Assembly: GCF_026230175.1 (NCBI RefSeq)
Contig: NZ_CP104208.1
Coordinates: 992,001 to 1,056,000 of the forward strand
DNA length: 64,000 bases
From: Desulfovibrio mangrovi
GTDB lineage: Bacteria; Desulfobacterota; Desulfovibrionia; Desulfovibrionales; Desulfovibrionaceae
Direction: 5' to 3'
Under the pieces are notes generated by a model. That model did not search any database, was not told where the DNA came from, and saw only the letters and a list, made by a program, of their open reading frames with translations. The translations under genes and the position numbers were made by a program. This document shows, piece by piece, positions 1 to 64,000 of this stretch; the stretch's first letter is position 1; every line of letters starts with the position of its first letter.

Positions 1-2
1 GC

Positions 3-740
3 TACAAGCCGCTGTGTCGCAAGTTCCGTATCAACATGGATGATCTTCGGGAGTATCTTGAACTCATCCAGACCCTTGATCCCATGCCGGGTGCCAGTTT
101 CGGCAGCAGCGAACCTCAGTATGTGGCACCGGATGTATTCGTGCACAAATATGACGGAGAGTTCGTCATCATTCTCAACGAAGAAGGTCTGCCAAGTCTG
201 CAACTTTCTGATATAGTTGATACTCTTCCTGTGGTGACAGGATCTGACAAGGATTATTTCCAGGAGAAGATGCGTTCTGCTTCATGGCTCATCAAGAGCC
301 TGCATCAGCGCCAGCGCACGCTCTACAAGGTTATGGAGAGTATCGTAAAATATCAGCGCGGCTTCTTCGAGGAAGGTGTAACCGCACTCAAGCCTTTGAT
401 TCTCAAGGATATCGCTGACGATATCGGTATGCATGAATCCACGGTCAGCCGTATTACCACCAGTAAATACGTGGCGACCCCGCACGGAATTTTCGAGCTG
501 AAGTTCTTCTTCAACAGCGCCATCGGTATGGATGATGGCAGCTCCGTAGGCTCTGAGAGCGTTAAGGCCCTCATTAAGCAGCTTATTGGCGACGAAAATC
601 CCAAACGTCCGCTCAGCGATGAGCGCATCGGTGAAATTCTCAAAGAAAAATTGCAATTGAATATTGCCCGAAGAACCGTTGCGAAGTATCGTACAGCTAT
701 GGACATCCCTTCATCGTCCAAGCGGAAGTCCGCTTTTTAA
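3..740 (+). CDS. rpoN: RNA polymerase sigma-54 factor, C-terminal part (5' end outside window)
   Basis: This is the C-terminal ~245 residues of sigma-54, which directs RNA polymerase to -24/-12 promoters and needs an AAA+ activator to open DNA. The reading frame is open from base 3, so the first ATG at 36 is internal and the true start lies upstream of the window. The core-binding region is followed by a helix-turn-helix segment (DIADDIGMHESTVSRITTSK). The RpoN box appears as ARRTVAKYR close to the stop and recognises the -24 element. It is the first visible gene of a run continuing with hpf, ptsN and rapZ, the classic rpoN neighbourhood in proteobacteria. The family is clear; only the N-terminus is missing. 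Confidence 0.95.
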   Translation, partial: YKPLCRKFRINMDDLREYLELIQTLDPMPGASFGSSEPQYVAPDVFVHKYDGEFVIILNEEGLPSLQLSDIVDTLPVVTGSDKDYFQEKMRSASWLIKSLHQRQRTLYKVMESIVKYQRGFFEEGVTALKPLILKDIADDIGMHESTVSRITTSKYVATPHGIFELKFFFNSAIGMDDGSSVGSESVKALIKQLIGDENPKRPLSDERIGEILKEKLQLNIARRTVAKYRTAMDIPSSSKRKSAF

Positions 741-803
741 CGGAGGGAGCTTCCGGCAGCGCCGGGTCGGGTTGGAGGCAACCTCAAAGACGTGAGAGGC
801 ATA

Positions 804-820
804 ACTGCACAAAGTGCAGT
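804..820 (+). other. perfect 7 bp hairpin in the hpf leader
   Basis: ACTGCAC-AAA-GTGCAGT forms a perfect stem 25 bases before the hpf start and just upstream of its ribosome binding site. No T tract follows, so it is not a terminator. It could be an mRNA stability or translation element; that role is inferred. Confidence 0.45.
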
Positions 821-845
821 ATCTCGAACATTTAAGGAGGCATAT

Positions 846-1385
846 ATGAACATCGCATTCACATTCAAGAACTTCGAGCCTTCCGATCATCTGAAGAAGT
901 ATGCCCGCCGTCGTTTTGAAAAGCTTGGCAAGTTCCTGCAGCCGCACGGTAAGTCGGAAATGCAGGTGGGAATGAGCGTTGACAATTACCGTCACAGAAT
1001 TGATGTGACGCTGGTTGCCGACAACCTGAACCTCTCTGCCAATGAGAAGTCTGAAGATATGTATGCAACGGTTGACCTGGTCTTTGACAAGCTCTCTTCC
1101 CAGGTGAAGAAGCATGTGGAGAAGGGCAAGGATCACCGTCGCGGTGCAGAGATGGCTCTGCGTGAAGACATCTTCAGCTATGCTGATACCGGTGCCGGTC
1201 GCGAACGTACCATTGTCGGTACTGACCGCTTTACCCCCAAGCCGATGGGGATTGACGAAGCCGCTCTGCAGCTCGACTCCCTGGACTATGAGTTCCTTGT
1301 GTTCCTGAATGCCGAGACGGAGCGCGTAAACGTCATCTACCGTCGTGAAAACGGAGACTTCGGTCTCATTGATCCGACCTTCTAG
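846..1385 (+). CDS. hpf: ribosome hibernation promoting factor, long form
   Basis: This 179-residue protein is the long form of HPF. It binds the 30S decoding centre and promotes 100S ribosome dimers when growth stops. The N-terminal ~100 residues carry the HPF/RaiA fold (start MNIAFTFKNFEPSDHLKKYA), and the C-terminal ~60 residues (from about IVGTDRFTPKPMGIDEAALQ) are the dimerisation domain that distinguishes long HPF. The ATG at 846 is chosen because AAGGAGG sits at 834-840; a GTG 54 bases upstream has no such site and adds residues not found in the family. Position between rpoN and ptsN is typical. Confidence 0.93.
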   Translation: MNIAFTFKNFEPSDHLKKYARRRFEKLGKFLQPHGKSEMQVGMSVDNYRHRIDVTLVADNLNLSANEKSEDMYATVDLVFDKLSSQVKKHVEKGKDHRRGAEMALREDIFSYADTGAGRERTIVGTDRFTPKPMGIDEAALQLDSLDYEFLVFLNAETERVNVIYRRENGDFGLIDPTF

Positions 1386-1396
1386 GATTCTGAAAA

Positions 1397-1846
1397 ATGA
1401 AACTGGGTGATTACCTGGATAAAGAAATGATTCTGCCCGAGCTGACCGCCAGCACCAAAGAGGAGGTGCTGGCGGAGCTCGTTGCGGCCGTGGTCAAGGC
1501 AAACCCGAATCTGGACAGTGAGCGTGTTCTCGCTGTTCTCAAGGAACGGGAAAGCCTCGGAACCACAGGCATAGGCGATGGCATTGCCATCCCGCACGGC
1601 AAGCTCGACACTCTGGACAAGATTATCCTCGTTGCTGGCCGCAGTACTTCCGGCGTGGACTTTGAATCGCTGGATTTCAAGCTCTGCAATATCTTCTTTC
1701 TTGTCCTTGCTCCGGAACAGGTGGCCGGAGTACATCTGCGCATTCTGGCTCAGATTTCCCGCCTGCTGAAGGACAAGGAATTCAGAAACGCCATTATGTC
1801 TGCCTCCGGCGTTGATGAACTCTGGCAGCTTCTTGCCGACGCCTGA
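1397..1846 (+). CDS. ptsN: PTS IIA-like nitrogen regulatory protein PtsN
   Basis: This 149-residue protein is an EIIA of the fructose/mannitol fold. It takes phosphate from NPr/HPr and acts as a regulator rather than as a sugar transporter. The phosphorylated histidine is His67 in the motif GIGDGIAIPHGKLD. The gene follows hpf by 11 bases and precedes rapZ by 14, so the three are probably co-transcribed with rpoN. Further PTS components start 1 kb downstream, so the protein could also cross-talk with the mannose-type EIIA and EIIB there. Confidence 0.92.
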   Translation: MKLGDYLDKEMILPELTASTKEEVLAELVAAVVKANPNLDSERVLAVLKERESLGTTGIGDGIAIPHGKLDTLDKIILVAGRSTSGVDFESLDFKLCNIFFLVLAPEQVAGVHLRILAQISRLLKDKEFRNAIMSASGVDELWQLLADA

Positions 1847-1860
1847 GGACGCCACGCATT

Positions 1861-2748
1861 ATGGACTCTACTTCTCCGTCATTTCCCGTCCTTGTCGTCA
1901 CCGGGTTGTCCGGTGGCGGCAAGAGTACCGTTCTCAAGGTCTTCGAGGATCTGCGTTACTATACGATTGACGGACTCCCCGTATCCCTCGCCATGCAGTT
2001 GGTCTCCATTCTTGATGAACGGAGTCTGGCCAAGTATCGTGGTCTGGTGCTGGGAATGGACCTGCGCCATTTCGAGTTCGACAGCGGTTTTCATGCCATT
2101 CTGCAGGCAATGCGGGACAAGGGGGTGGCTCCTGCGATCATATTCATGGAAGCACGGCCCGACGTAATAGTCCGTCGTTACAAGGAAACACGTCGTCCGC
2201 ATCCTCTTGAGAGCGGCGGACTGGGCCTTGAACAAGCCATGGAGACTGAACGTAAGCTGCTTGAGCCGGTCCGCGCCATGGCCGATCTTGTAATCGATAC
2301 TTCCGATTATTCCATTCATGATATAAGGCGGGTCATCCAGCAGAAATGGACCATTATCGAGGGCAACAGGCGCAGCATGCGCGTGCATTTGTTGACCTTC
2401 GGCTTCAAGTACGGCACACCTGCCGAGGCCGATATGGTGTTCGACCTGCGTTTTCTGCCTAACCCTCATCATGAACCGGATCTTCGGCCCCTTTCCGGAA
2501 AAGACCCCGTCATATCAAAGTATGTGCTCGGTTCCGGCGTGGGGAAGGAATATCTGGAGCGTCTGACAGAATTCCTGCACTTCACGTTGACGCAGATGGA
2601 GTCTGAAGGGCGTTACCGCGCCACAGTCGCCATTGGCTGCACGGGGGGCAGGCACCGGTCGGTCGCCGCAGCTGAAGCCCTTTTTGAGGCTTTGAAAAAC
2701 TTTGATTTTGCTGTATCCATTGAGCACCGGCATATGGAGCTGGTCTAG
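1861..2748 (+). CDS. rapZ: RNase adapter / nucleotide-binding protein RapZ
   Basis: This 295-residue protein belongs to the RapZ (YvcJ/YhbJ) family. In E. coli it directs RNase E to the GlmZ small RNA and so controls amino-sugar synthesis. The Walker A motif GLSGGGKST lies near residue 15. The C-terminal half carries the conserved block around GCTGGRHRSV, the fold tied to RNA and small-molecule sensing. The start has GAGGA just upstream and lies 14 bases after ptsN. Whether GlmZ-like RNA exists in this organism cannot be seen here, so the target RNA is unknown. Confidence 0.92.
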   Translation: MDSTSPSFPVLVVTGLSGGGKSTVLKVFEDLRYYTIDGLPVSLAMQLVSILDERSLAKYRGLVLGMDLRHFEFDSGFHAILQAMRDKGVAPAIIFMEARPDVIVRRYKETRRPHPLESGGLGLEQAMETERKLLEPVRAMADLVIDTSDYSIHDIRRVIQQKWTIIEGNRRSMRVHLLTFGFKYGTPAEADMVFDLRFLPNPHHEPDLRPLSGKDPVISKYVLGSGVGKEYLERLTEFLHFTLTQMESEGRYRATVAIGCTGGRHRSVAAAEALFEALKNFDFAVSIEHRHMELV

Positions 2749-2804
2749 CTTCGTCAGAACGCACTTTTTGCCTATTATTTCCGCCGGTGGAGAATACTGC
2801 CCAC

Positions 2805-3242
2805 ATGACTGAATCCATTAAAGAAGTTGCCCCTGTCGGCGTGGTTATCGTTACCCACGCTGATTACGGTTCCGCTCTGCTGCGTGCTGCGGAAGTCATT
2901 CTTGGTACGCAGGACGACTGCGGTACGGTGAGTGTTGACGGTACGCAGGAAGTTGCGCAGACCGTTGCCCGCCTCAAGGAAACCGTTGCCCGTGTAGACA
3001 AGGGCAGGGGAGTTCTCATTCTCACCGACATGTTTGGTGGCACCCCCACCAACCTGAGCCTTTCTCTGCTCAGTTCCGGCAATGTTGAAGTGCTTACGGG
3101 GGTGAACCTTCCCATGCTGCTCAAAGTGTTCGGTTGCCGGAAGATGGATCTGCATAAACTGGCGGAAGAAGCCAAGACTGCGGGCGACAAGGGAATTGTC
3201 GTGGCAGGCGAAGTGCTGCGCCGAAAGGTTAAACACGGGTAG
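2805..3242 (+). CDS. PTS mannose/fructose family EIIA domain protein
   Basis: This is a ~145-residue stand-alone EIIA of the mannose (AgaF/ManX) type. The phosphoryl-accepting histidine is His18 in GVVIVTHADYGSALL, and the TDMFGGTPTNLSL motif is characteristic of the fold. The protein would accept phosphate from HPr and pass it to the EIIB encoded 6 bases downstream. Two in-frame ATG codons exist, at 2787 and 2805. The second is preferred because a GGTGGAG stretch precedes it and homologues start close to the first strand. No sugar is identifiable, and no EIID gene is present, so transport of a sugar is uncertain. Confidence 0.85.
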   Translation: MTESIKEVAPVGVVIVTHADYGSALLRAAEVILGTQDDCGTVSVDGTQEVAQTVARLKETVARVDKGRGVLILTDMFGGTPTNLSLSLLSSGNVEVLTGVNLPMLLKVFGCRKMDLHKLAEEAKTAGDKGIVVAGEVLRRKVKHG

Positions 3243-3248
3243 CGCGCC

Positions 3249-3710
3249 ATGCAGTGGGTTCGTATAGACAACAGGCTCATACACGGGCAAGTCATCGAAA
3301 CCTGGCTGCCCTACACACGCGCAAAGCGCCTTCTGGTCGTCAATGATGAAATGGCGGCCGATGATTTGCAGCAGCAGATCGCCTCACTGGCTGTTCCCGG
3401 CCGCATCAAGGCAGATTTCATTCACGTGCACTCCCTCAAGGATTACGCAACAAAGCATGCTGGCGAGATGCAGGATACCCTGGTTCTCGTAGCTAATTGC
3501 GGTGATGCGAGGCGTATTCTCGAGAATGGTTTTTCCTTTTCTGTGCTGAATATCGGCAATCTTCATTATTCCCCGGGCAAGAAGCAGCTATGCGCTCATG
3601 TGGCCGTAACCGAGGAAGATGAGGCCTGTCTGCGCTTTTTCTGCAAACGCAGCGTTGAGCTGGACTTCCGATGTGTTCCCAATGAGCCGGTCCAAGTCAA
3701 GGGGTGGTAA
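3249..3710 (+). CDS. PTS mannose/sorbose family EIIB protein
   Basis: This 153-residue protein is an EIIB of the mannose/sorbose family. The phosphorylated histidine is His12 in RIDNRLIHGQVIETW, the family signature. It would receive phosphate from the upstream EIIA and pass it to a substrate bound by EIIC. The gene starts 6 bases after EIIA and is followed after 2 bases by the EIIC start, so translation of the three is probably coupled. Because the EIIC frame is interrupted and no EIID is visible, the set may serve signalling rather than sugar import. Confidence 0.88.
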   Translation: MQWVRIDNRLIHGQVIETWLPYTRAKRLLVVNDEMAADDLQQQIASLAVPGRIKADFIHVHSLKDYATKHAGEMQDTLVLVANCGDARRILENGFSFSVLNIGNLHYSPGKKQLCAHVAVTEEDEACLRFFCKRSVELDFRCVPNEPVQVKGW

Positions 3711-3712
3711 TA

Positions 3713-4404
3713 ATGGATAGTCTTCTTCCTTCCGTCCTCTGGGTAGCTCCCCTCGCTTTTTTTTTGCCTTCTCGTCTGTTCTGCGATTTGCGCTGAATTT
3801 TGGCTTTCTGGAGCGCCCGCTCGCTGCCGGCTTCCTGTGGGGAGTCGCAACAGGAGAATGGGCGCTGGCCATTCACGTTGCCATTTTCTTTGAGCTCATC
3901 TGGCTCGACCTGTTCCCCGCCGGTACGTACATTCCCCCCAATGCTGTAGCCTCAATGCTGCTTACTCTGGGTGTTTCTCGCTACTTCAATATTCAGGACG
4001 CCTCGCTGCTTGCTTTTCCCATGCTTGTCAGCCTGCCTGCCGCATTGCTTGCATCACGTATTGAATACTGGCAGCGCAAAATGCAGAACGCCGGGTACAA
4101 CCGGCTTATCCAGTGGGGCAGAAAAGATGTGGAGGACAGCGAGCCGGGCCGGATTCTTTTCCGCTCACTCCTGCAATCCTTTGTCATGCATGTGGCGTTC
4201 TTCTGTCTCTGTCAGCTTGTGCTTATTGGCACGATCAGAGGTTTGTCCTGGTATCTTGGTCACCTGCCGGTAATTAATGGGGTGGAGTGGCTGCATCTCT
4301 GGTTCGTTGCAGGGCTTGGCGGCGTCATGTCTCTTCGTGTCCGACGTTCCTACTTCGTATTCGCGCTCGGCCTTGTCTCCATTGTCCTGATCGGCATTGC
4401 CTGA
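3713..4404 (+). CDS. PTS EIIC (sorbose/mannose type), apparent -1 frameshift at a T9 run
   Basis: The product is a membrane EIIC component, but it is not readable in one frame. From the ATG at 3713 the frame gives MDSLLPSVLWVAPLAFF and then reaches TGA at 3794-3796. The rest of the protein lies in the -1 frame and runs to TGA at 4402-4404 (for example GEWALAIHVAIFFELIWLDL and SLPAALLASRIEYW). Both frames are open across the nine T bases at 3757-3765, so one backward slip there would give ~230 residues, about the family length, with several hydrophobic segments. The break may be a sequencing error, a real mutation, a phase-variable tract, or polymerase/ribosome slippage. The downstream part is well conserved in character, which argues against long-standing decay. 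Confidence 0.75.
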
Positions 4405-4462
4405 TTTCGCTTTGAACTTCTGATTTTTCCAAAAAAAATGGGGCCTACCCCCTTGCTCCCAC

Positions 4463-4499
4463 TTGGCAGACTTTTATGTTTGTGCTATTTGGCACAAAC
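4463..4499 (+). promoter_or_regulatory. sigma-70-type promoter overlapped by a CRP/FNR-like palindrome, upstream of ppaC
   Basis: A -35 element TTGGCA (4463-4468), a 17-base spacer and an extended -10 (TGC-TATTTG, hexamer 4486-4491) form a plausible promoter. A perfect inverted repeat GTTTGTGC-N6-GCACAAAC spans 4478-4499 and is centred on the -10 hexamer. Its TGTGC-N6-GCACA core has the layout of a CRP/FNR-superfamily operator. A dimer bound there would block the promoter. The ppaC start codon lies 60 bases downstream. Confidence 0.5.
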
Positions 4500-4558
4500 T
4501 ATTTTAGGAAGAAGGCGAGCTAATCGCATAGTCAAACCCAATTTGGAGGAGTTTTACC

Positions 4559-5479
4559 ATGGCAATTCTCGTTATGGGTCATATGAACCCCGATACCGAC
4601 TCTATCATTTCCGCTATCGCTATCGCTGACCTGCTCAGCAAGCGCGGCATGGAAGCCAAGGCTGTTGCTCAGGGCGAAGTGACCCCCGAGTCCGCTTTCG
4701 TTCTCGCAAAGTTCGGCCTGACCGCTCCCGAAGTTGTTACTTCCGTTGCCGGCCAGAAGCTGTGGCTCGTTGACACCACCGACGGTGCTCAGCTGCCCGC
4801 AGACATCAAGGACGCTGAAGTTGTTGGCGTTGCCGACCACCACAAGCTGGGTGACGTAACTACCTCCAACCCCCTCGAAATGTGGGTATGGCCCGTAGGC
4901 TGCTGCGGCACCGTTATCAAGGCCATGTACGACTTCTACGGTGTTGAAGTGCCCAAGGGCATCGCAGGCGGCCTGCTCTGCGCCATCCTGTCCGATACCG
5001 TTATGTTCAAGTCCGTTACCACCACCGATGCTGACAAGAAGGCTGTTGCCGAACTCGCAGCTATCGCCGGCGTAACCGACACCACCGCAGTGGGCATGGA
5101 AATGTTCAAGGTGAAGTCTGCTGTTGACGGCGCTTCCATGGAATCCCTCGTATTCCGTGACTACAAGGACTTCGACATGAACGGCAACAAGGTTGGCATC
5201 GGCCAGCTCGAAGTTGTTGACCTGTCCATGCTGGACGCAGTGAAGGACGGCCTGTACGCAGAAATCCAGAAGGTGAAGGCTGCTGGCCGTCACTCTGTAT
5301 TCCTGCTCCTGACCGACATCATGAAGGAAGGCTCTGAAATGCTGATCGTTTCCGACGATCCTTCCGTAGTTGGTAAGGCCTTCGGCGTTGAAGCAACCGG
5401 CAAGAGCGTATGGCTCGACGGCGTTATGAGCCGTAAGAAGCAGGTTGTTCCCAACTTCGAAAAGGCTTTCAAGGGCTAA
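4559..5479 (+). CDS. ppaC: manganese-dependent inorganic pyrophosphatase (family II)
   Basis: This 306-residue family II pyrophosphatase hydrolyses PPi to phosphate with Mn or Co. In sulfate reducers that would pull sulfate activation by ATP sulfurylase forward, a role known for the group and only inferred here. The DHH-superfamily motifs are visible: MGHMNPDTDS at residue 6, VDTTD, and the DHH signature in VGVADHHKLGDV. The C-terminal substrate-binding motif SRKKQ is present. There are no inserted CBS domains. A strong GGAGGAG precedes the ATG. Codon use is very biased, suggesting high expression, and a terminator follows immediately. Confidence 0.95.
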   Translation: MAILVMGHMNPDTDSIISAIAIADLLSKRGMEAKAVAQGEVTPESAFVLAKFGLTAPEVVTSVAGQKLWLVDTTDGAQLPADIKDAEVVGVADHHKLGDVTTSNPLEMWVWPVGCCGTVIKAMYDFYGVEVPKGIAGGLLCAILSDTVMFKSVTTTDADKKAVAELAAIAGVTDTTAVGMEMFKVKSAVDGASMESLVFRDYKDFDMNGNKVGIGQLEVVDLSMLDAVKDGLYAEIQKVKAAGRHSVFLLLTDIMKEGSEMLIVSDDPSVVGKAFGVEATGKSVWLDGVMSRKKQVVPNFEKAFKG

Positions 5480-5504
5480 TCAAACAGCCTGTTGATTGAA
5501 TGCC

Positions 5505-5536
5505 AAGGCCCGGTGCGTTTCGCACCGGGCCTTTTG
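5505..5536 (+). terminator. Rho-independent terminator after ppaC
   Basis: An 11 bp GC-rich stem GGCCCGGTGCG (5507-5517), a TTT loop and the complementary arm (5521-5531) are followed by a short T run. It ends the single-gene ppaC transcript 28 bases after the stop codon. Confidence 0.85.
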
Positions 5537-5559
5537 TGTTCAGTGGGGCAGCAGCAAGC

Positions 5560-6681
5560 TTATCGCCGGATTCGGCTCAAGGCAACGCAACGCATTTCGC
5601 GAAGCCGTATGCCTGATTCCGGCCCCTTGTTCCGAAGCTCATCCGGCAGAACGACATTAAGGATTACCTCCCGGTCCTTACTCATGGTGTCAGAATGGTC
5701 AACGCCGCAGTCAGCCTTGATCAGTCGGCAAAATGATTCCAGCAGGCTGTGCTTGTTGATTTCCATGAGCAGGTCCACGCGTGTGCCAGCTTTTAACGAC
5801 GGGTATGCTCCGCATTTCATATGTTGCCGAGCGGCAACCATGCCCGCCCGCATGAGTCTGTTGGAAAGCTTTAGGCGAGTTCCAAGTGCCCATGCCTCTT
5901 CCTCTCCCCGGTGTTCATGCTTATAATGATGAGGAAGCACTTCTGCCGGAGTCTTTGTTTTACCCAAATCATGACAGAGAGCCATGTAAACGGCTGTTGG
6001 GTCGCCCGCACATTGATCCATGACCTGCGCCGTGTGGACCAGCACGCTCTCCCGATGATAGGGTAGGGGGCCTGCCGGAACATCGGCCGCGCCTTGCAGT
6101 TCCTTGAACCATGGGCTCAGGCAGTTTGCCTCCTGCAGGACTCGAATGAATGTGCCGGGCATGGAAGTGTGCAGGGCCTTGAATAGTTCGCCTGCCACAC
6201 GTTCCGGTGTCATCTGGTCAAGGATGCCGGAAGAGCCGATGTCGCGCATTTGTTGCAGCAGATCCGGGTGGATGGTGAATTCCGGGAGGTCTGCAGCAAA
6301 GCGGGCAGCTCTGAAAACACGTATGGGATCATCCTGTAGTGCGGTCGGATTGGTTGCCCTCAGTGTTCGGTTGCGCATATCCGCAAATGCCTGAGGATGA
6401 GCATAGAGTTTGCCGTTTGGATCAAGCGCAAGGGCGTTGATTGTAAAATCCCGCAACAACAGGTCTTCGTGGATAGACTTTCCACGTAGTGGGGCATGTT
6501 CAAGGCCATGAAGTATGCAGATTGAAAAATCATTTCCAGCCTTGCGTGCCGAGGGATTGCGGCATATAAACCCTTCCACGGTGTCCGCGAAGGCATAATC
6601 ATATTCGTGCGGAGTGCGCCCGAGCAGTATATCCCTGACAGCTCCGCCCACTAAATATTCTTCCATTCCGGTAGTATGCAT
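5560..6681 (-). CDS. cca: CCA-adding type tRNA nucleotidyltransferase with HD domain
   Basis: This 373-residue class II nucleotidyltransferase resembles bacterial CCA enzymes and would add C and/or A to tRNA 3' ends. The head motif YLVGGAVRDILLGR is followed by the metal site, which reads E26-Y27-D28 instead of the usual D-x-D. Other family motifs are RDFTINALAL (about residue 78), DDPIRVFRAARFA and TPERVAGELFKAL. An HD phosphohydrolase motif (ALCHDLGKTKTP) lies near residue 237, as in the E. coli type. A second nucleotidyltransferase, fused to DHH and CBS domains, lies at 47185-50052. The two may therefore split CC-adding, A-adding or poly(A) work, as reported for other deltaproteobacteria; which does what cannot be told from sequence alone. 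Confidence 0.85.
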   Translation of the reverse strand: MHTTGMEEYLVGGAVRDILLGRTPHEYDYAFADTVEGFICRNPSARKAGNDFSICILHGLEHAPLRGKSIHEDLLLRDFTINALALDPNGKLYAHPQAFADMRNRTLRATNPTALQDDPIRVFRAARFAADLPEFTIHPDLLQQMRDIGSSGILDQMTPERVAGELFKALHTSMPGTFIRVLQEANCLSPWFKELQGAADVPAGPLPYHRESVLVHTAQVMDQCAGDPTAVYMALCHDLGKTKTPAEVLPHHYKHEHRGEEEAWALGTRLKLSNRLMRAGMVAARQHMKCGAYPSLKAGTRVDLLMEINKHSLLESFCRLIKADCGVDHSDTMSKDREVILNVVLPDELRNKGPESGIRLREMRCVALSRIRR

Positions 6682-6746
6682 GTAGCCTATTCCGATGATC
6701 TTATTCGTTAAAAGCTTGATGACGGCATTCTATCAGGTGTGGCGTA

Positions 6747-7682
6747 ATGTTGTATATCCTTAAAGACGGTCTTTCTGATGTGGCTTCGCCCCTTTCTCCA
6801 GAGGAGTTGGCAGACTCCTCTCCGGTGTGGGGTGATGAAATACGCAGTGCCCGATGGGCAGAGTGCGAGTTGAACGGGCTCCGGCTGTGGGCAACCTCTG
6901 ATCTTTCTGTCCGGAAAGAGGAGAGGGGCAGTGCGGAGGCTGAACAATCCGTATTCATATGCGGTGCCTGCTCATCTAGTCTGGATGTTGTACGGATTCT
7001 GGCGCGGGAAGGACTTGTTTCGGAGTGGGATTCAGTTCTGGCTCTATCGCAATCTGCCGGACGGGGGCAGTTGCGCAGGCCGTGGAGTTCTCCTGCCGGT
7101 AACATCTATTCCGCACTCAGGCTGCCGTATGGGACTCCCCATCTGGATGACATCGCTTCGCTGACTGTGGGCTATCTGTTGGCAGAGGCATTCAGCGCGC
7201 AGGGTGTGCGCGTGGCGTTGAAATGGCCGAATGATTTGTTGCTGGGAGATAAGAAAACAGGCGGAATTTTGCTGGAAGATGTTGGTGGGGCGTTGTTCGC
7301 CGGAATAGGCGTAAACGTCGTATCCAGCCCCCCTGTGAGAGAGCTGAGGGATGGTTGGGCTGTGCCCGCTACGAACCTGAGGGAAGAAGGCTTTGACCTT
7401 TCCGTGACGACCTTGTGGCAAACGCTTGTGAATCAGGTACGTTTTTGTTATGAGACGCAGGTTGTTCGCTGCAACAGAGAAGAGTTGACTAGACGCGTGC
7501 AATTACATCTTGCCTGGGTGGGCCGTGAAATCATCATTCACGGTGGAGATGAGGAGTATCGTCCGGGCAGGCTATTGGGTGTCAACGAAAACGGAGCGCT
7601 CCGTCTTCTCCTGTCCGGTCACGAATATGCTGTTCATTCAGGCAGCATTGCCCTCTCGTCACATACAGACCTTCCCATTTGA
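6747..7682 (+). CDS. birA: biotin--[acetyl-CoA-carboxylase] ligase (BirA, without HTH)
   Basis: This 311-residue biotin protein ligase activates biotin with ATP and attaches it to a lysine of carboxylase carrier domains. The biotin/AMP-binding motif reads SAGRGQLRRPWSSPAGNIY and the second catalytic block is ALKWPNDLLLGDKKTGGILLE-like, both typical. The first ~85 residues are not a helix-turn-helix and match no domain I recognise, so it is probably not a DNA-binding repressor. The gene ends 63 bases before pyruvate carboxylase, a biotin enzyme and its obvious substrate, so the pair is likely an operon. It is divergent from cca. Confidence 0.9.
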   Translation: MLYILKDGLSDVASPLSPEELADSSPVWGDEIRSARWAECELNGLRLWATSDLSVRKEERGSAEAEQSVFICGACSSSLDVVRILAREGLVSEWDSVLALSQSAGRGQLRRPWSSPAGNIYSALRLPYGTPHLDDIASLTVGYLLAEAFSAQGVRVALKWPNDLLLGDKKTGGILLEDVGGALFAGIGVNVVSSPPVRELRDGWAVPATNLREEGFDLSVTTLWQTLVNQVRFCYETQVVRCNREELTRRVQLHLAWVGREIIIHGGDEEYRPGRLLGVNENGALRLLLSGHEYAVHSGSIALSSHTDLPI

Positions 7683-7745
7683 TGTTTCGGCTCGCCCTTT
7701 AACCCGGTGGCACTATGTCTCCGGATATTGGTATACGAGGATTGA

Positions 7746-10700
7746 ATGGCCAAAAAGACGTTTCATCAGGTTTTGGACGAAGTGAAGGGCAAGCCAATTC
7801 TGGTTGCCAACCGCGGTATTCCCGCACGCCGCATCTGTCGTTCCATTCGTGAGCGGTTCGATGGAATCGCCATCATGACTGCGACTGACGTCGATAAAAC
7901 GTCTCCGGCCGCCTCTGCCGCACAGGAGCTTCTGCTCCTCGGCAAAGATCCCAGAGGATATCTGGACATCGACCGGATAATCGACCTTGCGAAGAAGCGT
8001 GGCGTGGTCGCCATCCACCCCGGTTGGGGCTTTGCTTCCGAAGACGACACGTTCCCCAAACGTTGTGCCGAAGAAGGCATCATCTTCATCGGTTCTTCCG
8101 CTGAGGCAATGAATCTGCTTGGCAACAAGGTGCAGGTGCGCCGCATTGCCAAGAAGATTGGCGTGCCCGTTGTGCCCGGTTCCGAAGGTGCCGTGGACGT
8201 TCCGCTTGCCCGTGAACTTGCCGAGGAGATCGGCTTCCCCATCATGCTGAAAGCAGAGGGTGGCGGCGGTGGTCGCGGTATTTTCCTTGTACAGAATCAG
8301 GAAGAGCTGGAATCTGCCTTCATCAAGGCTTCCACCATGGCACAGGCCTCCTTCGGCAACCCCCGCGTGTATGTCGAAAAGTACCTTGCCTCTGTCCGGC
8401 ATATTGAAATTCAGGTCATCGCGGACAAATACGGCAACGTATTCGCCTTTGACGAGCGCGATTGCACCGTGCAGCGTAACCACCAGAAATTGGTGGAAAT
8501 CACGCCTTCTCCCTCTCCGCTCATTACGCCGGAACTGCGCGCCCAGCTTAAGGACTACTCCCGCAAGCTGGTGCTTGAAGTAGGCTACGATTCTCTGGCG
8601 ACCGTTGAGTTCCTCGTTACCGCAGAAGGTGTTCCTTATCTTATTGAAGTAAACACCCGTCTGCAGGTGGAACACGGCATCACGGAATGCCGCTACGGCA
8701 TCGACCTGGTGGAAGAGCAGATCGCCGTTGCCTTTGGTGCCGAATTGCGTCTTACCGAGGAAAACTGCCCGCCCGCACAGTGGGCCATTCAGTTGCGCAT
8801 CAACTGCGAAGACCCGCAGGCCAACTTCTCGCCCAACTGTGGTGTGGTTTCCCGTTACGTTTCGCCCGGCGGCCCCGGCATCCGTATCGACTCCAACCTC
8901 TCTGCAGGCTACGAATTCCCCTCCAACTACGACTCGGCAGGGGCTCTGCTCATTGCCTACGGCCGTGGCTGGAACAAGGCGCTGGGAACCATTGAACGAG
9001 CGTTGAACGAGTACGCCATCGGCGGCGTGAAGACCACGATCCCGTTCTTCAAGCAGGTCATCAAGCATCCCAAGTTCCGCGATGCATCCTATGACACCAA
9101 CTTCATCGCCAAGACTCCCGAGCTGCTTTGTTACACCGATGTGGCTCCGGAAGCCCTGCGTCTTTCCCGTCTCATTGCAGGCATCAGTGCCAAGGGATTC
9201 AATCAGCACGTTCTGCTGGGTGATTATCGCACGCCGGATACTCCCCGTGTTGGCAACGGCAAGTTTGAACCTGTTCTGCCCGCCATCCCCGCCAAGCAGC
9301 TCAAGGCTGAACCTCCGTATCCCCGGGGGGACCGCAAGGCTCTGCTGGATTACGTGCGCGATTCCGACTTCGTGCATTTCTGCGACACCACCCCGCGTGA
9401 CATTACGCAGTCCAACTCCGGCAACCGTTTCCGTCTTGCAGAAGACATGATGATTGCTCCGTATCTGGATAACTGTGGGTTCTTCTCCATTGAAAACGGT
9501 GGCGGTGCTCATTTCCACGTGGCCATGATGGCCAACATGACCTATCCCTTCACCGAAGCGGAGCAGTGGAACCGCGTTGCTCCCAAGACGTTGAAGCAGA
9601 TTCTCATCCGCTCCACCAACGTGCTGGGGTACAAGCCGCAGCCGCGCAATCTCATGCGCCTGACCGGCGAAATGATTTGCGACCACTACCATGTTATCCG
9701 CTGTTTCGATTTCCTGAACCACGTGGACAATATGCGTCCGTTTGCGGAAGTGGCCATGAGCAGAAAGGAAGTGGTCTTTGAACCCGCCATTTCCCTTTCC
9801 TGGGCCAAGGGCTTTGATGTTGAGCACTACCTTGGCGTCACCGCAGCCATCCTGAAGATGGTGAGCGATGTTGCCGGTGTGGGCGAAAACAAGGCCAGCG
9901 AGATGATCATTCTCGGCCTCAAGGATATGGCCGGGGTCTGCCCGCCCAGATTCATCTCCGCACTCGTAGCAGCGCTGCGCAAGAGATGGCCCAAGCTGGT
10001 ACTGCATTGCCACAGACACTACACCGACGGTCTGTTCGTGCCTTCCGTAGGTGCAGCGGCCAAGGCAGGCGCACACATCGTGGATACCGGCATCGGCGCA
10101 GCAGTGCGCTGGTACGGTCAGGGCGAAGTGCTTTCCACTGCCGCCTACCTTGAGGATGAACTCGGTCTCAAGACCAATCTCAATAAGGACATGATCCGCG
10201 AGTGCAACTTCGCGCTCAAGCAGATCATGCCGTACTACGATCGCTATACCGCGCCGTACTTCCAAGGTATTGACCATGACGTTGTAGAACACGGCATGCC
10301 CGGCGGTGCCACTTCGTCCTCGCAGGAAGGAGCCATGAAGCAGGGGTATATTCACCTGCTGCCGTACATGCTCAAGTTCCTTGCAGGTACCCGCAAGATC
10401 GTGCGTTACCATGACGTGACCCCCGGGTCTCAGATCACGTGGAATACGGCGTTCCTCGCGGTGTCCAGCGCCTACAAGCGCGGCGGCGAAAACGAAGTGA
10501 AGTACCTTCTCAGCGTACTTGATGAAGTGAACAAGATGGATGCCTGTCAGGATTGCCAGGCAGAACTGGCTGAAGCGCGTCTTGCCCTTTATCAGGACAG
10601 CAATGACGCCTTCCGTGATCTGCTGCTCGGCAAGTTCGGCAAGCTGCCCCTCGGATTCCCTCCGGATTGGGTATACCAGAGCGCCTTCGGCGACGACTGG

Positions 10701-11459
10701 AAGCAGGCCATTGCCAAGCGTACCGAACAGTCTCCGCTGGAAATTCTTTCCGACATGGATCTTGTTGCCGAAGAGAAGAGCTTCATCGAACACATCAAGC
10801 GCAAGCCCACTGATGAAGAGTTCGTCATGTATCTCAATCATCCCGGTGACGCGCTCAAGACCGTTCAGTTCCGTAACGAATTCGGTAACCCCAATCAGGT
10901 GCCGCTGGACGTATGGTTCGAAGGTCTTGAAACCGGCCGCGAGTTGCAGTTTGTAGATAGCAACAAGAAGCCGCATACCATGACCATTCTGCACAAAACC
11001 ACTCCGGACAAGTCCGGCAAGAGTGTTGTGCGATATGTGCTCGATTCCGAAATGCTCAGCTACGACGTTCAGGTCGCGCTGCCGCAAGAGGAAGAAGGCA
11101 TCGGATATGAAAAGGCCGACAAGAACAACAAGAACCATGTTGCCGCTCCTTCCAACGGCGACCTCTGGGTCATGTACGTTCACCCCGGCGATTTGGTGAA
11201 AAAGGGCGAAGAGCTCTTCAATATCTCCATCATGAAGCAGGAAAAGGCCGTTCTGGCTCCTGTTGACGGCATGGTGGTTCGTGTAGTCAAGACCGCAGAC
11301 TTCAAGGAAAACAAGGTCATGGTTCCCGTCAAGGAAGGGGAGCTGCTTGTTGAACTTGGCCCTGTGCCCCGCCGATGTGCAAACGAGGAGTGCCAACGTC
11401 CTCTTACCACTGAAGGCGGCGGCTTCTGCCCCTTCTGCGGCGTGAAACTGGAAGCGTAA
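7746..11459 (+). CDS. pyc: pyruvate carboxylase, single-chain, with C-terminal zinc-ribbon-like tail
   Basis: This 1237-residue enzyme carboxylates pyruvate to oxaloacetate using ATP, bicarbonate and biotin. The N-terminal biotin carboxylase part (to about residue 470) has the ATP-grasp loop KAEGGGGGRGIF. The central carboxyltransferase part contains DTTPRDITQSNSGNRFR and the later HCHRHYTDG segment. The C-terminal carrier domain has the biotin-accepting Lys1164 in SIMKQEK. After the carrier domain comes an unusual 27-residue tail with cysteines 1211, 1216, 1228 and 1231 (CX4C-X11-CX2C), resembling a zinc ribbon. birA precedes it and a PEP synthase follows, so pyruvate can be channelled to oxaloacetate or PEP. 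Codon bias suggests high expression. Confidence 0.94.
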   Translation: MAKKTFHQVLDEVKGKPILVANRGIPARRICRSIRERFDGIAIMTATDVDKTSPAASAAQELLLLGKDPRGYLDIDRIIDLAKKRGVVAIHPGWGFASEDDTFPKRCAEEGIIFIGSSAEAMNLLGNKVQVRRIAKKIGVPVVPGSEGAVDVPLARELAEEIGFPIMLKAEGGGGGRGIFLVQNQEELESAFIKASTMAQASFGNPRVYVEKYLASVRHIEIQVIADKYGNVFAFDERDCTVQRNHQKLVEITPSPSPLITPELRAQLKDYSRKLVLEVGYDSLATVEFLVTAEGVPYLIEVNTRLQVEHGITECRYGIDLVEEQIAVAFGAELRLTEENCPPAQWAIQLRINCEDPQANFSPNCGVVSRYVSPGGPGIRIDSNLSAGYEFPSNYDSAGALLIAYGRGWNKALGTIERALNEYAIGGVKTTIPFFKQVIKHPKFRDASYDTNFIAKTPELLCYTDVAPEALRLSRLIAGISAKGFNQHVLLGDYRTPDTPRVGNGKFEPVLPAIPAKQLKAEPPYPRGDRKALLDYVRDSDFVHFCDTTPRDITQSNSGNRFRLAEDMMIAPYLDNCGFFSIENGGGAHFHVAMMANMTYPFTEAEQWNRVAPKTLKQILIRSTNVLGYKPQPRNLMRLTGEMICDHYHVIRCFDFLNHVDNMRPFAEVAMSRKEVVFEPAISLSWAKGFDVEHYLGVTAAILKMVSDVAGVGENKASEMIILGLKDMAGVCPPRFISALVAALRKRWPKLVLHCHRHYTDGLFVPSVGAAAKAGAHIVDTGIGAAVRWYGQGEVLSTAAYLEDELGLKTNLNKDMIRECNFALKQIMPYYDRYTAPYFQGIDHDVVEHGMPGGATSSSQEGAMKQGYIHLLPYMLKFLAGTRKIVRYHDVTPGSQITWNTAFLAVSSAYKRGGENEVKYLLSVLDEVNKMDACQDCQAELAEARLALYQDSNDAFRDLLLGKFGKLPLGFPPDWVYQSAFGDDWKQAIAKRTEQSPLEILSDMDLVAEEKSFIEHIKRKPTDEEFVMYLNHPGDALKTVQFRNEFGNPNQVPLDVWFEGLETGRELQFVDSNKKPHTMTILHKTTPDKSGKSVVRYVLDSEMLSYDVQVALPQEEEGIGYEKADKNNKNHVAAPSNGDLWVMYVHPGDLVKKGEELFNISIMKQEKAVLAPVDGMVVRVVKTADFKENKVMVPVKEGELLVELGPVPRRCANEECQRPLTTEGGGFCPFCGVKLEA

Positions 11460-11466
11460 TTGGATA

Positions 11467-11496
11467 GCCGCCCGCCGGGTTGACCGTGCGGGCGGC
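11467..11496 (+). other. GC-rich hairpin after pyc without T tract
   Basis: The arms GCCGCCCGC and GCGGGCGGC form a 9 bp stem 8 bases after the pyc stop. No run of T follows on either strand, so it is not a standard intrinsic terminator. It may protect the pyc mRNA 3' end or slow polymerase before the separate ppsA promoter. Confidence 0.5.
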
Positions 11497-11518
11497 ATTG
11501 AGCGTTGAAACGGCCTAT

Positions 11519-11574
11519 CGCGTCATTATATCAATGCAATCATCATTGACGCGAGTAACCATCAGAGATACATA
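11519..11574 (+). promoter_or_regulatory. promoter with overlapping inverted repeat upstream of the PEP synthase gene
   Basis: TTGACG (11546-11551), a 17-base spacer and TACATA (11569-11574) make a good sigma-70-type promoter, giving a ~130 base leader. An inverted repeat CGCGTCA (11519-11525) / TGACGCG (11547-11553), spaced by 21 bases, has its right arm on the -35 element. That would suit an operator for a dimer that loops or bends DNA. The binding protein is unknown. Confidence 0.5.
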
Positions 11575-11711
11575 GGACAATGCCTATACGTGACAGTTAA
11601 TTCCTAGCCAGATTCAGACTGTTAATGGATGGGGCATCGGGTCCCCGTGAAGTCAACGTTTCCGGTTTTCAACGAAAGGCGCATTCGTCTTTCACCCAAG
11701 GAGTAACTTAT

Positions 11712-14700
11712 ATGGCCAAAACCAAGGCTGAAGAGGCCAAGGCCACCAAGGCCCCCGCGGCAGTGAATGTAGAAGAGATCAAGAAGAAGCTGGTTCTTAC
11801 CGGTGCCGATATTGTCACTATAGGTGAAGAAGCCGAGCTCTGGGTTGGGGGCAAGAACTACAACACTGCCATCATCAGTCAGGTGCCCGGCATCCGCGCA
11901 CCGCAGTTTCGTGCCATTTCCTCCATCGCCTTCCATAAGGTGTTGGATGAAACCAAGGTGAATGCCTCTCTCGTGCGTTCCATCGTCGATAAGGAATATA
12001 ATCGTATCGACTGGAACGACCCCGAGATTAACAAGGATTCTGATTTTCTGCAGAAGTTTGTACGTAATCTCGCTAAGGAGATTCGTGCCGAAGTTCAGGC
12101 TACCGGTGTTACCAATCAGCTCAAGACCCGTACCTTCGTGAACAACGTGGTTGAAGGTTTTGCAACTTCTCCCGAAGGTATCGACCAGCTCCGCAAGCGT
12201 TCCGTGCTTGTTCAGGCCGGTATTCTTTCCGTTGAGCTGCCCAAGGAAGTCAACGAATGTGTGCGTCAGGCATACAACGATATTTGCAAGGAAGCAGGTG
12301 GCGAAGACGTTCCTGTAGCCGTGCGTTCCTCCGCCGCAGGTGAGGATTCCCGCAAGAAGGCCTTTGCCGGCCTGCAGGATACCTATCTGAACATCGTGGG
12401 CGAAACCATGTGCGTTGAGGCCTATCATTGGGACTGCGCATCCGCCTACAACCTGCGTTCCATGACTTACCGCCGTGAAGCCATTCTCGATGCCATGGCC
12501 AAGGCCGAAGAAACTGGTGACGAGTCCATCGCCATCAAGGCCAAGGAAGAGTGGGCAATCGAGAATACCTCTCTGTCCGTGTGTGTCATGCGCATGATCA
12601 ACCCGGTCATCTCCGGTACCGCGTTCTCTGCTGATACCGCGACCGGTTGCCGCGGTACCGCACGCAAGGACCTCGTCTCCATCGACGCCAGCTACGGCCT
12701 GGGCGAAGCGGTGGTAGGCGGTATGGTTACCCCAGACAAATTCTACGTGTTCAAGCGTGACGACCAGCAGGAAGTGGTCATCCGCCAGATGGGCTGCAAG
12801 GACAAGAAGATCGTATATGATGAGAAGGGCGGCACCAAGATGGTCAAGGTGCCGGACAACGAATCGTATCGCTGGTCCCTGTCTCTTGCTCAGGCTGAAG
12901 AAGTCGCCAAGGGTGTCCGCAATATCTCCACCGCCTATGGCGGCATGATCATGGACACCGAATTCTGCATCGACAGCTCCGATCGTCTGTGGTTCGTTCA
13001 GGCTCGTCCTGAAACCCGCTGGAACGAAGAGCTGGAACTGCATCCCCACACCATCTTCATGCGCCGTCTGGAAGTGGATGCCAAGGCCGCTGCCGCTGCC
13101 GAAGTCATTGTGGAAGGCAACGGTGCCTCCCGTGGCGCAGGGCAGGGCAACGTCAAGTTCCTGCGTTCCGCTCTGGAACTCAACAAGATCAACAAGGGCG
13201 ACATCCTTGCTGCCGAACGTACCGACCCTGACATGGTACCCGGCATGCGCATCGCCGCCGCCATTCTCGCAGACGTGGGCGGCGACACCAGCCACGCGGC
13301 CATTACCTCCCGCGAACTGGGTATTCCCGCCATCATCGGCATCCAGCGCATTGAAGCCCTGCGCGCTCTCGACGGTCAGGACGTGACTGTAGACGGTACC
13401 CGCGGCAAGGTTTATCGCGGATTGCTGCCCCTGAACGAGGTCGGCGGCGAGATGGATCTTTCCAAACTGCCCGCAACGAAGACCAAGGTCGGCCTTATTC
13501 TCGCTGACGTGGGACAGGCCCTGTTCCTTTCCCGCCTGCGCAGTGTGGACGATTTTGAAGTGGGCCTGCTGCGCGCCGAATTCATGCTCGGTAACGTTGG
13601 CGTTCACCCCCGTGCTCTGGAAGCCTATGACCACGGCGAGCTGGATCATGTGGTTAACGCCAAGATCAAGGAACTTGATGCAAGACTGACCAAGCTGCTG
13701 CGTGAACAGCTGGCAGCCGGTATTGTCGGCGTCGACATGAAGCTGCGTGATTACGTGGGCCACCTGACTGGGCTGGCGCTTGAAATTGCCCGCCTCACCG
13801 AGCAGGAAAACCTGCGTGGTACTGACGAGGTGCTGGCTGTTCACCGCAAGATGCGCGAGCTTGACCACAAACTCGATGACTACGTAGCTTACGCAACCCG
13901 TCGTCTGGACGTGTTGAAGACGTCTGCCGACCTCTATGAGCATGTACTGTGCGTCATGGGCTTCAAGGACGAAATCGCCGTTCTCAAGGGCAACGATCCC
14001 GAAACCAAGCGCCGTCTTGCCGAGATCGATGCCATCGTGAAGACCCGCGTGGAAGAAGCTTCCAAGATTCCTGCAGTGGCTGAAATGATCAAGAAGATCA
14101 AAGCGCTGCGCGATGAAGTGGCACTTACTACTGGTATGAAGAAGGAAATCGAGGATATCCGCCACATCCCCGAGAAGATCCGTGAGATCATCCGTGCACG
14201 CGGCTTCCGTTCCGGCAAGGAACATTACGTGCAGACCTTGGCGCAGGGCCTTGCTCTGTTTGCCATGGCCTTCTACGGCAAGGATATCATCTACCGTACC
14301 ACCGACTTCAAATCCAACGAATACCGTAACCTGCTCGGCGGTTCGCTCTTTGAACACTTCGAAGACAACCCCATGCTCGGCTACCGCGGTGTTTCCCGTA
14401 ACCTGCACGACTGGGAACTGGAAGCCTTCAAACTCGCCCGTGGCGTGTTCGGCGGCACCAACCTGCAGATCATGCTTCCCTTCGTACGTACTCTGGAAGA
14501 AGGCCGCTCCATGCGCCGTTATCTGGAGCAGGTACACAAGCTCAAGAGCGGTGTGGATGGTCTCAAGGTCATCCTCATGTCCGAAATTCCGAGCAACGCC
14601 ATTCTTGCCAAGGAATTCATCAAGGAATTCGACGGATTCTCCATCGGTTCCAACGACATGACCCAGATGGTGCTGGCTACCGACCGCGATAACGCAAGCC

Positions 14701-15290
14701 TCTCTCATATCTATGATGAAGAGGATCCTGCCGTAGTCTGGGCCATTCTCAGCACGATCTTCACCGGTCAGAAATTCGGCAAGAAGGTTGGTTTCTGCGG
14801 GCAGGGCGTGTCCAACAGCGTTATCCTGCGCGGTCTTGTGGCCATTGCAGGTATCGTTTCCGCCTCTGTTGTTCCGGATACCTACTACCGCACCAAGATC
14901 GACATGGCTGCTGTTGAAGGCGAGAACATTCCTCCCAGCAAGCTTGGTGAATGGCTTGGTACCCAGTTCCTCAACAAGGTGCGCTCCTTGCTTGAAAACA
15001 ACGGTTACGGCCATATCCTGAAAAAGTACAAGACCGCCAAGGACTTGATGGATTGGTATGAAGGCGAACTCTGCCGTCTGCACGAGCAGCTTCGCGACTC
15101 CATTGAAACGCCCAAGGAAAAGTTCTACCGTCAGGAGCTGGAACAGTTCCGTGCCACCTTCCATAAGCCTGTTATTTATGCAGGTTGGGATTGGAGCCAG
15201 ACGGTTGAAGATGCACTGCATCAGGCCGGGTTTGCTAACTTTGAAGAGCAGGCCAAGGCTCTTGAAGCGCAGCGCGCAGCCAAGTGGTAG
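11712..15290 (+). CDS. ppsA: phosphoenolpyruvate synthase-type protein, enlarged (pyruvate, water dikinase family)
   Basis: This 1192-residue protein has the PEP synthase order. An ATP-grasp domain contains AVRSSAAGEDSRKKAFAGLQ, a phosphohistidine domain carries the catalytic His528 in GGDTSHAAITSRELG, and a TIM barrel has GSNDMTQMVLATDRDN plus the catalytic Cys1029 in VGFCGQG. It would convert pyruvate and ATP to PEP, AMP and phosphate. It is ~400 residues longer than E. coli PpsA. An extra ~190-residue charged helical segment (about 640-828) sits between the phosphohistidine domain and the barrel, and the C-terminus is extended by ~100 residues. The ATG at 11712 is chosen for AAGGAG at 11698-11703. 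Specificity (PEP synthase or a relative) is inferred. Confidence 0.88.
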   Translation: MAKTKAEEAKATKAPAAVNVEEIKKKLVLTGADIVTIGEEAELWVGGKNYNTAIISQVPGIRAPQFRAISSIAFHKVLDETKVNASLVRSIVDKEYNRIDWNDPEINKDSDFLQKFVRNLAKEIRAEVQATGVTNQLKTRTFVNNVVEGFATSPEGIDQLRKRSVLVQAGILSVELPKEVNECVRQAYNDICKEAGGEDVPVAVRSSAAGEDSRKKAFAGLQDTYLNIVGETMCVEAYHWDCASAYNLRSMTYRREAILDAMAKAEETGDESIAIKAKEEWAIENTSLSVCVMRMINPVISGTAFSADTATGCRGTARKDLVSIDASYGLGEAVVGGMVTPDKFYVFKRDDQQEVVIRQMGCKDKKIVYDEKGGTKMVKVPDNESYRWSLSLAQAEEVAKGVRNISTAYGGMIMDTEFCIDSSDRLWFVQARPETRWNEELELHPHTIFMRRLEVDAKAAAAAEVIVEGNGASRGAGQGNVKFLRSALELNKINKGDILAAERTDPDMVPGMRIAAAILADVGGDTSHAAITSRELGIPAIIGIQRIEALRALDGQDVTVDGTRGKVYRGLLPLNEVGGEMDLSKLPATKTKVGLILADVGQALFLSRLRSVDDFEVGLLRAEFMLGNVGVHPRALEAYDHGELDHVVNAKIKELDARLTKLLREQLAAGIVGVDMKLRDYVGHLTGLALEIARLTEQENLRGTDEVLAVHRKMRELDHKLDDYVAYATRRLDVLKTSADLYEHVLCVMGFKDEIAVLKGNDPETKRRLAEIDAIVKTRVEEASKIPAVAEMIKKIKALRDEVALTTGMKKEIEDIRHIPEKIREIIRARGFRSGKEHYVQTLAQGLALFAMAFYGKDIIYRTTDFKSNEYRNLLGGSLFEHFEDNPMLGYRGVSRNLHDWELEAFKLARGVFGGTNLQIMLPFVRTLEEGRSMRRYLEQVHKLKSGVDGLKVILMSEIPSNAILAKEFIKEFDGFSIGSNDMTQMVLATDRDNASLSHIYDEEDPAVVWAILSTIFTGQKFGKKVGFCGQGVSNSVILRGLVAIAGIVSASVVPDTYYRTKIDMAAVEGENIPPSKLGEWLGTQFLNKVRSLLENNGYGHILKKYKTAKDLMDWYEGELCRLHEQLRDSIETPKEKFYRQELEQFRATFHKPVIYAGWDWSQTVEDALHQAGFANFEEQAKALEAQRAAKW

Positions 15291-15315
15291 CAGCACGCCT
15301 GTATTGATACGGACA

Positions 15316-15347
15316 ACGGGGCAGTCGAAAGGCTGCCCCGTTTTTTT
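15316..15347 (+). terminator. Rho-independent terminator after ppsA
   Basis: The stem CGGGGCAG (15317-15324) / CTGCCCCG (15333-15340) is followed directly by seven T bases. It lies 26 bases after the PEP synthase stop. Confidence 0.9.
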
Positions 15348-15614
15348 ATTCTGTCGTCAGTGGCAACAGCCTATATGAACCTCTTTGCTTCCGTGTCCTG
15401 TGGTCGCTTAGCGCATGAGGAGCCAAGAATCATCTCAGCCCGAAATGCGTTACCATAAAGGGTAGACGCCTTTATTGAACGTAAAATAGTTCGTAATTTC
15501 AGTAGGACTTTAACTATTTTGCAACACTTAAAGTAGATCTTGGCCCGTGTTTGCAACTGTACTGGCAGCCATCTGGCCACCTGAGCAGAGCAGATACCAG
15601 ATATTTTGCGATAC
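15348..15614. other. gene-free interval with two inverted repeats
   Basis: No credible gene is seen between the ppsA and M23 terminators. Two inverted repeats are visible: ATAAAGG-N7-CCTTTAT (15455-15475) and AAAATAGTT-N20-AACTATTTT (15483-15520). Neither is followed by a clear T run on the plus strand. They may belong to a small RNA or a protein-binding region; no function is claimed. Confidence 0.4.
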
Positions 15615-15646
15615 AAAAAAGGCAGCCTCCCATACAGGAGGCTGCC
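15615..15646 (-). terminator. Rho-independent terminator after the M23 peptidase gene
   Basis: The 10 bp stem GGCAGCCTCC (15621-15630) / GGAGGCTGCC (15637-15646) with a short loop is followed on the minus strand by six T bases. It ends the minus-strand peptidase transcript. Confidence 0.88.
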
Positions 15647-15676
15647 GTGAATGTCTGGCGCGCCAGAACGATATGA

Positions 15677-16987
15677 CTAGTTCAGACGACCGGTGATGTT
15701 GTCCTGAATCCAGTGCGGGTCGAACCATTCGAGCGGGGTAACAGGGATGCCCGAGACGGTAACGCCATAGTGCAGGTGATCTCCGCCGGCCATACCGGTC
15801 AGACCGGTCTTGCCGAGGATGTCACCTTGTAGCACGCTCTGGCCGGGTTGCACTGAAATCTCGGAAAGGTGTGCATAGAGCGTCTGCAGGCCCATGCCAT
15901 GGTCTACAATAACCACCTGACCGTATATCCCCATGTTGTCTGCAAAAACGATTTTTCCGTTATTGGCGGCAGGCACGGGGGCATGGCGCGTTGAGGCAAG
16001 GTCGTGTCCGAGATGGTATTGCTGGTCAACCTCCACGCCGTTGTATACGTATGTGCGTTTTTCTGCGAAACGGGCACGGTTGGCGGCGTTGGGCAGACGC
16101 ATGAAGGCGCCTTTCCAGAGCATTTCGGGCGAAGTCTGCAGACCGATAGAAATGAGCGATGCACGGTTTGCTACGCGCATATCGCGGTTGACCTTGAGGA
16201 AGCGTTCCACGTGAGTCATTTCGCCGGGGAAATCCTGTTCAAACTCGGGCATTTTGGTGGAAAGGAAGGATTCGCTCAGATTGATGCGGTCGGCGGTAAA
16301 ATCGCGGCCCAGAGGGTAGACGGCAAGAGGTCTGTCATAGGCGTTTCCGGCCAGATCCTTGGCAACGAGACGCGGATTGTATTCCTCAACGGTCATGTAG
16401 TACGGGAAGGCGAAGAAACACATGTGGTTGCCGGAGCTCTGCTTGTAGCCGGGGAAGAATGTGTCACCGATCTGAACGCCGGTGGAGGAGACTTCCTCGG
16501 ATACGGAGTAGGCAACAACACCTACGCCGCCACGGCGGACATAGGGAGGCATGGTAATAACCGACACTCTGGGAGGCGTATTGTCCAGACGGTACGAATA
16601 CTCGCGGGTTGCGGTATTCCCTTTGCCAAAGGCCGCAAAGGAGCCGTCAGAGGCTTTCACGATGAGTTCAAAAGCTCCTTCCTGCAGGCTTACGGACGAA
16701 AGGTTGATAGTCTCTTTGCGTTCCGGGAGCCGGTCCATCCAATCCTGTTGGTAGATGGTGCTCGTGGTGGTATTCTTTCTGATGAGAACAGTAAGATTTT
16801 TAAGGCCGGAGGCGTGGTCGGCAAGTGCAATTTCCAGAACGGAGTTCTTGCTCAAACGTCCGTCGCCGGGAGTGACGGTGATAAGAGGAGCCTGCTGGTC
16901 CTTGAGCAGCAGATAGCCCCCGCCACCTACAGCACCTAGCAATATGATGAAGAAGAGGGTCAGTAGAATACTTTTGGGCTTGGACAT
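15677..16987 (-). CDS. M23 family metallopeptidase, membrane-anchored (LytM-type)
   Basis: This 436-residue protein begins with a basic stretch and one hydrophobic segment (about residues 6-27, ILLTLFFIILLGAVGGGGYL), most likely a signal anchor. The middle looks like beta-rich, Ig-like repeats. The last ~130 residues are an M23 (LytM) domain: the zinc ligands are in YHLGHDLAS and in GGDHLHYGV, with the VDHGMGLQTLYAHLS block between them. Such enzymes cut peptidoglycan cross-links; those that keep both zinc motifs, as here, are expected to be active. It stands alone between two minus-strand terminators, so it appears to be monocistronic. Its exact role in growth or division is not shown. Confidence 0.88.
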   Translation of the reverse strand: MSKPKSILLTLFFIILLGAVGGGGYLLLKDQQAPLITVTPGDGRLSKNSVLEIALADHASGLKNLTVLIRKNTTTSTIYQQDWMDRLPERKETINLSSVSLQEGAFELIVKASDGSFAAFGKGNTATREYSYRLDNTPPRVSVITMPPYVRRGGVGVVAYSVSEEVSSTGVQIGDTFFPGYKQSSGNHMCFFAFPYYMTVEEYNPRLVAKDLAGNAYDRPLAVYPLGRDFTADRINLSESFLSTKMPEFEQDFPGEMTHVERFLKVNRDMRVANRASLISIGLQTSPEMLWKGAFMRLPNAANRARFAEKRTYVYNGVEVDQQYHLGHDLASTRHAPVPAANNGKIVFADNMGIYGQVVIVDHGMGLQTLYAHLSEISVQPGQSVLQGDILGKTGLTGMAGGDHLHYGVTVSGIPVTPLEWFDPHWIQDNITGRLN

Positions 16988-17040
16988 TATGGTTCCTTAC
17001 TAGATGGCTCGTCGTGCATCATCATGATGCGGTTAAAGGC

Positions 17041-17068
17041 AAGAGAAAAGCCATCCTTGCGGATGGCT
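17041..17068 (-). terminator. Rho-independent terminator after the CBS-domain gene
   Basis: The 8 bp stem AGCCATCC (17049-17056) / GGATGGCT (17061-17068) with a four-base loop is followed on the minus strand by a T-rich stretch. It lies 26 bases beyond the stop of the CBS gene. Confidence 0.8.
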
Positions 17069-17093
17069 GATTAATAGCCGCCATAATCTGCCC

Positions 17094-17522
17094 CTACAGA
17101 GCTTCCACAGCATCCATAAGGGTAATAGTCAATTTGAGAAAGTCCGCTTCGGTGAGAATGCCGACAAGGCGGTCATTATCCACTACGGGAAGACATCCGT
17201 ATTTGTGGTTGAACAGGATTTCGGCAGCATCGCGCAGGCGAGTCTCCGGCGCAACGATCAGCACGTCCGTACGCATGATTTCGCTCACCGGAATGCCGGA
17301 GTCAATCTCGTCCTGAACGTCCTGTCCCACATCCGCAAAGCGGGATACGGTGGAGGAGAGCAGGTCGCGATGTGTCAGCAGCCCGAGAAAGTATCCAGGC
17401 TCATCCACAATGGGAATATGGCGGATGCGCGCAAGGTTCATGAGGGAACGGGCGGTTTTAAGGGAGTCAGTCTGCTTCAATGTAAACAGGTTGGTGGACA
17501 TGAGGTCGCTGACGTACAGCAT
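17094..17522 (-). CDS. CBS-domain pair protein
   Basis: This 142-residue cytoplasmic protein consists of two CBS motifs (start MLYVSDLMSTNLFTLKQTDS; second at about VSEIMRTDVLIVAPETRLRD). CBS pairs bind adenosine nucleotides and usually sense energy state, but stand-alone ones have no predictable output. The ATG at 17522 is chosen because GGGAG precedes it by 6 bases; an upstream in-frame codon at 17594 would add residues unlike the domain start. It is divergent from pcm, with ~200 bases between them that must hold both promoters. The partner protein is unknown. Confidence 0.85.
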   Translation of the reverse strand: MLYVSDLMSTNLFTLKQTDSLKTARSLMNLARIRHIPIVDEPGYFLGLLTHRDLLSSTVSRFADVGQDVQDEIDSGIPVSEIMRTDVLIVAPETRLRDAAEILFNHKYGCLPVVDNDRLVGILTEADFLKLTITLMDAVEAL

Positions 17523-17719
17523 GATATAGCTCCCGTGTTTGAAGTGTACGGTTCCAATTTTCGCACACTCTGGGCGTATGTCAAGGGAGTCCATTTTGTT
17601 GACTTGGAAGGAAAAATCTGCTTCTCAAACCAAGCACGTTTATTTTGACATACAGGTGAAAGACGTTCAAAGTTCCCAGGGCTGTTTGCATAGAATAAGA
17701 AAAGGGGTTCGGCGGTTTG

Positions 17720-18361
17720 ATGGTTGATATGCGGCGTAACCGCGACAGAATGATACGTGAACAGTTGGAGGCCCGTGGCATTTCTGACCAGCGGGTTCTT
17801 TCAGCTATGCGCAAGATTCCGCGCCACCTGTTTGTTCAGGAGGCGCTTCGCCTGCAGGCGTATGAAGATCACCCGTTGCCCATAGGGTACGGCCAGACAA
17901 TCTCGCAGCCCTATATTGTTGCCTACATGTCGGAGCAGCTTGAGGCAGCTCCGGGCATGAGCGTTCTGGAAATTGGCACCGGTTCGGGCTATCAGGCCGC
18001 AGTGCTTGCTGAAATGGGCCTTGATGTCTATTCGGTGGAACGCCTCAGGGAACTGCACTTCGCCACACAGAAGCTGCTGCGCGAACTCAAGTACTACCAT
18101 ATTCGTCTCAAGCTGGACGATGGTACCATGGGCTGGCCGGAAATGGGGCCTTTTGACCGCATCATCGTCACGGCAGGCGGGCCGACAATTCCCGAGCCTC
18201 TTGTGCACCAACTCGCTGACCCCGGTATGCTGCTTATTCCCGTGGGCAAGAACAAGCGTTCGCAGCAGCTTGTCCGTATACGCAAACAGAATGGCGATGT
18301 GACTCTTGAGCGTCTTTGTGGCGTTGCATTTGTAGATTTGGTCGGAACTCACGGATGGTAG
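17720..18361 (+). CDS. pcm: protein-L-isoaspartate O-methyltransferase
   Basis: This ~213-residue SAM-dependent methyltransferase repairs isoaspartyl residues in aged proteins. The signature is clear: [14 protein letters not shown], then the SAM-binding loop [19 protein letters not shown], and [17 protein letters not shown]. The start is ambiguous among TTG 17717, ATG 17720 and ATG 17732; 17720 is chosen given AAAAGGGG at 17700-17707. The next gene (YqaA-like) starts 10 bases after the stop, suggesting one transcript. Confidence 0.93.
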
Positions 18362-18371
18362 CCCCTTGGGC

Positions 18372-18950
18372 ATGATACAAAAATATCTCGACAAACTGTG
18401 GCGAGTAGCGGAATCGCAGGGGGCCCTTCGGGTACTTGCGGCTGTCTCCTTTACTGAATCGATTTTTTTCCCGCTGCCGCCGGATCTGCTCCTCATTCCC
18501 ATGGCCCTTGCCCAGCGCAAGCAGGCCTTCCGCCTTGCCGCCATATGTCTGTTTACCTCTTTGTTCGGCGGTATTTTGGGGTATGCCATAGGCTATTTCT
18601 TCATGGATATTGTGGGGATGCCCATCATCCATTTTTATGGTCTTGATGATAAATATCTTATCATCAAAGAGTGGTATGATACCTACAGCGCCTGGGCGGT
18701 AGCAGCGGCTGGGCTTACGCCCATTCCGTACAAGCTGTGTACGCTTACGGCAGGCGCATTCCACATCGATTTTCTGGTGTTCATCATCGCCTCCACCCTC
18801 AGTCGGGGACTGCGCTTTTTTGCCATTGCCGGCCTGATTTATATGTTTGGTGAACAGGCCCGTTATTTTCTGGAAAAAAGATTCGATCTGGTGCTGCTGG
18901 CTACTCTCATACTCGGTATAGCCGGATTTGTGGCCATTAAGTATCTGTAA
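18372..18950 (+). CDS. YqaA/DedA family inner membrane protein
   Basis: This 192-residue protein has four to five hydrophobic segments and the SNARE-associated (DedA/VTT) layout. The re-entrant motif region FFPLPPDLLLIPMALAQ, the FGGILGYAIGYFF segment and the conserved AAGLTPIPYKLCTLTAGAF block are all typical of YqaA proteins. DedA relatives are linked to membrane lipid carrier recycling and proton-dependent homeostasis; no specific substrate can be read here. ATG 18372 is used; a TTG six bases upstream is possible. It follows pcm closely. Confidence 0.85.
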   Translation: MIQKYLDKLWRVAESQGALRVLAAVSFTESIFFPLPPDLLLIPMALAQRKQAFRLAAICLFTSLFGGILGYAIGYFFMDIVGMPIIHFYGLDDKYLIIKEWYDTYSAWAVAAAGLTPIPYKLCTLTAGAFHIDFLVFIIASTLSRGLRFFAIAGLIYMFGEQARYFLEKRFDLVLLATLILGIAGFVAIKYL

Positions 18951-19084
18951 CGGAATGCCCGAAGGGGCAGGGGACGTCCACCGCTCTTGACGGTGGCGTA
19001 TTGTTGATTACATCTTCGGACAACACGTTCCGTTGCGGCAGCAATGCCGGTAGCCGCGGACGCTTTCGATAAAAGGAGAATGGT

Positions 19085-19987
19085 ATGTCTTCATGCAGTG
19101 GATGCTCTTCATCGGGCGGCATTCAGCCCGGTACGGAAATAAAGGCGAGCGCCAAGCAGAATATTCAGGATGCCCTGATCTCTTCTACGCTGGACAAGAT
19201 TCGCTACAAGCTTTTCATCATGAGCGGCAAAGGCGGTGTGGGTAAGAGTTCCGTCACCGTCAATACCGCAGCGGCTCTTGCGGCGAGAGGCTACAAGGTA
19301 GGCATTCTCGACGTGGATATTCATGGTCCCAGCGTTCCCAACCTGCTTGGAGCAACGCAGCTCGGCCTTGAGGCCGACCGCGGTGGCCTGCTGAACCCCG
19401 CACAGGTCAACGAGAACCTGTGGGTTGTTTCCATGGACTCCCTGCTGAAGGACAAGGATACCGCCGTGCTCTGGCGTGGTCCCAAGAAGACTGCGGCCAT
19501 TCGTCAGTTCGTTTCCGACGTCAACTGGGGCGAGCTGGACTTCCTGCTCATCGACTCCCCTCCCGGCACCGGTGATGAACACATGACCGTGCTCAAGACC
19601 ATTCCTGAAGCCCTGTGTGTGGTTGTTACCACGCCTCAGGAAATTTCTCTTGCCGACGTACGCAAGGCTATCAACTTCCTGCAATACGCCAACGCCAACG
19701 TGCTTGGCGTGGTTGAAAACATGAGCGGCCTTGCCTGCCCCCATTGTGGCGGCGAGATCACTCTGTTCAAGAAGGGCGGCGGCAAGGAGCTTGCCGAACG
19801 CTATGGCCTTGAGTTTCTCGGCAGCGTGCCCCTTGATCCTGCCACTGTTGTGGCCGCAGACAAGGGCGTGCCCGTGGTGATGCTCGAAGAGGATTCTCAC
19901 GCCAAGACCGGATTCCTCAATCTTGCCGACAACATTGTAACCGCGCTGGATCGCAGTCTGGAAGCCATTTCCAGTTCCAACGCCTAG
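19085..19987 (+). CDS. mrp: Mrp/NBP35-type P-loop iron-sulfur carrier ATPase
   Basis: This 300-residue MinD/Mrp-family ATPase is expected to carry and transfer 4Fe-4S clusters. The deviant Walker A KGGVGKSS (about residue 46), the LDVDIHGPSVPNLLG switch region and LLIDSPPGTGDEH are diagnostic. The cluster-binding CxxC is in GLACPHCGGE near residue 219. An extra N-terminal cysteine pair (SSCSGCSS) is reminiscent of the Nbp35 type. AAAGGAGA precedes the ATG. It lies alone, with ~130 bases upstream, and a lytic transglycosylase gene begins 10 bases after the stop. Confidence 0.92.
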   Translation: MSSCSGCSSSGGIQPGTEIKASAKQNIQDALISSTLDKIRYKLFIMSGKGGVGKSSVTVNTAAALAARGYKVGILDVDIHGPSVPNLLGATQLGLEADRGGLLNPAQVNENLWVVSMDSLLKDKDTAVLWRGPKKTAAIRQFVSDVNWGELDFLLIDSPPGTGDEHMTVLKTIPEALCVVVTTPQEISLADVRKAINFLQYANANVLGVVENMSGLACPHCGGEITLFKKGGGKELAERYGLEFLGSVPLDPATVVAADKGVPVVMLEEDSHAKTGFLNLADNIVTALDRSLEAISSSNA

Positions 19988-19997
19988 CGGGTAACGC

Positions 19998-20639
19998 ATG
20001 CAAAGCCGCAACCACGGCAGGTTCGCAGTGGCTCGGATGACTCTGACGGTCTTCCTGCTCAGCTGTGTCCTGCAGGTTGCGGCTTTTACCGTTTCCTTCG
20101 CCGAAACGATATATTATTGGAAAGACCCTGCGGGCATTTACCACTTCTACAAGGATCCGCCGAAAGGGTTTGTTCCAAGAGTAAAGAAAGAGTCATCCCC
20201 GAGGCAGAGTAAGAAATCCCTTTCGAAACGCCAGATCGACAAACTGGCTGAGGTGTTCGGAAGACGACACCGGGTGAACGCCGACCTTGTGCGCGCCGTC
20301 ATAGAAGTTGAGTCTGATTATGACCCTCGCAGCATATCTTCGGCTGGTGCACAGGGACTGATGCAGATAATGCCCGAAACCCAGAAAGACCTCGGGGTGG
20401 ACAATCCTTTTGACCCGGTTGAGAATGTCGAGGCCGGAGTCCGTTATCTGCGCATGATGCTTGATCGCTTTAAGGATGTGCAACTTGCACTTGCCGCGTA
20501 TAATGCGGGTCCTTTAACTGTGGAAAAATACGGAGGCATACCTCCCTTTGCGGAAACAAGGAAGTATGTTATCCAAGTGCTGAAACGTTATCGATACAAC
20601 CGCTCAAAGGCCAGACAGAATGTTCAATTTAGCCAATAA
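19998..20639 (+). CDS. lytic transglycosylase (SLT domain) with N-terminal DUF4124
   Basis: This 213-residue secreted protein has a signal peptide (hydrophobic residues about 14-34, cleavage near SFAET). A short DUF4124-like segment follows (IYYWKDPAGIYHFYKDPP), then an SLT domain with the catalytic glutamate in RAVIEVESDYDPRSIS and the motifs GAQGLMQIMPET and LALAAYNAG. It would cleave the glycan strands of peptidoglycan to anhydro-muropeptides. Its 3' end overlaps pgsA by 20 bases, so the two are translationally linked. Confidence 0.9.
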   Translation: MQSRNHGRFAVARMTLTVFLLSCVLQVAAFTVSFAETIYYWKDPAGIYHFYKDPPKGFVPRVKKESSPRQSKKSLSKRQIDKLAEVFGRRHRVNADLVRAVIEVESDYDPRSISSAGAQGLMQIMPETQKDLGVDNPFDPVENVEAGVRYLRMMLDRFKDVQLALAAYNAGPLTVEKYGGIPPFAETRKYVIQVLKRYRYNRSKARQNVQFSQ

Positions 20640-21174
20640 AATTACGCTTGCCCGTATTCTCATCGTACCTTTCATCGTTGTGCTCCTGTATTTCCCCGGC
20701 AAGGTTACTGGTCTGATAGCGTTTTTCCTTTTCTTTGTGGCCTCGGCAACCGACATGCTGGACGGCTTTATTGCGAGAAGAGAAGGGCAGGTTACCAGCT
20801 TCGGCAAATTCCTTGATCCGCTTGCAGACAAGCTGCTCATCAGCTCTGTACTGGTCATGCTGACCTATCTGGGATGGGTTCCCGCATGGGTTACCATCGT
20901 CATCATCTGCCGTGAGCTGATTGTGACCGGCCTGCGTGCCATGGCAGCCGATGAAGGCATCGTCATTGCCGCTGACAAGTATGGAAAAATCAAAACCATC
21001 CTGCAGATGTTTGCATGCGCTCCTTTAATTATTCATGAGCCTCTCTTTGGTATTCCCATGCAACCTATTGGAGAGATTCTTCTTTACATAGCGCTTGTTC
21101 TCACTGTATTTTCTGGTGGAAACTACCTGTACGGTTTTTATGGCAATTGGTTACGAGAAACCGCCAAAGGGTAA
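20620..21174 (+). CDS. pgsA: CDP-diacylglycerol--glycerol-3-phosphate 3-phosphatidyltransferase
   Basis: This 184-residue integral membrane enzyme makes phosphatidylglycerol phosphate, the committed step to PG and cardiolipin. The CDP-alcohol phosphotransferase signature DG-x2-AR-x8-G-x3-D-x3-D is fully present in DGFIARREGQVTSFGKFLDP followed by LADK. Several transmembrane segments and an N-terminal NLANKITLARI amphipathic helix match PgsA. It starts inside the end of the transglycosylase gene. Confidence 0.93.
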   Translation: MFNLANKITLARILIVPFIVVLLYFPGKVTGLIAFFLFFVASATDMLDGFIARREGQVTSFGKFLDPLADKLLISSVLVMLTYLGWVPAWVTIVIICRELIVTGLRAMAADEGIVIAADKYGKIKTILQMFACAPLIIHEPLFGIPMQPIGEILLYIALVLTVFSGGNYLYGFYGNWLRETAKG

Positions 21175-21282
21175 CAGACGGTACTGCCGGCGCCCGGTTA
21201 CGAGTGGCGCGACACGAACGCCTGAACACAGCTGCGACTTCTGTCTTGTCAGTCGGGTTGTATTCCTCAAGGGGGGTTGAAC

Positions 21283-21555
21283 ATGCAAGAGTATGAAGAG
21301 CTGCAAAGCAGATTGCGAAACTGCCTGCAGACAATCCTTGAGCTTGAGCCTGATTTGGAAGGACTGGAACTCGGTCAGGATCTCATGAAGGAATTTGGCC
21401 TGCTCAAGTCCTTCATGGAGAAACTGGAGGATGTGGACCTGCAGGAAGAGGATGTGCGCCGCATAGAAACTGCGACAGCGAACTTCCTTGAAGAACTTAA
21501 AGGGCCTTTGTCTAATCTACGGGAAAAGAATTCCGGCAGGCGGTTCTTACATTAA
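21283..21555 (+). CDS. conserved small acidic protein of unknown function
   Basis: This 90-residue protein is acidic and strongly helical (MQEYEELQSRLRNCLQTILE and FGLLKSFMEKLEDVDLQEED) and looks like a short coiled coil. I do not recognise a family. AAGGGGGG sits directly before the ATG at 21283, which decides this start over the TTG six bases upstream. Its stop is 2 bases before the DivIC-like gene, so it is probably expressed with cell division and TPR proteins downstream. Confidence 0.75.
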   Translation: MQEYEELQSRLRNCLQTILELEPDLEGLELGQDLMKEFGLLKSFMEKLEDVDLQEEDVRRIETATANFLEELKGPLSNLREKNSGRRFLH

Positions 21556-21557
21556 TC

Positions 21558-21884
21558 ATGTTCTGGAAGCGTATAGTTCTAGGCGGGCTGATAGCCCTGA
21601 ATATATTCCTCTTCGTGCGTATGCTGGTCAGCGACCAAGGCCTATTCGCGTACAGGGAGCTCAAGGCTGACTATATCGCTCTTGAAGAGCAGTTGGCGGA
21701 AGTGCAGCAGAAGAATCTGGCACTGAGTCAGGAAATACGCCTGCTGCAATCTGACTCCGGTTATATTCAGAGGGTTATTCGACAGCGTTTGAATTTTGTT
21801 AAGGATAACGAAATTCTGTATATTTTTCCGGATACAACCACAGAGGGTACAGCAGGAGCCGCGCAGGATGAAGGCAAAGATTAA
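21558..21884 (+). CDS. ftsB: septum formation initiator (FtsB/DivIC family)
   Basis: This 108-residue bitopic membrane protein has one N-terminal transmembrane helix (IVLGGLIALNIFLFVRML) and a coiled coil (about residues 34-62, ADYIALEEQLAEVQQKN). The conserved short segment after it ends in RQRLNFVKDNEILYIFP, the FtsB/DivIC signature. FtsB works with FtsL and FtsQ to activate septal wall synthesis. It starts 2 bases after the small helical gene and overlaps the next (TPR) gene by 17 bases, so all three are one operon. Confidence 0.85.
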   Translation: MFWKRIVLGGLIALNIFLFVRMLVSDQGLFAYRELKADYIALEEQLAEVQQKNLALSQEIRLLQSDSGYIQRVIRQRLNFVKDNEILYIFPDTTTEGTAGAAQDEGKD

Positions 21885-22782
21885 GTGGTATCAGGAAGTG
21901 CTGGAGCTTGAACCGAGCTCCAAGGTTTTCTTCCCCCTTGCCAGACTGTTTGCTGAAAACGACCAATACGCCGAAGCGGTGGCAACCCTGAAACAGGGGT
22001 TGGAGCGCCACCCGGAACACTTTGAAGCCCGTATGCTGCTGATAGACTGCCTTGGCAGATTGGGCGCAAACGACAAGCTCGCTGCAGAGATTGCTTCCGT
22101 GGGCGAAGTCTTGAGCAAGTACCCGTCTTTCTGGAAGAACTGGGCAGCCGAGCAGGCGGCCACCCCTGATGGCAGGGACGCAGCTCTTGCGCTTTCCTTC
22201 CTTTCCGCCACGTTCAGCAATACCGATATTTCATGGTCCGCCATTATTGAGCAGGGACTGCGCAGTGTTATGCGCGGCGATTATGCTGCCCCTGCTGCTC
22301 AAGTTGCCACTGCCCCTTCTTCTGTTTCGCAGGTGATTGAAGAGATCGACGAGGACGTTGAAGACGCACCCGCTGTCATCGAAGAGGTAGAAGAACCTGT
22401 TCTGCGCAGTCACGCACAGTTTACGGAAGCAGAGACTGTCGCCTACATGGGCTTGGCCAGAGAGTCTGACTCCTTTGATGACGGAGAGGAGCATGAAGAC
22501 GAACCTTTTTCCCTGCGCACTCTTACCATGGCGCATGTCCTGGCAGAGCAGGGCGACATCAAGGGGGCGTTGGATATCTGCGACGAACTTGATGCTTCCG
22601 CTCAGACAGACACGGAACGTCGCAGAGTCAACGATTTTCGCAACTCATTGACCAGCACTGACAAATCTTCAGTCCAAGTCTCACAGACAAAGGAAGATGC
22701 CCAGCCGCTGCAGGGCAAAACCAAGCTAATCAATACGTTGGAAATGCTGGCAGAAAGACTGGAAGCACGCGCAGCCCGATGA
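21868..22782 (+). CDS. tetratricopeptide-repeat protein
   Basis: This ~304-residue cytoplasmic protein has an N-terminal TPR region (YQEVLELEPSSKVFFPLARL, then AVATLKQGLERHPEHFEARM). A long acidic, low-complexity linker (about residues 150-210, rich in E, D, V and A) follows, and one more helical repeat is near the C-terminus (MAHVLAEQGDIKGALDICDE). TPR arrays mediate protein contacts. The start at 21868 is supported by CAGGAG 10 bases upstream. It overlaps the FtsB-like gene, so a link to division or envelope assembly is possible but not shown. Confidence 0.8.
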   Translation: MKAKIKWYQEVLELEPSSKVFFPLARLFAENDQYAEAVATLKQGLERHPEHFEARMLLIDCLGRLGANDKLAAEIASVGEVLSKYPSFWKNWAAEQAATPDGRDAALALSFLSATFSNTDISWSAIIEQGLRSVMRGDYAAPAAQVATAPSSVSQVIEEIDEDVEDAPAVIEEVEEPVLRSHAQFTEAETVAYMGLARESDSFDDGEEHEDEPFSLRTLTMAHVLAEQGDIKGALDICDELDASAQTDTERRRVNDFRNSLTSTDKSSVQVSQTKEDAQPLQGKTKLINTLEMLAERLEARAAR

Positions 22783-22859
22783 AAGGCTGCGTTTTCGTGT
22801 AAAAGGTTTTCCCGTTGCCGTTTCTTATTTCCGACCAAGTTCATATCAGGAGCGTATAC

Positions 22860-24116
22860 GTGCGTCGTTTGATGTCTGTAGCCATTATCATGGCTCTTTG
22901 CGTAACCGTGCTCGCCGGTTGCAAGCAAACTGCGAAGAATGTCTGGAAAGACACGAAAAAATATTATCGGGAATATGTAAATACTCCCGCAACTCTTGAA
23001 TTTGAACCTGCAGATCCAGAGCCGGTGGAGGACCGCCTTGCAACGGTCTATACTCCGGTAGGGATTGCGCTGGAATCCTTCCGCCGCGATATGGAGAATC
23101 AGGATCAGTTCCCCACTGATGTCTGGGTGGACAAGATGATGTCCAAGTATCCCTGGCTGAGTGGTATTGCCGTAGTTGCGACCGACGGCACCATCTATCT
23201 GCAGAAACCTGCCGTAAGCATGAAGGCGCTTGATTTCGCCCCCTTGTTTGCAGAAGATGAAAAGAGCGGCATGCGTGATATGCGCGCATACGCCGAAAGT
23301 AATCCCCTCGGTCCCGAGGTATACGCAGGCACTCCTTTCTTCGTGGATAATGAGCTCAAGGGTATGGTTATTGCCCATTTCGATCCCCGCAGTCTGCTTT
23401 CTGTTTGCCCCGATCCCGCACGCCTTGTCATTATTGCGCCTGAAGGGGTGCTGTGGTCCGGACATTACATTTACGATACCACGCCGCTGTCCAAGGTGGA
23501 CTGGAAGAACACTCTTGAATCAGACAACTCGGACACCGAATCCAACGAATTGGGTGAGTTCTTCTGGGTATCTAAATACCTTGGCAACATGCCTCTCGTT
23601 TTTGCCGCCACTACTGGTGAGTTCCCCATTGATCCCAGCCAGTTGAACGCGCTTGTGCGTCCTGAGCCGGTTATGGATGTGCCCACCGTCATGCCTGAAA
23701 AGCAGGACAGTGGAGCAGAAGTCTTTGAAGCTGCTCCGGCAGAAGAAGTAGCCCAAGAGGTTGTTGCCGCCCCCATTCTTGAAAACGGCATGGTGCAACC
23801 TACTCTGAGCGATACCCCCGGCCCTGCGGCACCGACCAAGGATGTGGTTTATTCGGTTCAGGTTGGCGCCTTTCATAATCCCCAGTACGCACAGGAACGC
23901 ATGGACCTTGTGCGAAGCCACGGTTTCACGCCCTGCCTGATGAAGCTTTATGACCATCAGGGACAGCTCTGGCACGTAGTTGAAGTATTCGACTCCCCAG
24001 ACAAGGTTGCTGCTTTCAAAGTGCTGCGCGACTTTGCAAAACAGGCTCCTGGCGTTGAATACACCATGGGGATTCTGGATGCTGGCGTTGTAACTCGTAG
24101 AAAAGAGTGCCAATAG
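22860..24116 (+). CDS. lipoprotein with C-terminal SPOR domain
   Basis: This 418-residue lipoprotein starts at a GTG preceded by CAGGAG. The signal peptide ends in a lipobox (VTVLAGC, Cys near residue 20). The central ~200 residues resemble a periplasmic sensor-like (cache/PDC-type) fold, with [10 protein letters not shown] and [19 protein letters not shown]. An acidic Pro/Ala-rich linker follows. The last ~75 residues are a SPOR domain ([19 protein letters not shown]), which binds denuded glycan at the septum. The middle assignment is only from pattern. The protein follows the FtsB-TPR operon, in keeping with an envelope or division role. Confidence 0.8.
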
Positions 24117-24141
24117 GCAAACCGCATTTACGGAGGGCATA

Positions 24142-25155
24142 ATGCGTCAGGTTACTGTAACCGAACATCTTTTGCTGCATCAGACCAAGTCTCCTGCGGC
24201 TTCCGGTAAATTTACGGCACTGCTGTACGACCTTATTCTTTCGGCCAAAATGATTGCGCGTAGCGTGAACAAGGCTGGACTGCTCGATATCCTCGGTGCA
24301 ACCGGTGAGACCAACGTGCAAGGTGAGCAGGTGCAGAAATTGGATGAATACGCCAATCGCACCCTCATCCATCGCATGGAACGTACCGGTGTGCTCTGTG
24401 CCATGGCTTCTGAAGAGAATGCTGACATCATCAAGGTGCCGGACAGATTCAAGCGGGGAGAGTACATCCTCATCTTCGATCCTCTGGACGGCTCTTCGAA
24501 TATTGACGTGAATATCAATGTTGGCACCATCTTTTCCATCCTGAAGCGCACGTCTCCGCAAGATGAAGACGTGACACTGGCGGACATTCTGCAGAGTGGT
24601 ACGGAACAGGTGGCCGCCGGGTATTTCCTTTATGGTTCTTCTACCATGCTGGTCTATACTTCCGGCGAAGGGGTGCACGGATTCACGTTGGATCCGACTG
24701 TGGGCGAGTTCCTGCTTTCTCACCCCAACATCCGCATTCCGGAACGCGGCAAGGTGTATTCCGTCAACGAGTCCTACTACCATTACTGGGATGATCCGAC
24801 CCGTAAGGTCGTGGAGTATTTCAAGGGTACGGACAACGAACGCGGAGCACCATACTCGCTGCGTTATGTTGGTTCTCTTGTGGCGGACTTTCATAGAAAC
24901 CTGCTTAACGGTGGTATCTTTATGTATCCCGTTGACTACCGCATTCCCCACAAGCCTCAGGGTAAGCTGCGCCTCATGTGTGAAGCCTCGCCGCTTGCCT
25001 TTGTTGCCGAACAGGCCGGAGGTGCCGCAACCGACGGCAAACGTCGCATTCTGGATATCAAGCCCGGCGAACTGCACGAGCGTGTACCGCTGTTCATCGG
25101 CTCCTCAAGAGACGTTGAACGGGTATCGCAAATATATGAAGAAGCAGGGCTGTAG
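24142..25155 (+). CDS. fbp: fructose-1,6-bisphosphatase, class I
   Basis: This 337-residue enzyme hydrolyses fructose-1,6-bisphosphate in gluconeogenesis. The metal and substrate motif [20 protein letters not shown] is diagnostic of class I FBPase, and the C-terminal [15 protein letters not shown] block is typical. It complements the PEP synthase and pyruvate carboxylase elsewhere in the window. CGGAGGG precedes the ATG. A terminator follows 22 bases after the stop. Confidence 0.95.
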
Positions 25156-25177
25156 CCCCGTCAAGTCAGAGATTACG

Positions 25178-25211
25178 GAAGCGGGGCCCTGCGTCCCGCT
25201 TCTTTCTTTTT
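25178..25211 (+). terminator. Rho-independent terminator after fbp
   Basis: The 8 bp stem GAAGCGGG (25178-25185) / CCCGCTTC (25195-25202) is followed by TTTCTTTTT. Confidence 0.85.
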
Positions 25212-25280
25212 CAGATTGAACGAATATTGGCAGCTCGAGCAAGACACCCCTCAGTTGCCTTGAAACCTGAGACCCCAGAG

Positions 25281-26378
25281 ATGACCATGCTGACTCTTGG
25301 CATTGAAACTTCCTGCGATGAAACCGCCCTTGCCCTCGTCAAGGACGGAAAACTGCTGCACAGCGTCATGGCGACGCAGATTGACATACACGCCTTATTC
25401 GGCGGGGTAGTACCGGAACTTGCCTCGCGTGAACACTACAGACTCATTGGCCGTTTGTACGACGAACTGTTGCAGCAGGCAGGCATAACGGCCGGGGATA
25501 TAGATGTAGTCGCTGTATCCAGAGGTCCCGGACTTCTTGGCAGCCTGCTTGTGGGACTGGGGTTTGCAAAGGGGCTTGTGGCTGCAGGCAGGGCTCGGCT
25601 GGTCGGTGTAAACCATCTGCATGCACATCTGCTTGCTCCCGGACTTGAAGAAGAGCTTGAATTTCCTGCAGCAGGTTTGCTGGTATCCGGCGGCCACACG
25701 CACGTTTACCGCATCTGCGGCCCCGATGACTTCACGCTTCTTGGCAGAACGCTTGATGATGCTGCAGGCGAGGCATTCGACAAGGTCGCGAAAATGCTGA
25801 ATATGCCGTATCCGGGAGGGCGCTTCATAGATCAGCTCGGGAGAATGGCGGAGCCGGACTCGAAGCTATTTACGCGCCCCTATATTGATAATGACAATCT
25901 GGATTTCAGCTTCAGCGGGCTAAAAACCGCGGTTAGCTTGTACATTCAGAAGAACCCGCAGCTCGTGCTTGCATCTCAGGACATGGCCCCCAGACTGTTT
26001 GATGGCAGTATGGATGTCTCCGGCCTTGCTCATTTGTGTGCTTCCTTCAACCATACCGTGGCAGAGACGCTCCGCATCAAGGTGGAACGAGGCATTGACC
26101 AGATGCAGGGTAGGGGAGAGTCTGTCAGATCTCTCATCGTGGCCGGAGGAGTTGCGGCCAACAGCCGGGTTCGCGAAGCCATGAAAGCAGTGGCCCAGCG
26201 CTTCGGTATCAGGCTTTCGCTGCCGTCTCTCTTCCTTTGTACGGACAACGGAGCCATGGTGGCGTACGCGGGAGAATTGCTTGCGCAAAAGGGATTGAGC
26301 CATGGGCTTGATCTGGATGCCATTCCGCGTGGTCAGAAAATCCCGGATGACTACCTGAGAATGGACCTGAACCGTTGA
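25281..26378 (+). CDS. tsaD: tRNA N6-adenosine threonylcarbamoyltransferase TsaD
   Basis: This ~365-residue ASKHA-fold protein transfers threonylcarbamoyl to A37 of tRNAs reading ANN codons, with TsaB and TsaE. Motifs: [14 protein letters not shown] at the N-terminus, the metal-binding histidines in [22 protein letters not shown], and the C-terminal [15 protein letters not shown] 25281 is used; ATG 25287 is equally possible, and a TTG at 25227 would add non-conserved residues. Confidence 0.94.
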
Positions 26379-26406
26379 ACAAAGGCTCATAAATAATTAC
26401 CGTCCC

Positions 26407-26435
26407 TTGACACGGTCTGAAACCCCTAATATTTG
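26407..26435 (+). promoter_or_regulatory. promoter for the trxA-trxB-bamD operon
   Basis: A perfect -35 TTGACA (26407-26412), a 17-base spacer and TATTTG (26430-26435) lie ~95 bases upstream of the trxA start. The same -10 hexamer is proposed for ppaC. No other good promoter is visible in this interval. Confidence 0.6.
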
Positions 26436-26530
26436 TATTTGATATCGACGCAGGACAGCTACGTGTTGTCGCGTCCCCAGAATGAACGATGAGGCCGAAC
26501 TTTCGGTCAAAACCTACAAAGGAGCGAACT

Positions 26531-26854
26531 ATGGCAGTTCAGGTAACCGACAGCAATTTCGAAGCTGAAATTCTCAAGTCCAATATTCCCGCTCTTGTTG
26601 ATTTCTGGGCTCCCTGGTGTGGCCCCTGCCGTGCCATGGGACCGGTGATTGACGAACTGGCCTCTGAATTCGAAGGCAAGGTTCGTATCGCCAAGATGAA
26701 CGTCGACGAAAACCCCGCTACCCCCAGCAAGTACGGTATCCGTGCCATTCCCACCATCATTCTGTTCAAGAACGGTGAAGTTGTGGAGCAGATCACCGGC
26801 GCTGTTTCCAAGAGCAGCATCAAGGACATGATCTCCCAGAAGGCTCTCGGCTAA
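26531..26854 (+). CDS. trxA: thioredoxin
   Basis: This 107-residue thioredoxin reduces protein disulfides. The active site WCGPC (Cys30 and Cys33) and the cis-proline region AIPTIILFKNG are intact. AAAGGAG precedes the ATG at 26531. Its stop codon overlaps the trxB start (TAATG), so thioredoxin and its reductase are translationally coupled. Confidence 0.97.
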   Translation: MAVQVTDSNFEAEILKSNIPALVDFWAPWCGPCRAMGPVIDELASEFEGKVRIAKMNVDENPATPSKYGIRAIPTIILFKNGEVVEQITGAVSKSSIKDMISQKALG

Positions 26855-27771
26855 TGAAAGAATATGATTCCTTGGTGATAGGGGGGGGGCCGGCAGGAGT
26901 TACGGCCGCCCTTTATCTTTTGCGTTCCGGCATGACTGTGGCGTTCACGGAGATGCTGTCTCCCGGGGGCCAGTTGCTGATGACCGAGGAGATCGAGAAC
27001 TATCCCGGTTTTCCCAAGGGCATCAAGGGCTACGAGCTTGCAGACTTGCTTGCCGCCCATCTTGAAGGCTACCACTACGACAAGTATACGGACGCCGTGA
27101 AGACCATTGAGCACAGCCCCAAGGGCAACAAGGTGCTCATCGGTGACGAGTGGGTGCTCGCAAAGACCATCATCATCTGCTCCGGTGCCAAGTACAAGAA
27201 GCTTGGCCTGCCCAATGAGGAGCGCCTCACCGGTCGCGGTATTTCTTACTGCGCCCTGTGCGACGGCAACTTCTTCCGCGGGCAGACTGTGGCCGTTGTG
27301 GGGGGAGGCAACTCCGCGCTTGAGGAATCGCTTTATCTGGCCAAGCTGGTAAAGAAGCTGCACCTCATTCATCGCCGGGACGACTTCCGAGCTACCAAAT
27401 GTGTGCAGGATAAGGTGTGCATCATTCCCGACATCAATATCATCCGCAGTTCCGTGGTGACAGAGATTCACGGGGAAAATAGCCTTACCGGCGTGACCAT
27501 CAAGAATATGAAGACCGGAGAGGAGCGTCTGCTCGAGCTTGACGGGCTGTTCATCTTTGTCGGGTACGAACCCGTCAAGGAGTTCTATCCTGTTGGTTTG
27601 AAAACGGACAGTTCCGGCTTCATCATCACCGATACGGAAATGGCTACCAACCTGCCCGGCATATATGCCGCCGGCGACTGCCGGTCCAAGAATTGCCGCC
27701 AGGTCGCCACTGCAGTTGGTGACGGCGCAACCGCCGCCAACTCGGTATTCCACTATCTGGAAACGAATTAA
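26854..27771 (+). CDS. trxB: thioredoxin-disulfide reductase
   Basis: This 305-residue flavoprotein passes electrons to thioredoxin. The FAD-binding [17 protein letters not shown] opens the protein, the redox pair is CALC (Cys133 and Cys136), and a second Rossmann motif [16 protein letters not shown] binds the dinucleotide. The closing YAAGDCR is the usual FAD contact. The region after GGGNSALEE reads [14 protein letters not shown], close to the HRRxxxR pattern of NADPH enzymes. It overlaps trxA and bamD by single bases at each end. Confidence 0.95.
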
Positions 27772-28502
27772 TGCGTAGAACTGTCATTCGCTTTTTAGCG
27801 CTGCTGCCTGTTCTGTTCGTACTGAACGGATGCGGATTCATAGACTATTTCTATTTGCCGCCCCCAGAAGACACAGCTCAGGAACTTTTTGAAGCCGGGA
27901 ACGATGCGATGCGTGAAAAAGATTATGCATCGGCCATCGAGTACTTCAACACGCTCAAGGACAAGTACCCCTTCAGCCCTTATACGATTGAAGCGGAACT
28001 GTCTCTGGGAGACGCCTATTTCCTTGATGAAGAATATCCGCTTGCAGTGGATACCTACAAGGAATTTGAAACCCTCCATCCGCGTCACGAAGCCATTCCC
28101 TATGTCCTGTTCCAGATCGGCAACGCCAACCTGAACAGCTTCATATCCATTGATCGGCCGCAGACGAACATTGCCGAGGCCTACGAGTACTTCCAGCGCC
28201 TGCAGGAATCATATCCCGGCACGGAGTACGCCGTTAAGGCTCAGGATTATCTGCACACCTGCCGCAAATACATGGCAGAGCACGAAATCTACGTTGCGGA
28301 TTTCTACTGGCGTACGGAGCGGTATACAGCGGCTTATCGCCGTTACAACACTGTTGTGGAGCAGTATGCCGACGTTGAGGAATATCAGGAATACGCCCGT
28401 GAAAAGGCGAAAATATCCTACCTCAAGAGTCAGCAGCAGGAATCGCAGGAACGTCGTGAAAAGCGTGAAGGCTCGTGGAAAGACTACTTCGAATGGCTGT
28501 AG
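27771..28502 (+). CDS. bamD: outer membrane protein assembly factor BamD
   Basis: This 243-residue lipoprotein has a signal peptide with lipobox LNGC (Cys near residue 21). Five TPR-like repeats follow (for example [20 protein letters not shown] and [20 protein letters not shown]), matching BamD, which helps BamA insert outer membrane proteins. Its ATG overlaps the trxB stop, so this outer-membrane factor is coupled to thioredoxin genes, an order whose meaning is unknown. A strong terminator follows. Confidence 0.92.
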
Positions 28503-28523
28503 CTTAAGCGCATTGTCATGCAT

Positions 28524-28560
28524 AAAAAAAGGGCGGTTCCTCAAGGAACCGCCCTTTTTA
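28524..28560. terminator. bidirectional terminator between bamD and engB
   Basis: The 10 bp stem GGGCGGTTCC (28531-28540) / GGAACCGCCC (28545-28554) is flanked by seven A bases on the left and T bases on the right. It can end both the bamD and the convergent engB transcript. Confidence 0.9.
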
Positions 28561-28623
28561 GTGTCGTGTCACAATCTATTCTGCACGCAATGGACCAGGT
28601 CGCTACTACAGAGAAGGGAAGGG

Positions 28624-29253
28624 TCAGGAGTTCTCCTCACCTGATTCAGGGCCTGCTTCGGTAGCCTCAGCCTGTGGTCCTAAGGCATGCAGCCTCATGG
28701 TTTCCCAGATGGTGCTGATGCCGATCCCCGAGGAGGAGGAAGAGATGATGGGCTTTACCCCATTAAGCAACCGTGCCCATTCAGCCTGTTTGGCGGCTCG
28801 TTCCTTCTGCTTGCACTTGTCGGCCTTTGTCAGAATGGGAAGCAGGGGAATATTGATGGAGCGGGCATAGGCCGTCAGGTCAATGTCGAGTTTCTGAGGC
28901 GGAATCCGGCAATCAAGCAATACCGCAAGGGCCTTCAGCGAAGGGGTGCTCGTGAGATAGGCGTTGATGAGCTGTGCCCATTTTTCACGGTCACTTTTGG
29001 ATGCTTTTGCGTAGCCGTAGCCGGGCAGGTCCACAAGATAGAATCCCCAAGGCTCCACACGGTAAAAGTTGATGCTTTGGGTTTTGCCGGGGGTAGCGCT
29101 TATGCGGGCCAGTTTCTTGCGTCCGGCAAGAGCGTTGATGAGCGAGGACTTGCCCACGTTGGAACGCCCGGCAAGAGCAATCTGCGGAGCCTGCACGCTC
29201 TGGAGCTGCTCCAGCGTATATATGGTATCTTCCAGAATAAGTTGCGGTTGCAT
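28624..29253 (-). CDS. engB: ribosome biogenesis GTPase EngB (YihA/YsxC)
   Basis: This 209-residue TRAFAC GTPase takes part in assembly of the large ribosomal subunit. G1 is [15 protein letters not shown]3 is [13 protein letters not shown] and G4 is LTKADK; the [12 protein letters not shown] switch I segment is typical of EngB. The start at 29253 (MQPQLILED) is preferred; an upstream codon at 29355 would add 34 residues that do not look like the family. The acidic tail after residue ~195 is variable in homologues. Confidence 0.93.
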
Positions 29254-29396
29254 TGTATACCTGATGCTGAGGGAATGCCGGAGACCCGGCTTGACAGAAG
29301 AAGTCAGTTTGTAAATTATGCCTTGTTTCAATCCATATTGCGATATGATGCGCAAATGCTATCAGATGGATGGCATAAACACAAAGGGGAATGCGT

Positions 29397-29855
29397 ATGA
29401 CCCGCTACAGGTTTTTGATCCTCAACGGCCCCAATCTCGGCGCGCTCGGCAAGAGACAGCCGGAGATTTACGGAACGAGCGGAATGGATGCGTTGCCCTT
29501 TCTTGTCCATAAGGTGCTGGGTGACCGGACAGATGAGGTTGAACTGAGCTATTTTCAGTCCAACAGCGAGGGGGCGCTCATCGACAGGCTGGAACAGGCT
29601 AGGGAGGAGGGCATGCATGGCGTGGTCTTCAACGCCGGCGCATACACGCACACCAGTCTTGCTCTGGCAGACTGCCTTGCCTGGATAAATGTTCCCTGTG
29701 TGGAAGTTCACCTGAGCAACGTTCTGGCCCGCTCCGAACCATTACGCCAGAAAAGCTACATAGGCCGCCATGTCATAGGCGTTGTGGCCGGTTTCGGCAT
29801 GATGAGCTATGCCCTTGCGGTACAAGCTCTTGTGCAGCATCACGAAAAAGAGTAA
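29397..29855 (+). CDS. aroQ: type II 3-dehydroquinate dehydratase
   Basis: This ~152-residue enzyme catalyses the third shikimate step. The N-terminal motif reads ILNGPNLGALGKRQPEIYG, close to the usual NGPNLNLLGxRxPxxYG but with Gly replacing the second Asn. The catalytic Tyr of that motif, FNAGAYTHTS and the VEVHLSN histidine are all present. ATG 29397 is chosen because AAAGGGG ends 7 bases before it, whereas ATG 29391 lies almost on that site. Confidence 0.9.
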   Translation: MTRYRFLILNGPNLGALGKRQPEIYGTSGMDALPFLVHKVLGDRTDEVELSYFQSNSEGALIDRLEQAREEGMHGVVFNAGAYTHTSLALADCLAWINVPCVEVHLSNVLARSEPLRQKSYIGRHVIGVVAGFGMMSYALAVQALVQHHEKE

Positions 29856-29935
29856 TGTGCCGCTTCCCGTGATGGGGAACCATATTTAATTCAGAACATC
29901 ACTTTCGGCATCATGCTGATTTTTTTGGAGGATTC

Positions 29936-30496
29936 ATGCATTCCACTACCGATTTCAAGCGCGGCCTCAAGATCCTGATGGAAGATACGCCGTACGAAAT
30001 TATTGAATTTCAGCACTTCAAGCCCGGCAAGGGCGGTGCAATGATCCGTACCAAGCTTCGCAACCTGCTCAACGGTCGCGTCGTGGACAAGACCTTCCGT
30101 TCCGGTGAAAAAGTGGGCAAGCCTGACATCGAACACCGTGACATGCAGTTCCTGTACATCGAGGACAACAATCTTGTTCTGATGGATATGGAATCCTACG
30201 AGCAGTACTACATGTCCAAGGATAACACCGACGGCAAGGAAGGCTTCCTCAAGGACGGCCAGCAGGTCAAGATCATGCTGTATAACGGCGAACCTCTCGA
30301 TCTGGAACTCCCCACATCTCTGGTGCTGGAAGTTACCCATACCGAACCCGGCGCAAAGGGCGACACTGTTTCCAACGTGACCAAGCCCGCTACGCTGGAG
30401 ACCGGCATCACCATCAACGTTCCGCTGTTCATCAACATCGGCAACCGCGTGAAGGTGAACACCGAAACCCGCGAATACCTGAGCCGCGAAAACTAG
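29936..30496 (+). CDS. efp: translation elongation factor P
   Basis: This 186-residue EF-P rescues ribosomes stalled at polyproline. The loop that receives the post-translational modification is PGKGGA near residue 32, carrying the lysine used by the EpmA-type pathway. The C-terminal OB domain signature [19 protein letters not shown] is complete. TGGAGG precedes the start. A terminator follows within 110 bases. Confidence 0.96.
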
Positions 30497-30565
30497 TATT
30501 CCGCTCCCTGTGCCGCCTGTACGCTCAGGCATTGCACCATGTGGACGGATGCCTTGTAATACGGT

Positions 30566-30603
30566 AAGGGATATGGCTGTAACAGGCTGTATCCCTTTTT
30601 TTC
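30566..30603 (+). terminator. Rho-independent terminator after efp
   Basis: AAGGGATA (30566-30573) pairs with TATCCCTT (30590-30597), with further Ts after the stem. It lies 70 bases after the efp stop and 43 before the ftsK start. Confidence 0.8.
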
Positions 30604-30645
30604 TTTATTGCTTTTACGGAGGATAGCGCTACGGACGGCAATCGC

Positions 30646-33033
30646 GTGGCCCGTGAACTGTTCGCCTTGTTTCTCGTCTTCTGGGGACTGCTGTTGCTGC
30701 TGAGTCTTGCGACCTACAGTCAGGCGGACCCCAGCCTGAACCACATCGTCAGTTCACCTGCTTCCATCAACAACGCCGCTGGCTTCTTCGGAGCATACCT
30801 TTCCGGTATGCTTGTGGATTTTTTCGGCATTGCATCATATCTCTGGGCATTCGGCTTCATCTTTGCCGGTGGCCGCAACTTCATACCCGGACTTACGGCC
30901 ATGTGGTGGCGCTGGTTCGGCATCACTATTTTCGGCATTTGTCTGTGTGCCTTTGCCTCCGCCGTCTCCATGCAGATTGGCGACATGAGTGGCGGCGGTT
31001 TTCTGGGCACCAGCCTTTACAAGGTCGGTTGGTACTATTTGCGTCCCACCGGAGCCACATTGCTGTGGCTGTTCCTGTTCCTTTGTTCCTTGCAGCTGAC
31101 CTTTGGCAGCACCTGGGCTGACCTTCTCAAACGTTTTCAGGGGCTCACCATGGACCGTATTCTCAAGGTTCTTGAGCGTCATAACCGTCGTTATGTCCTG
31201 AAAGGCAGCGGTCCCCATGATGATGCCGATGAGAAGGGGGGAGCCATCGGACGAAAGGTCAGCCGGCTTTTCCGCCCCAAGAAAAAGGCAGAGAGCAAAC
31301 CGTTGGCGCTTGCCAGCGATAATGACGACCCCCATGTGCCGGAACTCGAACTCACTCAGCATGATGCTCAGGCCGTGAGCCCCGCCGCAATACGTGTTCG
31401 TCAGAGAATGGAAACTCCTGAGGAGTCGTCTGGCAGCGTCATCATAGATGAACGCCCAGTCGCTCCGGCCGGAGAGCTGCTTTCACCCTTCCCCACTATG
31501 CCCGTGGTTGAATCAAAGGCTCCCAAAGCTGCCCCCAAGGTTGCTGTCAAACCGCCTGCAAAGGGCAGGGTGCAGTTACCCAAGTTGGATCTGCTTTCGG
31601 ATCACACCTCGGACATGAATCGGACTCCCAAGGAAGTGCTGGAGTCCAAGGGCCGTATGCTGATTGAAACCCTTGCCGACTTCGGCCTGCAGGGGGAACT
31701 GCAGCGCATTACACCCGGGCCGGTGGTAACCATGTTCGAGATCAAGCCCGCCCCGGGGGTCAAGGTGAGCCGCATTGCGAATCTCTCCGACGATCTCGCC
31801 ATGGCGCTCAGGGCTCTCTCTGTGCGTATTCAGGCACCCATTCCGGGCAAGGATAGCGTAGGCATTGAAATTCCCAATGAACACAGAGAAATTGTCTGCC
31901 TGCGAGAACTCATCGGCGCAGAGGTCTTCCGCAAGTCCGACCTGCCCCTGACTCTTGCCATCGGCAAGGATATCTCCGGCGTTCCTTTTGCCACGGACCT
32001 TGCCAAAATGCCGCATTTGCTGGTTGCAGGCGCTACAGGACAGGGCAAGAGCGTATTCATCAACTCCGTGCTCATGAGCCTGTTATACCGCACCACCCCC
32101 GATGAACTGAAGCTGCTGCTCATCGACCCCAAGCGTATTGAACTGGCCGTATATGCGGATATGCCGCATCTGGTTCATCCGGTGGTGACGGACATGTCGC
32201 AGGCCAAAAATGCACTGGATTGGGCTGTGCATGAAATGGACAAACGCTATGAGGCCATGGCCGTGCTCGGCGTGCGCAATATCATTGGCTACAACGATAA
32301 ACTTAAAGCAATGGGTGAAGATCGGCCGGAAGAATATGCCGCTCTGGAGTCCATGCCATATCTCGTTATCATTATTGACGAACTTGCAGACCTTATGCTC
32401 ACGGCCGCCAAGGAAGTGGAAACCAGCATCGTCCGTCTTGCCCAGTTGGCCCGTGCCGCGGGCATACACCTCATTCTGGCTACCCAGCGCCCCAGTGTGG
32501 ATGTCGTGACCGGCCTGATCAAGGCCAACTTCCCCTGCCGCATCTCTTTCCAGGTGACGGCCAAGCATGACTCCAGAACCATTCTGGATACTGTGGGAGC
32601 CGAGCATCTGCTGGGCAAGGGCGACATGCTCTTCAAGGCAGGCGGCGGCAGGCTGCAGCGCATGCATGGCGCCTTTGTCAGTGACGAAGACGTAGTATCC
32701 GTGGTCAGCTTCTGGAAAGGCCAGATGCCCCCGTCCTACAAGGTGGACTTTGCCGAATGGGGCAACGAGGGAACCGGCGATTTCGGCGGCATGGATGGAA
32801 ACGGAGGTCCCATGGGGGCTGTTTCCGACGATCCCATGTACAACGACTGCGTCTCCTTCGTCATGCAGCAGGGCAAGGCTTCCATTTCGCTTATTCAGCG
32901 CCGGTTCCGCATCGGTTTCAACAGAGCGGCACGCTATGTTGAGCAAATGGAACAGGATGGCATTATTGGTGCAGCGGATGGCAGCAAGCCCAGAGCCGTT
33001 ATCGGCGCTCCGGCGGGACGAGATGATTTTTGA
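30646..33033 (+). CDS. ftsK: DNA translocase FtsK
   Basis: This 795-residue protein pumps chromosomal DNA through the closing septum and activates XerCD at dif. Four N-terminal transmembrane segments (about residues 1-170) are followed by a variable Pro/Lys linker. The RecA-like motor carries Walker A GATGQGKSVF near residue 462 and Walker B LVIIIDELADLM. The C-terminal winged-helix gamma domain (about the last 65 residues, ISLIQRRFRIGFNRAARYVE) reads KOPS and contacts XerD. The GTG at 30646 is the only standard start, but the GGAGG at 30619-30623 is 22 bases away. A non-standard ACG at 30631 would be better placed, so the start is unsure. dif-like DNA and xerD lie 9 and 13 kb downstream. Confidence 0.94.
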   Translation: MARELFALFLVFWGLLLLLSLATYSQADPSLNHIVSSPASINNAAGFFGAYLSGMLVDFFGIASYLWAFGFIFAGGRNFIPGLTAMWWRWFGITIFGICLCAFASAVSMQIGDMSGGGFLGTSLYKVGWYYLRPTGATLLWLFLFLCSLQLTFGSTWADLLKRFQGLTMDRILKVLERHNRRYVLKGSGPHDDADEKGGAIGRKVSRLFRPKKKAESKPLALASDNDDPHVPELELTQHDAQAVSPAAIRVRQRMETPEESSGSVIIDERPVAPAGELLSPFPTMPVVESKAPKAAPKVAVKPPAKGRVQLPKLDLLSDHTSDMNRTPKEVLESKGRMLIETLADFGLQGELQRITPGPVVTMFEIKPAPGVKVSRIANLSDDLAMALRALSVRIQAPIPGKDSVGIEIPNEHREIVCLRELIGAEVFRKSDLPLTLAIGKDISGVPFATDLAKMPHLLVAGATGQGKSVFINSVLMSLLYRTTPDELKLLLIDPKRIELAVYADMPHLVHPVVTDMSQAKNALDWAVHEMDKRYEAMAVLGVRNIIGYNDKLKAMGEDRPEEYAALESMPYLVIIIDELADLMLTAAKEVETSIVRLAQLARAAGIHLILATQRPSVDVVTGLIKANFPCRISFQVTAKHDSRTILDTVGAEHLLGKGDMLFKAGGGRLQRMHGAFVSDEDVVSVVSFWKGQMPPSYKVDFAEWGNEGTGDFGGMDGNGGPMGAVSDDPMYNDCVSFVMQQGKASISLIQRRFRIGFNRAARYVEQMEQDGIIGAADGSKPRAVIGAPAGRDDF

Positions 33034-33082
33034 TGACAACCTGCTTTTATCATAAACAATCTTAGTTGGAGTACAACGCACA

Positions 33083-33760
33083 ATGTGCCATATTCGTTCC
33101 ATATTCCGTTCCGTTGCCATCGCAACGGGCCTCAGTCTGCTTCTGGCCGCTCAGGTCATGGCAAGCGATGTGACGGATGGTATTCAAAAACGCTACAGAG
33201 CGGCAAAGTCCATGACGGCGCAGTTCTCACAGGTGTTGCGTCACAAGGAAAGCGGTTCGGTTGAAAACCGCGCAGGGAGTTTCTACTTCAAGGCCCCCGA
33301 ACGCATCCGCTGGGTTACGGAAACGCCTGCACCGGAATTGTTGGTGGTGAATCCCGAAGCTGTGTGGAACTACTTCAAGGATGAAGAAGTAGCTTACAAG
33401 TATCCGGCTTCTTTGGTGCACGAAACCAAAACTGCCCTGCGGTTCATCACCGGCAAGGCCAATCTTGAAGATGATTTCTATGTTGAAACGGCTCCTTCGC
33501 AGGATGGGCTGACCGTCCTGCACCTTTTTGCCAAGGAACCGACCACGGATCTCACTGAGGCTACACTCTGGATCTCTCCTGAATATGAAGTAGCCCGTAT
33601 TCTTACCGTGGATTTCTATGGCAACGAGAATGAGATCCGCTTCAAAGACATGGCCTTTGACAAGCCGCTGGAAGATAATTTCTTTGACTTCACTCCGCCC
33701 AAGGGCGTGGACGTGGAAGACCGGACTCAAAGCGTGCCCGAGCAGAAGATCAAGGAGTAG
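33083..33760 (+). CDS. lolA: outer membrane lipoprotein carrier protein LolA
   Basis: This 225-residue periplasmic protein has a signal peptide ending at about VMASD (residue 28). The mature part has the LolA pattern: MTAQFSQVLRHKESGSVENR, then GSFYFKAPERIRWVTETP. LolA accepts lipoproteins from LolCDE and hands them on at the outer membrane. It lies 49 bases after ftsK, an order also seen in E. coli. A two-way terminator follows. Confidence 0.9.
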   Translation: MCHIRSIFRSVAIATGLSLLLAAQVMASDVTDGIQKRYRAAKSMTAQFSQVLRHKESGSVENRAGSFYFKAPERIRWVTETPAPELLVVNPEAVWNYFKDEEVAYKYPASLVHETKTALRFITGKANLEDDFYVETAPSQDGLTVLHLFAKEPTTDLTEATLWISPEYEVARILTVDFYGNENEIRFKDMAFDKPLEDNFFDFTPPKGVDVEDRTQSVPEQKIKE

Positions 33761-33818
33761 CCTTGACTGGACGGGCAGTGGGCCTTGCCGCTTCCTGATT
33801 TCGTTACAGCCTTAAATT

Positions 33819-33850
33819 AAAAGCCCCTGAAGATGTCTTCAGGGGCTTTT
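33819..33850. terminator. bidirectional terminator between lolA and rluB
   Basis: The 15 bp stem AAAAGCCCCTGAAGA / TCTTCAGGGGCTTTT with a two-base loop works in both directions and separates the convergent genes. Confidence 0.9.
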
Positions 33851-33856
33851 AATTTT

Positions 33857-34876
33857 CTATTCAAGGCCGGTAGCTCGTCTGAGCATTCCAATTTCTGTGA
33901 CATCAAGATAGCGGGCCTTGCCTTTATCAAGATTCCCCAGATCAAGGGGGCCGTGACGGAAGCGTTTCAGAGAGAGAATGGTCAGGTTCAGATCGCGGCA
34001 CATGCGACGAATCTGGCGGTTAATGCCTTGCATGAGGTGCAGTTCAAGCGTGGTAACGCCATTTTCTTCACGCAGTACATTCACCTTGACGGGAGCCAGT
34101 TCTTCCCCCTCGGCCAACGTCATGCCCGAGCGCATAGTTTTGAGAGCTGAATCCGGCACGGTTCCGCGAATACGTACGCGGTAGACCTTGGGAAGATGCC
34201 ACTTGGGGTGGGTAAGCCGGTAGGTCAGTTCGCCATCGTCGGTCAACAGGAGCAGTCCTTCTGAAAAGAAGTCCAGACGACCGACAGGGAAGAGCCTTGC
34301 GTTCTTCATTTCAGAAGGCAGGATGTCCAGAATGGTCGTGCGGCCTTGCGGGTCCTTGACCGTAGTGACGACTCGCACCGGCTTGTTCACGATGACATAG
34401 GTGAACGTCTGGCGGGAAGTGTTCAGATTCACGGTTACGCCGTTAACCGTAACAACGTCCTTGCTCAGCACGACTTTGACGCCGGGAGTCGTGACTACCT
34501 TGCCGTTGATGCCTACTGCTCCTTGAGCAATCAGCTCGTCAGCTGCTCTGCGGGAACAAATGCCTGCAAGAGCGAGGGCCTTGTTAAGGCGGACAGGTTC
34601 GTCAGGATTCATATAGGATGCAGGTACCTGCTCACGGGGAGCTTTCGGGCTTTGAGCCTCCCGCACGTAAGGCTTGTCATATCCTTCGGCTTTGGCAGGT
34701 CGATGTTGCGGCCCTTTTCTGTCGGAGCGGAAATGGCCATCACGCTGGGGATCGCCATCTCTTCCGGAACGGGAATGGCCGGATTCACCGCGTCGAGGTG
34801 CGGAGCGCTTTTCGCCTTCCGTCTGTTCCCGGTAGTTTCTTCTTGCTCCTGACGGCTTGTCGCTATTTCTGGACAT
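33857..34876 (-). CDS. rluB: RNA pseudouridine synthase (RluB/RsuA family) with basic N-terminal extension
   Basis: This 339-residue protein has an S4 RNA-binding domain (RLNKALALAGICSRRAADEL, about residues 97-116). The RsuA-type catalytic domain follows, with the catalytic aspartate in FPVGRLDFFSEGLLLLTDDG. Such enzymes convert a specific uridine of 23S or 16S rRNA to pseudouridine; RluB is the better fit on motifs, but the target base is not readable. The first ~90 residues are low-complexity and rich in Arg, Gly, Ser and Asp, unlike short bacterial homologues, and probably bind RNA non-specifically. It follows yedF on the minus strand. Confidence 0.87.
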   Translation of the reverse strand: MSRNSDKPSGARRNYREQTEGEKRSAPRRGESGHSRSGRDGDPQRDGHFRSDRKGPQHRPAKAEGYDKPYVREAQSPKAPREQVPASYMNPDEPVRLNKALALAGICSRRAADELIAQGAVGINGKVVTTPGVKVVLSKDVVTVNGVTVNLNTSRQTFTYVIVNKPVRVVTTVKDPQGRTTILDILPSEMKNARLFPVGRLDFFSEGLLLLTDDGELTYRLTHPKWHLPKVYRVRIRGTVPDSALKTMRSGMTLAEGEELAPVKVNVLREENGVTTLELHLMQGINRQIRRMCRDLNLTILSLKRFRHGPLDLGNLDKGKARYLDVTEIGMLRRATGLE

Positions 34877-34900
34877 GGGGTTCCTGAGTACTGTTGTCTG

Positions 34901-35515
34901 TTAGGGACGAATGACTTTGGTTGCGAGTTGCATGCTGGTCACAACGTCCAGCATATTGGTGGTCTGGCCTACGGCCTTGGCATCGAGAATGCCGAAGAAA
35001 TCAAGGCAGGTGCCGCAAACCAGAATGGTTGCGCCTGCAGCTTCTAGCTTTTGCAGTTCTGCAATCACGGGGCTGTCCTTTACGGCAAGTTTGACGCCGC
35101 CGTTCACCAGAACAATCCGCCATAGCTCCTTGCCCAGTTCGGGCAGGGTGGCAAGAAAATTCTTCATGAGCTTGCCGCCCAATTCGTCATTTCCAGTACC
35201 GATAACATCAGAGGCAATAAATACGCAAACTTTCTGCTCCTGCTGCAAGGACTCCATTTGTGCCGGAGTCATGACTTCGCAGTCACAAGCCTTTGCATTG
35301 CCGCCGGAAGCAACGAGCCGCCAGCCGCCGGAGACAGCTTCAACGGCAACGGAATAGCCTTTTCCGGATACGAAACGCGTGACATTTTCCTTGGCAGCTT
35401 CATTGTCAAGCAGTATGGAGAACGCCGCAGGGGCGCTGCTTTCAATGAGCTTCTTGCATTCCAGAACAGGCTGGGGGCATGCAAGGTTCTGGCAGTTCAG
35501 TTCAATTTCTGGCAT
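34901..35515 (-). CDS. yedF: YedF-type sulfurtransferase-like protein (TusA + DsrE-like)
   Basis: This 204-residue protein has an N-terminal TusA-like domain (LNCQNLACPQPVLECKKLIE, with the CPxP motif at about Cys12). A C-terminal DsrE/DsrF-like domain (VCVFIASDVIGTGNDELGGK and ILVCGTCLDFFG) follows. This fusion is called YedF and is often found near selenium or sulfur metabolism genes; no selenium gene is visible here. GGAGGAA precedes the ATG at 35515. It is divergent from msbA and 24 bases upstream of rluB. Confidence 0.85.
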   Translation of the reverse strand: MPEIELNCQNLACPQPVLECKKLIESSAPAAFSILLDNEAAKENVTRFVSGKGYSVAVEAVSGGWRLVASGGNAKACDCEVMTPAQMESLQQEQKVCVFIASDVIGTGNDELGGKLMKNFLATLPELGKELWRIVLVNGGVKLAVKDSPVIAELQKLEAAGATILVCGTCLDFFGILDAKAVGQTTNMLDVVTSMQLATKVIRP

Positions 35516-35622
35516 GGTGTTCCTCCTGCGCTTAGGAGATACCAGCCGTACGCGGCCGGTCAAGTTAAAACAGCACTATCAATACAGCAACGAAGCCCTT
35601 ATTGGGCCGGGAAATACATTTC

Positions 35623-37440
35623 ATGTCCGAATCGGCGAAATATGACAGAAAAAGTGAACATGTAAAGAGCATTCCTCTTCTCAAGCGGTGTCTCGGTTAT
35701 TTCAAGCCATATTCAGGCAAAATCACCATAGCCATACTGGCCATGCTCATGGTTTCCGCAGCGGAAGGAGGCACTGCCTACATCGTCAAGCCAGCCTTCG
35801 ACGAAGGTCTGAACGGCAAGGATATGAAATCGCTCATGTTCGTGGCGCTTGCTGCTGTTGGCATATTTTCGATGAAGGCTGCCGGACGGTACGTACAGAA
35901 CTATCTCATGCGTTACAGCGCACTGAAGGTTCTGGAGCAGTTGCGTAACGAAATGTACGACAAGATGATCTTCCTGCCCATGAAGTTCTTTGAACGTGAG
36001 CAGGTGGGCAACCTCATGTCGCGCATTATTCAGGACGTCATTCTCATCCGTTCCAGTCTGCCAGCCGTCGTCATGATGGTGCGCGAGATCATAACCATGC
36101 TGGCTCTGGTCGGTGTGGTCTTCTATCAGGACTGGTACCTGGCCATATGGGCCGTTCTGGTACTGCCTGTTGCCATCATCCCCATTGCCTTTTTCGGACG
36201 CAAGCTCCGCAAGCTGGGACGCAAGAATCAGGTCAAGCTGGCTGATATTTCAGTGTTCTTGCAGGAAGTGTTCAGCGGCGTCAGAGTTGTAAAAGCCTTC
36301 CATACAGAACGTAAGGAAGGGGAAAATTTCCGTAAGGAAAACGGACGCCTGGTGAAGATCGCCATCAAGGAAGTCATCTACAGTGAACTTTCGTCACCTG
36401 TGATGGACGTTGTCGGCGCTATTGGAGCCGGAGCAGTGCTTATCGCAGGCGGTATGCGCGTCATCGATGGCCACATGACTGTGGGGGGGCTCATGTCCTT
36501 CCTCGCGGCTCTCGGTCTTTTGTATGCGCCGGTCAAAAAGTTCACCTCGGCCAACCTTGATGTACAGCGTGCGCTGGCCGGTGCCGAGCGTGTCTTCGAA
36601 ATTCTCGACTCCACCGAGATAGTTGAGGAAAAGGACGGCACCGTTGCGTTTGAACCTCCGCTGCAGGAAGTGGAGTTCCGCAACATCACCTTTGCCTATG
36701 AAGACTGCGCCACTCCCGCGTTGGATAACGTGAGCTTCACCGTGCGTGCTGGTGAGCGTGTGGCAATTGTGGGGCCGAGCGGGGCGGGCAAGACTACTTT
36801 CGTCAACCTCATCCCCAGATTCTACGAACAGCAGGGCGGGCAGATACTGATCAACGGAAAGGACGTTCGTGATTACACATTGGCAACTCTGCGCCGTAAT
36901 ATTGCCATGGTTTCTCAGGATGCCTTCCTCTTCAACATCTCCGTGCGCGACAACATTGCATACGGGCAGGCCGAGATTAACGATGAAGCCGTATTCGCCG
37001 CTGCACGAGCTGCCTATGCCCATGACTTCATCGAAAAACTGCCCGAAGGCTATAACGCCGTGGTCGGCGAACGTGGCACCAAGCTTTCCGGCGGCCAGAA
37101 GCAGCGCCTGACCATTGCCCGCGCTATCCTCAAGAACGCACCGTTGCTCATTCTCGACGAAGCGACCAGTGCACTGGATTCAGAATCCGAACGCATCGTA
37201 CAGAAGGCTTTGGAAAACTTGATGGCGGAACGCACCAGCATCGTGATCGCGCACCGTCTTTCCACCGTGCTTTCCGCAGACCGCATTCTGGTCATGGACA
37301 AGGGTAGAATCGCCTCACAGGGCAGACATGAAGACCTGCTGGGCAGTTGTCCTCTCTACACCAAACTCTACGAAATGCAGTTCAACACTCCTGAACCTGT
37401 TGAGTCTGCCACCTGCGTCATGGTTGAGGAGACTGCCTAG
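35623..37440 (+). CDS. msbA: lipid A export ABC transporter (MsbA-type, fused permease/ATPase)
   Basis: This ~605-residue half-transporter has six transmembrane helices (about residues 20-320). The nucleotide-binding domain follows with Walker A GPSGAGKTTFVN, signature LSGGQKQRLTIARAIL, Walker B LLILDEATSALD and the H-loop IVIAHRLST. The best fit is MsbA, which flips lipid A core across the inner membrane, because two lipid acyltransferase genes follow directly. The ATG at 35623 is used; a TTG 21 bases upstream is possible. The next gene starts on the base after its stop. Confidence 0.9.
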   Translation: MSESAKYDRKSEHVKSIPLLKRCLGYFKPYSGKITIAILAMLMVSAAEGGTAYIVKPAFDEGLNGKDMKSLMFVALAAVGIFSMKAAGRYVQNYLMRYSALKVLEQLRNEMYDKMIFLPMKFFEREQVGNLMSRIIQDVILIRSSLPAVVMMVREIITMLALVGVVFYQDWYLAIWAVLVLPVAIIPIAFFGRKLRKLGRKNQVKLADISVFLQEVFSGVRVVKAFHTERKEGENFRKENGRLVKIAIKEVIYSELSSPVMDVVGAIGAGAVLIAGGMRVIDGHMTVGGLMSFLAALGLLYAPVKKFTSANLDVQRALAGAERVFEILDSTEIVEEKDGTVAFEPPLQEVEFRNITFAYEDCATPALDNVSFTVRAGERVAIVGPSGAGKTTFVNLIPRFYEQQGGQILINGKDVRDYTLATLRRNIAMVSQDAFLFNISVRDNIAYGQAEINDEAVFAAARAAYAHDFIEKLPEGYNAVVGERGTKLSGGQKQRLTIARAILKNAPLLILDEATSALDSESERIVQKALENLMAERTSIVIAHRLSTVLSADRILVMDKGRIASQGRHEDLLGSCPLYTKLYEMQFNTPEPVESATCVMVEETA

Positions 37441-38064
37441 ATGAAGATCCCGCCGAAGTTGCTCTATTCATGCATATATTGGGTTGTGCGTGCCATGTAT
37501 GCCACTCTGCGCTTTCGGGAAACAGGTCGGAAGAGGGTGGATGCCATGATTGCGCAGGGCATTCCCATGGTCTTCTCCCTGTGGCATGATGAACTGTTTC
37601 CAGTGGTTCACGCCAAAAGGGATCTTGAACTCATTGCAGTGATCAGCCAGAGCAAGGACGGCGAGTTGCTTGCCGATTTCATGGAACGCTTCGGCGTGAA
37701 GACGGCTCGTGGCTCAAGCTCCAGAGGCGGAGTTAAAGCACTACTTAAAGTTTCGAAGGCCATGGAACGCGATCGCCTAAGCAGCTGCATTACTGTGGAC
37801 GGGCCACGAGGGCCCAGACATAAGGTCAAGGAAGGGGCGGTATTCGTCGCCAACCGCGCCAATGCCCCGATCGTGCCCGTACGGCTGCACATGTCCCGCA
37901 GCTACAAGTTCAAGCGCGCCTGGGACAAGTTTCAAATTCCCATTCCGTTCTCCAGTGTCCATGTCGCCTTCGGCGAACCATATTATGTTCCGGAAGGCTC
38001 TCTTGAGAAGGACGCATTTGACCGGGAATGCCAGAAACTTGAAGATCGTCTTAATGCCCTTTAA
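37441..38064 (+). CDS. DUF374 lysophospholipid acyltransferase-like protein
   Basis: This 207-residue protein has an N-terminal hydrophobic helix and the DUF374 pattern. MVFSLWHDELFPVVH carries the acyltransferase-like H-x4-E/D motif, and SSRGGVKALLK and TVDGPRGPRHKVKEGAV follow. Members are found in lipid A gene clusters of deltaproteobacteria and probably act on lipid A or a precursor, but the reaction is not known to me. It is directly joined to msbA and is 15 bases from the next acyltransferase. Confidence 0.83.
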   Translation: MKIPPKLLYSCIYWVVRAMYATLRFRETGRKRVDAMIAQGIPMVFSLWHDELFPVVHAKRDLELIAVISQSKDGELLADFMERFGVKTARGSSSRGGVKALLKVSKAMERDRLSSCITVDGPRGPRHKVKEGAVFVANRANAPIVPVRLHMSRSYKFKRAWDKFQIPIPFSSVHVAFGEPYYVPEGSLEKDAFDRECQKLEDRLNAL

Positions 38065-38079
38065 CCTTATGGATCATTA

Positions 38080-38988
38080 ATGCGCCCCCCGTATTCCTAT
38101 ATTGCCAGAACAGCCCCCAAGCTCGGCTTCAAGGGCACAAAGAGACTTGCCTGCGTGCTGGGCGGCTGCATGTGGCATTTAGTCGGTTCACGTCGTCGAC
38201 TTGCCGTGAACGCTATTGAGCATCATCTGAACGTATCCAGAGTGAAAGCTGAGGAGATCGCCAAGGCAAGCTTCATCCATAACTTCAGGTCTTTTCTGGA
38301 ACTTGTTCTTGTCGGACGCATTGATGAGGACTTCTGTCGCAACACCATAAAAGAAGGGCGTCCGGGCGTCATTGAGCAGATTGCCAGTATTAAGGGGCCC
38401 GTTGTGGCTGCCACGGCGCATCTTGGTGCGTGGGAAATTCTCGCAGGCATGCTTGGCAGCCTGATTGCCTCCAAGCAACGCGATGCGCTGGTCGTCGTGC
38501 GCCGTAACAAGAATGAAGGATTACATGAATTGATCTGCCATTTCAGAGGCAGCCAGGGAGCCAGAGTTGTTGATCACCGCAAAGCCGTGTTCACCGTACT
38601 TAAAGCACTTAAGCGTGAAGGTCTGGCAGCTTTTCTTGTTGATCACAACTGCCCGCGTAATGAGGCAATTTTCCTGCCGTTTCTCAACGATATTGCTGCG
38701 GTAAACATGGGCCCCGCAGTTCTGGCCGTCAAAGCCAACGCCACAGTTGTCCCTGTTTTTCTCATACGGGACGAGCTGGGGGGCTATGTGTTCCATGTTG
38801 ATACTCCCCTCACGCCGGATCAGCTGCAAGGCTCCCGCGATGACAAGATTCGCCAAGTAGCCGAGTTTTATACTGGTGCCGTTGAAAAGTATGTCAGAGA
38901 CTACCCGGAACAATGGTTTTGGATGCACAAGCGCTGGAAAACCCGCCCTGAAGGGGCAGAGGCATCACGGAGCCACGACAGGCAATAG
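38080..38988 (+). CDS. lipid A biosynthesis acyltransferase (LpxL/HtrB-like)
   Basis: This 302-residue membrane-associated acyltransferase has the catalytic motif HLGAWE (in VVAATAHLGAWEILAG, about residue 109). The LVDHNCPRNEAIFLPFL block is close to the DQ-xPxxGxFVPFFG region of LpxL proteins, although the usual Gln is replaced. The closing EQWFWMHKRWKTRP is the family signature. It would add a secondary acyl chain to Kdo-lipid A. Position behind msbA and the DUF374 gene supports that. LpxL versus LpxM type is not decided. Confidence 0.88.
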   Translation: MRPPYSYIARTAPKLGFKGTKRLACVLGGCMWHLVGSRRRLAVNAIEHHLNVSRVKAEEIAKASFIHNFRSFLELVLVGRIDEDFCRNTIKEGRPGVIEQIASIKGPVVAATAHLGAWEILAGMLGSLIASKQRDALVVVRRNKNEGLHELICHFRGSQGARVVDHRKAVFTVLKALKREGLAAFLVDHNCPRNEAIFLPFLNDIAAVNMGPAVLAVKANATVVPVFLIRDELGGYVFHVDTPLTPDQLQGSRDDKIRQVAEFYTGAVEKYVRDYPEQWFWMHKRWKTRPEGAEASRSHDRQ

Positions 38989-39078
38989 CTATTCATAGTC
39001 TGCGTATTCCGCTGTTCCTGCACCATTCCCCCTGCTGTCGCATGGGTTGGCTTTTCCGCGCACGAGGAGAGGGCAACT

Positions 39079-41448
39079 ATGCGATTGGGCTTTCGCAGAC
39101 TTCGTCTTTGGCTGAAGACTCAGCTTGGCGGACGCATAGCCGTTCTGATGACCGGCGTATGCATTACCGCCTTGATGCTCCTGTTCTATCTTTGGAATCC
39201 CTTTTCCCTCCGCGGGCTCGTTTACAAGGTCTATGACGAGCTGCTCATTCAGACACACACCCGTGAAACCACAGGTGTTCCCATCATCATTGATATTGAT
39301 GAGAAATCATTGGAAAAATTCGGCCAATGGCCATGGCCCAGATACCGCGTGGCCATGCTGCTGGCGTTGGCGCAACGCTACGGCGCTGCCGCGGTCGGGC
39401 TTGATATCGTCTTTTCCGAGCCAGACCGGACCTCTCCGAGGATCCTCAAGGAAAGACTTGCCGAAGACTTGAAGGTTCGGATGAACATTTCCGGCCTGCC
39501 GGACGCCTTGCTGGATAATGATGTTTTGCTTGCCGAGAACCTGAGGCACGGCCCCTTTGTCCTTGGATATCACTTTAACTTTGAATCTTCTGGCTCTAAC
39601 GAAAAAGCGTGTACGCTTCATCCTGTCAAGCCTGTCATTCTTTCAAGTGCCGGTGCAGCCGCCCCTGAAGACGTGCTCTATAACGCCCCGGAAGCCATAT
39701 GCAATTTGCAGGTTCTGGGCGAAGCTGCTCCCAGTTCAGGTTTCTTCACCACCGTGCCGGACATCGACGGCATGCTGCGTCGCACCCCCCTCATCATCTA
39801 TTTCAAGGGCAATATCTATCCCAGCCTGGCTCTTGCCATGCTCATGCAGGCCAGTGGTAATTCCCAGATTACTTTAAAGATGAAGGAGGGCGGTGTTGAG
39901 TCCATCAAATTCGCGGATATGGTCATTCCGCTTGATGAACGAGGCAGAATGCTTCTCAAGTATCGGGGGAAAGGGGGCACATTCGATTATATTTCAGCTG
40001 CGGACATCCTGGAACAAAAGCTGAAGCCCAATGCGCTTAAAGGAAGACTTGTCCTTATCGGGACATCTGCCGCGGGCCTCAAGGACTTGCGGGCACAGCC
40101 CTTTGACCCTGTTTTTCCGGGAGTTGAGGCGCATGCCACGGTGCTGGACACCATTCTTGCCGGCGACTTCATTACACGCCCATGGTATGCGCGAGCGTTG
40201 GAGTTCAACGCCATACTGCTGGTCGGTCTCATTTCAACAATAATCCTGTCGTTGACAGGGGCCATGCCGGCCCTTGTTGCCTGTATCATCATGGGGGCAG
40301 GGCTTCTTTTCGGCGCTAAATGGAGCTTTGCCACGCATGGCTTCTTCCTTTCCCCGCTCACAGCCATGTTCACACTTATTCTGAACTTTTCGCTGCTAAC
40401 CCTCATGAAGTTCAGAAGGGAAGAAGGGCATAAGAAGTTCCTCACTGCAACCTTCAAGTCATACTTATCTCCTGAACTCATTGAGGAAATGATTGCGGAA
40501 AGAACCATGCCCGAACTGGGTGGCGAAGCCCGCATAATGACGGCCTATTTCACGGACATTCAGAAGTTCTCGACTTTCTCGGAAATCCTCACGGCCCCGC
40601 AACTCGTCGAACTATTGAATGAATACCTTTCCGCCATGACGGATATCCTTATTGCGGACGGTGGTACGCTGGATAAGTATGAAGGTGACGCCATCATCGC
40701 ATTTTTCGGGGCTCCGTTGGATTTGCCGGATCACACGTTACGGGCCTGCAAGGTGGCTCTGGCCATGCAGAACTCATTGCTTGCCCTGAGAAGGAAATGG
40801 CTGGCGGAAACCTATGATCCTACGGTTGAAGACCGCAACACCAAGAGGTACCCGCCTGAAGTCTGGCCTCATGGCAGTAAATGGCCCGTGAACGTACATA
40901 ACATGTGCATGCGCATAGGGATTAACAGCGGAGAAATGGTAGTGGGCAACATGGGGAGCGCCATACGAATGAACTATACCATGATGGGCGACCCCGTTAA
41001 CCTTGCCGCACGTCTTGAAGCCGGCGCCAAGCAGTTCGGCATCTATACGGCTGTCAGCGGACATACACTTGATGTTTCCTTTAAGGATACACGTGGAGGC
41101 ATGGTAACCGTCCGGGATTATGTGGAAACACGCTTTATTGACCGCATTGCTGTTGTCGGAAAAAGCGAACCGGTTGAAGTGTATGAACTTGTGGCCTTGA
41201 AGGGAGAACTCAGTGAAACTGAGCATTCATTGTTCGATCTCTTTGCTTCCGGCATCACCCTCTATCAAGCACAGCAGTGGGATAAAGCCATAGCCGCATT
41301 CACCGAAGCAAAGGCGTATGAACGTTTTCCCGATGCCCAGACAACGCCGTCAGATGTGTTTATCAAGCGCTGCTTGCAATACAGGGAGAATCCCCCGGTA
41401 CCGACAGGGGAGCCATGGGACGGCGTGTATCGCATGACGAGCAAATAG
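39079..41448 (+). CDS. CHASE2-domain class III adenylate cyclase
   Basis: This 789-residue receptor-type cyclase has an N-terminal transmembrane helix and a periplasmic CHASE2 sensor (about residues 45-370). Three more transmembrane helices (about 375-455) and a cytoplasmic class III cyclase domain (about 485-700) follow. The metal-binding Asp493 (FTDIQKF) and Asp537 (YEGDAI) are present, with the adenine-selecting pair Lys533 and Asp638 and the transition-state Asn641 and Arg645. It is therefore predicted to make cAMP and to be active. An insert of ~35 residues (RKWLAETYDPTVEDRNTKRY onward) interrupts the domain, and a TPR-like tail ends the protein. It is single, with a terminator after it. 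The signal sensed is unknown. Confidence 0.92.
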   Translation: MRLGFRRLRLWLKTQLGGRIAVLMTGVCITALMLLFYLWNPFSLRGLVYKVYDELLIQTHTRETTGVPIIIDIDEKSLEKFGQWPWPRYRVAMLLALAQRYGAAAVGLDIVFSEPDRTSPRILKERLAEDLKVRMNISGLPDALLDNDVLLAENLRHGPFVLGYHFNFESSGSNEKACTLHPVKPVILSSAGAAAPEDVLYNAPEAICNLQVLGEAAPSSGFFTTVPDIDGMLRRTPLIIYFKGNIYPSLALAMLMQASGNSQITLKMKEGGVESIKFADMVIPLDERGRMLLKYRGKGGTFDYISAADILEQKLKPNALKGRLVLIGTSAAGLKDLRAQPFDPVFPGVEAHATVLDTILAGDFITRPWYARALEFNAILLVGLISTIILSLTGAMPALVACIIMGAGLLFGAKWSFATHGFFLSPLTAMFTLILNFSLLTLMKFRREEGHKKFLTATFKSYLSPELIEEMIAERTMPELGGEARIMTAYFTDIQKFSTFSEILTAPQLVELLNEYLSAMTDILIADGGTLDKYEGDAIIAFFGAPLDLPDHTLRACKVALAMQNSLLALRRKWLAETYDPTVEDRNTKRYPPEVWPHGSKWPVNVHNMCMRIGINSGEMVVGNMGSAIRMNYTMMGDPVNLAARLEAGAKQFGIYTAVSGHTLDVSFKDTRGGMVTVRDYVETRFIDRIAVVGKSEPVEVYELVALKGELSETEHSLFDLFASGITLYQAQQWDKAIAAFTEAKAYERFPDAQTTPSDVFIKRCLQYRENPPVPTGEPWDGVYRMTSK

Positions 41449-41484
41449 GGTTCTTTTCGATACAATACAGCCCCCTTGTCATTT

Positions 41485-41519
41485 CAGGCCACGGAGTTTT
41501 AACACTTCGTGGCCTTTTT
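41485..41519 (+). terminator. Rho-independent terminator after the adenylate cyclase gene
   Basis: GGCCACGGAG (41487-41496) pairs with CTTCGTGGCC (41505-41514) with one mismatch, followed by five T bases. Confidence 0.82.
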
Positions 41520-42402
41520 CATTCATATCTCAATTCTGAGGCCTGAAATGAAAATGGGGCGAGCCGTTGCCCATAAATCCAAAAAGGAAGCCTCAAATCT
41601 CCACGTAGAGCTTTGGCTCAAACCGCATAGAGAGAGGTGCACCATATGCCGTGGTGTCAGCCTGTCTGAATGATGGGTTTACAGAATTCAAAGAGAGCAT
41701 TCGGGCGAGTGGCTGTGGAAAGCTTATCGATTGTTTCACGGATATCCACAGTGGAGTAACTTTGTGATTTTACTTATCATGCCATATTTAAAAGTTAACA
41801 TAATTTACATTATGAGACATTATACAGTGACTTTTACTCCCCACTTTGGTCCATGCTTCAGCACCTGAGAATGTTCTTTCAAACATAACCACCTTTCCCG
41901 ACAGCTGCCTCATTTCCAATCTTGGGATCGGTATTGCTGTTCATCCTTCCTGATGGACTGTCACGTTCTTCAAGTCATTCTCCACAACATGACAGGCATT
42001 CTGCCTCTGTCCCCCAAATCCATTTTGGGGGCTCAAAACGAAAAGTGCGATCCTGACCTTGGAAAAATAAAAAATGGAAGCTCTCGTCGCCGTACCCACT
42101 CTGGGGCGACGGCGTGGTCTGCACCATGGTCAGCCATCTTGACTGAGCCATGATCCCTAAGTGAAGAATCAGATGTAATCCGTCCTTTTCCCATGCCCGT
42201 AGGCCGCTGGCAGACCATTTACAAATGATTGCTCAATGAAAAAATACAAGGATTCAGTGGGTTGACGTAATCATCGACCTAGGGCACATACTCATTTCTT
42301 CATCGAATTGTTTGTCCTTCTTTCGGAAGGACCGTGCTCTACTACTTGTGCGAGTAACGTTTTGACGTTTTTGGGCTTTTCTCACTTGTAAACGGGTACG
42401 GA
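41520..42402. other. large gene-free interval with dif-like site and several hairpins
   Basis: No believable gene is present; the one short open frame (41953-42153) lacks a ribosome site and codon bias. The interval holds an AT-rich tract with the dif-like element (listed separately). It also has inverted repeats at 41712-41750 (CTGTGGA / TCCACAG), 42011-42031 (CCCCCAAA / TTTGGGGG), 42085-42111 (CGTCGCC / GGCGACG), 42125-42152 (CATGGTCAG / CTGAGCCATG) and 42314-42332. The cluster of hairpins at 42.0-42.35 kb could be a structured RNA; I do not recognise its family. Confidence 0.5.
41793..41820 (-). other. dif: dif-like chromosome dimer resolution site
   Basis: Read on the minus strand, this 28 bp element has a XerC arm ATGTCTCATAA, a central hexamer TGTAAA and a XerD arm TTATGTTAACT. 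The E. coli dif site has arms GGTGCGCATAA and TTATGTTAAAT around TGTATA. Twenty-one of 28 positions are the same, and the inner 20 bases differ at only one. Only the outer half of the XerC arm is diverged, as is usual between species. XerC and XerD recombine here, under FtsK control, to resolve chromosome dimers. xerD lies 4.5 kb to the right and ftsK 9 kb to the left. dif sites lie at the replication terminus, so this window is probably the terminus region. Confidence 0.8.
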
Positions 42403-43035
42403 ATGACAAACTCAGTGTTCAGAGTTGTGCGCCGCATGGTCGGCAAAGCTCAATTGGTGCGAATGCTCACGGGATTGGGCATTCCTTTCGGTGTGTATGG
42501 CATCATGTCCGGCATTGGTTTTCCCTTTGAGGGGCTGATGTGGGCTACTGCCGTGTGTTTTTGTATTCTGGGATGGCGTGTTGTGGCCGACAACAGGCTA
42601 GACGGGTTTTCCGGGGTGGCCTCGCTGCTGGTCCTGGTCGAATTCGCCGCGCTGTTTTCCGAACGCCACGAACTGACCGGAAAAACACCGGCCCTTTACG
42701 CCTTGCTTCTTGGTGCCGGCCTTTTGGTGTTTGCGCTGTTACGTATACCTCTCTTTCAGGGATTGGCAGAAGACCTGCTACAGGAGAGTTTTTTCCCGGA
42801 AAGGCTTCGACAGTCGCCCTACTACAATCGCGGCTGGCGTCTGGTGAATCTGGGCTGGGCGTTTCTTTTTCTGCTGAAAGGAGCCATCCTTTTCTCAAGT
42901 TATGGCACTATGCCAGACAATTCTCTGGCGGGTGTTCACCTGATTATGGGCTGGCCGCTCTTTGTATTTATGATGATACTGAGCATCTGGTTCATCCGTA
43001 TCTATTGGAACAGAAAAGCACTCTGGGCCAGCTAA
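42403..43035 (+). CDS. integral membrane protein of unknown function
   Basis: This 210-residue protein has about six hydrophobic segments (for example MLTGLGIPFGVYGIMSGIG, LMWATAVCFCILGW and WPLFVFMMILSIWFIRIYW). A central RxPLFQGLAEDLLQESFF stretch and FFPERLRQSPYYNRGWRLVN lie between helices. The layout resembles VC0807-type membrane proteins, but I cannot assign a family with confidence. It sits alone between the terminus-like gene-free interval and a terminator. A weak promoter-like TTGACG lies at 42362, without a good -10. Confidence 0.7.
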   Translation: MTNSVFRVVRRMVGKAQLVRMLTGLGIPFGVYGIMSGIGFPFEGLMWATAVCFCILGWRVVADNRLDGFSGVASLLVLVEFAALFSERHELTGKTPALYALLLGAGLLVFALLRIPLFQGLAEDLLQESFFPERLRQSPYYNRGWRLVNLGWAFLFLLKGAILFSSYGTMPDNSLAGVHLIMGWPLFVFMMILSIWFIRIYWNRKALWAS

Positions 43036-43049
43036 CTCCCCTGCGTTGA

Positions 43050-43088
43050 ATAAAAAAAGCGCTCCGGCACAAGCCGGAGCGCTTTTAT
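43050..43088. terminator. bidirectional terminator between the membrane protein and transaldolase genes
   Basis: The 12 bp stem AAGCGCTCCGGC (43057-43068) / GCCGGAGCGCTT with a four-base ACAA loop is flanked by A bases on the left and T bases on the right, serving both convergent genes. Confidence 0.9.
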
Positions 43089-43106
43089 CGTTTTTCCACA
43101 CATCCC

Positions 43107-43754
43107 CTACTTCTGCACAACCTTCTTCCAATCTGCGAGAAAAGCTTCCAGACCACTGTCAGTCAATGGATGTTGGGTGAAGGACATGAGTACCTTGAAA
43201 GGAACCGTTACCGTGTGTGCTCCCATTGTGGCAGATTCCACCACATGCCTCGGATGACGTACACTGGCAACAAGCACCTTGGTGGCAAATCCGTAGTTGT
43301 TGAAAATGGTCACAATCTCATGAATGAGATGCATGCCATCCTGTGCTATGCCATCCAGACGTCCCACAAAAGGGGAAACGTATGTTGCCCCGGCCTTGGC
43401 AGCAAGCAGCGCTTGCAGGGGGGAAAAGACCAATGTCACGTTGGTTTTGATTCCCAAATCAGTAAGTCTGCGTACGGCCTTGATTCCTTCTGGAATCATG
43501 GGGATCTTCACAACGACATTTGAGCCGAATTTTACAAGCTCCTCGGCCTCGGCAACCATTTCATCGGCAGTAAGGCCAACGACTTCAAGGCTCACCGGCC
43601 CTTCAACCTCGTTGCAAACTGCCTGCGCAATCTCTCGCCAATTTCCTTTTTCTCTGGCAAACAGCGTCGGATTCGTGGTTACACCATCTATGAGTCCATA
43701 GGACTTGGCCTCGCGTATTTCATCCAGATTCGCCGTATCAATAAAGAATTCCAT
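43107..43754 (-). CDS. tal: transaldolase (short, fructose-6-phosphate aldolase/TAL subfamily)
   Basis: This 215-residue protein belongs to the small transaldolase family that includes FSA and TalC. The motifs are MEFFIDTANLDEIREA, GVTTNPTLFAREKGNW, the Schiff-base lysine in NVVVKIPMIPEG and TNVTLVFSPLQALLAAKAGA. Members either exchange dihydroxyacetone units in the pentose phosphate pathway or cleave fructose-6-phosphate; family membership is sure but the activity is not. GAGG precedes the ATG at 43754. It is monocistronic. Confidence 0.9.
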   Translation of the reverse strand: MEFFIDTANLDEIREAKSYGLIDGVTTNPTLFAREKGNWREIAQAVCNEVEGPVSLEVVGLTADEMVAEAEELVKFGSNVVVKIPMIPEGIKAVRRLTDLGIKTNVTLVFSPLQALLAAKAGATYVSPFVGRLDGIAQDGMHLIHEIVTIFNNYGFATKVLVASVRHPRHVVESATMGAHTVTVPFKVLMSFTQHPLTDSGLEAFLADWKKVVQK

Positions 43755-43885
43755 GTCGCCTCGCTTGGTGGTCAAGTGGTTCACGCGAATGATACAGTCA
43801 TATTTTTCAATATATCATGCAATTCCAATGGATGACAATACAAAGCCGTCTGTTCCTTCCGGATACCTCCGTGTTTCCCAAATAA

Positions 43886-43912
43886 AAAAGAGGCCCGAAA
43901 GGACCTCTTGCT
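43886..43912 (-). terminator. Rho-independent terminator after the TRASH-domain gene
   Basis: On the minus strand GAGGTCC pairs with GGGCCTC (one G-U), with a TTTC loop, and a run of six T bases follows. It ends the dapL-folK-TRASH transcript. Confidence 0.75.
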
Positions 43913-43946
43913 ACGTTCGTTGAACGTTAAAAAAACGATGAAATGG

Positions 43947-44255
43947 TTAGGCCTCTTCTTTGACCTCTTGGGCAATCTCACGGCCGCCCTGCTCCAACTG
44001 GGCAAGATACTTGTCGCGGCACTCGTAGCTGCAGAAACGGTGAATGGTTTCCCCGTTGCGTACCCGAATTTCCTGATCAAGGGAGACGTATGCTCCACAG
44101 ACAGGATCTTTGACCATCTCGCCGGTGGCTACCTTGCGTTCGATATCCTTGGCTTTTTTGGCGGCGTCCTTGTCTGTCTTTCGCTTGCTGTCGTTGGTGA
44201 ACATTTTGAAGAGAGCCCAGCCGCACACGGCAAAAATCAGTAACTTGATGAGCAT
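43947..44255 (-). CDS. small membrane protein with TRASH/YHS metal-binding motif (PP0621-like)
   Basis: This 102-residue protein has an N-terminal hydrophobic segment (IKLLIFAVCGWALFKMF), a charged linker and then a cysteine motif: DPVCGAYVSLD followed by HRFCSYECRDKYL. This CX(n)CX3C pattern is the TRASH/YHS type, known to bind metals such as copper or zinc. AAGG precedes the ATG. It follows folK by 24 bases. Its function is unknown; metal sensing or delivery at the membrane is an inference. Confidence 0.78.
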   Translation of the reverse strand: MLIKLLIFAVCGWALFKMFTNDSKRKTDKDAAKKAKDIERKVATGEMVKDPVCGAYVSLDQEIRVRNGETIHRFCSYECRDKYLAQLEQGGREIAQEVKEEA

Positions 44256-44279
44256 TGGCCTTCCCTTGTCGTTGTCGTT

Positions 44280-44753
44280 TTATTGCCAGATCTGATCGCC
44301 TACCAATCTGAATTGCAAGGCGTTCAAGGCTTGTAACAAAGTTTTCCCGTCGGGAAAAGTCAGTTCAGGGGCAATTTCGTGCAGAGGTATAAGAACAAAG
44401 GCGCGTTGCTGCATGCGCGGATGCGGCAGAACAAGCGTTTCTGTTGCCATGACGGAACTGCCGAACAGCAGCAGGTCCAGATCAATGATGCGGGGACCGA
44501 AACGGTCTTCAGGGGCGCTGCCGTCACGGCAACGCCCCATGGAAGACTCGATATTCAGCAAAGAGGCAAGAAGCGTCTCAGGACTCGTACGGGCATCGCA
44601 CGAAACACGGATTACCTGATTGGCAAACCATGCCTGATCCTTTTTCTCCTGCGGCTCGGTCCGGTACACCCCGGAAGCGGCTTCCAGTGAGACTCCTTCC
44701 AGAGCGGATATGGCTTCAACGGCACGGGCAAGATTGCCGTCCGTATCCCCCAT
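44280..44753 (-). CDS. folK: HPPK (dihydropteridine pyrophosphokinase); true N-terminus lies upstream without a standard start
   Basis: This enzyme adds pyrophosphate to 6-hydroxymethyl-dihydropterin in folate synthesis. The motifs are SGVYRTEPQ, a Mg/ATP region DRFGPRIIDLDLLLFG and PHPRMQQRAFVLIPL. The first in-frame ATG at 44753 would omit the first beta strand and the pterin-contact motif. The same frame continues upstream as VEAFICLGSN before that ATG, matching E. coli TVAYIAIGSN. No ATG, GTG, TTG or CTG occurs in frame before a TGA at 44814-44816. AGGAGG at 44809-44814 precedes an ATC at 44804 by 4 bases, a possible non-standard start inside the end of dapL. The given start is therefore a minimum. 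Family is sure. Confidence 0.8.
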   Translation of the reverse strand: MGDTDGNLARAVEAISALEGVSLEAASGVYRTEPQEKKDQAWFANQVIRVSCDARTSPETLLASLLNIESSMGRCRDGSAPEDRFGPRIIDLDLLLFGSSVMATETLVLPHPRMQQRAFVLIPLHEIAPELTFPDGKTLLQALNALQFRLVGDQIWQ

Positions 44754-44779
44754 GTTGGAACCGAGGCAGATGAACGCTT

Positions 44780-45949
44780 CTACAGCTTGGAGGCTATTCT
44801 GGATACCGCCTCCTCAAGGCGTGCGTCGTTCACGGTAAGGGAAATACGGAAGTAGCCTTCGCCCGGAGCACCAAAGCCGTTGCCGGGGGTTACGACTACG
44901 CCGGTTTCCTGCAGCACCTTGGTGACGAATTCGGACGAGGTGTAGCCTGCCGGAACACGACACCAGATGTAGAAGGTGGATTCAGGCACGTTGCAGTGAA
45001 TGCCCACCTTGCGCAGGGCTGCGATCACGGTGTCGCGACGCTGCTTGTAGATCTTGCGAAGCTCTGCGGTGAAGGGGTCACCGTCGCGCATGGCCACGAT
45101 GCCCGCTTCCTGAACAGCCTGGAACACACCGGAATCCACGTTTTCCTTGATCTTGCCAAGGCCGTGAACCAGCTGTGGGTTGCCTACGGCCATACCCACG
45201 CGCCAGCCGGTCATGTTGTAGGTCTTGGACAGGGAGTGGAATTCAATGGCCACGTCCTTGCCGCCGGGAACGGACATGATGGACAACGGCTTGTTGTCTT
45301 CATTGTAGTAGATTTCAGTGTACGCGGTATCGTGAACCACGATCACGTTGTACTGCTTGGCAATCCTGATGAGCTTTTCGTAGAACGCCACGTCAGCCAT
45401 GGCGGCCGTGGGGTTGTTCGGATAGTTCACGAAGATGGCCTTGGCCTTGATCCACGTTGCTTCATCAATGGCATCAAGGTCGGGCAGGAAGCTGTTGTCC
45501 TCGGTCAGAGGCACGAACTGCACAATGCCGCCGGCAAATTCGGTGGCAATATTGTATACGGGGTAGTTGGGGGTGCACACCAGCACCAGGTCGCCGGGGT
45601 TGATGAACGCCAGCGGGAAATGGGCGATGCCTTCCTTGGAACCGATAAGGCTGACAACTTCAGTCTTCGGATCAAGGTCTGCATCAAAGCGTCTCTTGTA
45701 CCAGTCGGCCACGGCCTCACGGTAGGACAGCATGCCCACGTAAGAGGGATATGCATGGTTGGCAGGCTTTTCCACCGCTTTCTTCATGGCCTCAATGATG
45801 AAATCGGGGGTGGGCATGTCGGGATCGCCAATTCCCAGACTGATGATGTCCACACCGCGGGCGGCAACCTGTGCCTTGATCCGGTCGATTTCTGCGAAGA
45901 GGTACGGGGGCAGTTTAGCCAAACGGTCTGCAAGCTGGAACTGTGCCAT
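44780..45949 (-). CDS. dapL: LL-diaminopimelate aminotransferase-type enzyme
   Basis: This 389-residue class I/II aminotransferase uses PLP on Lys242 in HSLSKTYNMTGWR. The family blocks DIISLGIGDPDMPTPDFI, NYPNNPTAAMADV and VVVHDTAYTEIYY are present. The best assignment is DapL, which converts tetrahydrodipicolinate directly to LL-diaminopimelate, since lysA is 10 kb away and this is the usual Desulfovibrio route. A general aspartate-type activity cannot be excluded. The ATG at 45949 is chosen because homologues begin there and AAGGAG lies upstream. The frame stays open a further 381 bases upstream, through the promoter and terminator, which looks accidental. Confidence 0.87.
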   Translation of the reverse strand: MAQFQLADRLAKLPPYLFAEIDRIKAQVAARGVDIISLGIGDPDMPTPDFIIEAMKKAVEKPANHAYPSYVGMLSYREAVADWYKRRFDADLDPKTEVVSLIGSKEGIAHFPLAFINPGDLVLVCTPNYPVYNIATEFAGGIVQFVPLTEDNSFLPDLDAIDEATWIKAKAIFVNYPNNPTAAMADVAFYEKLIRIAKQYNVIVVHDTAYTEIYYNEDNKPLSIMSVPGGKDVAIEFHSLSKTYNMTGWRVGMAVGNPQLVHGLGKIKENVDSGVFQAVQEAGIVAMRDGDPFTAELRKIYKQRRDTVIAALRKVGIHCNVPESTFYIWCRVPAGYTSSEFVTKVLQETGVVVTPGNGFGAPGEGYFRISLTVNDARLEEAVSRIASKL

Positions 45950-45990
45950 AGCGTTGCGTTCTCCTTGAAATTTCAATCCCTTTTGCCGGT

Positions 45991-46019
45991 AAAAAAAGAA
46001 GGGCTCTGCCATAAGCCCT
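45991..46019 (-). terminator. terminator-like hairpin in the dapL leader (possible attenuator)
   Basis: On the minus strand AGGGCT-N8-AGCCCT is followed by TTCTTTTTTT, 42 bases before the dapL ATG. It lies downstream of the proposed dapL promoter, so it would stop transcription before the gene unless overcome. Confidence 0.6.
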
Positions 46020-46064
46020 GTTCCTTCTCTATTGACTTGTGAGGCATATGCCATTTGTACGTCT

Positions 46065-46092
46065 AAAATACAAGTGTTTAGTGGACGTTCAA
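46065..46092 (-). promoter_or_regulatory. candidate promoter for dapL
   Basis: On the minus strand TTGAAC (plus 46087-46092), a 16-base spacer and TATTTT (plus 46065-46070) face dapL. The predicted leader is ~110 bases and includes the terminator-like hairpin. Confidence 0.45.
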
Positions 46093-46267
46093 TCACTCTC
46101 GAGCGCCAGTTTATAAAGCTGCTCCGGAAGGAAAGAGCAACCGGCTGTTGGTCAGATCTGTTCGACGCCAAGAAATCATCATCCCCTGCCCTTGTCTGCC
46201 ATACCGACAGCGTGTAACCTGTTATGGCAATTGATATGTAACCAGCCAGTTCACCCATGGAAAACTG

Positions 46268-47182
46268 ATGACCCAACAGGCACTCACCACTCCCCCAACC
46301 CATCCTCTTGTTGACAGCTACTTGCAGCACCTGCTTGTCACACGCGGGCTTTCAGAAAACACCATTGCGTCGTATGCCGCCGATCTGGAAAGCTTTCTGC
46401 TGTTCCTTGAAGAAAAACGCTTTCAGCTTGAAGCCGTAACCGACCAGTCGCTCTTTTTATATGTTATGTACCTGCGCAGGCGGGGACTCAACAGCCGGAG
46501 CCTTGCCCGGCACCTTTCCGCCTTGCGGGGATTTTTCGCCTTTTGTCTTGAAGAACGGACGCTGAGTGACAATCCGGTACAATACCTTGAGAATCCGAAG
46601 CTGCCTAAAACCCTTCCGGATGTGCTTTCGCAGGAGGAGGTAGCCGCCATCCTTGCCCAGCCCGACCTCAAGACCAAGCTTGGGTTCAGGGACAGAACCA
46701 TGCTGGAACTGCTCTATGCTGCCGGGTTGCGCGTCTCCGAACTTATCTCCCTTGCTCCGGTGGATTTTGATGCCCAGACCGGCCTTGTCCGGGTCTTCGG
46801 CAAGGGCAGCAAAGAGCGCATTGTGCCGGTTCATGACGCCGCAGCCCAGTTTCTGACGAACTACCTCCGGGACTGGCGTCCGGCTTTTTCGCCGGTAGAG
46901 AACTTTGTGTTCCTGAACCGTTCCGGCAAGCAACTCTCGCGGCAGGCCATCTGGAAGAATATCCAGCGCTATGTGCTGGAAAGCGGCATACGTAAGAATG
47001 TGTCTCCGCATACATTCAGACATTCTTTTGCCACGCATCTGCTTGACGGCGGGGCTGATCTGCGCACTGTGCAGCTATTGCTCGGGCATTCCGACATTGC
47101 AGCCACGGAAATCTACACGCATGTTCAGGCCGACCGGCTCCGGCAGGTGCACCGCCAGTTTCACCCCCGCTCAAGGATGTAA
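46268..47182 (+). CDS. xerD: site-specific tyrosine recombinase XerD
   Basis: This 304-residue tyrosine recombinase acts with XerC at dif to resolve chromosome dimers. The N-terminal SAM-like domain (YLQHLLVTRGLSENTIASY) is followed by the catalytic domain. The catalytic set is complete: Arg in AAGLRVSELISL, Lys in FGKGSKERIVPV, the HTFRHSFATHLL box, and LLGHSDIAATEIYTHV with the nucleophilic Tyr. XerD is preferred over XerC from the overall sequence style. A dif-like site lies 4.5 kb to its left and ftsK 13 kb to its left. It is 2 bases from the next gene. Confidence 0.92.
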   Translation: MTQQALTTPPTHPLVDSYLQHLLVTRGLSENTIASYAADLESFLLFLEEKRFQLEAVTDQSLFLYVMYLRRRGLNSRSLARHLSALRGFFAFCLEERTLSDNPVQYLENPKLPKTLPDVLSQEEVAAILAQPDLKTKLGFRDRTMLELLYAAGLRVSELISLAPVDFDAQTGLVRVFGKGSKERIVPVHDAAAQFLTNYLRDWRPAFSPVENFVFLNRSGKQLSRQAIWKNIQRYVLESGIRKNVSPHTFRHSFATHLLDGGADLRTVQLLLGHSDIAATEIYTHVQADRLRQVHRQFHPRSRM

Positions 47183-47184
47183 GC

Positions 47185-50052
47185 GTGCCCAGCAATTCAA
47201 ACAACAATGGTAACGGGCAATTGATTCACGCTCCCGTACTCATCACAGCGCACGCAAACGCGGATTTCGACGCCCTTGCGGCCATTGTCGCGGCCAGCAA
47301 GCTGTATCCTGATGCAGTACTGGTCTTTCCCGGCAGCCAGGAACGGAACCTACGCAATTTCTTCATTGAAAGCGCTACCTACATGTTCAACTTCAAGCAG
47401 GCCAAGGACATAGACTTCAGTTCCGTACGAAAGCTCATTGTCGTGGATACCCGCCAGCGCTCGCGCATTCCACACGTGGCGGCTGCACTCGACAATCCTG
47501 ATCTGGAAATCCATCTTTACGATCACCACCCCGAATCCGATGACGATTTACCGGCGTCACTAAGCGTTTACCAGTCATGGGGCGCGACCACGACAATCAT
47601 CACCCTGATGCTGCGCGACAAAGGCATCTCCGTTTCTGAAGAGGAAGCCACCCTGCTCGGTCTTGGTATTTTTGAGGACACGGGCTCATTTTCCTTTGCT
47701 TCGACAACGGAGCATGACTTTGCGGCAGCGGCGTGGCTCAAGACCAAGGGGATGGACCTGAACGCCATTTCCGAACTCATGACCCGCGAGCTGACGACAG
47801 AGCAGGTGTCCATTCTCAGCGCCTTGCTGCAAAGCGCCTCAACCCATGACATCAATGGAGTTTCCGTCGTCATGGCTGAAGCCACGATAGAGCATTATGT
47901 CGGCGACTTTGCCCTGCTGGCCCATAAAATGCTCGACATGGAAAACCTGAAGGTGCTCTTTGCGCTAGGGCGCATGGGGGACAGGGTTCACGTTGTGGCC
48001 CGCAGCCGTCTGCCTGAGGTGGATGTAGGCCAGATATGCTCTTCTCTCGGAGGCGGCGGCCACCCTTATGCTGCGTCCGTCTCCGTCAAGGACAGGACAC
48101 TCTCTCAAGTAAAGGATGAACTTTTCGCCCTGCTCTTTTCTTCCGTGAACAAGCAGAAGCTTGTGCGCGACCATATGTCCGCCCCCGCCGTCAGCATTGA
48201 TGATGGTTCAACCATCGCCAAGGCGGAAGAGGTCATGAATCGCTACGGGCTCAAGGCCATTCCCATTATCAAAAAAGACAACCACTTCGAGGTGGCCGGT
48301 TATCTGGAATACCAGACGGCAACCCGGGCCATGACGCATGGTCTGGGCAATATGCCCGTAAGCGTCTATATGCAGCGGTCAGTGCAAACGGTGCATCCGG
48401 ACGACAGCTTGTATCCGGTAATGGAAATCGTGGTCAGCAACAGACAGCGACTTGTGCCCGTTGTCGAAAACGGAGCCATCATCGGTGTCATTACCCGCAC
48501 GGACATCATCAATACCATTGTGGAAGAACCGGCACGCATTCCGGAAACACTGCTTCCTGAAAAACGACGGGAACGCAATGTGAAGTCCCTGTTGCGGGAG
48601 CGGCTTCCCTCACGCCTGTTCACTCTGCTGGAAGTGGCGGGGAACCTGGGAGACTCGCTCGGCATTCCGGTTTATGCTGTAGGCGGCTTTGTCCGTGACT
48701 TGCTGCTTTCGCGCACCAATCTCGACCTTGACCTTGTGGTGGAAAGTGACGGCATCGCCTTTGCCCGGGAGCTGGCAAGGGTGCTGAACGGCCGTGTGCG
48801 TGCCCACAACAAGTTCAAGACGGCGGTAGTCATATACAAGGGAGAGAACGGCAACCAAGAGCGTGTGGACGTAGCCACCGCCCGCCTTGAGTATTACGAA
48901 TATCCTGCGGCCCTGCCTACGGTGGAATTGTCGTCCATCAAGATGGACCTGTACAGACGCGATTTCACCATTAATGCGCAGGCTATTCAGCTGAATAAAA
49001 TGCAATTCGGTCGTCTTATCGACTTTTTCGGTGCGCAGCGGGACATGAAGGACAGAATGCTGCGCGTGCTGCATTCCCTGAGTTTTGTGGAAGACCCCAC
49101 ACGCATTCTGCGCGCCATCCGGTTTGAGAAACGCTTCGACTTTCAGATTGGCCCGCAGACCACCCGCCTGATCAAGAACGCGCTGCAGTTGGGACTAATG
49201 GACAAGCTTACCGGCAGCCGCATTTTCAACGAAGTGGATGCGATTCTGCATGAAGGTCGCCCCCTCGCCTGTCTGCGTCGGATGGAAGAGTTCGGCATTT
49301 TGACCATCATTCATCCGCAGCTGCGGCTCACCCAGACCAAGGAACAGGTGCTTGGAGAATTGGAAAGCGTGGCGAGCTGGTATCGCCTGCTGTACCTTTC
49401 CGATGTTCCTGAACCATGGATGCTGTATCTCATGGGCCTGTTGATGAACGCGACCTATGTTGAAGTGAAGGAAGTGGCTGCGCGCTTCAACCTGACCAAA
49501 CGGCAGGAAGAGGATTTCCTCACGCTCAGGGAGAATATCCGCGAAGGCATTACGCTTCTGAATACCTGGGGGCGGCATGACCGCACCATGAGCGGACTGT
49601 ATCGCACGCTTTCACCTATAGGTATAGAAGGCTTACTGTTCATTATGGCCCGTACCAAGGCCGATGAGCTTCGCAAGAGCATTTCGCACTACCTGACGCA
49701 TCTGCGCGGCATGAAGATTGATATCTCCGGCGAAGATTTGAGAATCATGGGCGCACCGCCTGGTCCTGCCTATGGCAGGGTCCTCTCACGTGTTCTGGCA
49801 GCCAAGCTGGATGGAGAAGTCCCCACCCGTCAGATGCAACTTGAACTGGCCATGTCGCTGATATTGAAAGAAACAGAGAAAGATGCCGAATACTTTGCCA
49901 GAAGAAAGGTCTGTCACATCCCTGCTCCGGACAGCAATCCGGCGCATGCCGTGTTTTCTGAGGATATCCCGCTTGAGCCGGCGGCCGGTGGTTCGGATGG
50001 GCCTGCCCCTGAACAGAATGAGCCCGTTATCCCTCCGGATGACAGCAACTGA
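47185..50052 (+). CDS. DHH phosphoesterase - CBS pair - tRNA nucleotidyltransferase fusion (A-adding type)
   Basis: This 955-residue fusion starts at GTG. Residues ~15-310 form a DHH/DHHA1 phosphoesterase: HANADFDALAAI, VVDTR, LYDHHPES and GGGGHPYAASVS near 289. Residues ~320-450 are two CBS motifs (VRDHMSAPAVSIDDG and PVSVYMQRSVQTVHPDD). Residues ~490-800 form a class II nucleotidyltransferase, with VGGFVRDLLLSRTNLDLDLV at ~498, YRRDFTINAQAI and VEDPTRILRAIRFEKRF. Similar fusions in deltaproteobacteria are known or proposed as tRNA A-adding enzymes working with a separate CC-adding enzyme. The DHH part may act as an oligoribonuclease, and the CBS pair may sense adenylates. A second nucleotidyltransferase at 5560-6681 fits this split. 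It follows xerD by 2 bases. Confidence 0.87.
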   Translation: MPSNSNNNGNGQLIHAPVLITAHANADFDALAAIVAASKLYPDAVLVFPGSQERNLRNFFIESATYMFNFKQAKDIDFSSVRKLIVVDTRQRSRIPHVAAALDNPDLEIHLYDHHPESDDDLPASLSVYQSWGATTTIITLMLRDKGISVSEEEATLLGLGIFEDTGSFSFASTTEHDFAAAAWLKTKGMDLNAISELMTRELTTEQVSILSALLQSASTHDINGVSVVMAEATIEHYVGDFALLAHKMLDMENLKVLFALGRMGDRVHVVARSRLPEVDVGQICSSLGGGGHPYAASVSVKDRTLSQVKDELFALLFSSVNKQKLVRDHMSAPAVSIDDGSTIAKAEEVMNRYGLKAIPIIKKDNHFEVAGYLEYQTATRAMTHGLGNMPVSVYMQRSVQTVHPDDSLYPVMEIVVSNRQRLVPVVENGAIIGVITRTDIINTIVEEPARIPETLLPEKRRERNVKSLLRERLPSRLFTLLEVAGNLGDSLGIPVYAVGGFVRDLLLSRTNLDLDLVVESDGIAFARELARVLNGRVRAHNKFKTAVVIYKGENGNQERVDVATARLEYYEYPAALPTVELSSIKMDLYRRDFTINAQAIQLNKMQFGRLIDFFGAQRDMKDRMLRVLHSLSFVEDPTRILRAIRFEKRFDFQIGPQTTRLIKNALQLGLMDKLTGSRIFNEVDAILHEGRPLACLRRMEEFGILTIIHPQLRLTQTKEQVLGELESVASWYRLLYLSDVPEPWMLYLMGLLMNATYVEVKEVAARFNLTKRQEEDFLTLRENIREGITLLNTWGRHDRTMSGLYRTLSPIGIEGLLFIMARTKADELRKSISHYLTHLRGMKIDISGEDLRIMGAPPGPAYGRVLSRVLAAKLDGEVPTRQMQLELAMSLILKETEKDAEYFARRKVCHIPAPDSNPAHAVFSEDIPLEPAAGGSDGPAPEQNEPVIPPDDSN

Positions 50053-50322
50053 TCTGCAAACGAAAGCCCGCAGTTTACTGGCATAAACCAAACAACAGCA
50101 ACAGCCTAAGGGCTTGCCCTTGTGTCGTATCGCGTGTAGACCCAACAGACTTTATCTGCACATGAAGCAGTGCTGCATACATCCGGCTTCGGTCATGAGG
50201 CGGATACGGAGAAAACTCAGTCTCCGTTTGCAACCATCTTGAATGCTGAGGTATATCATGCATTGCTTGCATGAGCTTTGTTCATAATAAAGTTAAAGTA
50301 AAGGTTGAGACAAGGTCGAGAT
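50053..50322 (+). promoter_or_regulatory. intergenic region with candidate promoter for the HIT gene
   Basis: TTGCTT (50263-50268), a 16-base spacer and TAATAA (50285-50290) lie 33 bases before the HIT start. Nothing else is recognised in the interval, and no clear terminator follows the DHH-CBS-NT gene. Confidence 0.45.
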
Positions 50323-50805
50323 ATGGAAGTGCTCTGGGCCCCATGGCGGCTCGATTACATTCTTGGTCCCAAGCCGGACTCATGTGTTTTCTGTCTGCCA
50401 GAACACACAGACGAAGATGAGCAGCGCCTCATTTTATATCGTGGTAAGCACAACTTCGTTATCATGAACAAGTTCCCCTACAATAATGGCCACTTGATGG
50501 TTACCCCGTACCGTCACGTCATGAATCTGGCCGACCTTACTCCGGAAGAAGCCCATGAAAACATGGACCTGCTGCAGGTATGCGTGCGCATCCTCAAGCA
50601 ACGCTTCAACCCTGGCGGCATCAATGTGGGGCTCAATCTTGGTGAAGCGTCCGGCGCCGGTATCCGCGAGCACCTGCACTTCCACCTTGTTCCCAGATGG
50701 AACGGCGATTCATCCTTCATGGCTGTCATGAATGAAACTCGCGTGATTCCTGAACATCTGCATTCAACATATCAGGCATTAAAACCGTTGTTTGACGCGT
50801 TATAA
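50323..50805 (+). CDS. HIT domain protein (Ap4A-type hydrolase/phosphorylase family)
   Basis: This ~160-residue HIT-superfamily protein has the histidine triad HLHFHLVPRW near its C-terminus. It also has an N-terminal zinc-type cysteine pair (CVFCLPE) and the LILYRGKHNFVIMNKFPYNNGHLM block of the bacterial Ap4A phosphorylase-like branch. It probably acts on dinucleoside polyphosphates or nucleoside phosphoramidates; the substrate is not known. ATG 50323 is chosen; an upstream codon at 50305 adds six residues. Confidence 0.88.
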   Translation: MEVLWAPWRLDYILGPKPDSCVFCLPEHTDEDEQRLILYRGKHNFVIMNKFPYNNGHLMVTPYRHVMNLADLTPEEAHENMDLLQVCVRILKQRFNPGGINVGLNLGEASGAGIREHLHFHLVPRWNGDSSFMAVMNETRVIPEHLHSTYQALKPLFDAL

Positions 50806-50889
50806 TATTGCATAACCATCAGGAAGGCCGGAAATTGGGACTGCCACAAGAACACCCCGAACCGGCATGAGTTAATTCAGGAGGAATAT

Positions 50890-51252
50890 ATGCGTTTTAT
50901 CAAGGTATTGGGGCTCGTTATTGTTTTCTTCCTTACCATGGTCTTCTTCCAGCAGAATACCGCGGAGCTTTCCCAGACAATAACCCTCAAGTTCGACCTG
51001 CTCTTCCAGTCCTGGTCGACCATTCCCCTGCCCATCTATTTCCTTATTCTGGGCGCTTTTGCCCTTGGTGCCATGGTAGTCATTCTGTTCTTCTTTGTTG
51101 AGCGTATCCGTCTTGGCGCTGCAGTCCGCAAAGCCCGCAAGCAGTCCAAGAAGCTCGAAAAAGAAGTAAATGCCCTGCGCACCCAGCCGCTGGAAGCTTC
51201 CGAGCCTCTGGCTGTTGAAGCCGTTTCTGCAGAGTCGGAGAAGGCGGAATAA
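50890..51252 (+). CDS. lapA: lipopolysaccharide assembly protein A domain (LapA) protein
   Basis: This 120-residue protein has two transmembrane segments (KVLGLVIVFFLTMVFF and IYFLILGAFALGAMVVILFFF) joined by a short periplasmic loop. A basic cytoplasmic coiled coil (AAVRKARKQSKKLEKEVNAL) follows, the LapA (DUF1049) layout. In E. coli LapA and LapB work together in the balance of lipopolysaccharide synthesis. AGGAGG precedes the ATG. The LapB-like gene begins 4 bases after its stop, the same order as in enterobacteria. Confidence 0.87.
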   Translation: MRFIKVLGLVIVFFLTMVFFQQNTAELSQTITLKFDLLFQSWSTIPLPIYFLILGAFALGAMVVILFFFVERIRLGAAVRKARKQSKKLEKEVNALRTQPLEASEPLAVEAVSAESEKAE

Positions 51253-51256
51253 CATC

Positions 51257-52381
51257 GTGTCCATTCTGCGACGTTTCTGGCCCGGCGTTTCCGGAAAACG
51301 CTCAGGGAACACCATCCTTTCTCCTGTCCGGGGTACTCCGCCAGGTGAACGGGATACACGAGCCGCCATACATGAGCTTTCTCAGGCTGTTCGCAACGAT
51401 CCGGACGCCGTGGAGATATACCTTGCCCTCGGCAACCTGTTCCGTTCGCAGGGCGAAATTGAGCGCGCCGTCCAGATACGAAGCAATTTGATCGTTCGCC
51501 CGGGCCTTGATGATAAATTCAAGGCCCGGGCCTATTTTGAACTCGGCCACGACTACAAACGCGGCGGATTCATGGATCGGGCCATGCAGGCCTTTGAGCA
51601 GGCCAGAAAGCTCGGCGGCGAAACGGAAGATTTGCTTCGCTCCATGGCGCGCCTCTCCGCCGAGACCGGCAACTTCCAGAACGCATCCTCCCTTTACGGC
51701 AAACTGAACCACCGCATCGCACAGGCCCACTACATGGTCCGTCATGCGGAGGAACTCTACGATTCCGGAGCTGTTTCAGACAGCAAACGCCTGTTGAGCA
51801 AGGCACTGAAAGTCTACAGCGGATCTGTGGAGGCATGGCTCGCGCTTATCTCGCTGGCGACGACAGACCGGGAGTGGAAGAAGACCGGCTCCCTGCTGAC
51901 GGAGGCCCTACGGGCCGTTGCGCCCTCCATGCGCTTTCTGCTGCTTGAAGGCATGATCGGCTTTGCCCCATCCAAGGCAGACATCGGCACGGAAGATGAT
52001 GCCCAGTTTACCGCCAACCTCTGCAAAGTGATCATGCCCGCCATAGAAGCACAGGAGCCCGACCTCATTCTCCAGTACTACGGAGCTCTGTTCCTTCTAC
52101 GCTGCGGTAATCCTGAAGAGGCAAATGCATGGCTTGCCAAGACCATGGTGCTGTGTCCCGATTTCTGGGCTGCACGCCTTGAGTTGCTGGGACTGTCCAT
52201 GGACGACCAGCCTCTTTCGCCTGTCTTCCGCAACCACCTCGCCTTCTTTGTCGATCAGGCCAAAAAGGTGAAGCGTTTCGTCTGCAGCAGTTGCGGTATG
52301 CGGCGCTCAAATACCTTCTATGTCTGTCCGCGTTGCCGCAGCTGGCATTCCGCCGCTTTCAGAGTCTCGCTGCAAGACTGA
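51257..52381 (+). CDS. lapB: LapB-like TPR protein with C-terminal rubredoxin-type zinc ribbon
   Basis: This 374-residue protein starts at GTG. The body is a TPR array (AIHELSQAVRNDPDAVEIYL, ERAVQIRSNLI and FMDRAMQAFEQARKLGG). The last ~40 residues hold a zinc ribbon (CSSCGMRRSNTFYVCPRC), the LapB/YciM hallmark. E. coli LapB helps FtsH degrade LpxC and so limits lipid A synthesis. With msbA and acyltransferases in this window the same role is plausible here. Unlike E. coli LapB, there is no obvious N-terminal membrane helix; it may rely on LapA for membrane location. Confidence 0.87.
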   Translation: MSILRRFWPGVSGKRSGNTILSPVRGTPPGERDTRAAIHELSQAVRNDPDAVEIYLALGNLFRSQGEIERAVQIRSNLIVRPGLDDKFKARAYFELGHDYKRGGFMDRAMQAFEQARKLGGETEDLLRSMARLSAETGNFQNASSLYGKLNHRIAQAHYMVRHAEELYDSGAVSDSKRLLSKALKVYSGSVEAWLALISLATTDREWKKTGSLLTEALRAVAPSMRFLLLEGMIGFAPSKADIGTEDDAQFTANLCKVIMPAIEAQEPDLILQYYGALFLLRCGNPEEANAWLAKTMVLCPDFWAARLELLGLSMDDQPLSPVFRNHLAFFVDQAKKVKRFVCSSCGMRRSNTFYVCPRCRSWHSAAFRVSLQD

Positions 52382-52423
52382 TTTTTCCCGCCGGACCTTC
52401 ATGTCCGGCCCTCCTCCGAACAA

Positions 52424-52452
52424 TTGGACATCGTGACAACTCTTACTATATT
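52424..52452 (+). promoter_or_regulatory. promoter upstream of mutS
   Basis: TTGGAC (52424-52429), a 17-base spacer and TATATT (52447-52452) form a good promoter. Transcription would begin near 52459, after the ATG at 52456 has passed, which favours the mutS ATG at 52483. Confidence 0.55.
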
Positions 52453-52482
52453 TTCATGACGTTACAGCCGAACAACAATACC

Positions 52483-55200
52483 ATGAGCGATGCCGCAATT
52501 CCCAAATTGACTCCCATGTTTGAACAGTACCTCCAGATCAAGGAGGACTATAAGGACTGCCTGCTCTTCTATCGAATGGGCGACTTTTACGAGCTTTTTT
52601 TTGAGGACGCCGAGATCGCGGCCCGCGATCTGCAGATCACCCTCACCAGTCGTTCCAGCCCCAATGCCGACTACCGCATTCCCATGTGCGGAGTGCCTTA
52701 TCACGCGGCTGAAACATATCTTCCCCAGTTGCTTGATAAAGGCCACAAGGTAGCAATCTGCGAACAGATTGAGGATCCCAAGGAAGCCAAGGGGCTGGTT
52801 AAACGCGCTGTTAAACGCGTGCTGACCCCCGGCACCGTGGTTGAAGATGCCAACCTTGCCGCCAAAGGCCATAACTTTCTGGCCGCACTCTTCTGGGATG
52901 AAGCCGCGGGAAGCGGCGGACTGGCATGGCTGGACTATTCAACCGGCGACTGGTCCGGTCTCTCTGTCAGCAAGGTCAATGAGTTATGGCAATGGGCCCA
53001 GAAGATGGGACCACGCGAACTGCTTGTGCCTGATAACGTGAACGTTCCCGAAGCCTTTGCACTGGTGGAAACGCATGTAAACCGCATGCCCGCACGTCCC
53101 GGATTTGATTACGCCAGCGCCCGCGACCGTGTCATGCAGTTGCACAGCATCACGGATCTCGCCGTCATCGGACTTGAGAAACACAAGGAGCTGACCCGGG
53201 CCTGCGGCGCCCTGCTCTCCTACCTCGGACAGACGCAGAAGCAGGAATTGACGCATCTTGGCCAGTTCAAGTTGCTCAACCTGAGCAAACACCTCATCCT
53301 TGACGAGATCACCGAACGAAATCTTGAAATTTTCCGGCGTCTTGACGGCAGAAAAGGACTGGGAACCCTGTGGCATGTTCTTGACCAGACCCAGACCCCC
53401 ATGGGTGGACGCCTGCTTGAGGAGCGTTTGCGACACCCGTGGCGCGAGCTTGCTCCCATTACAGAGACGCTTGATGCCGTTGAGCATTTTTCAAGCCGTG
53501 ACAGTTTGCGGAGCGAGTTCCGTGCTGCCCTGAAAGACGTCTACGATATTGAGCGTCTCAGCACGCGCATCCAATTGAATCGGGCCACACCCAAGGATTA
53601 CATTGCCCTGCGAAATAGCCTTGGTGCCTTGCCCCGCATCCGCGCCATACTGGAAAAACCGGAGAGCACCGATCCGTATATTAATGCCGATGAGGAACAG
53701 GGGCTTACCATTCCCGCTTTCCTCAAACGCCTGCTCACCAACTGGGATGATCTCTATGATTACAGTGAGTTGCTTGATCGCGCGCTCGTGGATAATCCAC
53801 CCCATCTGCTGACTGAAGGGGGGCTCTTCAAATTCGGCTACAAGCCGGAATTGGATGAGCTGATTGAGCTGACCGAGCATGGCGAAGCAAAGCTTGAGGA
53901 ACTGCTGGCAGAAGAACAACAGGCCTCCAACCTTCCCAAGCTCAAGATGAAGTATAACCGCGTGTTCGGCTACTTCTTCGAGCTTTCCAACGCGGTTCGG
54001 GAATCCGTTCCGGAGCACTTTATCCGCAGGCAGACGCTGGCCAATGCCGAACGTTTCACCACGCCCCGTCTCAAGGAGCTGGAAGAAAAGCTGCTCGAAG
54101 CCTCAGACACCCGCAAGAGCCTTGAATACAAGCTCTTTCAGGAGTTACGCGATCTCGTGGCGCAGGCTCGTCCGCGACTGCTCTTCATGGCGGACATGCT
54201 GGCCTGCCTCGACTACTGGCAAAGCCTCGCCGAGACGGCCCGCAAGTGGAATTGGACCCGTCCCGAACTGCATAGCGGGCAGGATATAACCATTGTGGAA
54301 GGCCGCCACCCCGTTGTGGAAGCCGTGCAAGGCAGCAGCAATTTCATTCCCAACGACTTGCGCATTGATGACAAGCGGCGGGTATTGCTCATCACCGGCC
54401 CCAACATGGCAGGTAAATCCACCGTGTTGCGACAGGCCGCCATTATCTGCATTCTGGCGCAGGTTGGCTCCTTTGTTCCCGCGCGAGAAGCGCGCATCGG
54501 CCTGACAGACCGTATTTTCTCCCGTGTAGGCGCTTCAGACAACCTTGCGCAGGGGCAGTCCACTTTCATGGTTGAGATGATGGAAACCGCACGCATCCTG
54601 CGACAGGCGACCAAGCGAAGCTTCGTCATTCTGGATGAAATCGGCCGCGGAACATCCACCTTCGACGGGCTTTCTCTGGCCTGGTCCGTGGTGGAAGAGC
54701 TTTCCCGCAGGTCTGACGGCATCCGCACCCTCTTTGCCACGCACTACCACGAACTTACGGCCCTTGAAGGGGCCATTCCCGGCGTGCACAACATGAATAT
54801 TGCCATCAAGGAGTGGAACGGCGATATCGTGTTCCTGCGCCGTCTGGTTCCCGGTCCTTCCGACCGGAGCTATGGCATTGAAGTGGCCAAACTCGCCGGA
54901 GTACCCGGTGGCGTTGTACGCCGCGCCAAGGAGATTCTCGGAGATCTGGAACGCAAGGCCAAGGCATCTGGCCAACATTTTGAGGCCCCGAGGCCTGCGC
55001 AGTCCATGTTGCCCGGTATGCCCGCCCCGGAACCACCCAAGCCCAAGGAACGCCCTGTGGTGGAAGCCCCCGTGCATCCCCTGCTGACGGCGTTACGCGA
55101 TATTGATACGGATAACATGACACCGCTGGATGCCCTGAAACGCCTTACCGAATGGAAAATGCTCTGGGGCCACACCACAAGCGAGGAAAGCGATGAATAA
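52483..55200 (+). CDS. mutS: DNA mismatch repair protein MutS
   Basis: This ~905-residue ATPase recognises mismatches. The mismatch-wedge motif FYRMGDFYELF lies near residue 33 (Phe-X-Glu in FYELF). The lever and clamp regions follow, then the ATPase with Walker A GPNMAGKSTVLRQ, the ABC-like FVILDEIGRGTSTFDGLSLA and the ATHYHELTAL segment. An acidic tail ends the protein. The start is ambiguous between ATG 52456 and 52483; the latter is chosen because the promoter just upstream would start transcripts at about 52459. The stop overlaps the next gene by 8 bases. Confidence 0.94.
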   Translation: MSDAAIPKLTPMFEQYLQIKEDYKDCLLFYRMGDFYELFFEDAEIAARDLQITLTSRSSPNADYRIPMCGVPYHAAETYLPQLLDKGHKVAICEQIEDPKEAKGLVKRAVKRVLTPGTVVEDANLAAKGHNFLAALFWDEAAGSGGLAWLDYSTGDWSGLSVSKVNELWQWAQKMGPRELLVPDNVNVPEAFALVETHVNRMPARPGFDYASARDRVMQLHSITDLAVIGLEKHKELTRACGALLSYLGQTQKQELTHLGQFKLLNLSKHLILDEITERNLEIFRRLDGRKGLGTLWHVLDQTQTPMGGRLLEERLRHPWRELAPITETLDAVEHFSSRDSLRSEFRAALKDVYDIERLSTRIQLNRATPKDYIALRNSLGALPRIRAILEKPESTDPYINADEEQGLTIPAFLKRLLTNWDDLYDYSELLDRALVDNPPHLLTEGGLFKFGYKPELDELIELTEHGEAKLEELLAEEQQASNLPKLKMKYNRVFGYFFELSNAVRESVPEHFIRRQTLANAERFTTPRLKELEEKLLEASDTRKSLEYKLFQELRDLVAQARPRLLFMADMLACLDYWQSLAETARKWNWTRPELHSGQDITIVEGRHPVVEAVQGSSNFIPNDLRIDDKRRVLLITGPNMAGKSTVLRQAAIICILAQVGSFVPAREARIGLTDRIFSRVGASDNLAQGQSTFMVEMMETARILRQATKRSFVILDEIGRGTSTFDGLSLAWSVVEELSRRSDGIRTLFATHYHELTALEGAIPGVHNMNIAIKEWNGDIVFLRRLVPGPSDRSYGIEVAKLAGVPGGVVRRAKEILGDLERKAKASGQHFEAPRPAQSMLPGMPAPEPPKPKERPVVEAPVHPLLTALRDIDTDNMTPLDALKRLTEWKMLWGHTTSEESDE

Positions 55201-55651
55201 TTCCACTGTAGCCAGAATTTGCTCGGGTCTTCTTGTGGCGCTGCTTGCCGCTACTCCCCTGATTGCAGGATGCGGCAAAAAGGGATGGCCGCAGCCCCGA
55301 AACACCAACGATACCTTCAAGTGGATCCGCGCCAGCGCCGCTCCTGCCAATGAAGAATGCATCCGCTTTGAAGCGGAATTGAATGGAAATTTGCGCAACA
55401 TAGAGTATATTGCTTTGGAGTTGCAGACTGCCGGTTCCGCAGAGGACTGCCCCACCTGCCCCTTCAATCCCAATGAACGGATGGAATACCTTCCGGAAGA
55501 ATTGGGCATTACCTCGCAGCAGGGCGCGTTCTCCAGGCTGTATTGCCCCAAGCGCAAATCCTCCGCGTATCGCTGGCGATTTGTCGGGGTAAACGTACAC
55601 GGCACGCTGGAACATGCCATCTCCACCGTTCGCGGTGTTGAGATGGAATAA
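55193..55651 (+). CDS. small lipoprotein of unknown function
   Basis: This 152-residue protein has a signal peptide ending in the lipobox LIAGC (Cys about 27). The mature part holds a CPTCPFNP motif and further cysteines (EDCP, LYCPKRKS). It shows a single beta-rich fold of the fibronectin-like kind (YRWRFVGVNVHGTLEHAIST). I recognise no family. The cysteines could form disulfides or bind metal in the periplasm. It overlaps mutS by 8 bases and precedes lysA by 22, so it is probably co-expressed with lysA. Confidence 0.75.
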   Translation: MNNSTVARICSGLLVALLAATPLIAGCGKKGWPQPRNTNDTFKWIRASAAPANEECIRFEAELNGNLRNIEYIALELQTAGSAEDCPTCPFNPNERMEYLPEELGITSQQGAFSRLYCPKRKSSAYRWRFVGVNVHGTLEHAISTVRGVEME

Positions 55652-55673
55652 CCCTGTTCCCTCTGGAGGTCGC

Positions 55674-56921
55674 ATGCATCATTTCGAATACCGCAACGGC
55701 GAACTGTACGCCGAAGACGTGCCTGTTCGCCAACTTGCGCAGGAACACGGCACTCCGCTGTATATTTACTCTTCCGCCACGTTCTCACACCACTTCAAGG
55801 CGTTTGATTCCGCGTTCGAAGGCATTCAGCACCTTACCTGCTATTCGGTGAAAGCATGCTCCAACGTGAGTATCCTCAAACTGCTCGGCGCTCTTGGCGC
55901 GGGCATGGATATCGTTTCCGGCGGGGAGCTGCATCGCGCACGCAAGGCAGGCATCCCTGCTGAGCGCATTGTCTATTCGGGGGTAGGTAAAAAACGCTCC
56001 GAGATTCGTGAGGCGCTTGAGGCCGGCATCCTGATGTTCAACGTGGAATCACGTCAGGAATTGGAACGCATAGCCGTTGTTGCCCGTGAAATGGGTGTAG
56101 TAGCCCGCATATCACTGCGTGTTAATCCGGATGTGGACCCCAAAACCCATCCGTATATTTCCACGGGCCTGAAGAAGAATAAATTCGGTCTGGATATCGA
56201 GCAGTCCCTTGCGGCATACCGCCGAGCAAAAGAGCTGGAGGGAGTGGAGCCTATCGGCATCGACTGTCATATAGGATCGCAGCTGACCAGCATCGAGCCC
56301 TTTATTGAAGCGCTTGAGCGGGTCATGAGCTTCTATGAAACCCTCAAGACGGAAGGAATAGACATCCGTTACCTTGATCTGGGCGGCGGCCTAGGCATCC
56401 CTTATAATACGGAAGAACCGCCCCACCCTGTGGAATATGGCAAGGCTGTCACGGAGCGCCTGAAGGGAACCGGGCTCACGCTCATTCTCGAACCGGGACG
56501 CGTTATTGCCGGCAACTCGGGCATTCTGGTTACCGAGGTTGTTTACACCAAGGACACGCCCAGCAAGCACTTTGTAATCGTGGATGCCGCCATGAACGAT
56601 CTGGTTCGCCCCTCGCTCTACCAGTCCTTCCACCGCATAGCCGAAGTGGTTCCGCAAGGTCGCGAGCCTCACGACGTTGATGTTGTCGGCCCCATATGCG
56701 AATCAGGTGACTTTCTGGCGCAGGACAGAACCATCCCCGCAGTTGAGCAGGGTGAATTGCTCGCACTATTCTCGGCAGGTGCATACGGTTTCTCCATGAG
56801 TTCCCAGTACAACTCACGACTGCGAGCAGCTGAGGTCATGGTCGAAGGCAACACCGCCAAGGTCATCCGCAAGCGTGAAACGTACGCCGACCTCATCGCA
56901 CTTGAAGAGGGTGCGTTGTAG
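55674..56921 (+). CDS. lysA: diaminopimelate decarboxylase
   Basis: This 415-residue PLP enzyme makes L-lysine from meso-diaminopimelate. The PLP lysine is Lys60 in CYSVKACSN. DCHIGSQLTSIEPF, LDLGGGLGIPY and LEPGRVIAGNSG mark the barrel, and the active-site cysteine is in GPICESGDFLAQD. GGAGG lies before the ATG at 55674; an upstream codon at 55614 lies inside the previous gene. Together with dapL it gives two steps of the lysine route. Confidence 0.95.
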   Translation: MHHFEYRNGELYAEDVPVRQLAQEHGTPLYIYSSATFSHHFKAFDSAFEGIQHLTCYSVKACSNVSILKLLGALGAGMDIVSGGELHRARKAGIPAERIVYSGVGKKRSEIREALEAGILMFNVESRQELERIAVVAREMGVVARISLRVNPDVDPKTHPYISTGLKKNKFGLDIEQSLAAYRRAKELEGVEPIGIDCHIGSQLTSIEPFIEALERVMSFYETLKTEGIDIRYLDLGGGLGIPYNTEEPPHPVEYGKAVTERLKGTGLTLILEPGRVIAGNSGILVTEVVYTKDTPSKHFVIVDAAMNDLVRPSLYQSFHRIAEVVPQGREPHDVDVVGPICESGDFLAQDRTIPAVEQGELLALFSAGAYGFSMSSQYNSRLRAAEVMVEGNTAKVIRKRETYADLIALEEGAL

Positions 56922-56979
56922 CTCTTCGTTTTCCGACATCCGCCTGATCGCAAGACAGGTGCATATACCAAATAAACAA

Positions 56980-57017
56980 TATGGGCCGGAAGCAATGCTT
57001 TCGGCCCTGTTTTTTTA
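56980..57017 (+). terminator. Rho-independent terminator after lysA
   Basis: The 11 bp stem GGGCCGGAAGC / GCTTTCGGCCC (one G-U) with an AAT loop is followed by seven T bases. Confidence 0.88.
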
Positions 57018-57070
57018 GCTCATAGAAAAAATCTTTCACAATTTCAGCATATTAAATTTTACAATTTATA

Positions 57071-57127
57071 TTTATAAACTTTATCGCAAAAAAAGCTTGC
57101 GTACGATGTTTATCTTTGTTTATAAAC
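57071..57127 (+). promoter_or_regulatory. operator-like repeats and promoter for the S24 regulator gene
   Basis: TATAAAC occurs at 57073-57079 and again at 57121-57127, the second inside the palindrome GTTTATAAAC (57118-57127). An inverted GTTTAT lies at 57108-57113. The second copy forms a -10 TATAAA, 18 bases after TTGCGT (57097-57102). This layout fits autoregulation by the downstream repressor-like protein. The surrounding 120 bases are markedly AT-rich. Confidence 0.5.
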
Positions 57128-57157
57128 AGCAACAGAGCAACACAATAAGGAGAAAGC

Positions 57158-57865
57158 ATGGCCTCACTGGATTTCCACACGTTCTTCCGCCGACTGGAAA
57201 AAGCCACAAGCATCAAGAGTCAGCAGGATCTTGCAACGGCGCTGGGAGTCAACCGCTCTGCCATTACGCAGGCGAAGCGACGTGATGCTGTGCCTCCCAA
57301 ATGGATTCTGGCCTTGTCACGTCAATTCGGCCTTAATCCCGACTGGCTTGAATTCGGAAAAGGGGTGCCGCAGCAATCAAAAGCGGATGTTGCTGCACCG
57401 GTCTCCCCTGCTCCTGCCACTCATTCTGAGCACGAACAGGTGGCTGACATTCCTGCCATAGCGACAGTTCCCAAGGTCTATGCGCGCCTGTGCGCAGGCG
57501 GCGGCTCCTTTGACGTGGAGGCAGCCGTGGTGGAGGAACACATCTTCAGACAGGACTGGCTGGCCAAAAAAGGCAAGCCCGGCTCCATGGTTCTGATGGA
57601 TGTTTTCGGCAACAGCATGGAACCCGAAATCCGGGAAGGCGACATGGTGCTTGTGGACCAGTCTCAGAAAGACATTTTTGCCGGTTCCATCTACGCCGTA
57701 GGCCTTGAAGATACTGTCATGGTGAAACGACTTGAACGCAAGATGAGAGAAGTTGTCCTGCACAGTGACAACCCGGATTACTCGCCTATCCACGTTCGGG
57801 GCGATGAGTTTGAAAGCTTTCGCGTCATAGGACGCATTGTCTGGATCTGTCGGGAATATCGCTAG
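57158..57865 (+). CDS. XRE-family regulator with S24 (LexA/CI-like) peptidase domain
   Basis: This 235-residue protein has an N-terminal helix-turn-helix (about residues 12-60, SQQDLATALGVNRSAITQAK). A linker and a LexA/CI-type S24 domain follow. The cleavage site is probably Ala113-Gly114 in RLCAGGGSF. The catalytic pair is Ser153 in FGNSMEP and Lys190 in VMVKRLE, so self-cleavage is expected. Such repressors respond to RecA-dependent DNA damage or other stress. No prophage genes are nearby, so this looks like a free-standing stress regulator. AAGGAGA precedes the start. A terminator follows, and similar TATAAAC motifs recur downstream, suggesting it controls its neighbours. Confidence 0.88.
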   Translation: MASLDFHTFFRRLEKATSIKSQQDLATALGVNRSAITQAKRRDAVPPKWILALSRQFGLNPDWLEFGKGVPQQSKADVAAPVSPAPATHSEHEQVADIPAIATVPKVYARLCAGGGSFDVEAAVVEEHIFRQDWLAKKGKPGSMVLMDVFGNSMEPEIREGDMVLVDQSQKDIFAGSIYAVGLEDTVMVKRLERKMREVVLHSDNPDYSPIHVRGDEFESFRVIGRIVWICREYR

Positions 57866-57883
57866 ATTTTACATAACCAATAC

Positions 57884-57904
57884 AAAGGGCTATGCCCTTT
57901 TTTT
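57884..57904 (+). terminator. Rho-independent terminator after the S24 regulator gene
   Basis: AAAGGGC (57884-57890), TAT and GCCCTTT (57894-57900) with four more T bases. It is followed directly by GGC and, 17 bases later, by a TACATAAAC motif. Confidence 0.82.
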
Positions 57905-57960
57905 GGCAACACGAAGTTAACTTACATAAACAATATTTGCAGCATACAAGGAGAACGGTC

Positions 57961-58125
57961 ATGCAAAAGCGTTTCTGCACCTGCGGCTTCATGGTTCTGG
58001 TCGATTACATCATGAATACCAATTCCTTTGCCTACCGGATCTTCTCCGCAGGTATCAATGCCGGTCGAAAAGTTGAAACCTGTCCCTGCTGCGGCCGTCC
58101 GCTGGATATTGACTCCCTGCGATAA
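57961..58125 (+). CDS. small zinc-ribbon-like protein (54 residues)
   Basis: This 54-residue protein has two cysteine pairs, CTC at residues 6-8 and CPCC near 43-46 (VETCPCCGRPLD), an arrangement that suggests one bound zinc. ACAAGGAGA precedes the ATG at 57961, which decides the start; an upstream frame from 57892 lacks a site. I do not recognise a family. It sits between two terminators, with a TACATAAAC motif 30 bases upstream, so it appears to have its own promoter under the same kind of control as the flanking genes. Confidence 0.72.
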   Translation: MQKRFCTCGFMVLVDYIMNTNSFAYRIFSAGINAGRKVETCPCCGRPLDIDSLR

Positions 58126-58163
58126 TGCTGCGGCCTGTCTCTGTTCAGTCAGCATTGTCCTGT

Positions 58164-58185
58164 GCGGGATTCGTCCCGTTTTTTT
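58164..58185 (+). terminator. Rho-independent terminator after the zinc-ribbon gene
   Basis: The short stem CGGGA (58165-58169) / TCCCG with a UUCG-type tetraloop is followed by seven T bases. It is short, but the loop is very stable. Confidence 0.75.
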
Positions 58186-58211
58186 GGCCCCTTCATGTTG
58201 CATTTTATAAA
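58183..58211 (+). promoter_or_regulatory. candidate promoter overlapping TATAAAC motif
   Basis: TTTGGC (58183-58188), a 17-base spacer and TATAAA (58206-58211) lie just after the previous terminator. The -10 is within TTTATAAAC (58204-58212), as at the S24 regulator promoter. Confidence 0.5.
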
Positions 58212-58217
58212 CTTTTG

Positions 58218-58315
58218 ATCGTGCGAAAAAACCGACTCTCGAAAAGGCTTCCCCGGTCGGTTGTTTCACTCAGCGCGGCATTCCGGTCTGCCCCCGGAGT
58301 GCCGCGCATTTTTTC
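58218..58315 (+). ncRNA. candidate ~100 nt regulated small RNA or attenuated leader
   Basis: A transcript from the promoter at 58183-58211 would run ~100 bases to a strong terminator. It would hold a 5' hairpin AACCGAC (58230-58236) / GTCGGTT (58256-58262) and then the terminator stem. There is no open reading frame with a ribosome site. It may be a stand-alone small RNA or the attenuated leader of the hydrolase gene that begins 40 bases later. No family is recognised. Confidence 0.35.
58273..58315 (+). terminator. strong Rho-independent terminator upstream of the hydrolase gene
   Basis: GCGCGGCATTCCGG (58273-58286) pairs with the arm ending GTGCCGCGC (58299-58307), and ATTTTTTC follows. It is the third terminator in 430 bases. 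Confidence 0.82.
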
Positions 58316-58354
58316 ATATAAACATTTCCGGTTTGTGACATGGGAGAACATTAC

Positions 58355-59128
58355 ATGATTCCATTCAATCATGCAGATGGTGAGCATCTTGAGGTAGAGG
58401 GAGCAAGGATCTATTTCGAAATTCAGGGAGACCCTAAAGCCACTCCCCTGGTCTTCCTTCATGGAGGCTTCGGCAGCATTGAGGATTTCAGCCAGATCAT
58501 TCCGCTGCTTGATCAGCCTTACAGACTGATCGGCATAGACAGCCGTGGTCAGGGAAAATCCACCCTCGGTTCCTCCTCCCTCACCTATTCGCGCATGCAA
58601 CACGATGTGGAAACTGTGCTAAGGCATCTGGGTATCACACAGACAAATTTCATCGGGCACAGCGATGGAGGTATTGTGGGCTTGCGCCTGGCTGCCGCAC
58701 ACGTCATCGAGATCCCGAAGCTTGTAACCATAGGGTCGCACTGGAGGCTGACTGAGGATGATCCGGCGCGTCCTCTCTTTGCAGGGATTACCGCCGAAAA
58801 CTGGAAGTCCATGTTCCCGGAAAGCTACAACACCTACCAGCGCCTCAATCCGGAACCGGATTTCCCCATGCTTACACGCGAAATCGTTAGATTATGGCTG
58901 GATACCAGTTCTGGAGGCTATCCTGCCGAGGAGATTCGGAACATCACTTCCGACCTGATGGTTGTTCGGGGAGATGAGGATATTCTCATTACCAGGCAAC
59001 ATGCCATGGAATTGGCTGATATGATTTCCGGAGCATGTTTGCTTAACGTGCCTTTCAGCAGCCACGTTATTCATCAGGAAAAGCCTGAACTGCTCATGGA
59101 CAGCATCAATGAGTTTCTGAACAGGTAA
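58355..59128 (+). CDS. alpha/beta-fold hydrolase
   Basis: This 257-residue hydrolase has the oxyanion motif FLHGGFGSIEDF, the nucleophile Ser103 in FIGHSDGGIVGL, an acid in VVRGDEDI (Asp207 or Asp209) and a histidine in SSHVIHQEKP. The substrate is unknown; the fold includes esterases, epoxide hydrolases and quorum-signal cleavers. ATG 58355 is chosen because GGGAG (58342-58346) is 8 bases upstream; ATG 58340 is an alternative. A TATAAAC motif (58317-58323) lies in its leader, as at the regulator gene. Confidence 0.85.
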   Translation: MIPFNHADGEHLEVEGARIYFEIQGDPKATPLVFLHGGFGSIEDFSQIIPLLDQPYRLIGIDSRGQGKSTLGSSSLTYSRMQHDVETVLRHLGITQTNFIGHSDGGIVGLRLAAAHVIEIPKLVTIGSHWRLTEDDPARPLFAGITAENWKSMFPESYNTYQRLNPEPDFPMLTREIVRLWLDTSSGGYPAEEIRNITSDLMVVRGDEDILITRQHAMELADMISGACLLNVPFSSHVIHQEKPELLMDSINEFLNR

Positions 59129-59158
59129 ACGAGATAGCACCTGGGACACATAAAGGAA

Positions 59159-59190
59159 AAAGGCCTGCAGCGTTAAGCTACAGGCCTTTC
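59159..59190. terminator. terminator between the hydrolase gene and tRNA-Leu
   Basis: AAAGGCCTG (59159-59167) pairs with CAGGCCTTT (59181-59189). On the minus strand a T-rich run follows, ending the tRNA transcript; on the plus strand the tail is weaker. Confidence 0.75.
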
Positions 59191-59197
59191 TACCTTA

Positions 59198-59284
59198 TGG
59201 TGCCGAGGAAGGGACTCGAACCCTTACGAGATTTCTCTCACTACCCCCTCAAGATAGCGTGTCTACCAATTCCACCACCCCGGC
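59198..59284 (-). tRNA. tRNA-Leu (anticodon GAG), CCA encoded
   Basis: Read on the minus strand, an 87-base class II tRNA starts GCCGGGG and ends CCTCGGC-A-CCA. The D arm TGGTGGAATTGGTAGACA is typical of leucine tRNA. The anticodon stem CTATC / GGTAG encloses the loop TTGAGGG, giving anticodon GAG (codons CUC and CUU). A long variable arm follows, and the T arm has GGTTCGAGTCC. It lies 43 bases downstream of secG on the same strand. Confidence 0.95.
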
Positions 59285-59327
59285 GATTTCCCGTGTATAG
59301 CAAGGTCACTAAGACCCGAATACCAAT

Positions 59328-59669
59328 TTACTGAGCAGGCTTTTCAGCAGGCTCTTTGGGAGCAGCTTCTTCCAGAAGAATGGGCTTTTCCTGTGCAGAC
59401 TTTTCTTCGATCTTCACATCAATGATGCCGGACTCGTCGGAACCCGTGTGACCGGTCATATAGTTGTAGCTCAGGGAAGTAAAGAGGAAGATCACAGCCA
59501 TGATGCCGGTCAGTCTGGCAATCATACCGCCAGCGCCGCCGCTTCCGAACATGGACTGGCTGCCGCCGCCGAAGATGACCCCCATGCCTTCCTTGCCAGC
59601 CTGAAGCAGAACAAGGATAACAAGAGAGACACAGGCTACGATATGCAGGATAAGAATCAGATTTTCCAC
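59328..59669 (-). CDS. secG: preprotein translocase subunit SecG
   Basis: This 113-residue subunit of the SecYEG channel has two transmembrane helices (LILILHIVACVSLVILVLLQ and LTGIMAVIFLFTSLSYNYM). Between them is the SecG signature GGGSQSMFGSGGAG. The C-terminal tail is charged and Pro/Glu-rich. The start is GTG with GGAGGAC upstream. tpiA precedes it, a common gene order. Confidence 0.93.
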   Translation of the reverse strand: MENLILILHIVACVSLVILVLLQAGKEGMGVIFGGGSQSMFGSGGAGGMIARLTGIMAVIFLFTSLSYNYMTGHTGSDESGIIDVKIEEKSAQEKPILLEEAAPKEPAEKPAQ

Positions 59670-59714
59670 TGAGATTGTCCTCCTAGGAACAACGGAGATC
59701 GTTGAAATCCAGTT

Positions 59715-60467
59715 TTATGCGAGCACGATGCGGCTGAAGCTTTCAGCCTGCAAAGAAGCGCCTCCTACCAGAACTCCATTGACATTGTCAAGGCTTACGA
59801 TTTCCGAAGCATTGTCAGGCTTCACGCTGCCGCCGTACAGAATGGGCATTTGCGCACCAATTGCGGGGAACATGCTCACCAGTTTTTCACGCACAATGGC
59901 GTGTGCTTCAAGAATTTCCTTGGGTCCAGCCACTTTGCCCGTACCAATAGCCCACACGGGCTCATACGCGATGGCAATATTCTCAGGAGCCAGATCCTTC
60001 GGCACATCCTTGAGGCCAGATTCAAGCTGGGTATGAATCACAGCGGTCAGCCTGCCTGCCTCACGCTCTTCCAGCTTCTCGCCGATGCACAGACAGACCT
60101 TGAGGCCCTTTGCGAGGCAGTAAGCGGTCTTCTGGCCGACAAAAGCATCAGATTCACCCAGAACATGACGACGCTCGGAATGCCCGGTCAGCACCCAGTT
60201 GCAGCCGCAGGCGGCAAGCATGGACGGAGAGATTTCGCCGGTAAAGGCCCCCTCATCGGCCGGATAGACATTCTGTCCGCCGACATTGAAGCCTGCTGCA
60301 TCACGCAGGGCTTCCACGGTGCCGTGCAGGGCGGTAAACGGAGGGAAGATGAGCACTTCCCGGTCTGCAGGCAGTGCGCCAACCTTTTCCACAAGGGCAC
60401 TCGCCGTTTCCTTCGCCTCATCGGCGGTCTTGTACATCTTCCAGTTGGCGGCCATCAGCTTCTTCAT
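59715..60467 (-). CDS. tpiA: triosephosphate isomerase
   Basis: This 250-residue TIM-barrel enzyme interconverts glyceraldehyde-3-phosphate and dihydroxyacetone phosphate. The catalytic Lys is in MAANWKMYK, His in VLTGHSERRHV and Glu in AYEPVWAIGTGK; loop 6 reads IGTGKVAG. The ATG at 60467 is used, since homologues start there. An in-frame codon at 60665 lies in the preceding gene. Confidence 0.96.
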   Translation of the reverse strand: MKKLMAANWKMYKTADEAKETASALVEKVGALPADREVLIFPPFTALHGTVEALRDAAGFNVGGQNVYPADEGAFTGEISPSMLAACGCNWVLTGHSERRHVLGESDAFVGQKTAYCLAKGLKVCLCIGEKLEEREAGRLTAVIHTQLESGLKDVPKDLAPENIAIAYEPVWAIGTGKVAGPKEILEAHAIVREKLVSMFPAIGAQMPILYGGSVKPDNASEIVSLDNVNGVLVGGASLQAESFSRIVLA

Positions 60468-60549
60468 TTCCGTCGTCTCCTTCAGTAATATGCCAGCGTT
60501 CTGTGCGATGGTATGTGATGGTATATCGGACGCACAATGATTCATGCAA

Positions 60550-61086
60550 CTATTTCGAAGCACCTTCATCCGACTGCAGCGCCTTGGTGTACACAAGGGC
60601 ATCCTCGTTGGTGTCGGCATAATAGTGTCTGCGGACGCCACACTGCTCATACCCGTAACTTTCATACAGGGCTATGGCAGCACTGTTGGAGCGCCTTACT
60701 TCCAGCACCGAGTTCTCTATGCCCATCTTTACGCCAATCTGCAACATCAGGCCGAGCAGACGCTTGCCGAGCCCTGACCTGCGGTAGTCTGGGTGCGTGG
60801 CGATATTGAGGATTTCCAGTTCATACTGGGTGTGATACACGGCCACATAGGCAACCAGCACCCCCTTGTAGCGCAGGCCGAAGATGGAAAAGATCTGCTG
60901 TTCAAAGGCCAGACGGAACTGCTCCTCCTGCCATGGCATGGAAAAACACCGCTTTTCCAAAGCGGCAACTTCCGATATATGCTCCGGCCCGAGCTTGAAA
61001 AACTCCGTTTCCTGCGCACTGACGCAAGGGGCTGCCGCGGCGTCTGCAGACTTTTCCTGCATATTTTTCGTAGTGTTATCAGACAT
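60550..61086 (-). CDS. rimI: ribosomal protein alanine N-acetyltransferase-like (RimI)
   Basis: This 178-residue GNAT-fold acetyltransferase has the acetyl-CoA loop NIATHPDYRRSGLGKRLLGL and the C-terminal LEVRRSNSAAIALYESYGY, close to RimI, which acetylates the N-terminus of ribosomal protein S18. The first ~30 residues are extra and low in complexity. It is divergent from the Nudix gene, with 56 bases between, and upstream of tpiA on the minus strand. Confidence 0.87.
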   Translation of the reverse strand: MSDNTTKNMQEKSADAAAAPCVSAQETEFFKLGPEHISEVAALEKRCFSMPWQEEQFRLAFEQQIFSIFGLRYKGVLVAYVAVYHTQYELEILNIATHPDYRRSGLGKRLLGLMLQIGVKMGIENSVLEVRRSNSAAIALYESYGYEQCGVRRHYYADTNEDALVYTKALQSDEGASK

Positions 61087-61142
61087 GGCACAAACTTGAG
61101 CTATCCGAGAACAGAATCCGGAACAGCCTGTATCCTGTAAAT

Positions 61143-61730
61143 ATGATTGAAACCATTTATTCCCAACTCAAGGAAGGCATCGCCGACCTTGTCGAGGTGG
61201 TCGACAGCAACGACAGGCCATTCATGGTCATGCCGGTCGCCGATGTTCATACTCAGCCGTTGCGGCACAGGGTGGTACTCACTCTGTTGTATGATGCAAA
61301 AGGCCGGCTCTACCTGCAGCGCCGTGCAAAAAGCAAAAAACTCTATCCCGGACGTTGGGATCTTTCATCCACAGGTCACGTTCTCGCCGGAGAGTCCAGA
61401 GAACACGCCGCCTTGAGAGAACTGAACGAAGAGCTCCGCGTCTTTCCGGGAAAAGTAAACCAGATCGTCAGCATTCCGGCTTCAGTGGAAACGGAATACG
61501 CCTGCATTTCCCTTTTCTCTGCAAGGCTTGCCGGTGACAAGCCCTGCCCCAACCCCGAAGAAGTAGCCGAAGGCATTTTTCTGGATCAGGAAGAGTTCGC
61601 AGCCATGCTTGAAGGTTTCCGCGAGCTGCTGACGCCAGCTGTCATTTGGGCTGCGGAAAACGGCTACCTTTTTTCCGACCTGCCCGCCGTTGCCAACGAA
61701 GACGAGGATGAGCCACCGGTCGAACCGTAA
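61143..61730 (+). CDS. Nudix hydrolase
   Basis: This 195-residue protein has the Nudix box GHVLAGESREHAALRELNEE, fitting GX5EX7REUXEE, with Leu-Arg in place of the usual Gly after it. It belongs to the isopentenyl-diphosphate isomerase-like/YfcD branch by the preceding RLYLQRRAKSKKLYPGRWDLSS. Substrate is not predictable; such enzymes cleave nucleoside diphosphate-linked compounds. It overlaps no other gene and is convergent with the phosphatase gene. Confidence 0.87.
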   Translation: MIETIYSQLKEGIADLVEVVDSNDRPFMVMPVADVHTQPLRHRVVLTLLYDAKGRLYLQRRAKSKKLYPGRWDLSSTGHVLAGESREHAALRELNEELRVFPGKVNQIVSIPASVETEYACISLFSARLAGDKPCPNPEEVAEGIFLDQEEFAAMLEGFRELLTPAVIWAAENGYLFSDLPAVANEDEDEPPVEP

Positions 61731-61745
61731 AGCACCGCGTTCTGG

Positions 61746-62537
61746 TTACTGCCCTTTCAGCAGCGAGAACATCGTATCGTGCAACGCGCCATTGGTCGCC
61801 AATACGCCACGGGAATAAAGCTCAAAAGGCGCATTGGTATCCAGCTGAGTTACCTTGCCGCCTGCCTCTTCCACCAGAAGCCATCCGGCAGATGTATCCC
61901 ACGGACGCAAGTCGATTTCGTAAAAGGCATCATACCGCCCTGCGGCGACAAAGGCGAAATCAACAGCAGCAGCCCCGCAACGTCGTACGCCACGCGAAGT
62001 CACCAGCGCCTTGGATAGCCACCCCATAATCTCGTCCACATTGTCACGGATACTGTAGGGGAATCCCGTTGCGATCAGGGCGTGTTCCAGATTGTCAGTG
62101 CCGGTCACGTACATCGGTTGGCCGTTCAAAGCGGCGCCCTGCCCGCGGGCAGCGGTGAAACACTCCCGCAAAATGGGCGCATTCACGATGCCGAGCACCA
62201 TCCTGCCCTTGTGCCACAGCCCCACTGAGGAAGCCACTAAAGGAATCTGATGGGCAAAATTGGTGGTACCGTCCACCGGATCGATGATCCATGCCAGATC
62301 GGTCAGCGGTGCAGTTCCCGCACTTTCTTCCGCCAGAAAGGATGCTTCCGGAAGAATGGCGTGCAGGCGGCGCTTCAGATCCTCTTCAACGGCAACATCG
62401 GTTTCCGTCACCAGATCAATTCGCCCCTTCAGAGTTATCTTGCGCGGCTTGTACCAGCTATCCAGTATGACGTTGCCGGACTCGCACACGGCAGCGGTTG
62501 CTTCTTCCAGAAGCGATGCATATCCAAACTCATCCAT
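61746..62537 (-). CDS. suhB: inositol monophosphatase family protein
   Basis: This 263-residue phosphatase has the lithium-sensitive family motifs: FLAEESAGTAP (metal), WIIDPVDGTTNFAHQIP (metal and catalysis) and EIDLRPWDTSAGWLLVEEAGG. It would hydrolyse inositol phosphates or related sugar phosphates; the SuhB role in rRNA transcription known in E. coli is possible but not shown. AAGGACAATGTT precedes the ATG at 62537; an upstream codon at 62579 lies in the mreB terminator. Confidence 0.88.
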   Translation of the reverse strand: MDEFGYASLLEEATAAVCESGNVILDSWYKPRKITLKGRIDLVTETDVAVEEDLKRRLHAILPEASFLAEESAGTAPLTDLAWIIDPVDGTTNFAHQIPLVASSVGLWHKGRMVLGIVNAPILRECFTAARGQGAALNGQPMYVTGTDNLEHALIATGFPYSIRDNVDEIMGWLSKALVTSRGVRRCGAAAVDFAFVAAGRYDAFYEIDLRPWDTSAGWLLVEEAGGKVTQLDTNAPFELYSRGVLATNGALHDTMFSLLKGQ

Positions 62538-62576
62538 AACATTGTCCTTTTCGCACTCACTGCAATTTTCCCGCAA

Positions 62577-62606
62577 CAAAAAAGCGGCCCGGAGGCCGCC
62601 TTTCTG
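62577..62606 (-). terminator. Rho-independent terminator after mreB
   Basis: On the minus strand GCGGCC and GGCCGC form the stem around a short TCCG-type loop, extended by AAG / CTT, and six T bases follow. Confidence 0.85.
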
Positions 62607-62620
62607 GCGAAAGGGAAAAC

Positions 62621-63643
62621 TTAGTTGATGTACACCTTGCTGTAGAACTTGCGGTCATCAAGGGTACGACCGGTACCGCGAACCACCGTGGTAAGGGGAT
62701 CGTCATCGATCACAACCTTGAGATTGGTTTCCTTGGTGATCAGGGTATTCAATCCCTTCAGCAGGGCGCCGCCACCGGCCAGCAGCAAACCATTGTCTGC
62801 AATATCGCCAGCAAGTTCCGGGGGTGTCTTCTCAAGCGATTTACGAACGGCCATGACAATGGCTTTAACGGGGTCTGCAAGGGCTTCACGCACATGCCCG
62901 TCCGTGACGAGCACGGATTTAGGCGTGCCGGTTACCATGTCCTTGCCGGAAACATCCATGGAAAGGGTTTCAGGCAGCGGGTGCGCGGACCCGATTCTGA
63001 TCTTGATACGTTCGGCCATGTTCTCGCCGATAAGCAGCTTGAACTCTTCCTGAAAATAGCGTTGCACGGCACTGTTCATAGCATCGCCTGCCACGCGGAC
63101 AGACTCTGCATAGGCAATGGCGGAAAGCGAAATAACGGCCACTTCCGTGGTGCCGCCGCCGATATCAACGACCATGTTGCCCATGGGCTGGTGAATAGGC
63201 ATATCGGCCCCGATGGCTGCCGCCATGGGTTCCTCAACAAGCCGCACATCGCGGGCACCGGCCTGCTGTGCAGATTCTATGACGGCCCTTTTCTCAACCT
63301 GCGTAATGCCGGTAGGAACACAGATAACAATATTGGGCTTGGCAAGGGAAAAACCGGTAATGACCTTCTTGATAAAGAAGGAAATCATCTGCTTGGTGAC
63401 TTCAAAGTCGGCAATAACACCATCCTTCATGGGGCGGATGGCACGGATGCGCTGGGGGGTACGGCCGAGAAATTCCTTGGCTTCCTTACCCACCGCAAGC
63501 ACGGTGTTCCGATCGTTATCTATGGCAACAACGGACGGTTCGTTCAGCACGATCCCATCGTTCTTGGTATACAAAAGCGTGTTGGCGGTGCCGAGGTCCA
63601 TGGCAAGGTCTTTGCCGAACAGTCCTAACAATTTGCCGAACAT
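62621..63643 (-). CDS. mreB: rod shape-determining protein MreB
   Basis: This 340-residue bacterial actin organises the elongation machinery under the inner membrane. The actin-fold sites are intact: phosphate 1 MDLGTANTLLYTKN, phosphate 2 VVDIGGGTTEVAVI and adenosine LLLAGGGALLKGL. The N-terminal FGKLLGLFGKDL is the amphipathic membrane segment. Its ATG directly follows the stop of the GAF gene. No mreC is seen downstream; a terminator follows instead. Confidence 0.96.
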   Translation of the reverse strand: MFGKLLGLFGKDLAMDLGTANTLLYTKNDGIVLNEPSVVAIDNDRNTVLAVGKEAKEFLGRTPQRIRAIRPMKDGVIADFEVTKQMISFFIKKVITGFSLAKPNIVICVPTGITQVEKRAVIESAQQAGARDVRLVEEPMAAAIGADMPIHQPMGNMVVDIGGGTTEVAVISLSAIAYAESVRVAGDAMNSAVQRYFQEEFKLLIGENMAERIKIRIGSAHPLPETLSMDVSGKDMVTGTPKSVLVTDGHVREALADPVKAIVMAVRKSLEKTPPELAGDIADNGLLLAGGGALLKGLNTLITKETNLKVVIDDDPLTTVVRGTGRTLDDRKFYSKVYIN

Positions 63644-64000
63644 TTAGGCACTCTCTTCTTGGGTCGAGGTGGAAAAATCAAATTCAAAGTCCTCAGACTG
63701 CTCTGTTTTTGTTGCTGCCGCCTGCTGCAACTGATGCAATTGTTGAGCGGCTTCATGCAGCCGACTCCGTAAATACAAGTTTTCAAGAAATAATGCCAGA
63801 TGTTCGGAAGCCATCTGGCAAAAAACCTTAAGCTCGTCCGGAATTTCCTTAGGATTTTCGCTCGCAAAGACAAGCACACCGCGGGTGATGCGTCCGATGG
63901 TCAAAGGCAGACAAATGACGCTTTGAAAGCCGGGGTGCGTGGAGACTTTGCCGTACAGCGGAGAAGACTGCGTGCCCGAATCGGAGCCGCCCATGAAAAC
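63644..64000 (-). CDS. GAF-domain protein, C-terminal part (5' end outside window)
   Basis: The last ~118 residues of a protein open to the window edge. FQSVICLPLTIGRITRGVLVFASENP and LKVFCQMASEHLALFLENLYLRS are typical of the end of a GAF domain, which binds small ligands such as cyclic nucleotides. An acidic tail follows. The ATG at 63994 is probably internal, since the frame remains open to base 64000. It ends on the base before mreB, so the two are joined in one transcript; the meaning of that pairing is unknown. Confidence 0.75.
   Translation of the reverse strand, partial: VFMGGSDSGTQSSPLYGKVSTHPGFQSVICLPLTIGRITRGVLVFASENPKEIPDELKVFCQMASEHLALFLENLYLRSRLHEAAQQLHQLQQAAATKTEQSEDFEFDFSTSTQEESA

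Follow-up and report, generated by a model that had tools for sequence, protein, structure and literature searches.

The window, that is, the whole 64,000-nucleotide stretch analyzed in this work, corresponds to positions 992,001-1,056,000 of the single contig of 3,947,083 bases that forms the genome of a sulfate-reducing bacterium. Near position 41.8 kb it contains a 28-bp element that is almost certainly the dif site of the chromosome, on which XerC and XerD act at the terminus, and that we call dif from here on. The ftsK gene ends 8.8 kb to its left and xerD starts 4.4 kb to its right, in agreement with the nearness of both genes reported in a preliminary description of this DNA. Table 1 compiles the features of the locus, including the genes that separate dif from xerD, and a companion element located beside dif.

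Table 1. Features of the dif locus, with positions counted from the first letter of the window.
Feature	Position	Strand	Remarks
ftsK	30646-33033	+	4TM, alpha, FtsK_SpoIIIE and gamma domains
Nearest left KOPS, GGGCAGGG	40295-40302	+	directed to dif
Interval without ORFs of at least 100 aa	41449-42402	.	954 bp, contains dif
Companion element, TTATCGATTGTTTCAC	41724-41739	+
TGTTTCAC within the companion element	41732-41739	+	on the side of the XerD arm, its start 61 bp ahead of dif
TCCACA, further conserved part of the companion element	41745-41750	+	in the nine genus loci only
AA adjoining the XerD arm (TT in dif orientation)	41791-41792	.	conserved extension past the 28 bp
dif site, 28 bp (almost certain)	41793-41820	-	letters read, genome-wide search, relatives
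dif XerD arm, TTATGTTAACT	41793-41803	-
dif central hexamer, TGTAAA	41804-41809	-
dif XerC arm, ATGTCTCATAA	41810-41820	-
folK	44280-44753	-	in the conserved dif-folK-(dapL)-xerD block
dapL (LL-diaminopimelate aminotransferase) ORF	44780-46330	-	enzyme match from residue 131-132
Nearest right KOPS, GGGCAGGG	46184-46191	-	directed to dif
xerD, tyrosine recombinase	46268-47182	+	TIGR02225, 371.5 bits (cut-off 329.6)
Gene for DHH/CBS/poly(A) polymerase-head protein	47185-50052	+	next block member

Read on the minus strand, the element has the anatomy of a dif site, with two 11-bp arms that form a partial inverted repeat around a 6-bp centre and with a conserved XerD arm, and the order ATGTCTCATAA, TGTAAA, TTATGTTAACT is the one given in the preliminary description. 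Its count against E. coli dif also holds in a comparison made by eye: 21 of 28 bases are shared, with a single difference among the inner 20. The site is overlapped by no ORF of at least 100 aa, and the 954-bp interval around it is, as claimed, the longest such stretch of the window, the runner-up measuring 383 bp. Within the window, the dif consensus with up to three mismatches has one match, and none of 100 shuffles has any. The 28-mer is likewise matched only once, at up to three mismatches, in the whole contig, which indicates a single copy on the chromosome. A loose half-site pattern gave 11 matches across the genome, compared to 8 and 9 in reversed-pattern controls; dif is the sole place with one mismatch, and the other matches, namely the reverse strand of dif itself and nine further places, have three. 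A single match in the genome had been proposed beforehand as a check of the site, and these searches supply it.

To follow the site in relatives, the inner 22-mer was searched with up to three mismatches in 99 genomes (our own included), whose genus, family, and order labels are inferred. One match each was found in 90 of them, and the reversed-pattern controls gave one match in all. Eight of the nine genomes without a match are under 90% complete, and the other one (G090) is 99% complete. Two of the 90 matches (G073 and G077), with three mismatches in fragmentary genomes, were judged spurious by eye; they are left out of the counts on 88 loci that follow but stay among the 90 genomes used below for the distance to xerD. 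The XerD arm reads TTATGTWAACT in 86 of these loci and the centre TGTAAA in 60, while letters 2-7 of the XerC arm read TGTCYC in 67, five of these letters being outside the search pattern. Past the XerD arm, there is an A at position -1 in 87/88 loci and at position -2 in 85/88. The consensus for the order is TGTCYCATAATGTAAATTATGTWAACT, and 43 of the 88 loci agree with it in full. The surrounding 954-bp interval is otherwise unalignable in most cases: in 78 of the 87 loci of relatives, nothing aligns except dif and no more than 20 bp next to it, and in eight, seven of which belong to the same genus as the window, the alignment extends further. The conservation in close relatives that the preliminary description had asked for is thus present.

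The position of dif relative to the replication arms was analyzed through GC skew and KOPS. Inside the window, the skew is noisy and its cumulative maximum falls at 36,788, 5 kb from dif; a published survey gives 7.3 kb as the median separation between dif and the peak of the skew (PMC2731167). Outside the window, the skew refers to 230 kb of sampled DNA rather than to the whole genome, and the origin stretch (L064) is excluded from the skew and KOPS tallies. Counting the window halves, the left arm is positive in 10/10 stretches and the right arm negative in 11/11. The motif GGGNAGGG, which is the E. coli KOPS consensus (PMC2680272), has forward to reverse counts of 29:3 on the left arm and 5:25 on the right one, that is, 54:8 in favour of the direction toward dif in the 274 kb sampled, with 8 of 62 in the wrong direction. 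Its polarity ranks second among 11,445 gapped 8-mers; GAGNAGGG (50:6) is slightly more polar, and the six letter permutations of GGGNAGGG show a weaker skew than the motif itself. In the window, the counts are 10:1 on the left of dif, with the exception at 31,486, and 0:4 on the right, and the polarity switches between 40,295 and 46,184, so that KOPS converge on dif.

The origin lies on the opposite side of the chromosome. A perfect parS is found at 2,930,976 and a one-mismatch copy at 2,930,769, 207 bp from it, with a local skew minimum at 2,930,899 near the pair and dnaA-dnaN-gyrB at about 2.939-2.944 Mb; since these place the origin opposite dif, the two arms measure about 1.90 and 2.05 Mb. 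A third parS-like place, at 500,947, has two mismatches, which is the level of the controls. Two dnaA-like genes are present (L008 and L064, 12499-13980): the copy that belongs to the dnaA-dnaN-gyrB cluster, close to the skew minimum, is under the DnaA equivalog cut-off, and a better-scoring one is located at 442,606, away from the origin. The terminus that the preliminary description had put at about 41.8 kb, and the skew switch on which it wanted that placement checked, are both supported by the sampled skew and by the KOPS reversal at dif, with the origin opposite, and dif fixes the replication terminus of the genome at about 1.034 Mb.

The genome encodes XerC, XerD, and an FtsK with a gamma domain, the XerC assignment being under the cut-off of its own model: the best model is TIGR02224, with 319 bits compared to a cut-off of 335 (16 bits under), and the protein is above the cut-off of NF001399 for tyrosine recombinases. 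Its gene lies at 731,340, 302 kb from the dif locus. In seven aligned XerD sequences, the Arg/Lys/His/Arg/His/Tyr columns are invariant, and we take these to be the catalytic residues.

The anatomy of the element, its uniqueness, its location at the terminus as judged by sampled skew, the KOPS switch, the presence of ftsK-gamma, xerD, and xerC, and the conservation are all properties read from DNA letters, and it is on them that we base the assignment of 41793-41820 as the chromosomal dif. For binding, the order of cleavage, and dimer resolution at this site, we rely on analogy with the known system. Accepting the analogy, KOPS aimed at dif from both replichores would guide FtsK at the septum, FtsK would bring together both dif sites of a chromosome dimer, and its gamma domain would activate XerD; strand exchange within TGTAAA, performed by XerD and then by XerC, would convert the dimer into two monomers.

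Two other origins for the element were weighed. The element might be, instead of the chromosome's own dif, an attachment site that resembles dif and that an Xer-exploiting integrative element (IMEX) uses or has left behind. Such a site would be recognised by the same recombinases, and a repressor-like gene (Phage_CI_repr plus Peptidase_S24, 57158-57865) is found 15 kb away. However, the scanned neighbours apart from this repressor look chromosomal, dif occupies the same place by folK-xerD in many relatives, and the copies are single both in this genome and in the 90 genomes with a match. Because no second dif was found in the genome, an IMEX or prophage attachment site is refuted as the sole explanation, and we regard this origin as very improbable. 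The core of the element is also AT-rich and semi-palindromic, as a chance inverted repeat would be, but the 100 shuffles without a match, together with the uniqueness of dif, its conservation, and its location at the polarity switch, reduce chance to a negligible probability.

The xerD gene lies close to dif far beyond this genome. In the 90 genomes with a dif match, an over-cut-off xerD is found on the same contig in 69, on another contig in 18, and not at all in three. The same-contig distance is at most 10 kb in 61 genomes, which represent five of the six families; in the remaining family, xerD and dif do not share a contig in any genome. By genus, the proportion is 36/42. The gene is directed away from dif in 61/61 of these close cases, presumably against the incoming fork, and the grouping is no local accident. 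With respect to ftsK, 27 of 44 same-contig genomes have it within 20 kb of dif, and all of them belong to the window's family; only six of the 44 come from other families. The preliminary description had called such a close grouping of site, recombinase, and translocase uncommon, which fits published surveys but does not apply to this order, where closeness of xerD is the rule (61/69), or to ftsK in the window's own family, where it is common (27/38).

The usual order on the right-hand side is dif-(fsa)-folK-(dapL)-xerD-next gene, while the left side is variable. Retention was counted, as raw numbers, in the 65 loci that extend 8.5 kb or more to either side. Within 8.5 kb, xerD is kept in 51 loci (unchanged with over-cut-off xerD alone), folK in 50, and the gene after xerD in 48, and the others are kept less: dapL in 33, fsa in 27, and ftsK in 10. 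Since folK and the gene after xerD are kept about as often as xerD, there is a conserved block without a linkage specific to xerD, and a special retention of xerD above its neighbours is ruled out by these counts. The gene directly after xerD, for the DHH/CBS/poly(A) polymerase-head protein, adjoins xerD in five families. Just left of dif in the window, a gene for a CHASE2 plus adenylate/guanylate cyclase protein occupies 39079-41448, and it is found near dif in just 4/65 of the long loci. In five genomes (G017, G019, G020, G033, and G041; loci L074-L078), dif is reversed relative to the conserved neighbours on the xerD side, which looks like a tolerance of small inversions at the terminus. 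In G019, the order is kept on either side of the reversed dif, and in the other four the xerD side alone is recognised.

The same comparison was extended to a sample of the phylum, in which 157 of 198 genomes have a dif match. The linkage count was made among the matches listed, which include 147 of these 157 dif genomes and 150 genomes with xerD (181 are over the cut-off). Among these listed matches, 112 genomes have both, 107 of them outside the window's family; 20 of the 107 have the two on the same contig, and three of the 20 within 10 kb. All three belong to one other order, in which a dif match was obtained in 42 of 48 genomes. According to the coordinates of 30 dif loci of that order (L243-L272; 12 further dif genomes lie outside this count), xerD lies within 1.5 kb and has its end facing dif in 24. 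The six loci without xerD include two at a contig edge, two with a three-mismatch dif, and two of full length (L243 and L271). In locus L228 (9908-9957), dif starts 21 bp past the xerD stop codon, behind a large gene that reads as GlnD-like, and dif is likewise found directly after xerD, with the gene directed toward it, in L229 and L230. In Gracilibacillus timonensis (L186; 11052 and 11672), an XerD-like gene is followed, at 0.2 and 0.8 kb, by a pair of dif-like sites whose orientations are opposite.

Two explanations of the block can be confronted with these data. Closeness might be kept by selection, through a local supply of XerD, the dosage that comes with late replication, or co-inheritance as a module as in xerS/difSL and xerH/difH, as opposed to the slow decay of an ancestral block. 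The frequency of the close cases by genome and by genus and their uniform direction agree with selection, as do the coming and going of fsa, dapL, and the left flank; so do the second order, with the end of xerD adjoining dif in most loci, and the rest of the phylum, where only 3/20 same-contig genomes among the matches listed have the two within 10 kb. Against it, the retention of folK and of the gene after xerD shows that xerD is not special, and 6/42 genera keep dif without any genome in which xerD is within 10 kb. We consider selection rather unlikely. The closeness of xerD to dif is most simply explained as an inherited block (folK-xerD-downstream gene) that is anchored beside dif throughout the order, and is no proof of a special mechanism.

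The second particularity of the locus is the companion element. Of the 88 loci, 16 have the 8-mer TGTTTCAC no more than 200 bp from dif; they come from seven genera of one family, and nine of them are in the window's genus. The 8-mer is always on one strand and 60-82 bp before dif (128 bp in one locus) on the XerD side, and its density there is 17.5 times that found elsewhere in the same loci; on the XerC side, there is none within 160 bp. With one mismatch, it shows no clear excess in the remaining loci, with 4 and 2 per strand in 38 family loci and 0 and 4 in 34 other loci, compared to 1.9 expected. In the window's genus, TGTTTCAC sits in a longer conserved piece, TTATCGATTGTTTCAC...TCCACA. 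The 16-mer TTATCGATTGTTTCAC is found at dif in 8/10 genus genomes (six exact and two with one mismatch); G001 has none at dif within two mismatches, and G003 has none anywhere. Its copies with no or one mismatch in the genus genomes occur at dif only, and a multi-copy organiser similar to matS is therefore unsupported, although matches with two mismatches elsewhere number 35 compared to 8 in the reversed-pattern control, some of the 35 being the same sequence in several genomes. Pieces similar to TTATCGAT were seen by eye in G016 and G056. Beside the companion element, five genomes of the genus have TTATCCACA, which in our view resembles a DnaA box. Finally, TGTTTCAC has the same letters as a half of the perfect parS at the origin of this genome, from which one might guess that ParB binds the companion element; we know of no role of parS half-sites alone as ParB sites.

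A tentative reading, to which we give a low probability, goes further. In part of the Desulfovibrionaceae-like family, dif would be a two-part locus, formed by the 28-mer and by a companion element on the XerD side, with a distance and an orientation that hardly vary. The companion element would be bound by an accessory protein with a regulatory role in recombination at dif or in the handling of the terminus, and this protein might be ParB or an organiser of the terminus. Separately, xerD would have come to lie at dif on two or more occasions within the phylum, with layouts that differ. If this is true, a two-recombinase system has the module-like layout known from single-recombinase systems, and, provided that a protein binds it, the companion element is an accessory site at a chromosomal dif.

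The dif site itself is ordinary and largely predictable from the published site of D. vulgaris; what deserves the attention of specialists is the companion element, together with the xerD block found throughout the order. The dif of D. vulgaris Hildenborough (ATGTCCCATAATGTAAATTATGTTAACT) shares 27/28 letters with the one described here (Carnoy and Roten 2009, PMC2731167, Table 1), and the single differing letter is in the XerC arm. That site is intergenic and 18 kb from the skew peak, and the available part of the same source makes no mention of xerD linkage in D. vulgaris (PMC2731167). In the open PMC literature, as far as it was covered, we found no report of xerD-dif linkage in XerCD bacteria of this group and no paper that has TGTTTCAC together with "dif site", and the titles retrieved for KOPS plus Desulfovibrio look unrelated. 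The classical xer/dif arrangement is described as unlinked (PMC2731167, PMC2958812), xerC being in most cases close to dif and xerD close to the origin (PMC3025954), a tendency to which the xerD-dif block is contrary. The linked and unlinked genomes provide a natural set for asking whether the position of a recombinase gene matters. Linked layouts have been described for XerS, XerH, and the XerA of Sulfolobus (PMC2731167, PMC3025954, PMC2958812, PMC5357621).

Compared to these systems, the locus shares with E. coli the arms, the 6-bp centre, the KOPS GGGNAGGG, and the gamma domain of FtsK; in E. coli, however, xerC, xerD, and ftsK are shown in the oriC region (PMC2958812, Fig 2), whereas here xerD and ftsK flank dif. 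As in xerS/difSL and xerH/difH, a recombinase gene is found beside its own site near the terminus (PMC2731167, PMC5357621). Those modules have a single recombinase and other sites, while here both XerC and XerD are encoded, dif is canonical, and xerD lies 4.4 kb from dif, with fsa, folK, dapL, and two genes of lesser certainty in between, which leads us to reject a single-recombinase module of the XerS/XerH type. The xerA/dif of Sulfolobus is also similar, since its dif lies near the gene of the recombinase and is flanked on one side only by a short conserved sequence (Cortez 2010, PMC2958812), although that system is archaeal and the likeness of the flank is one of description.
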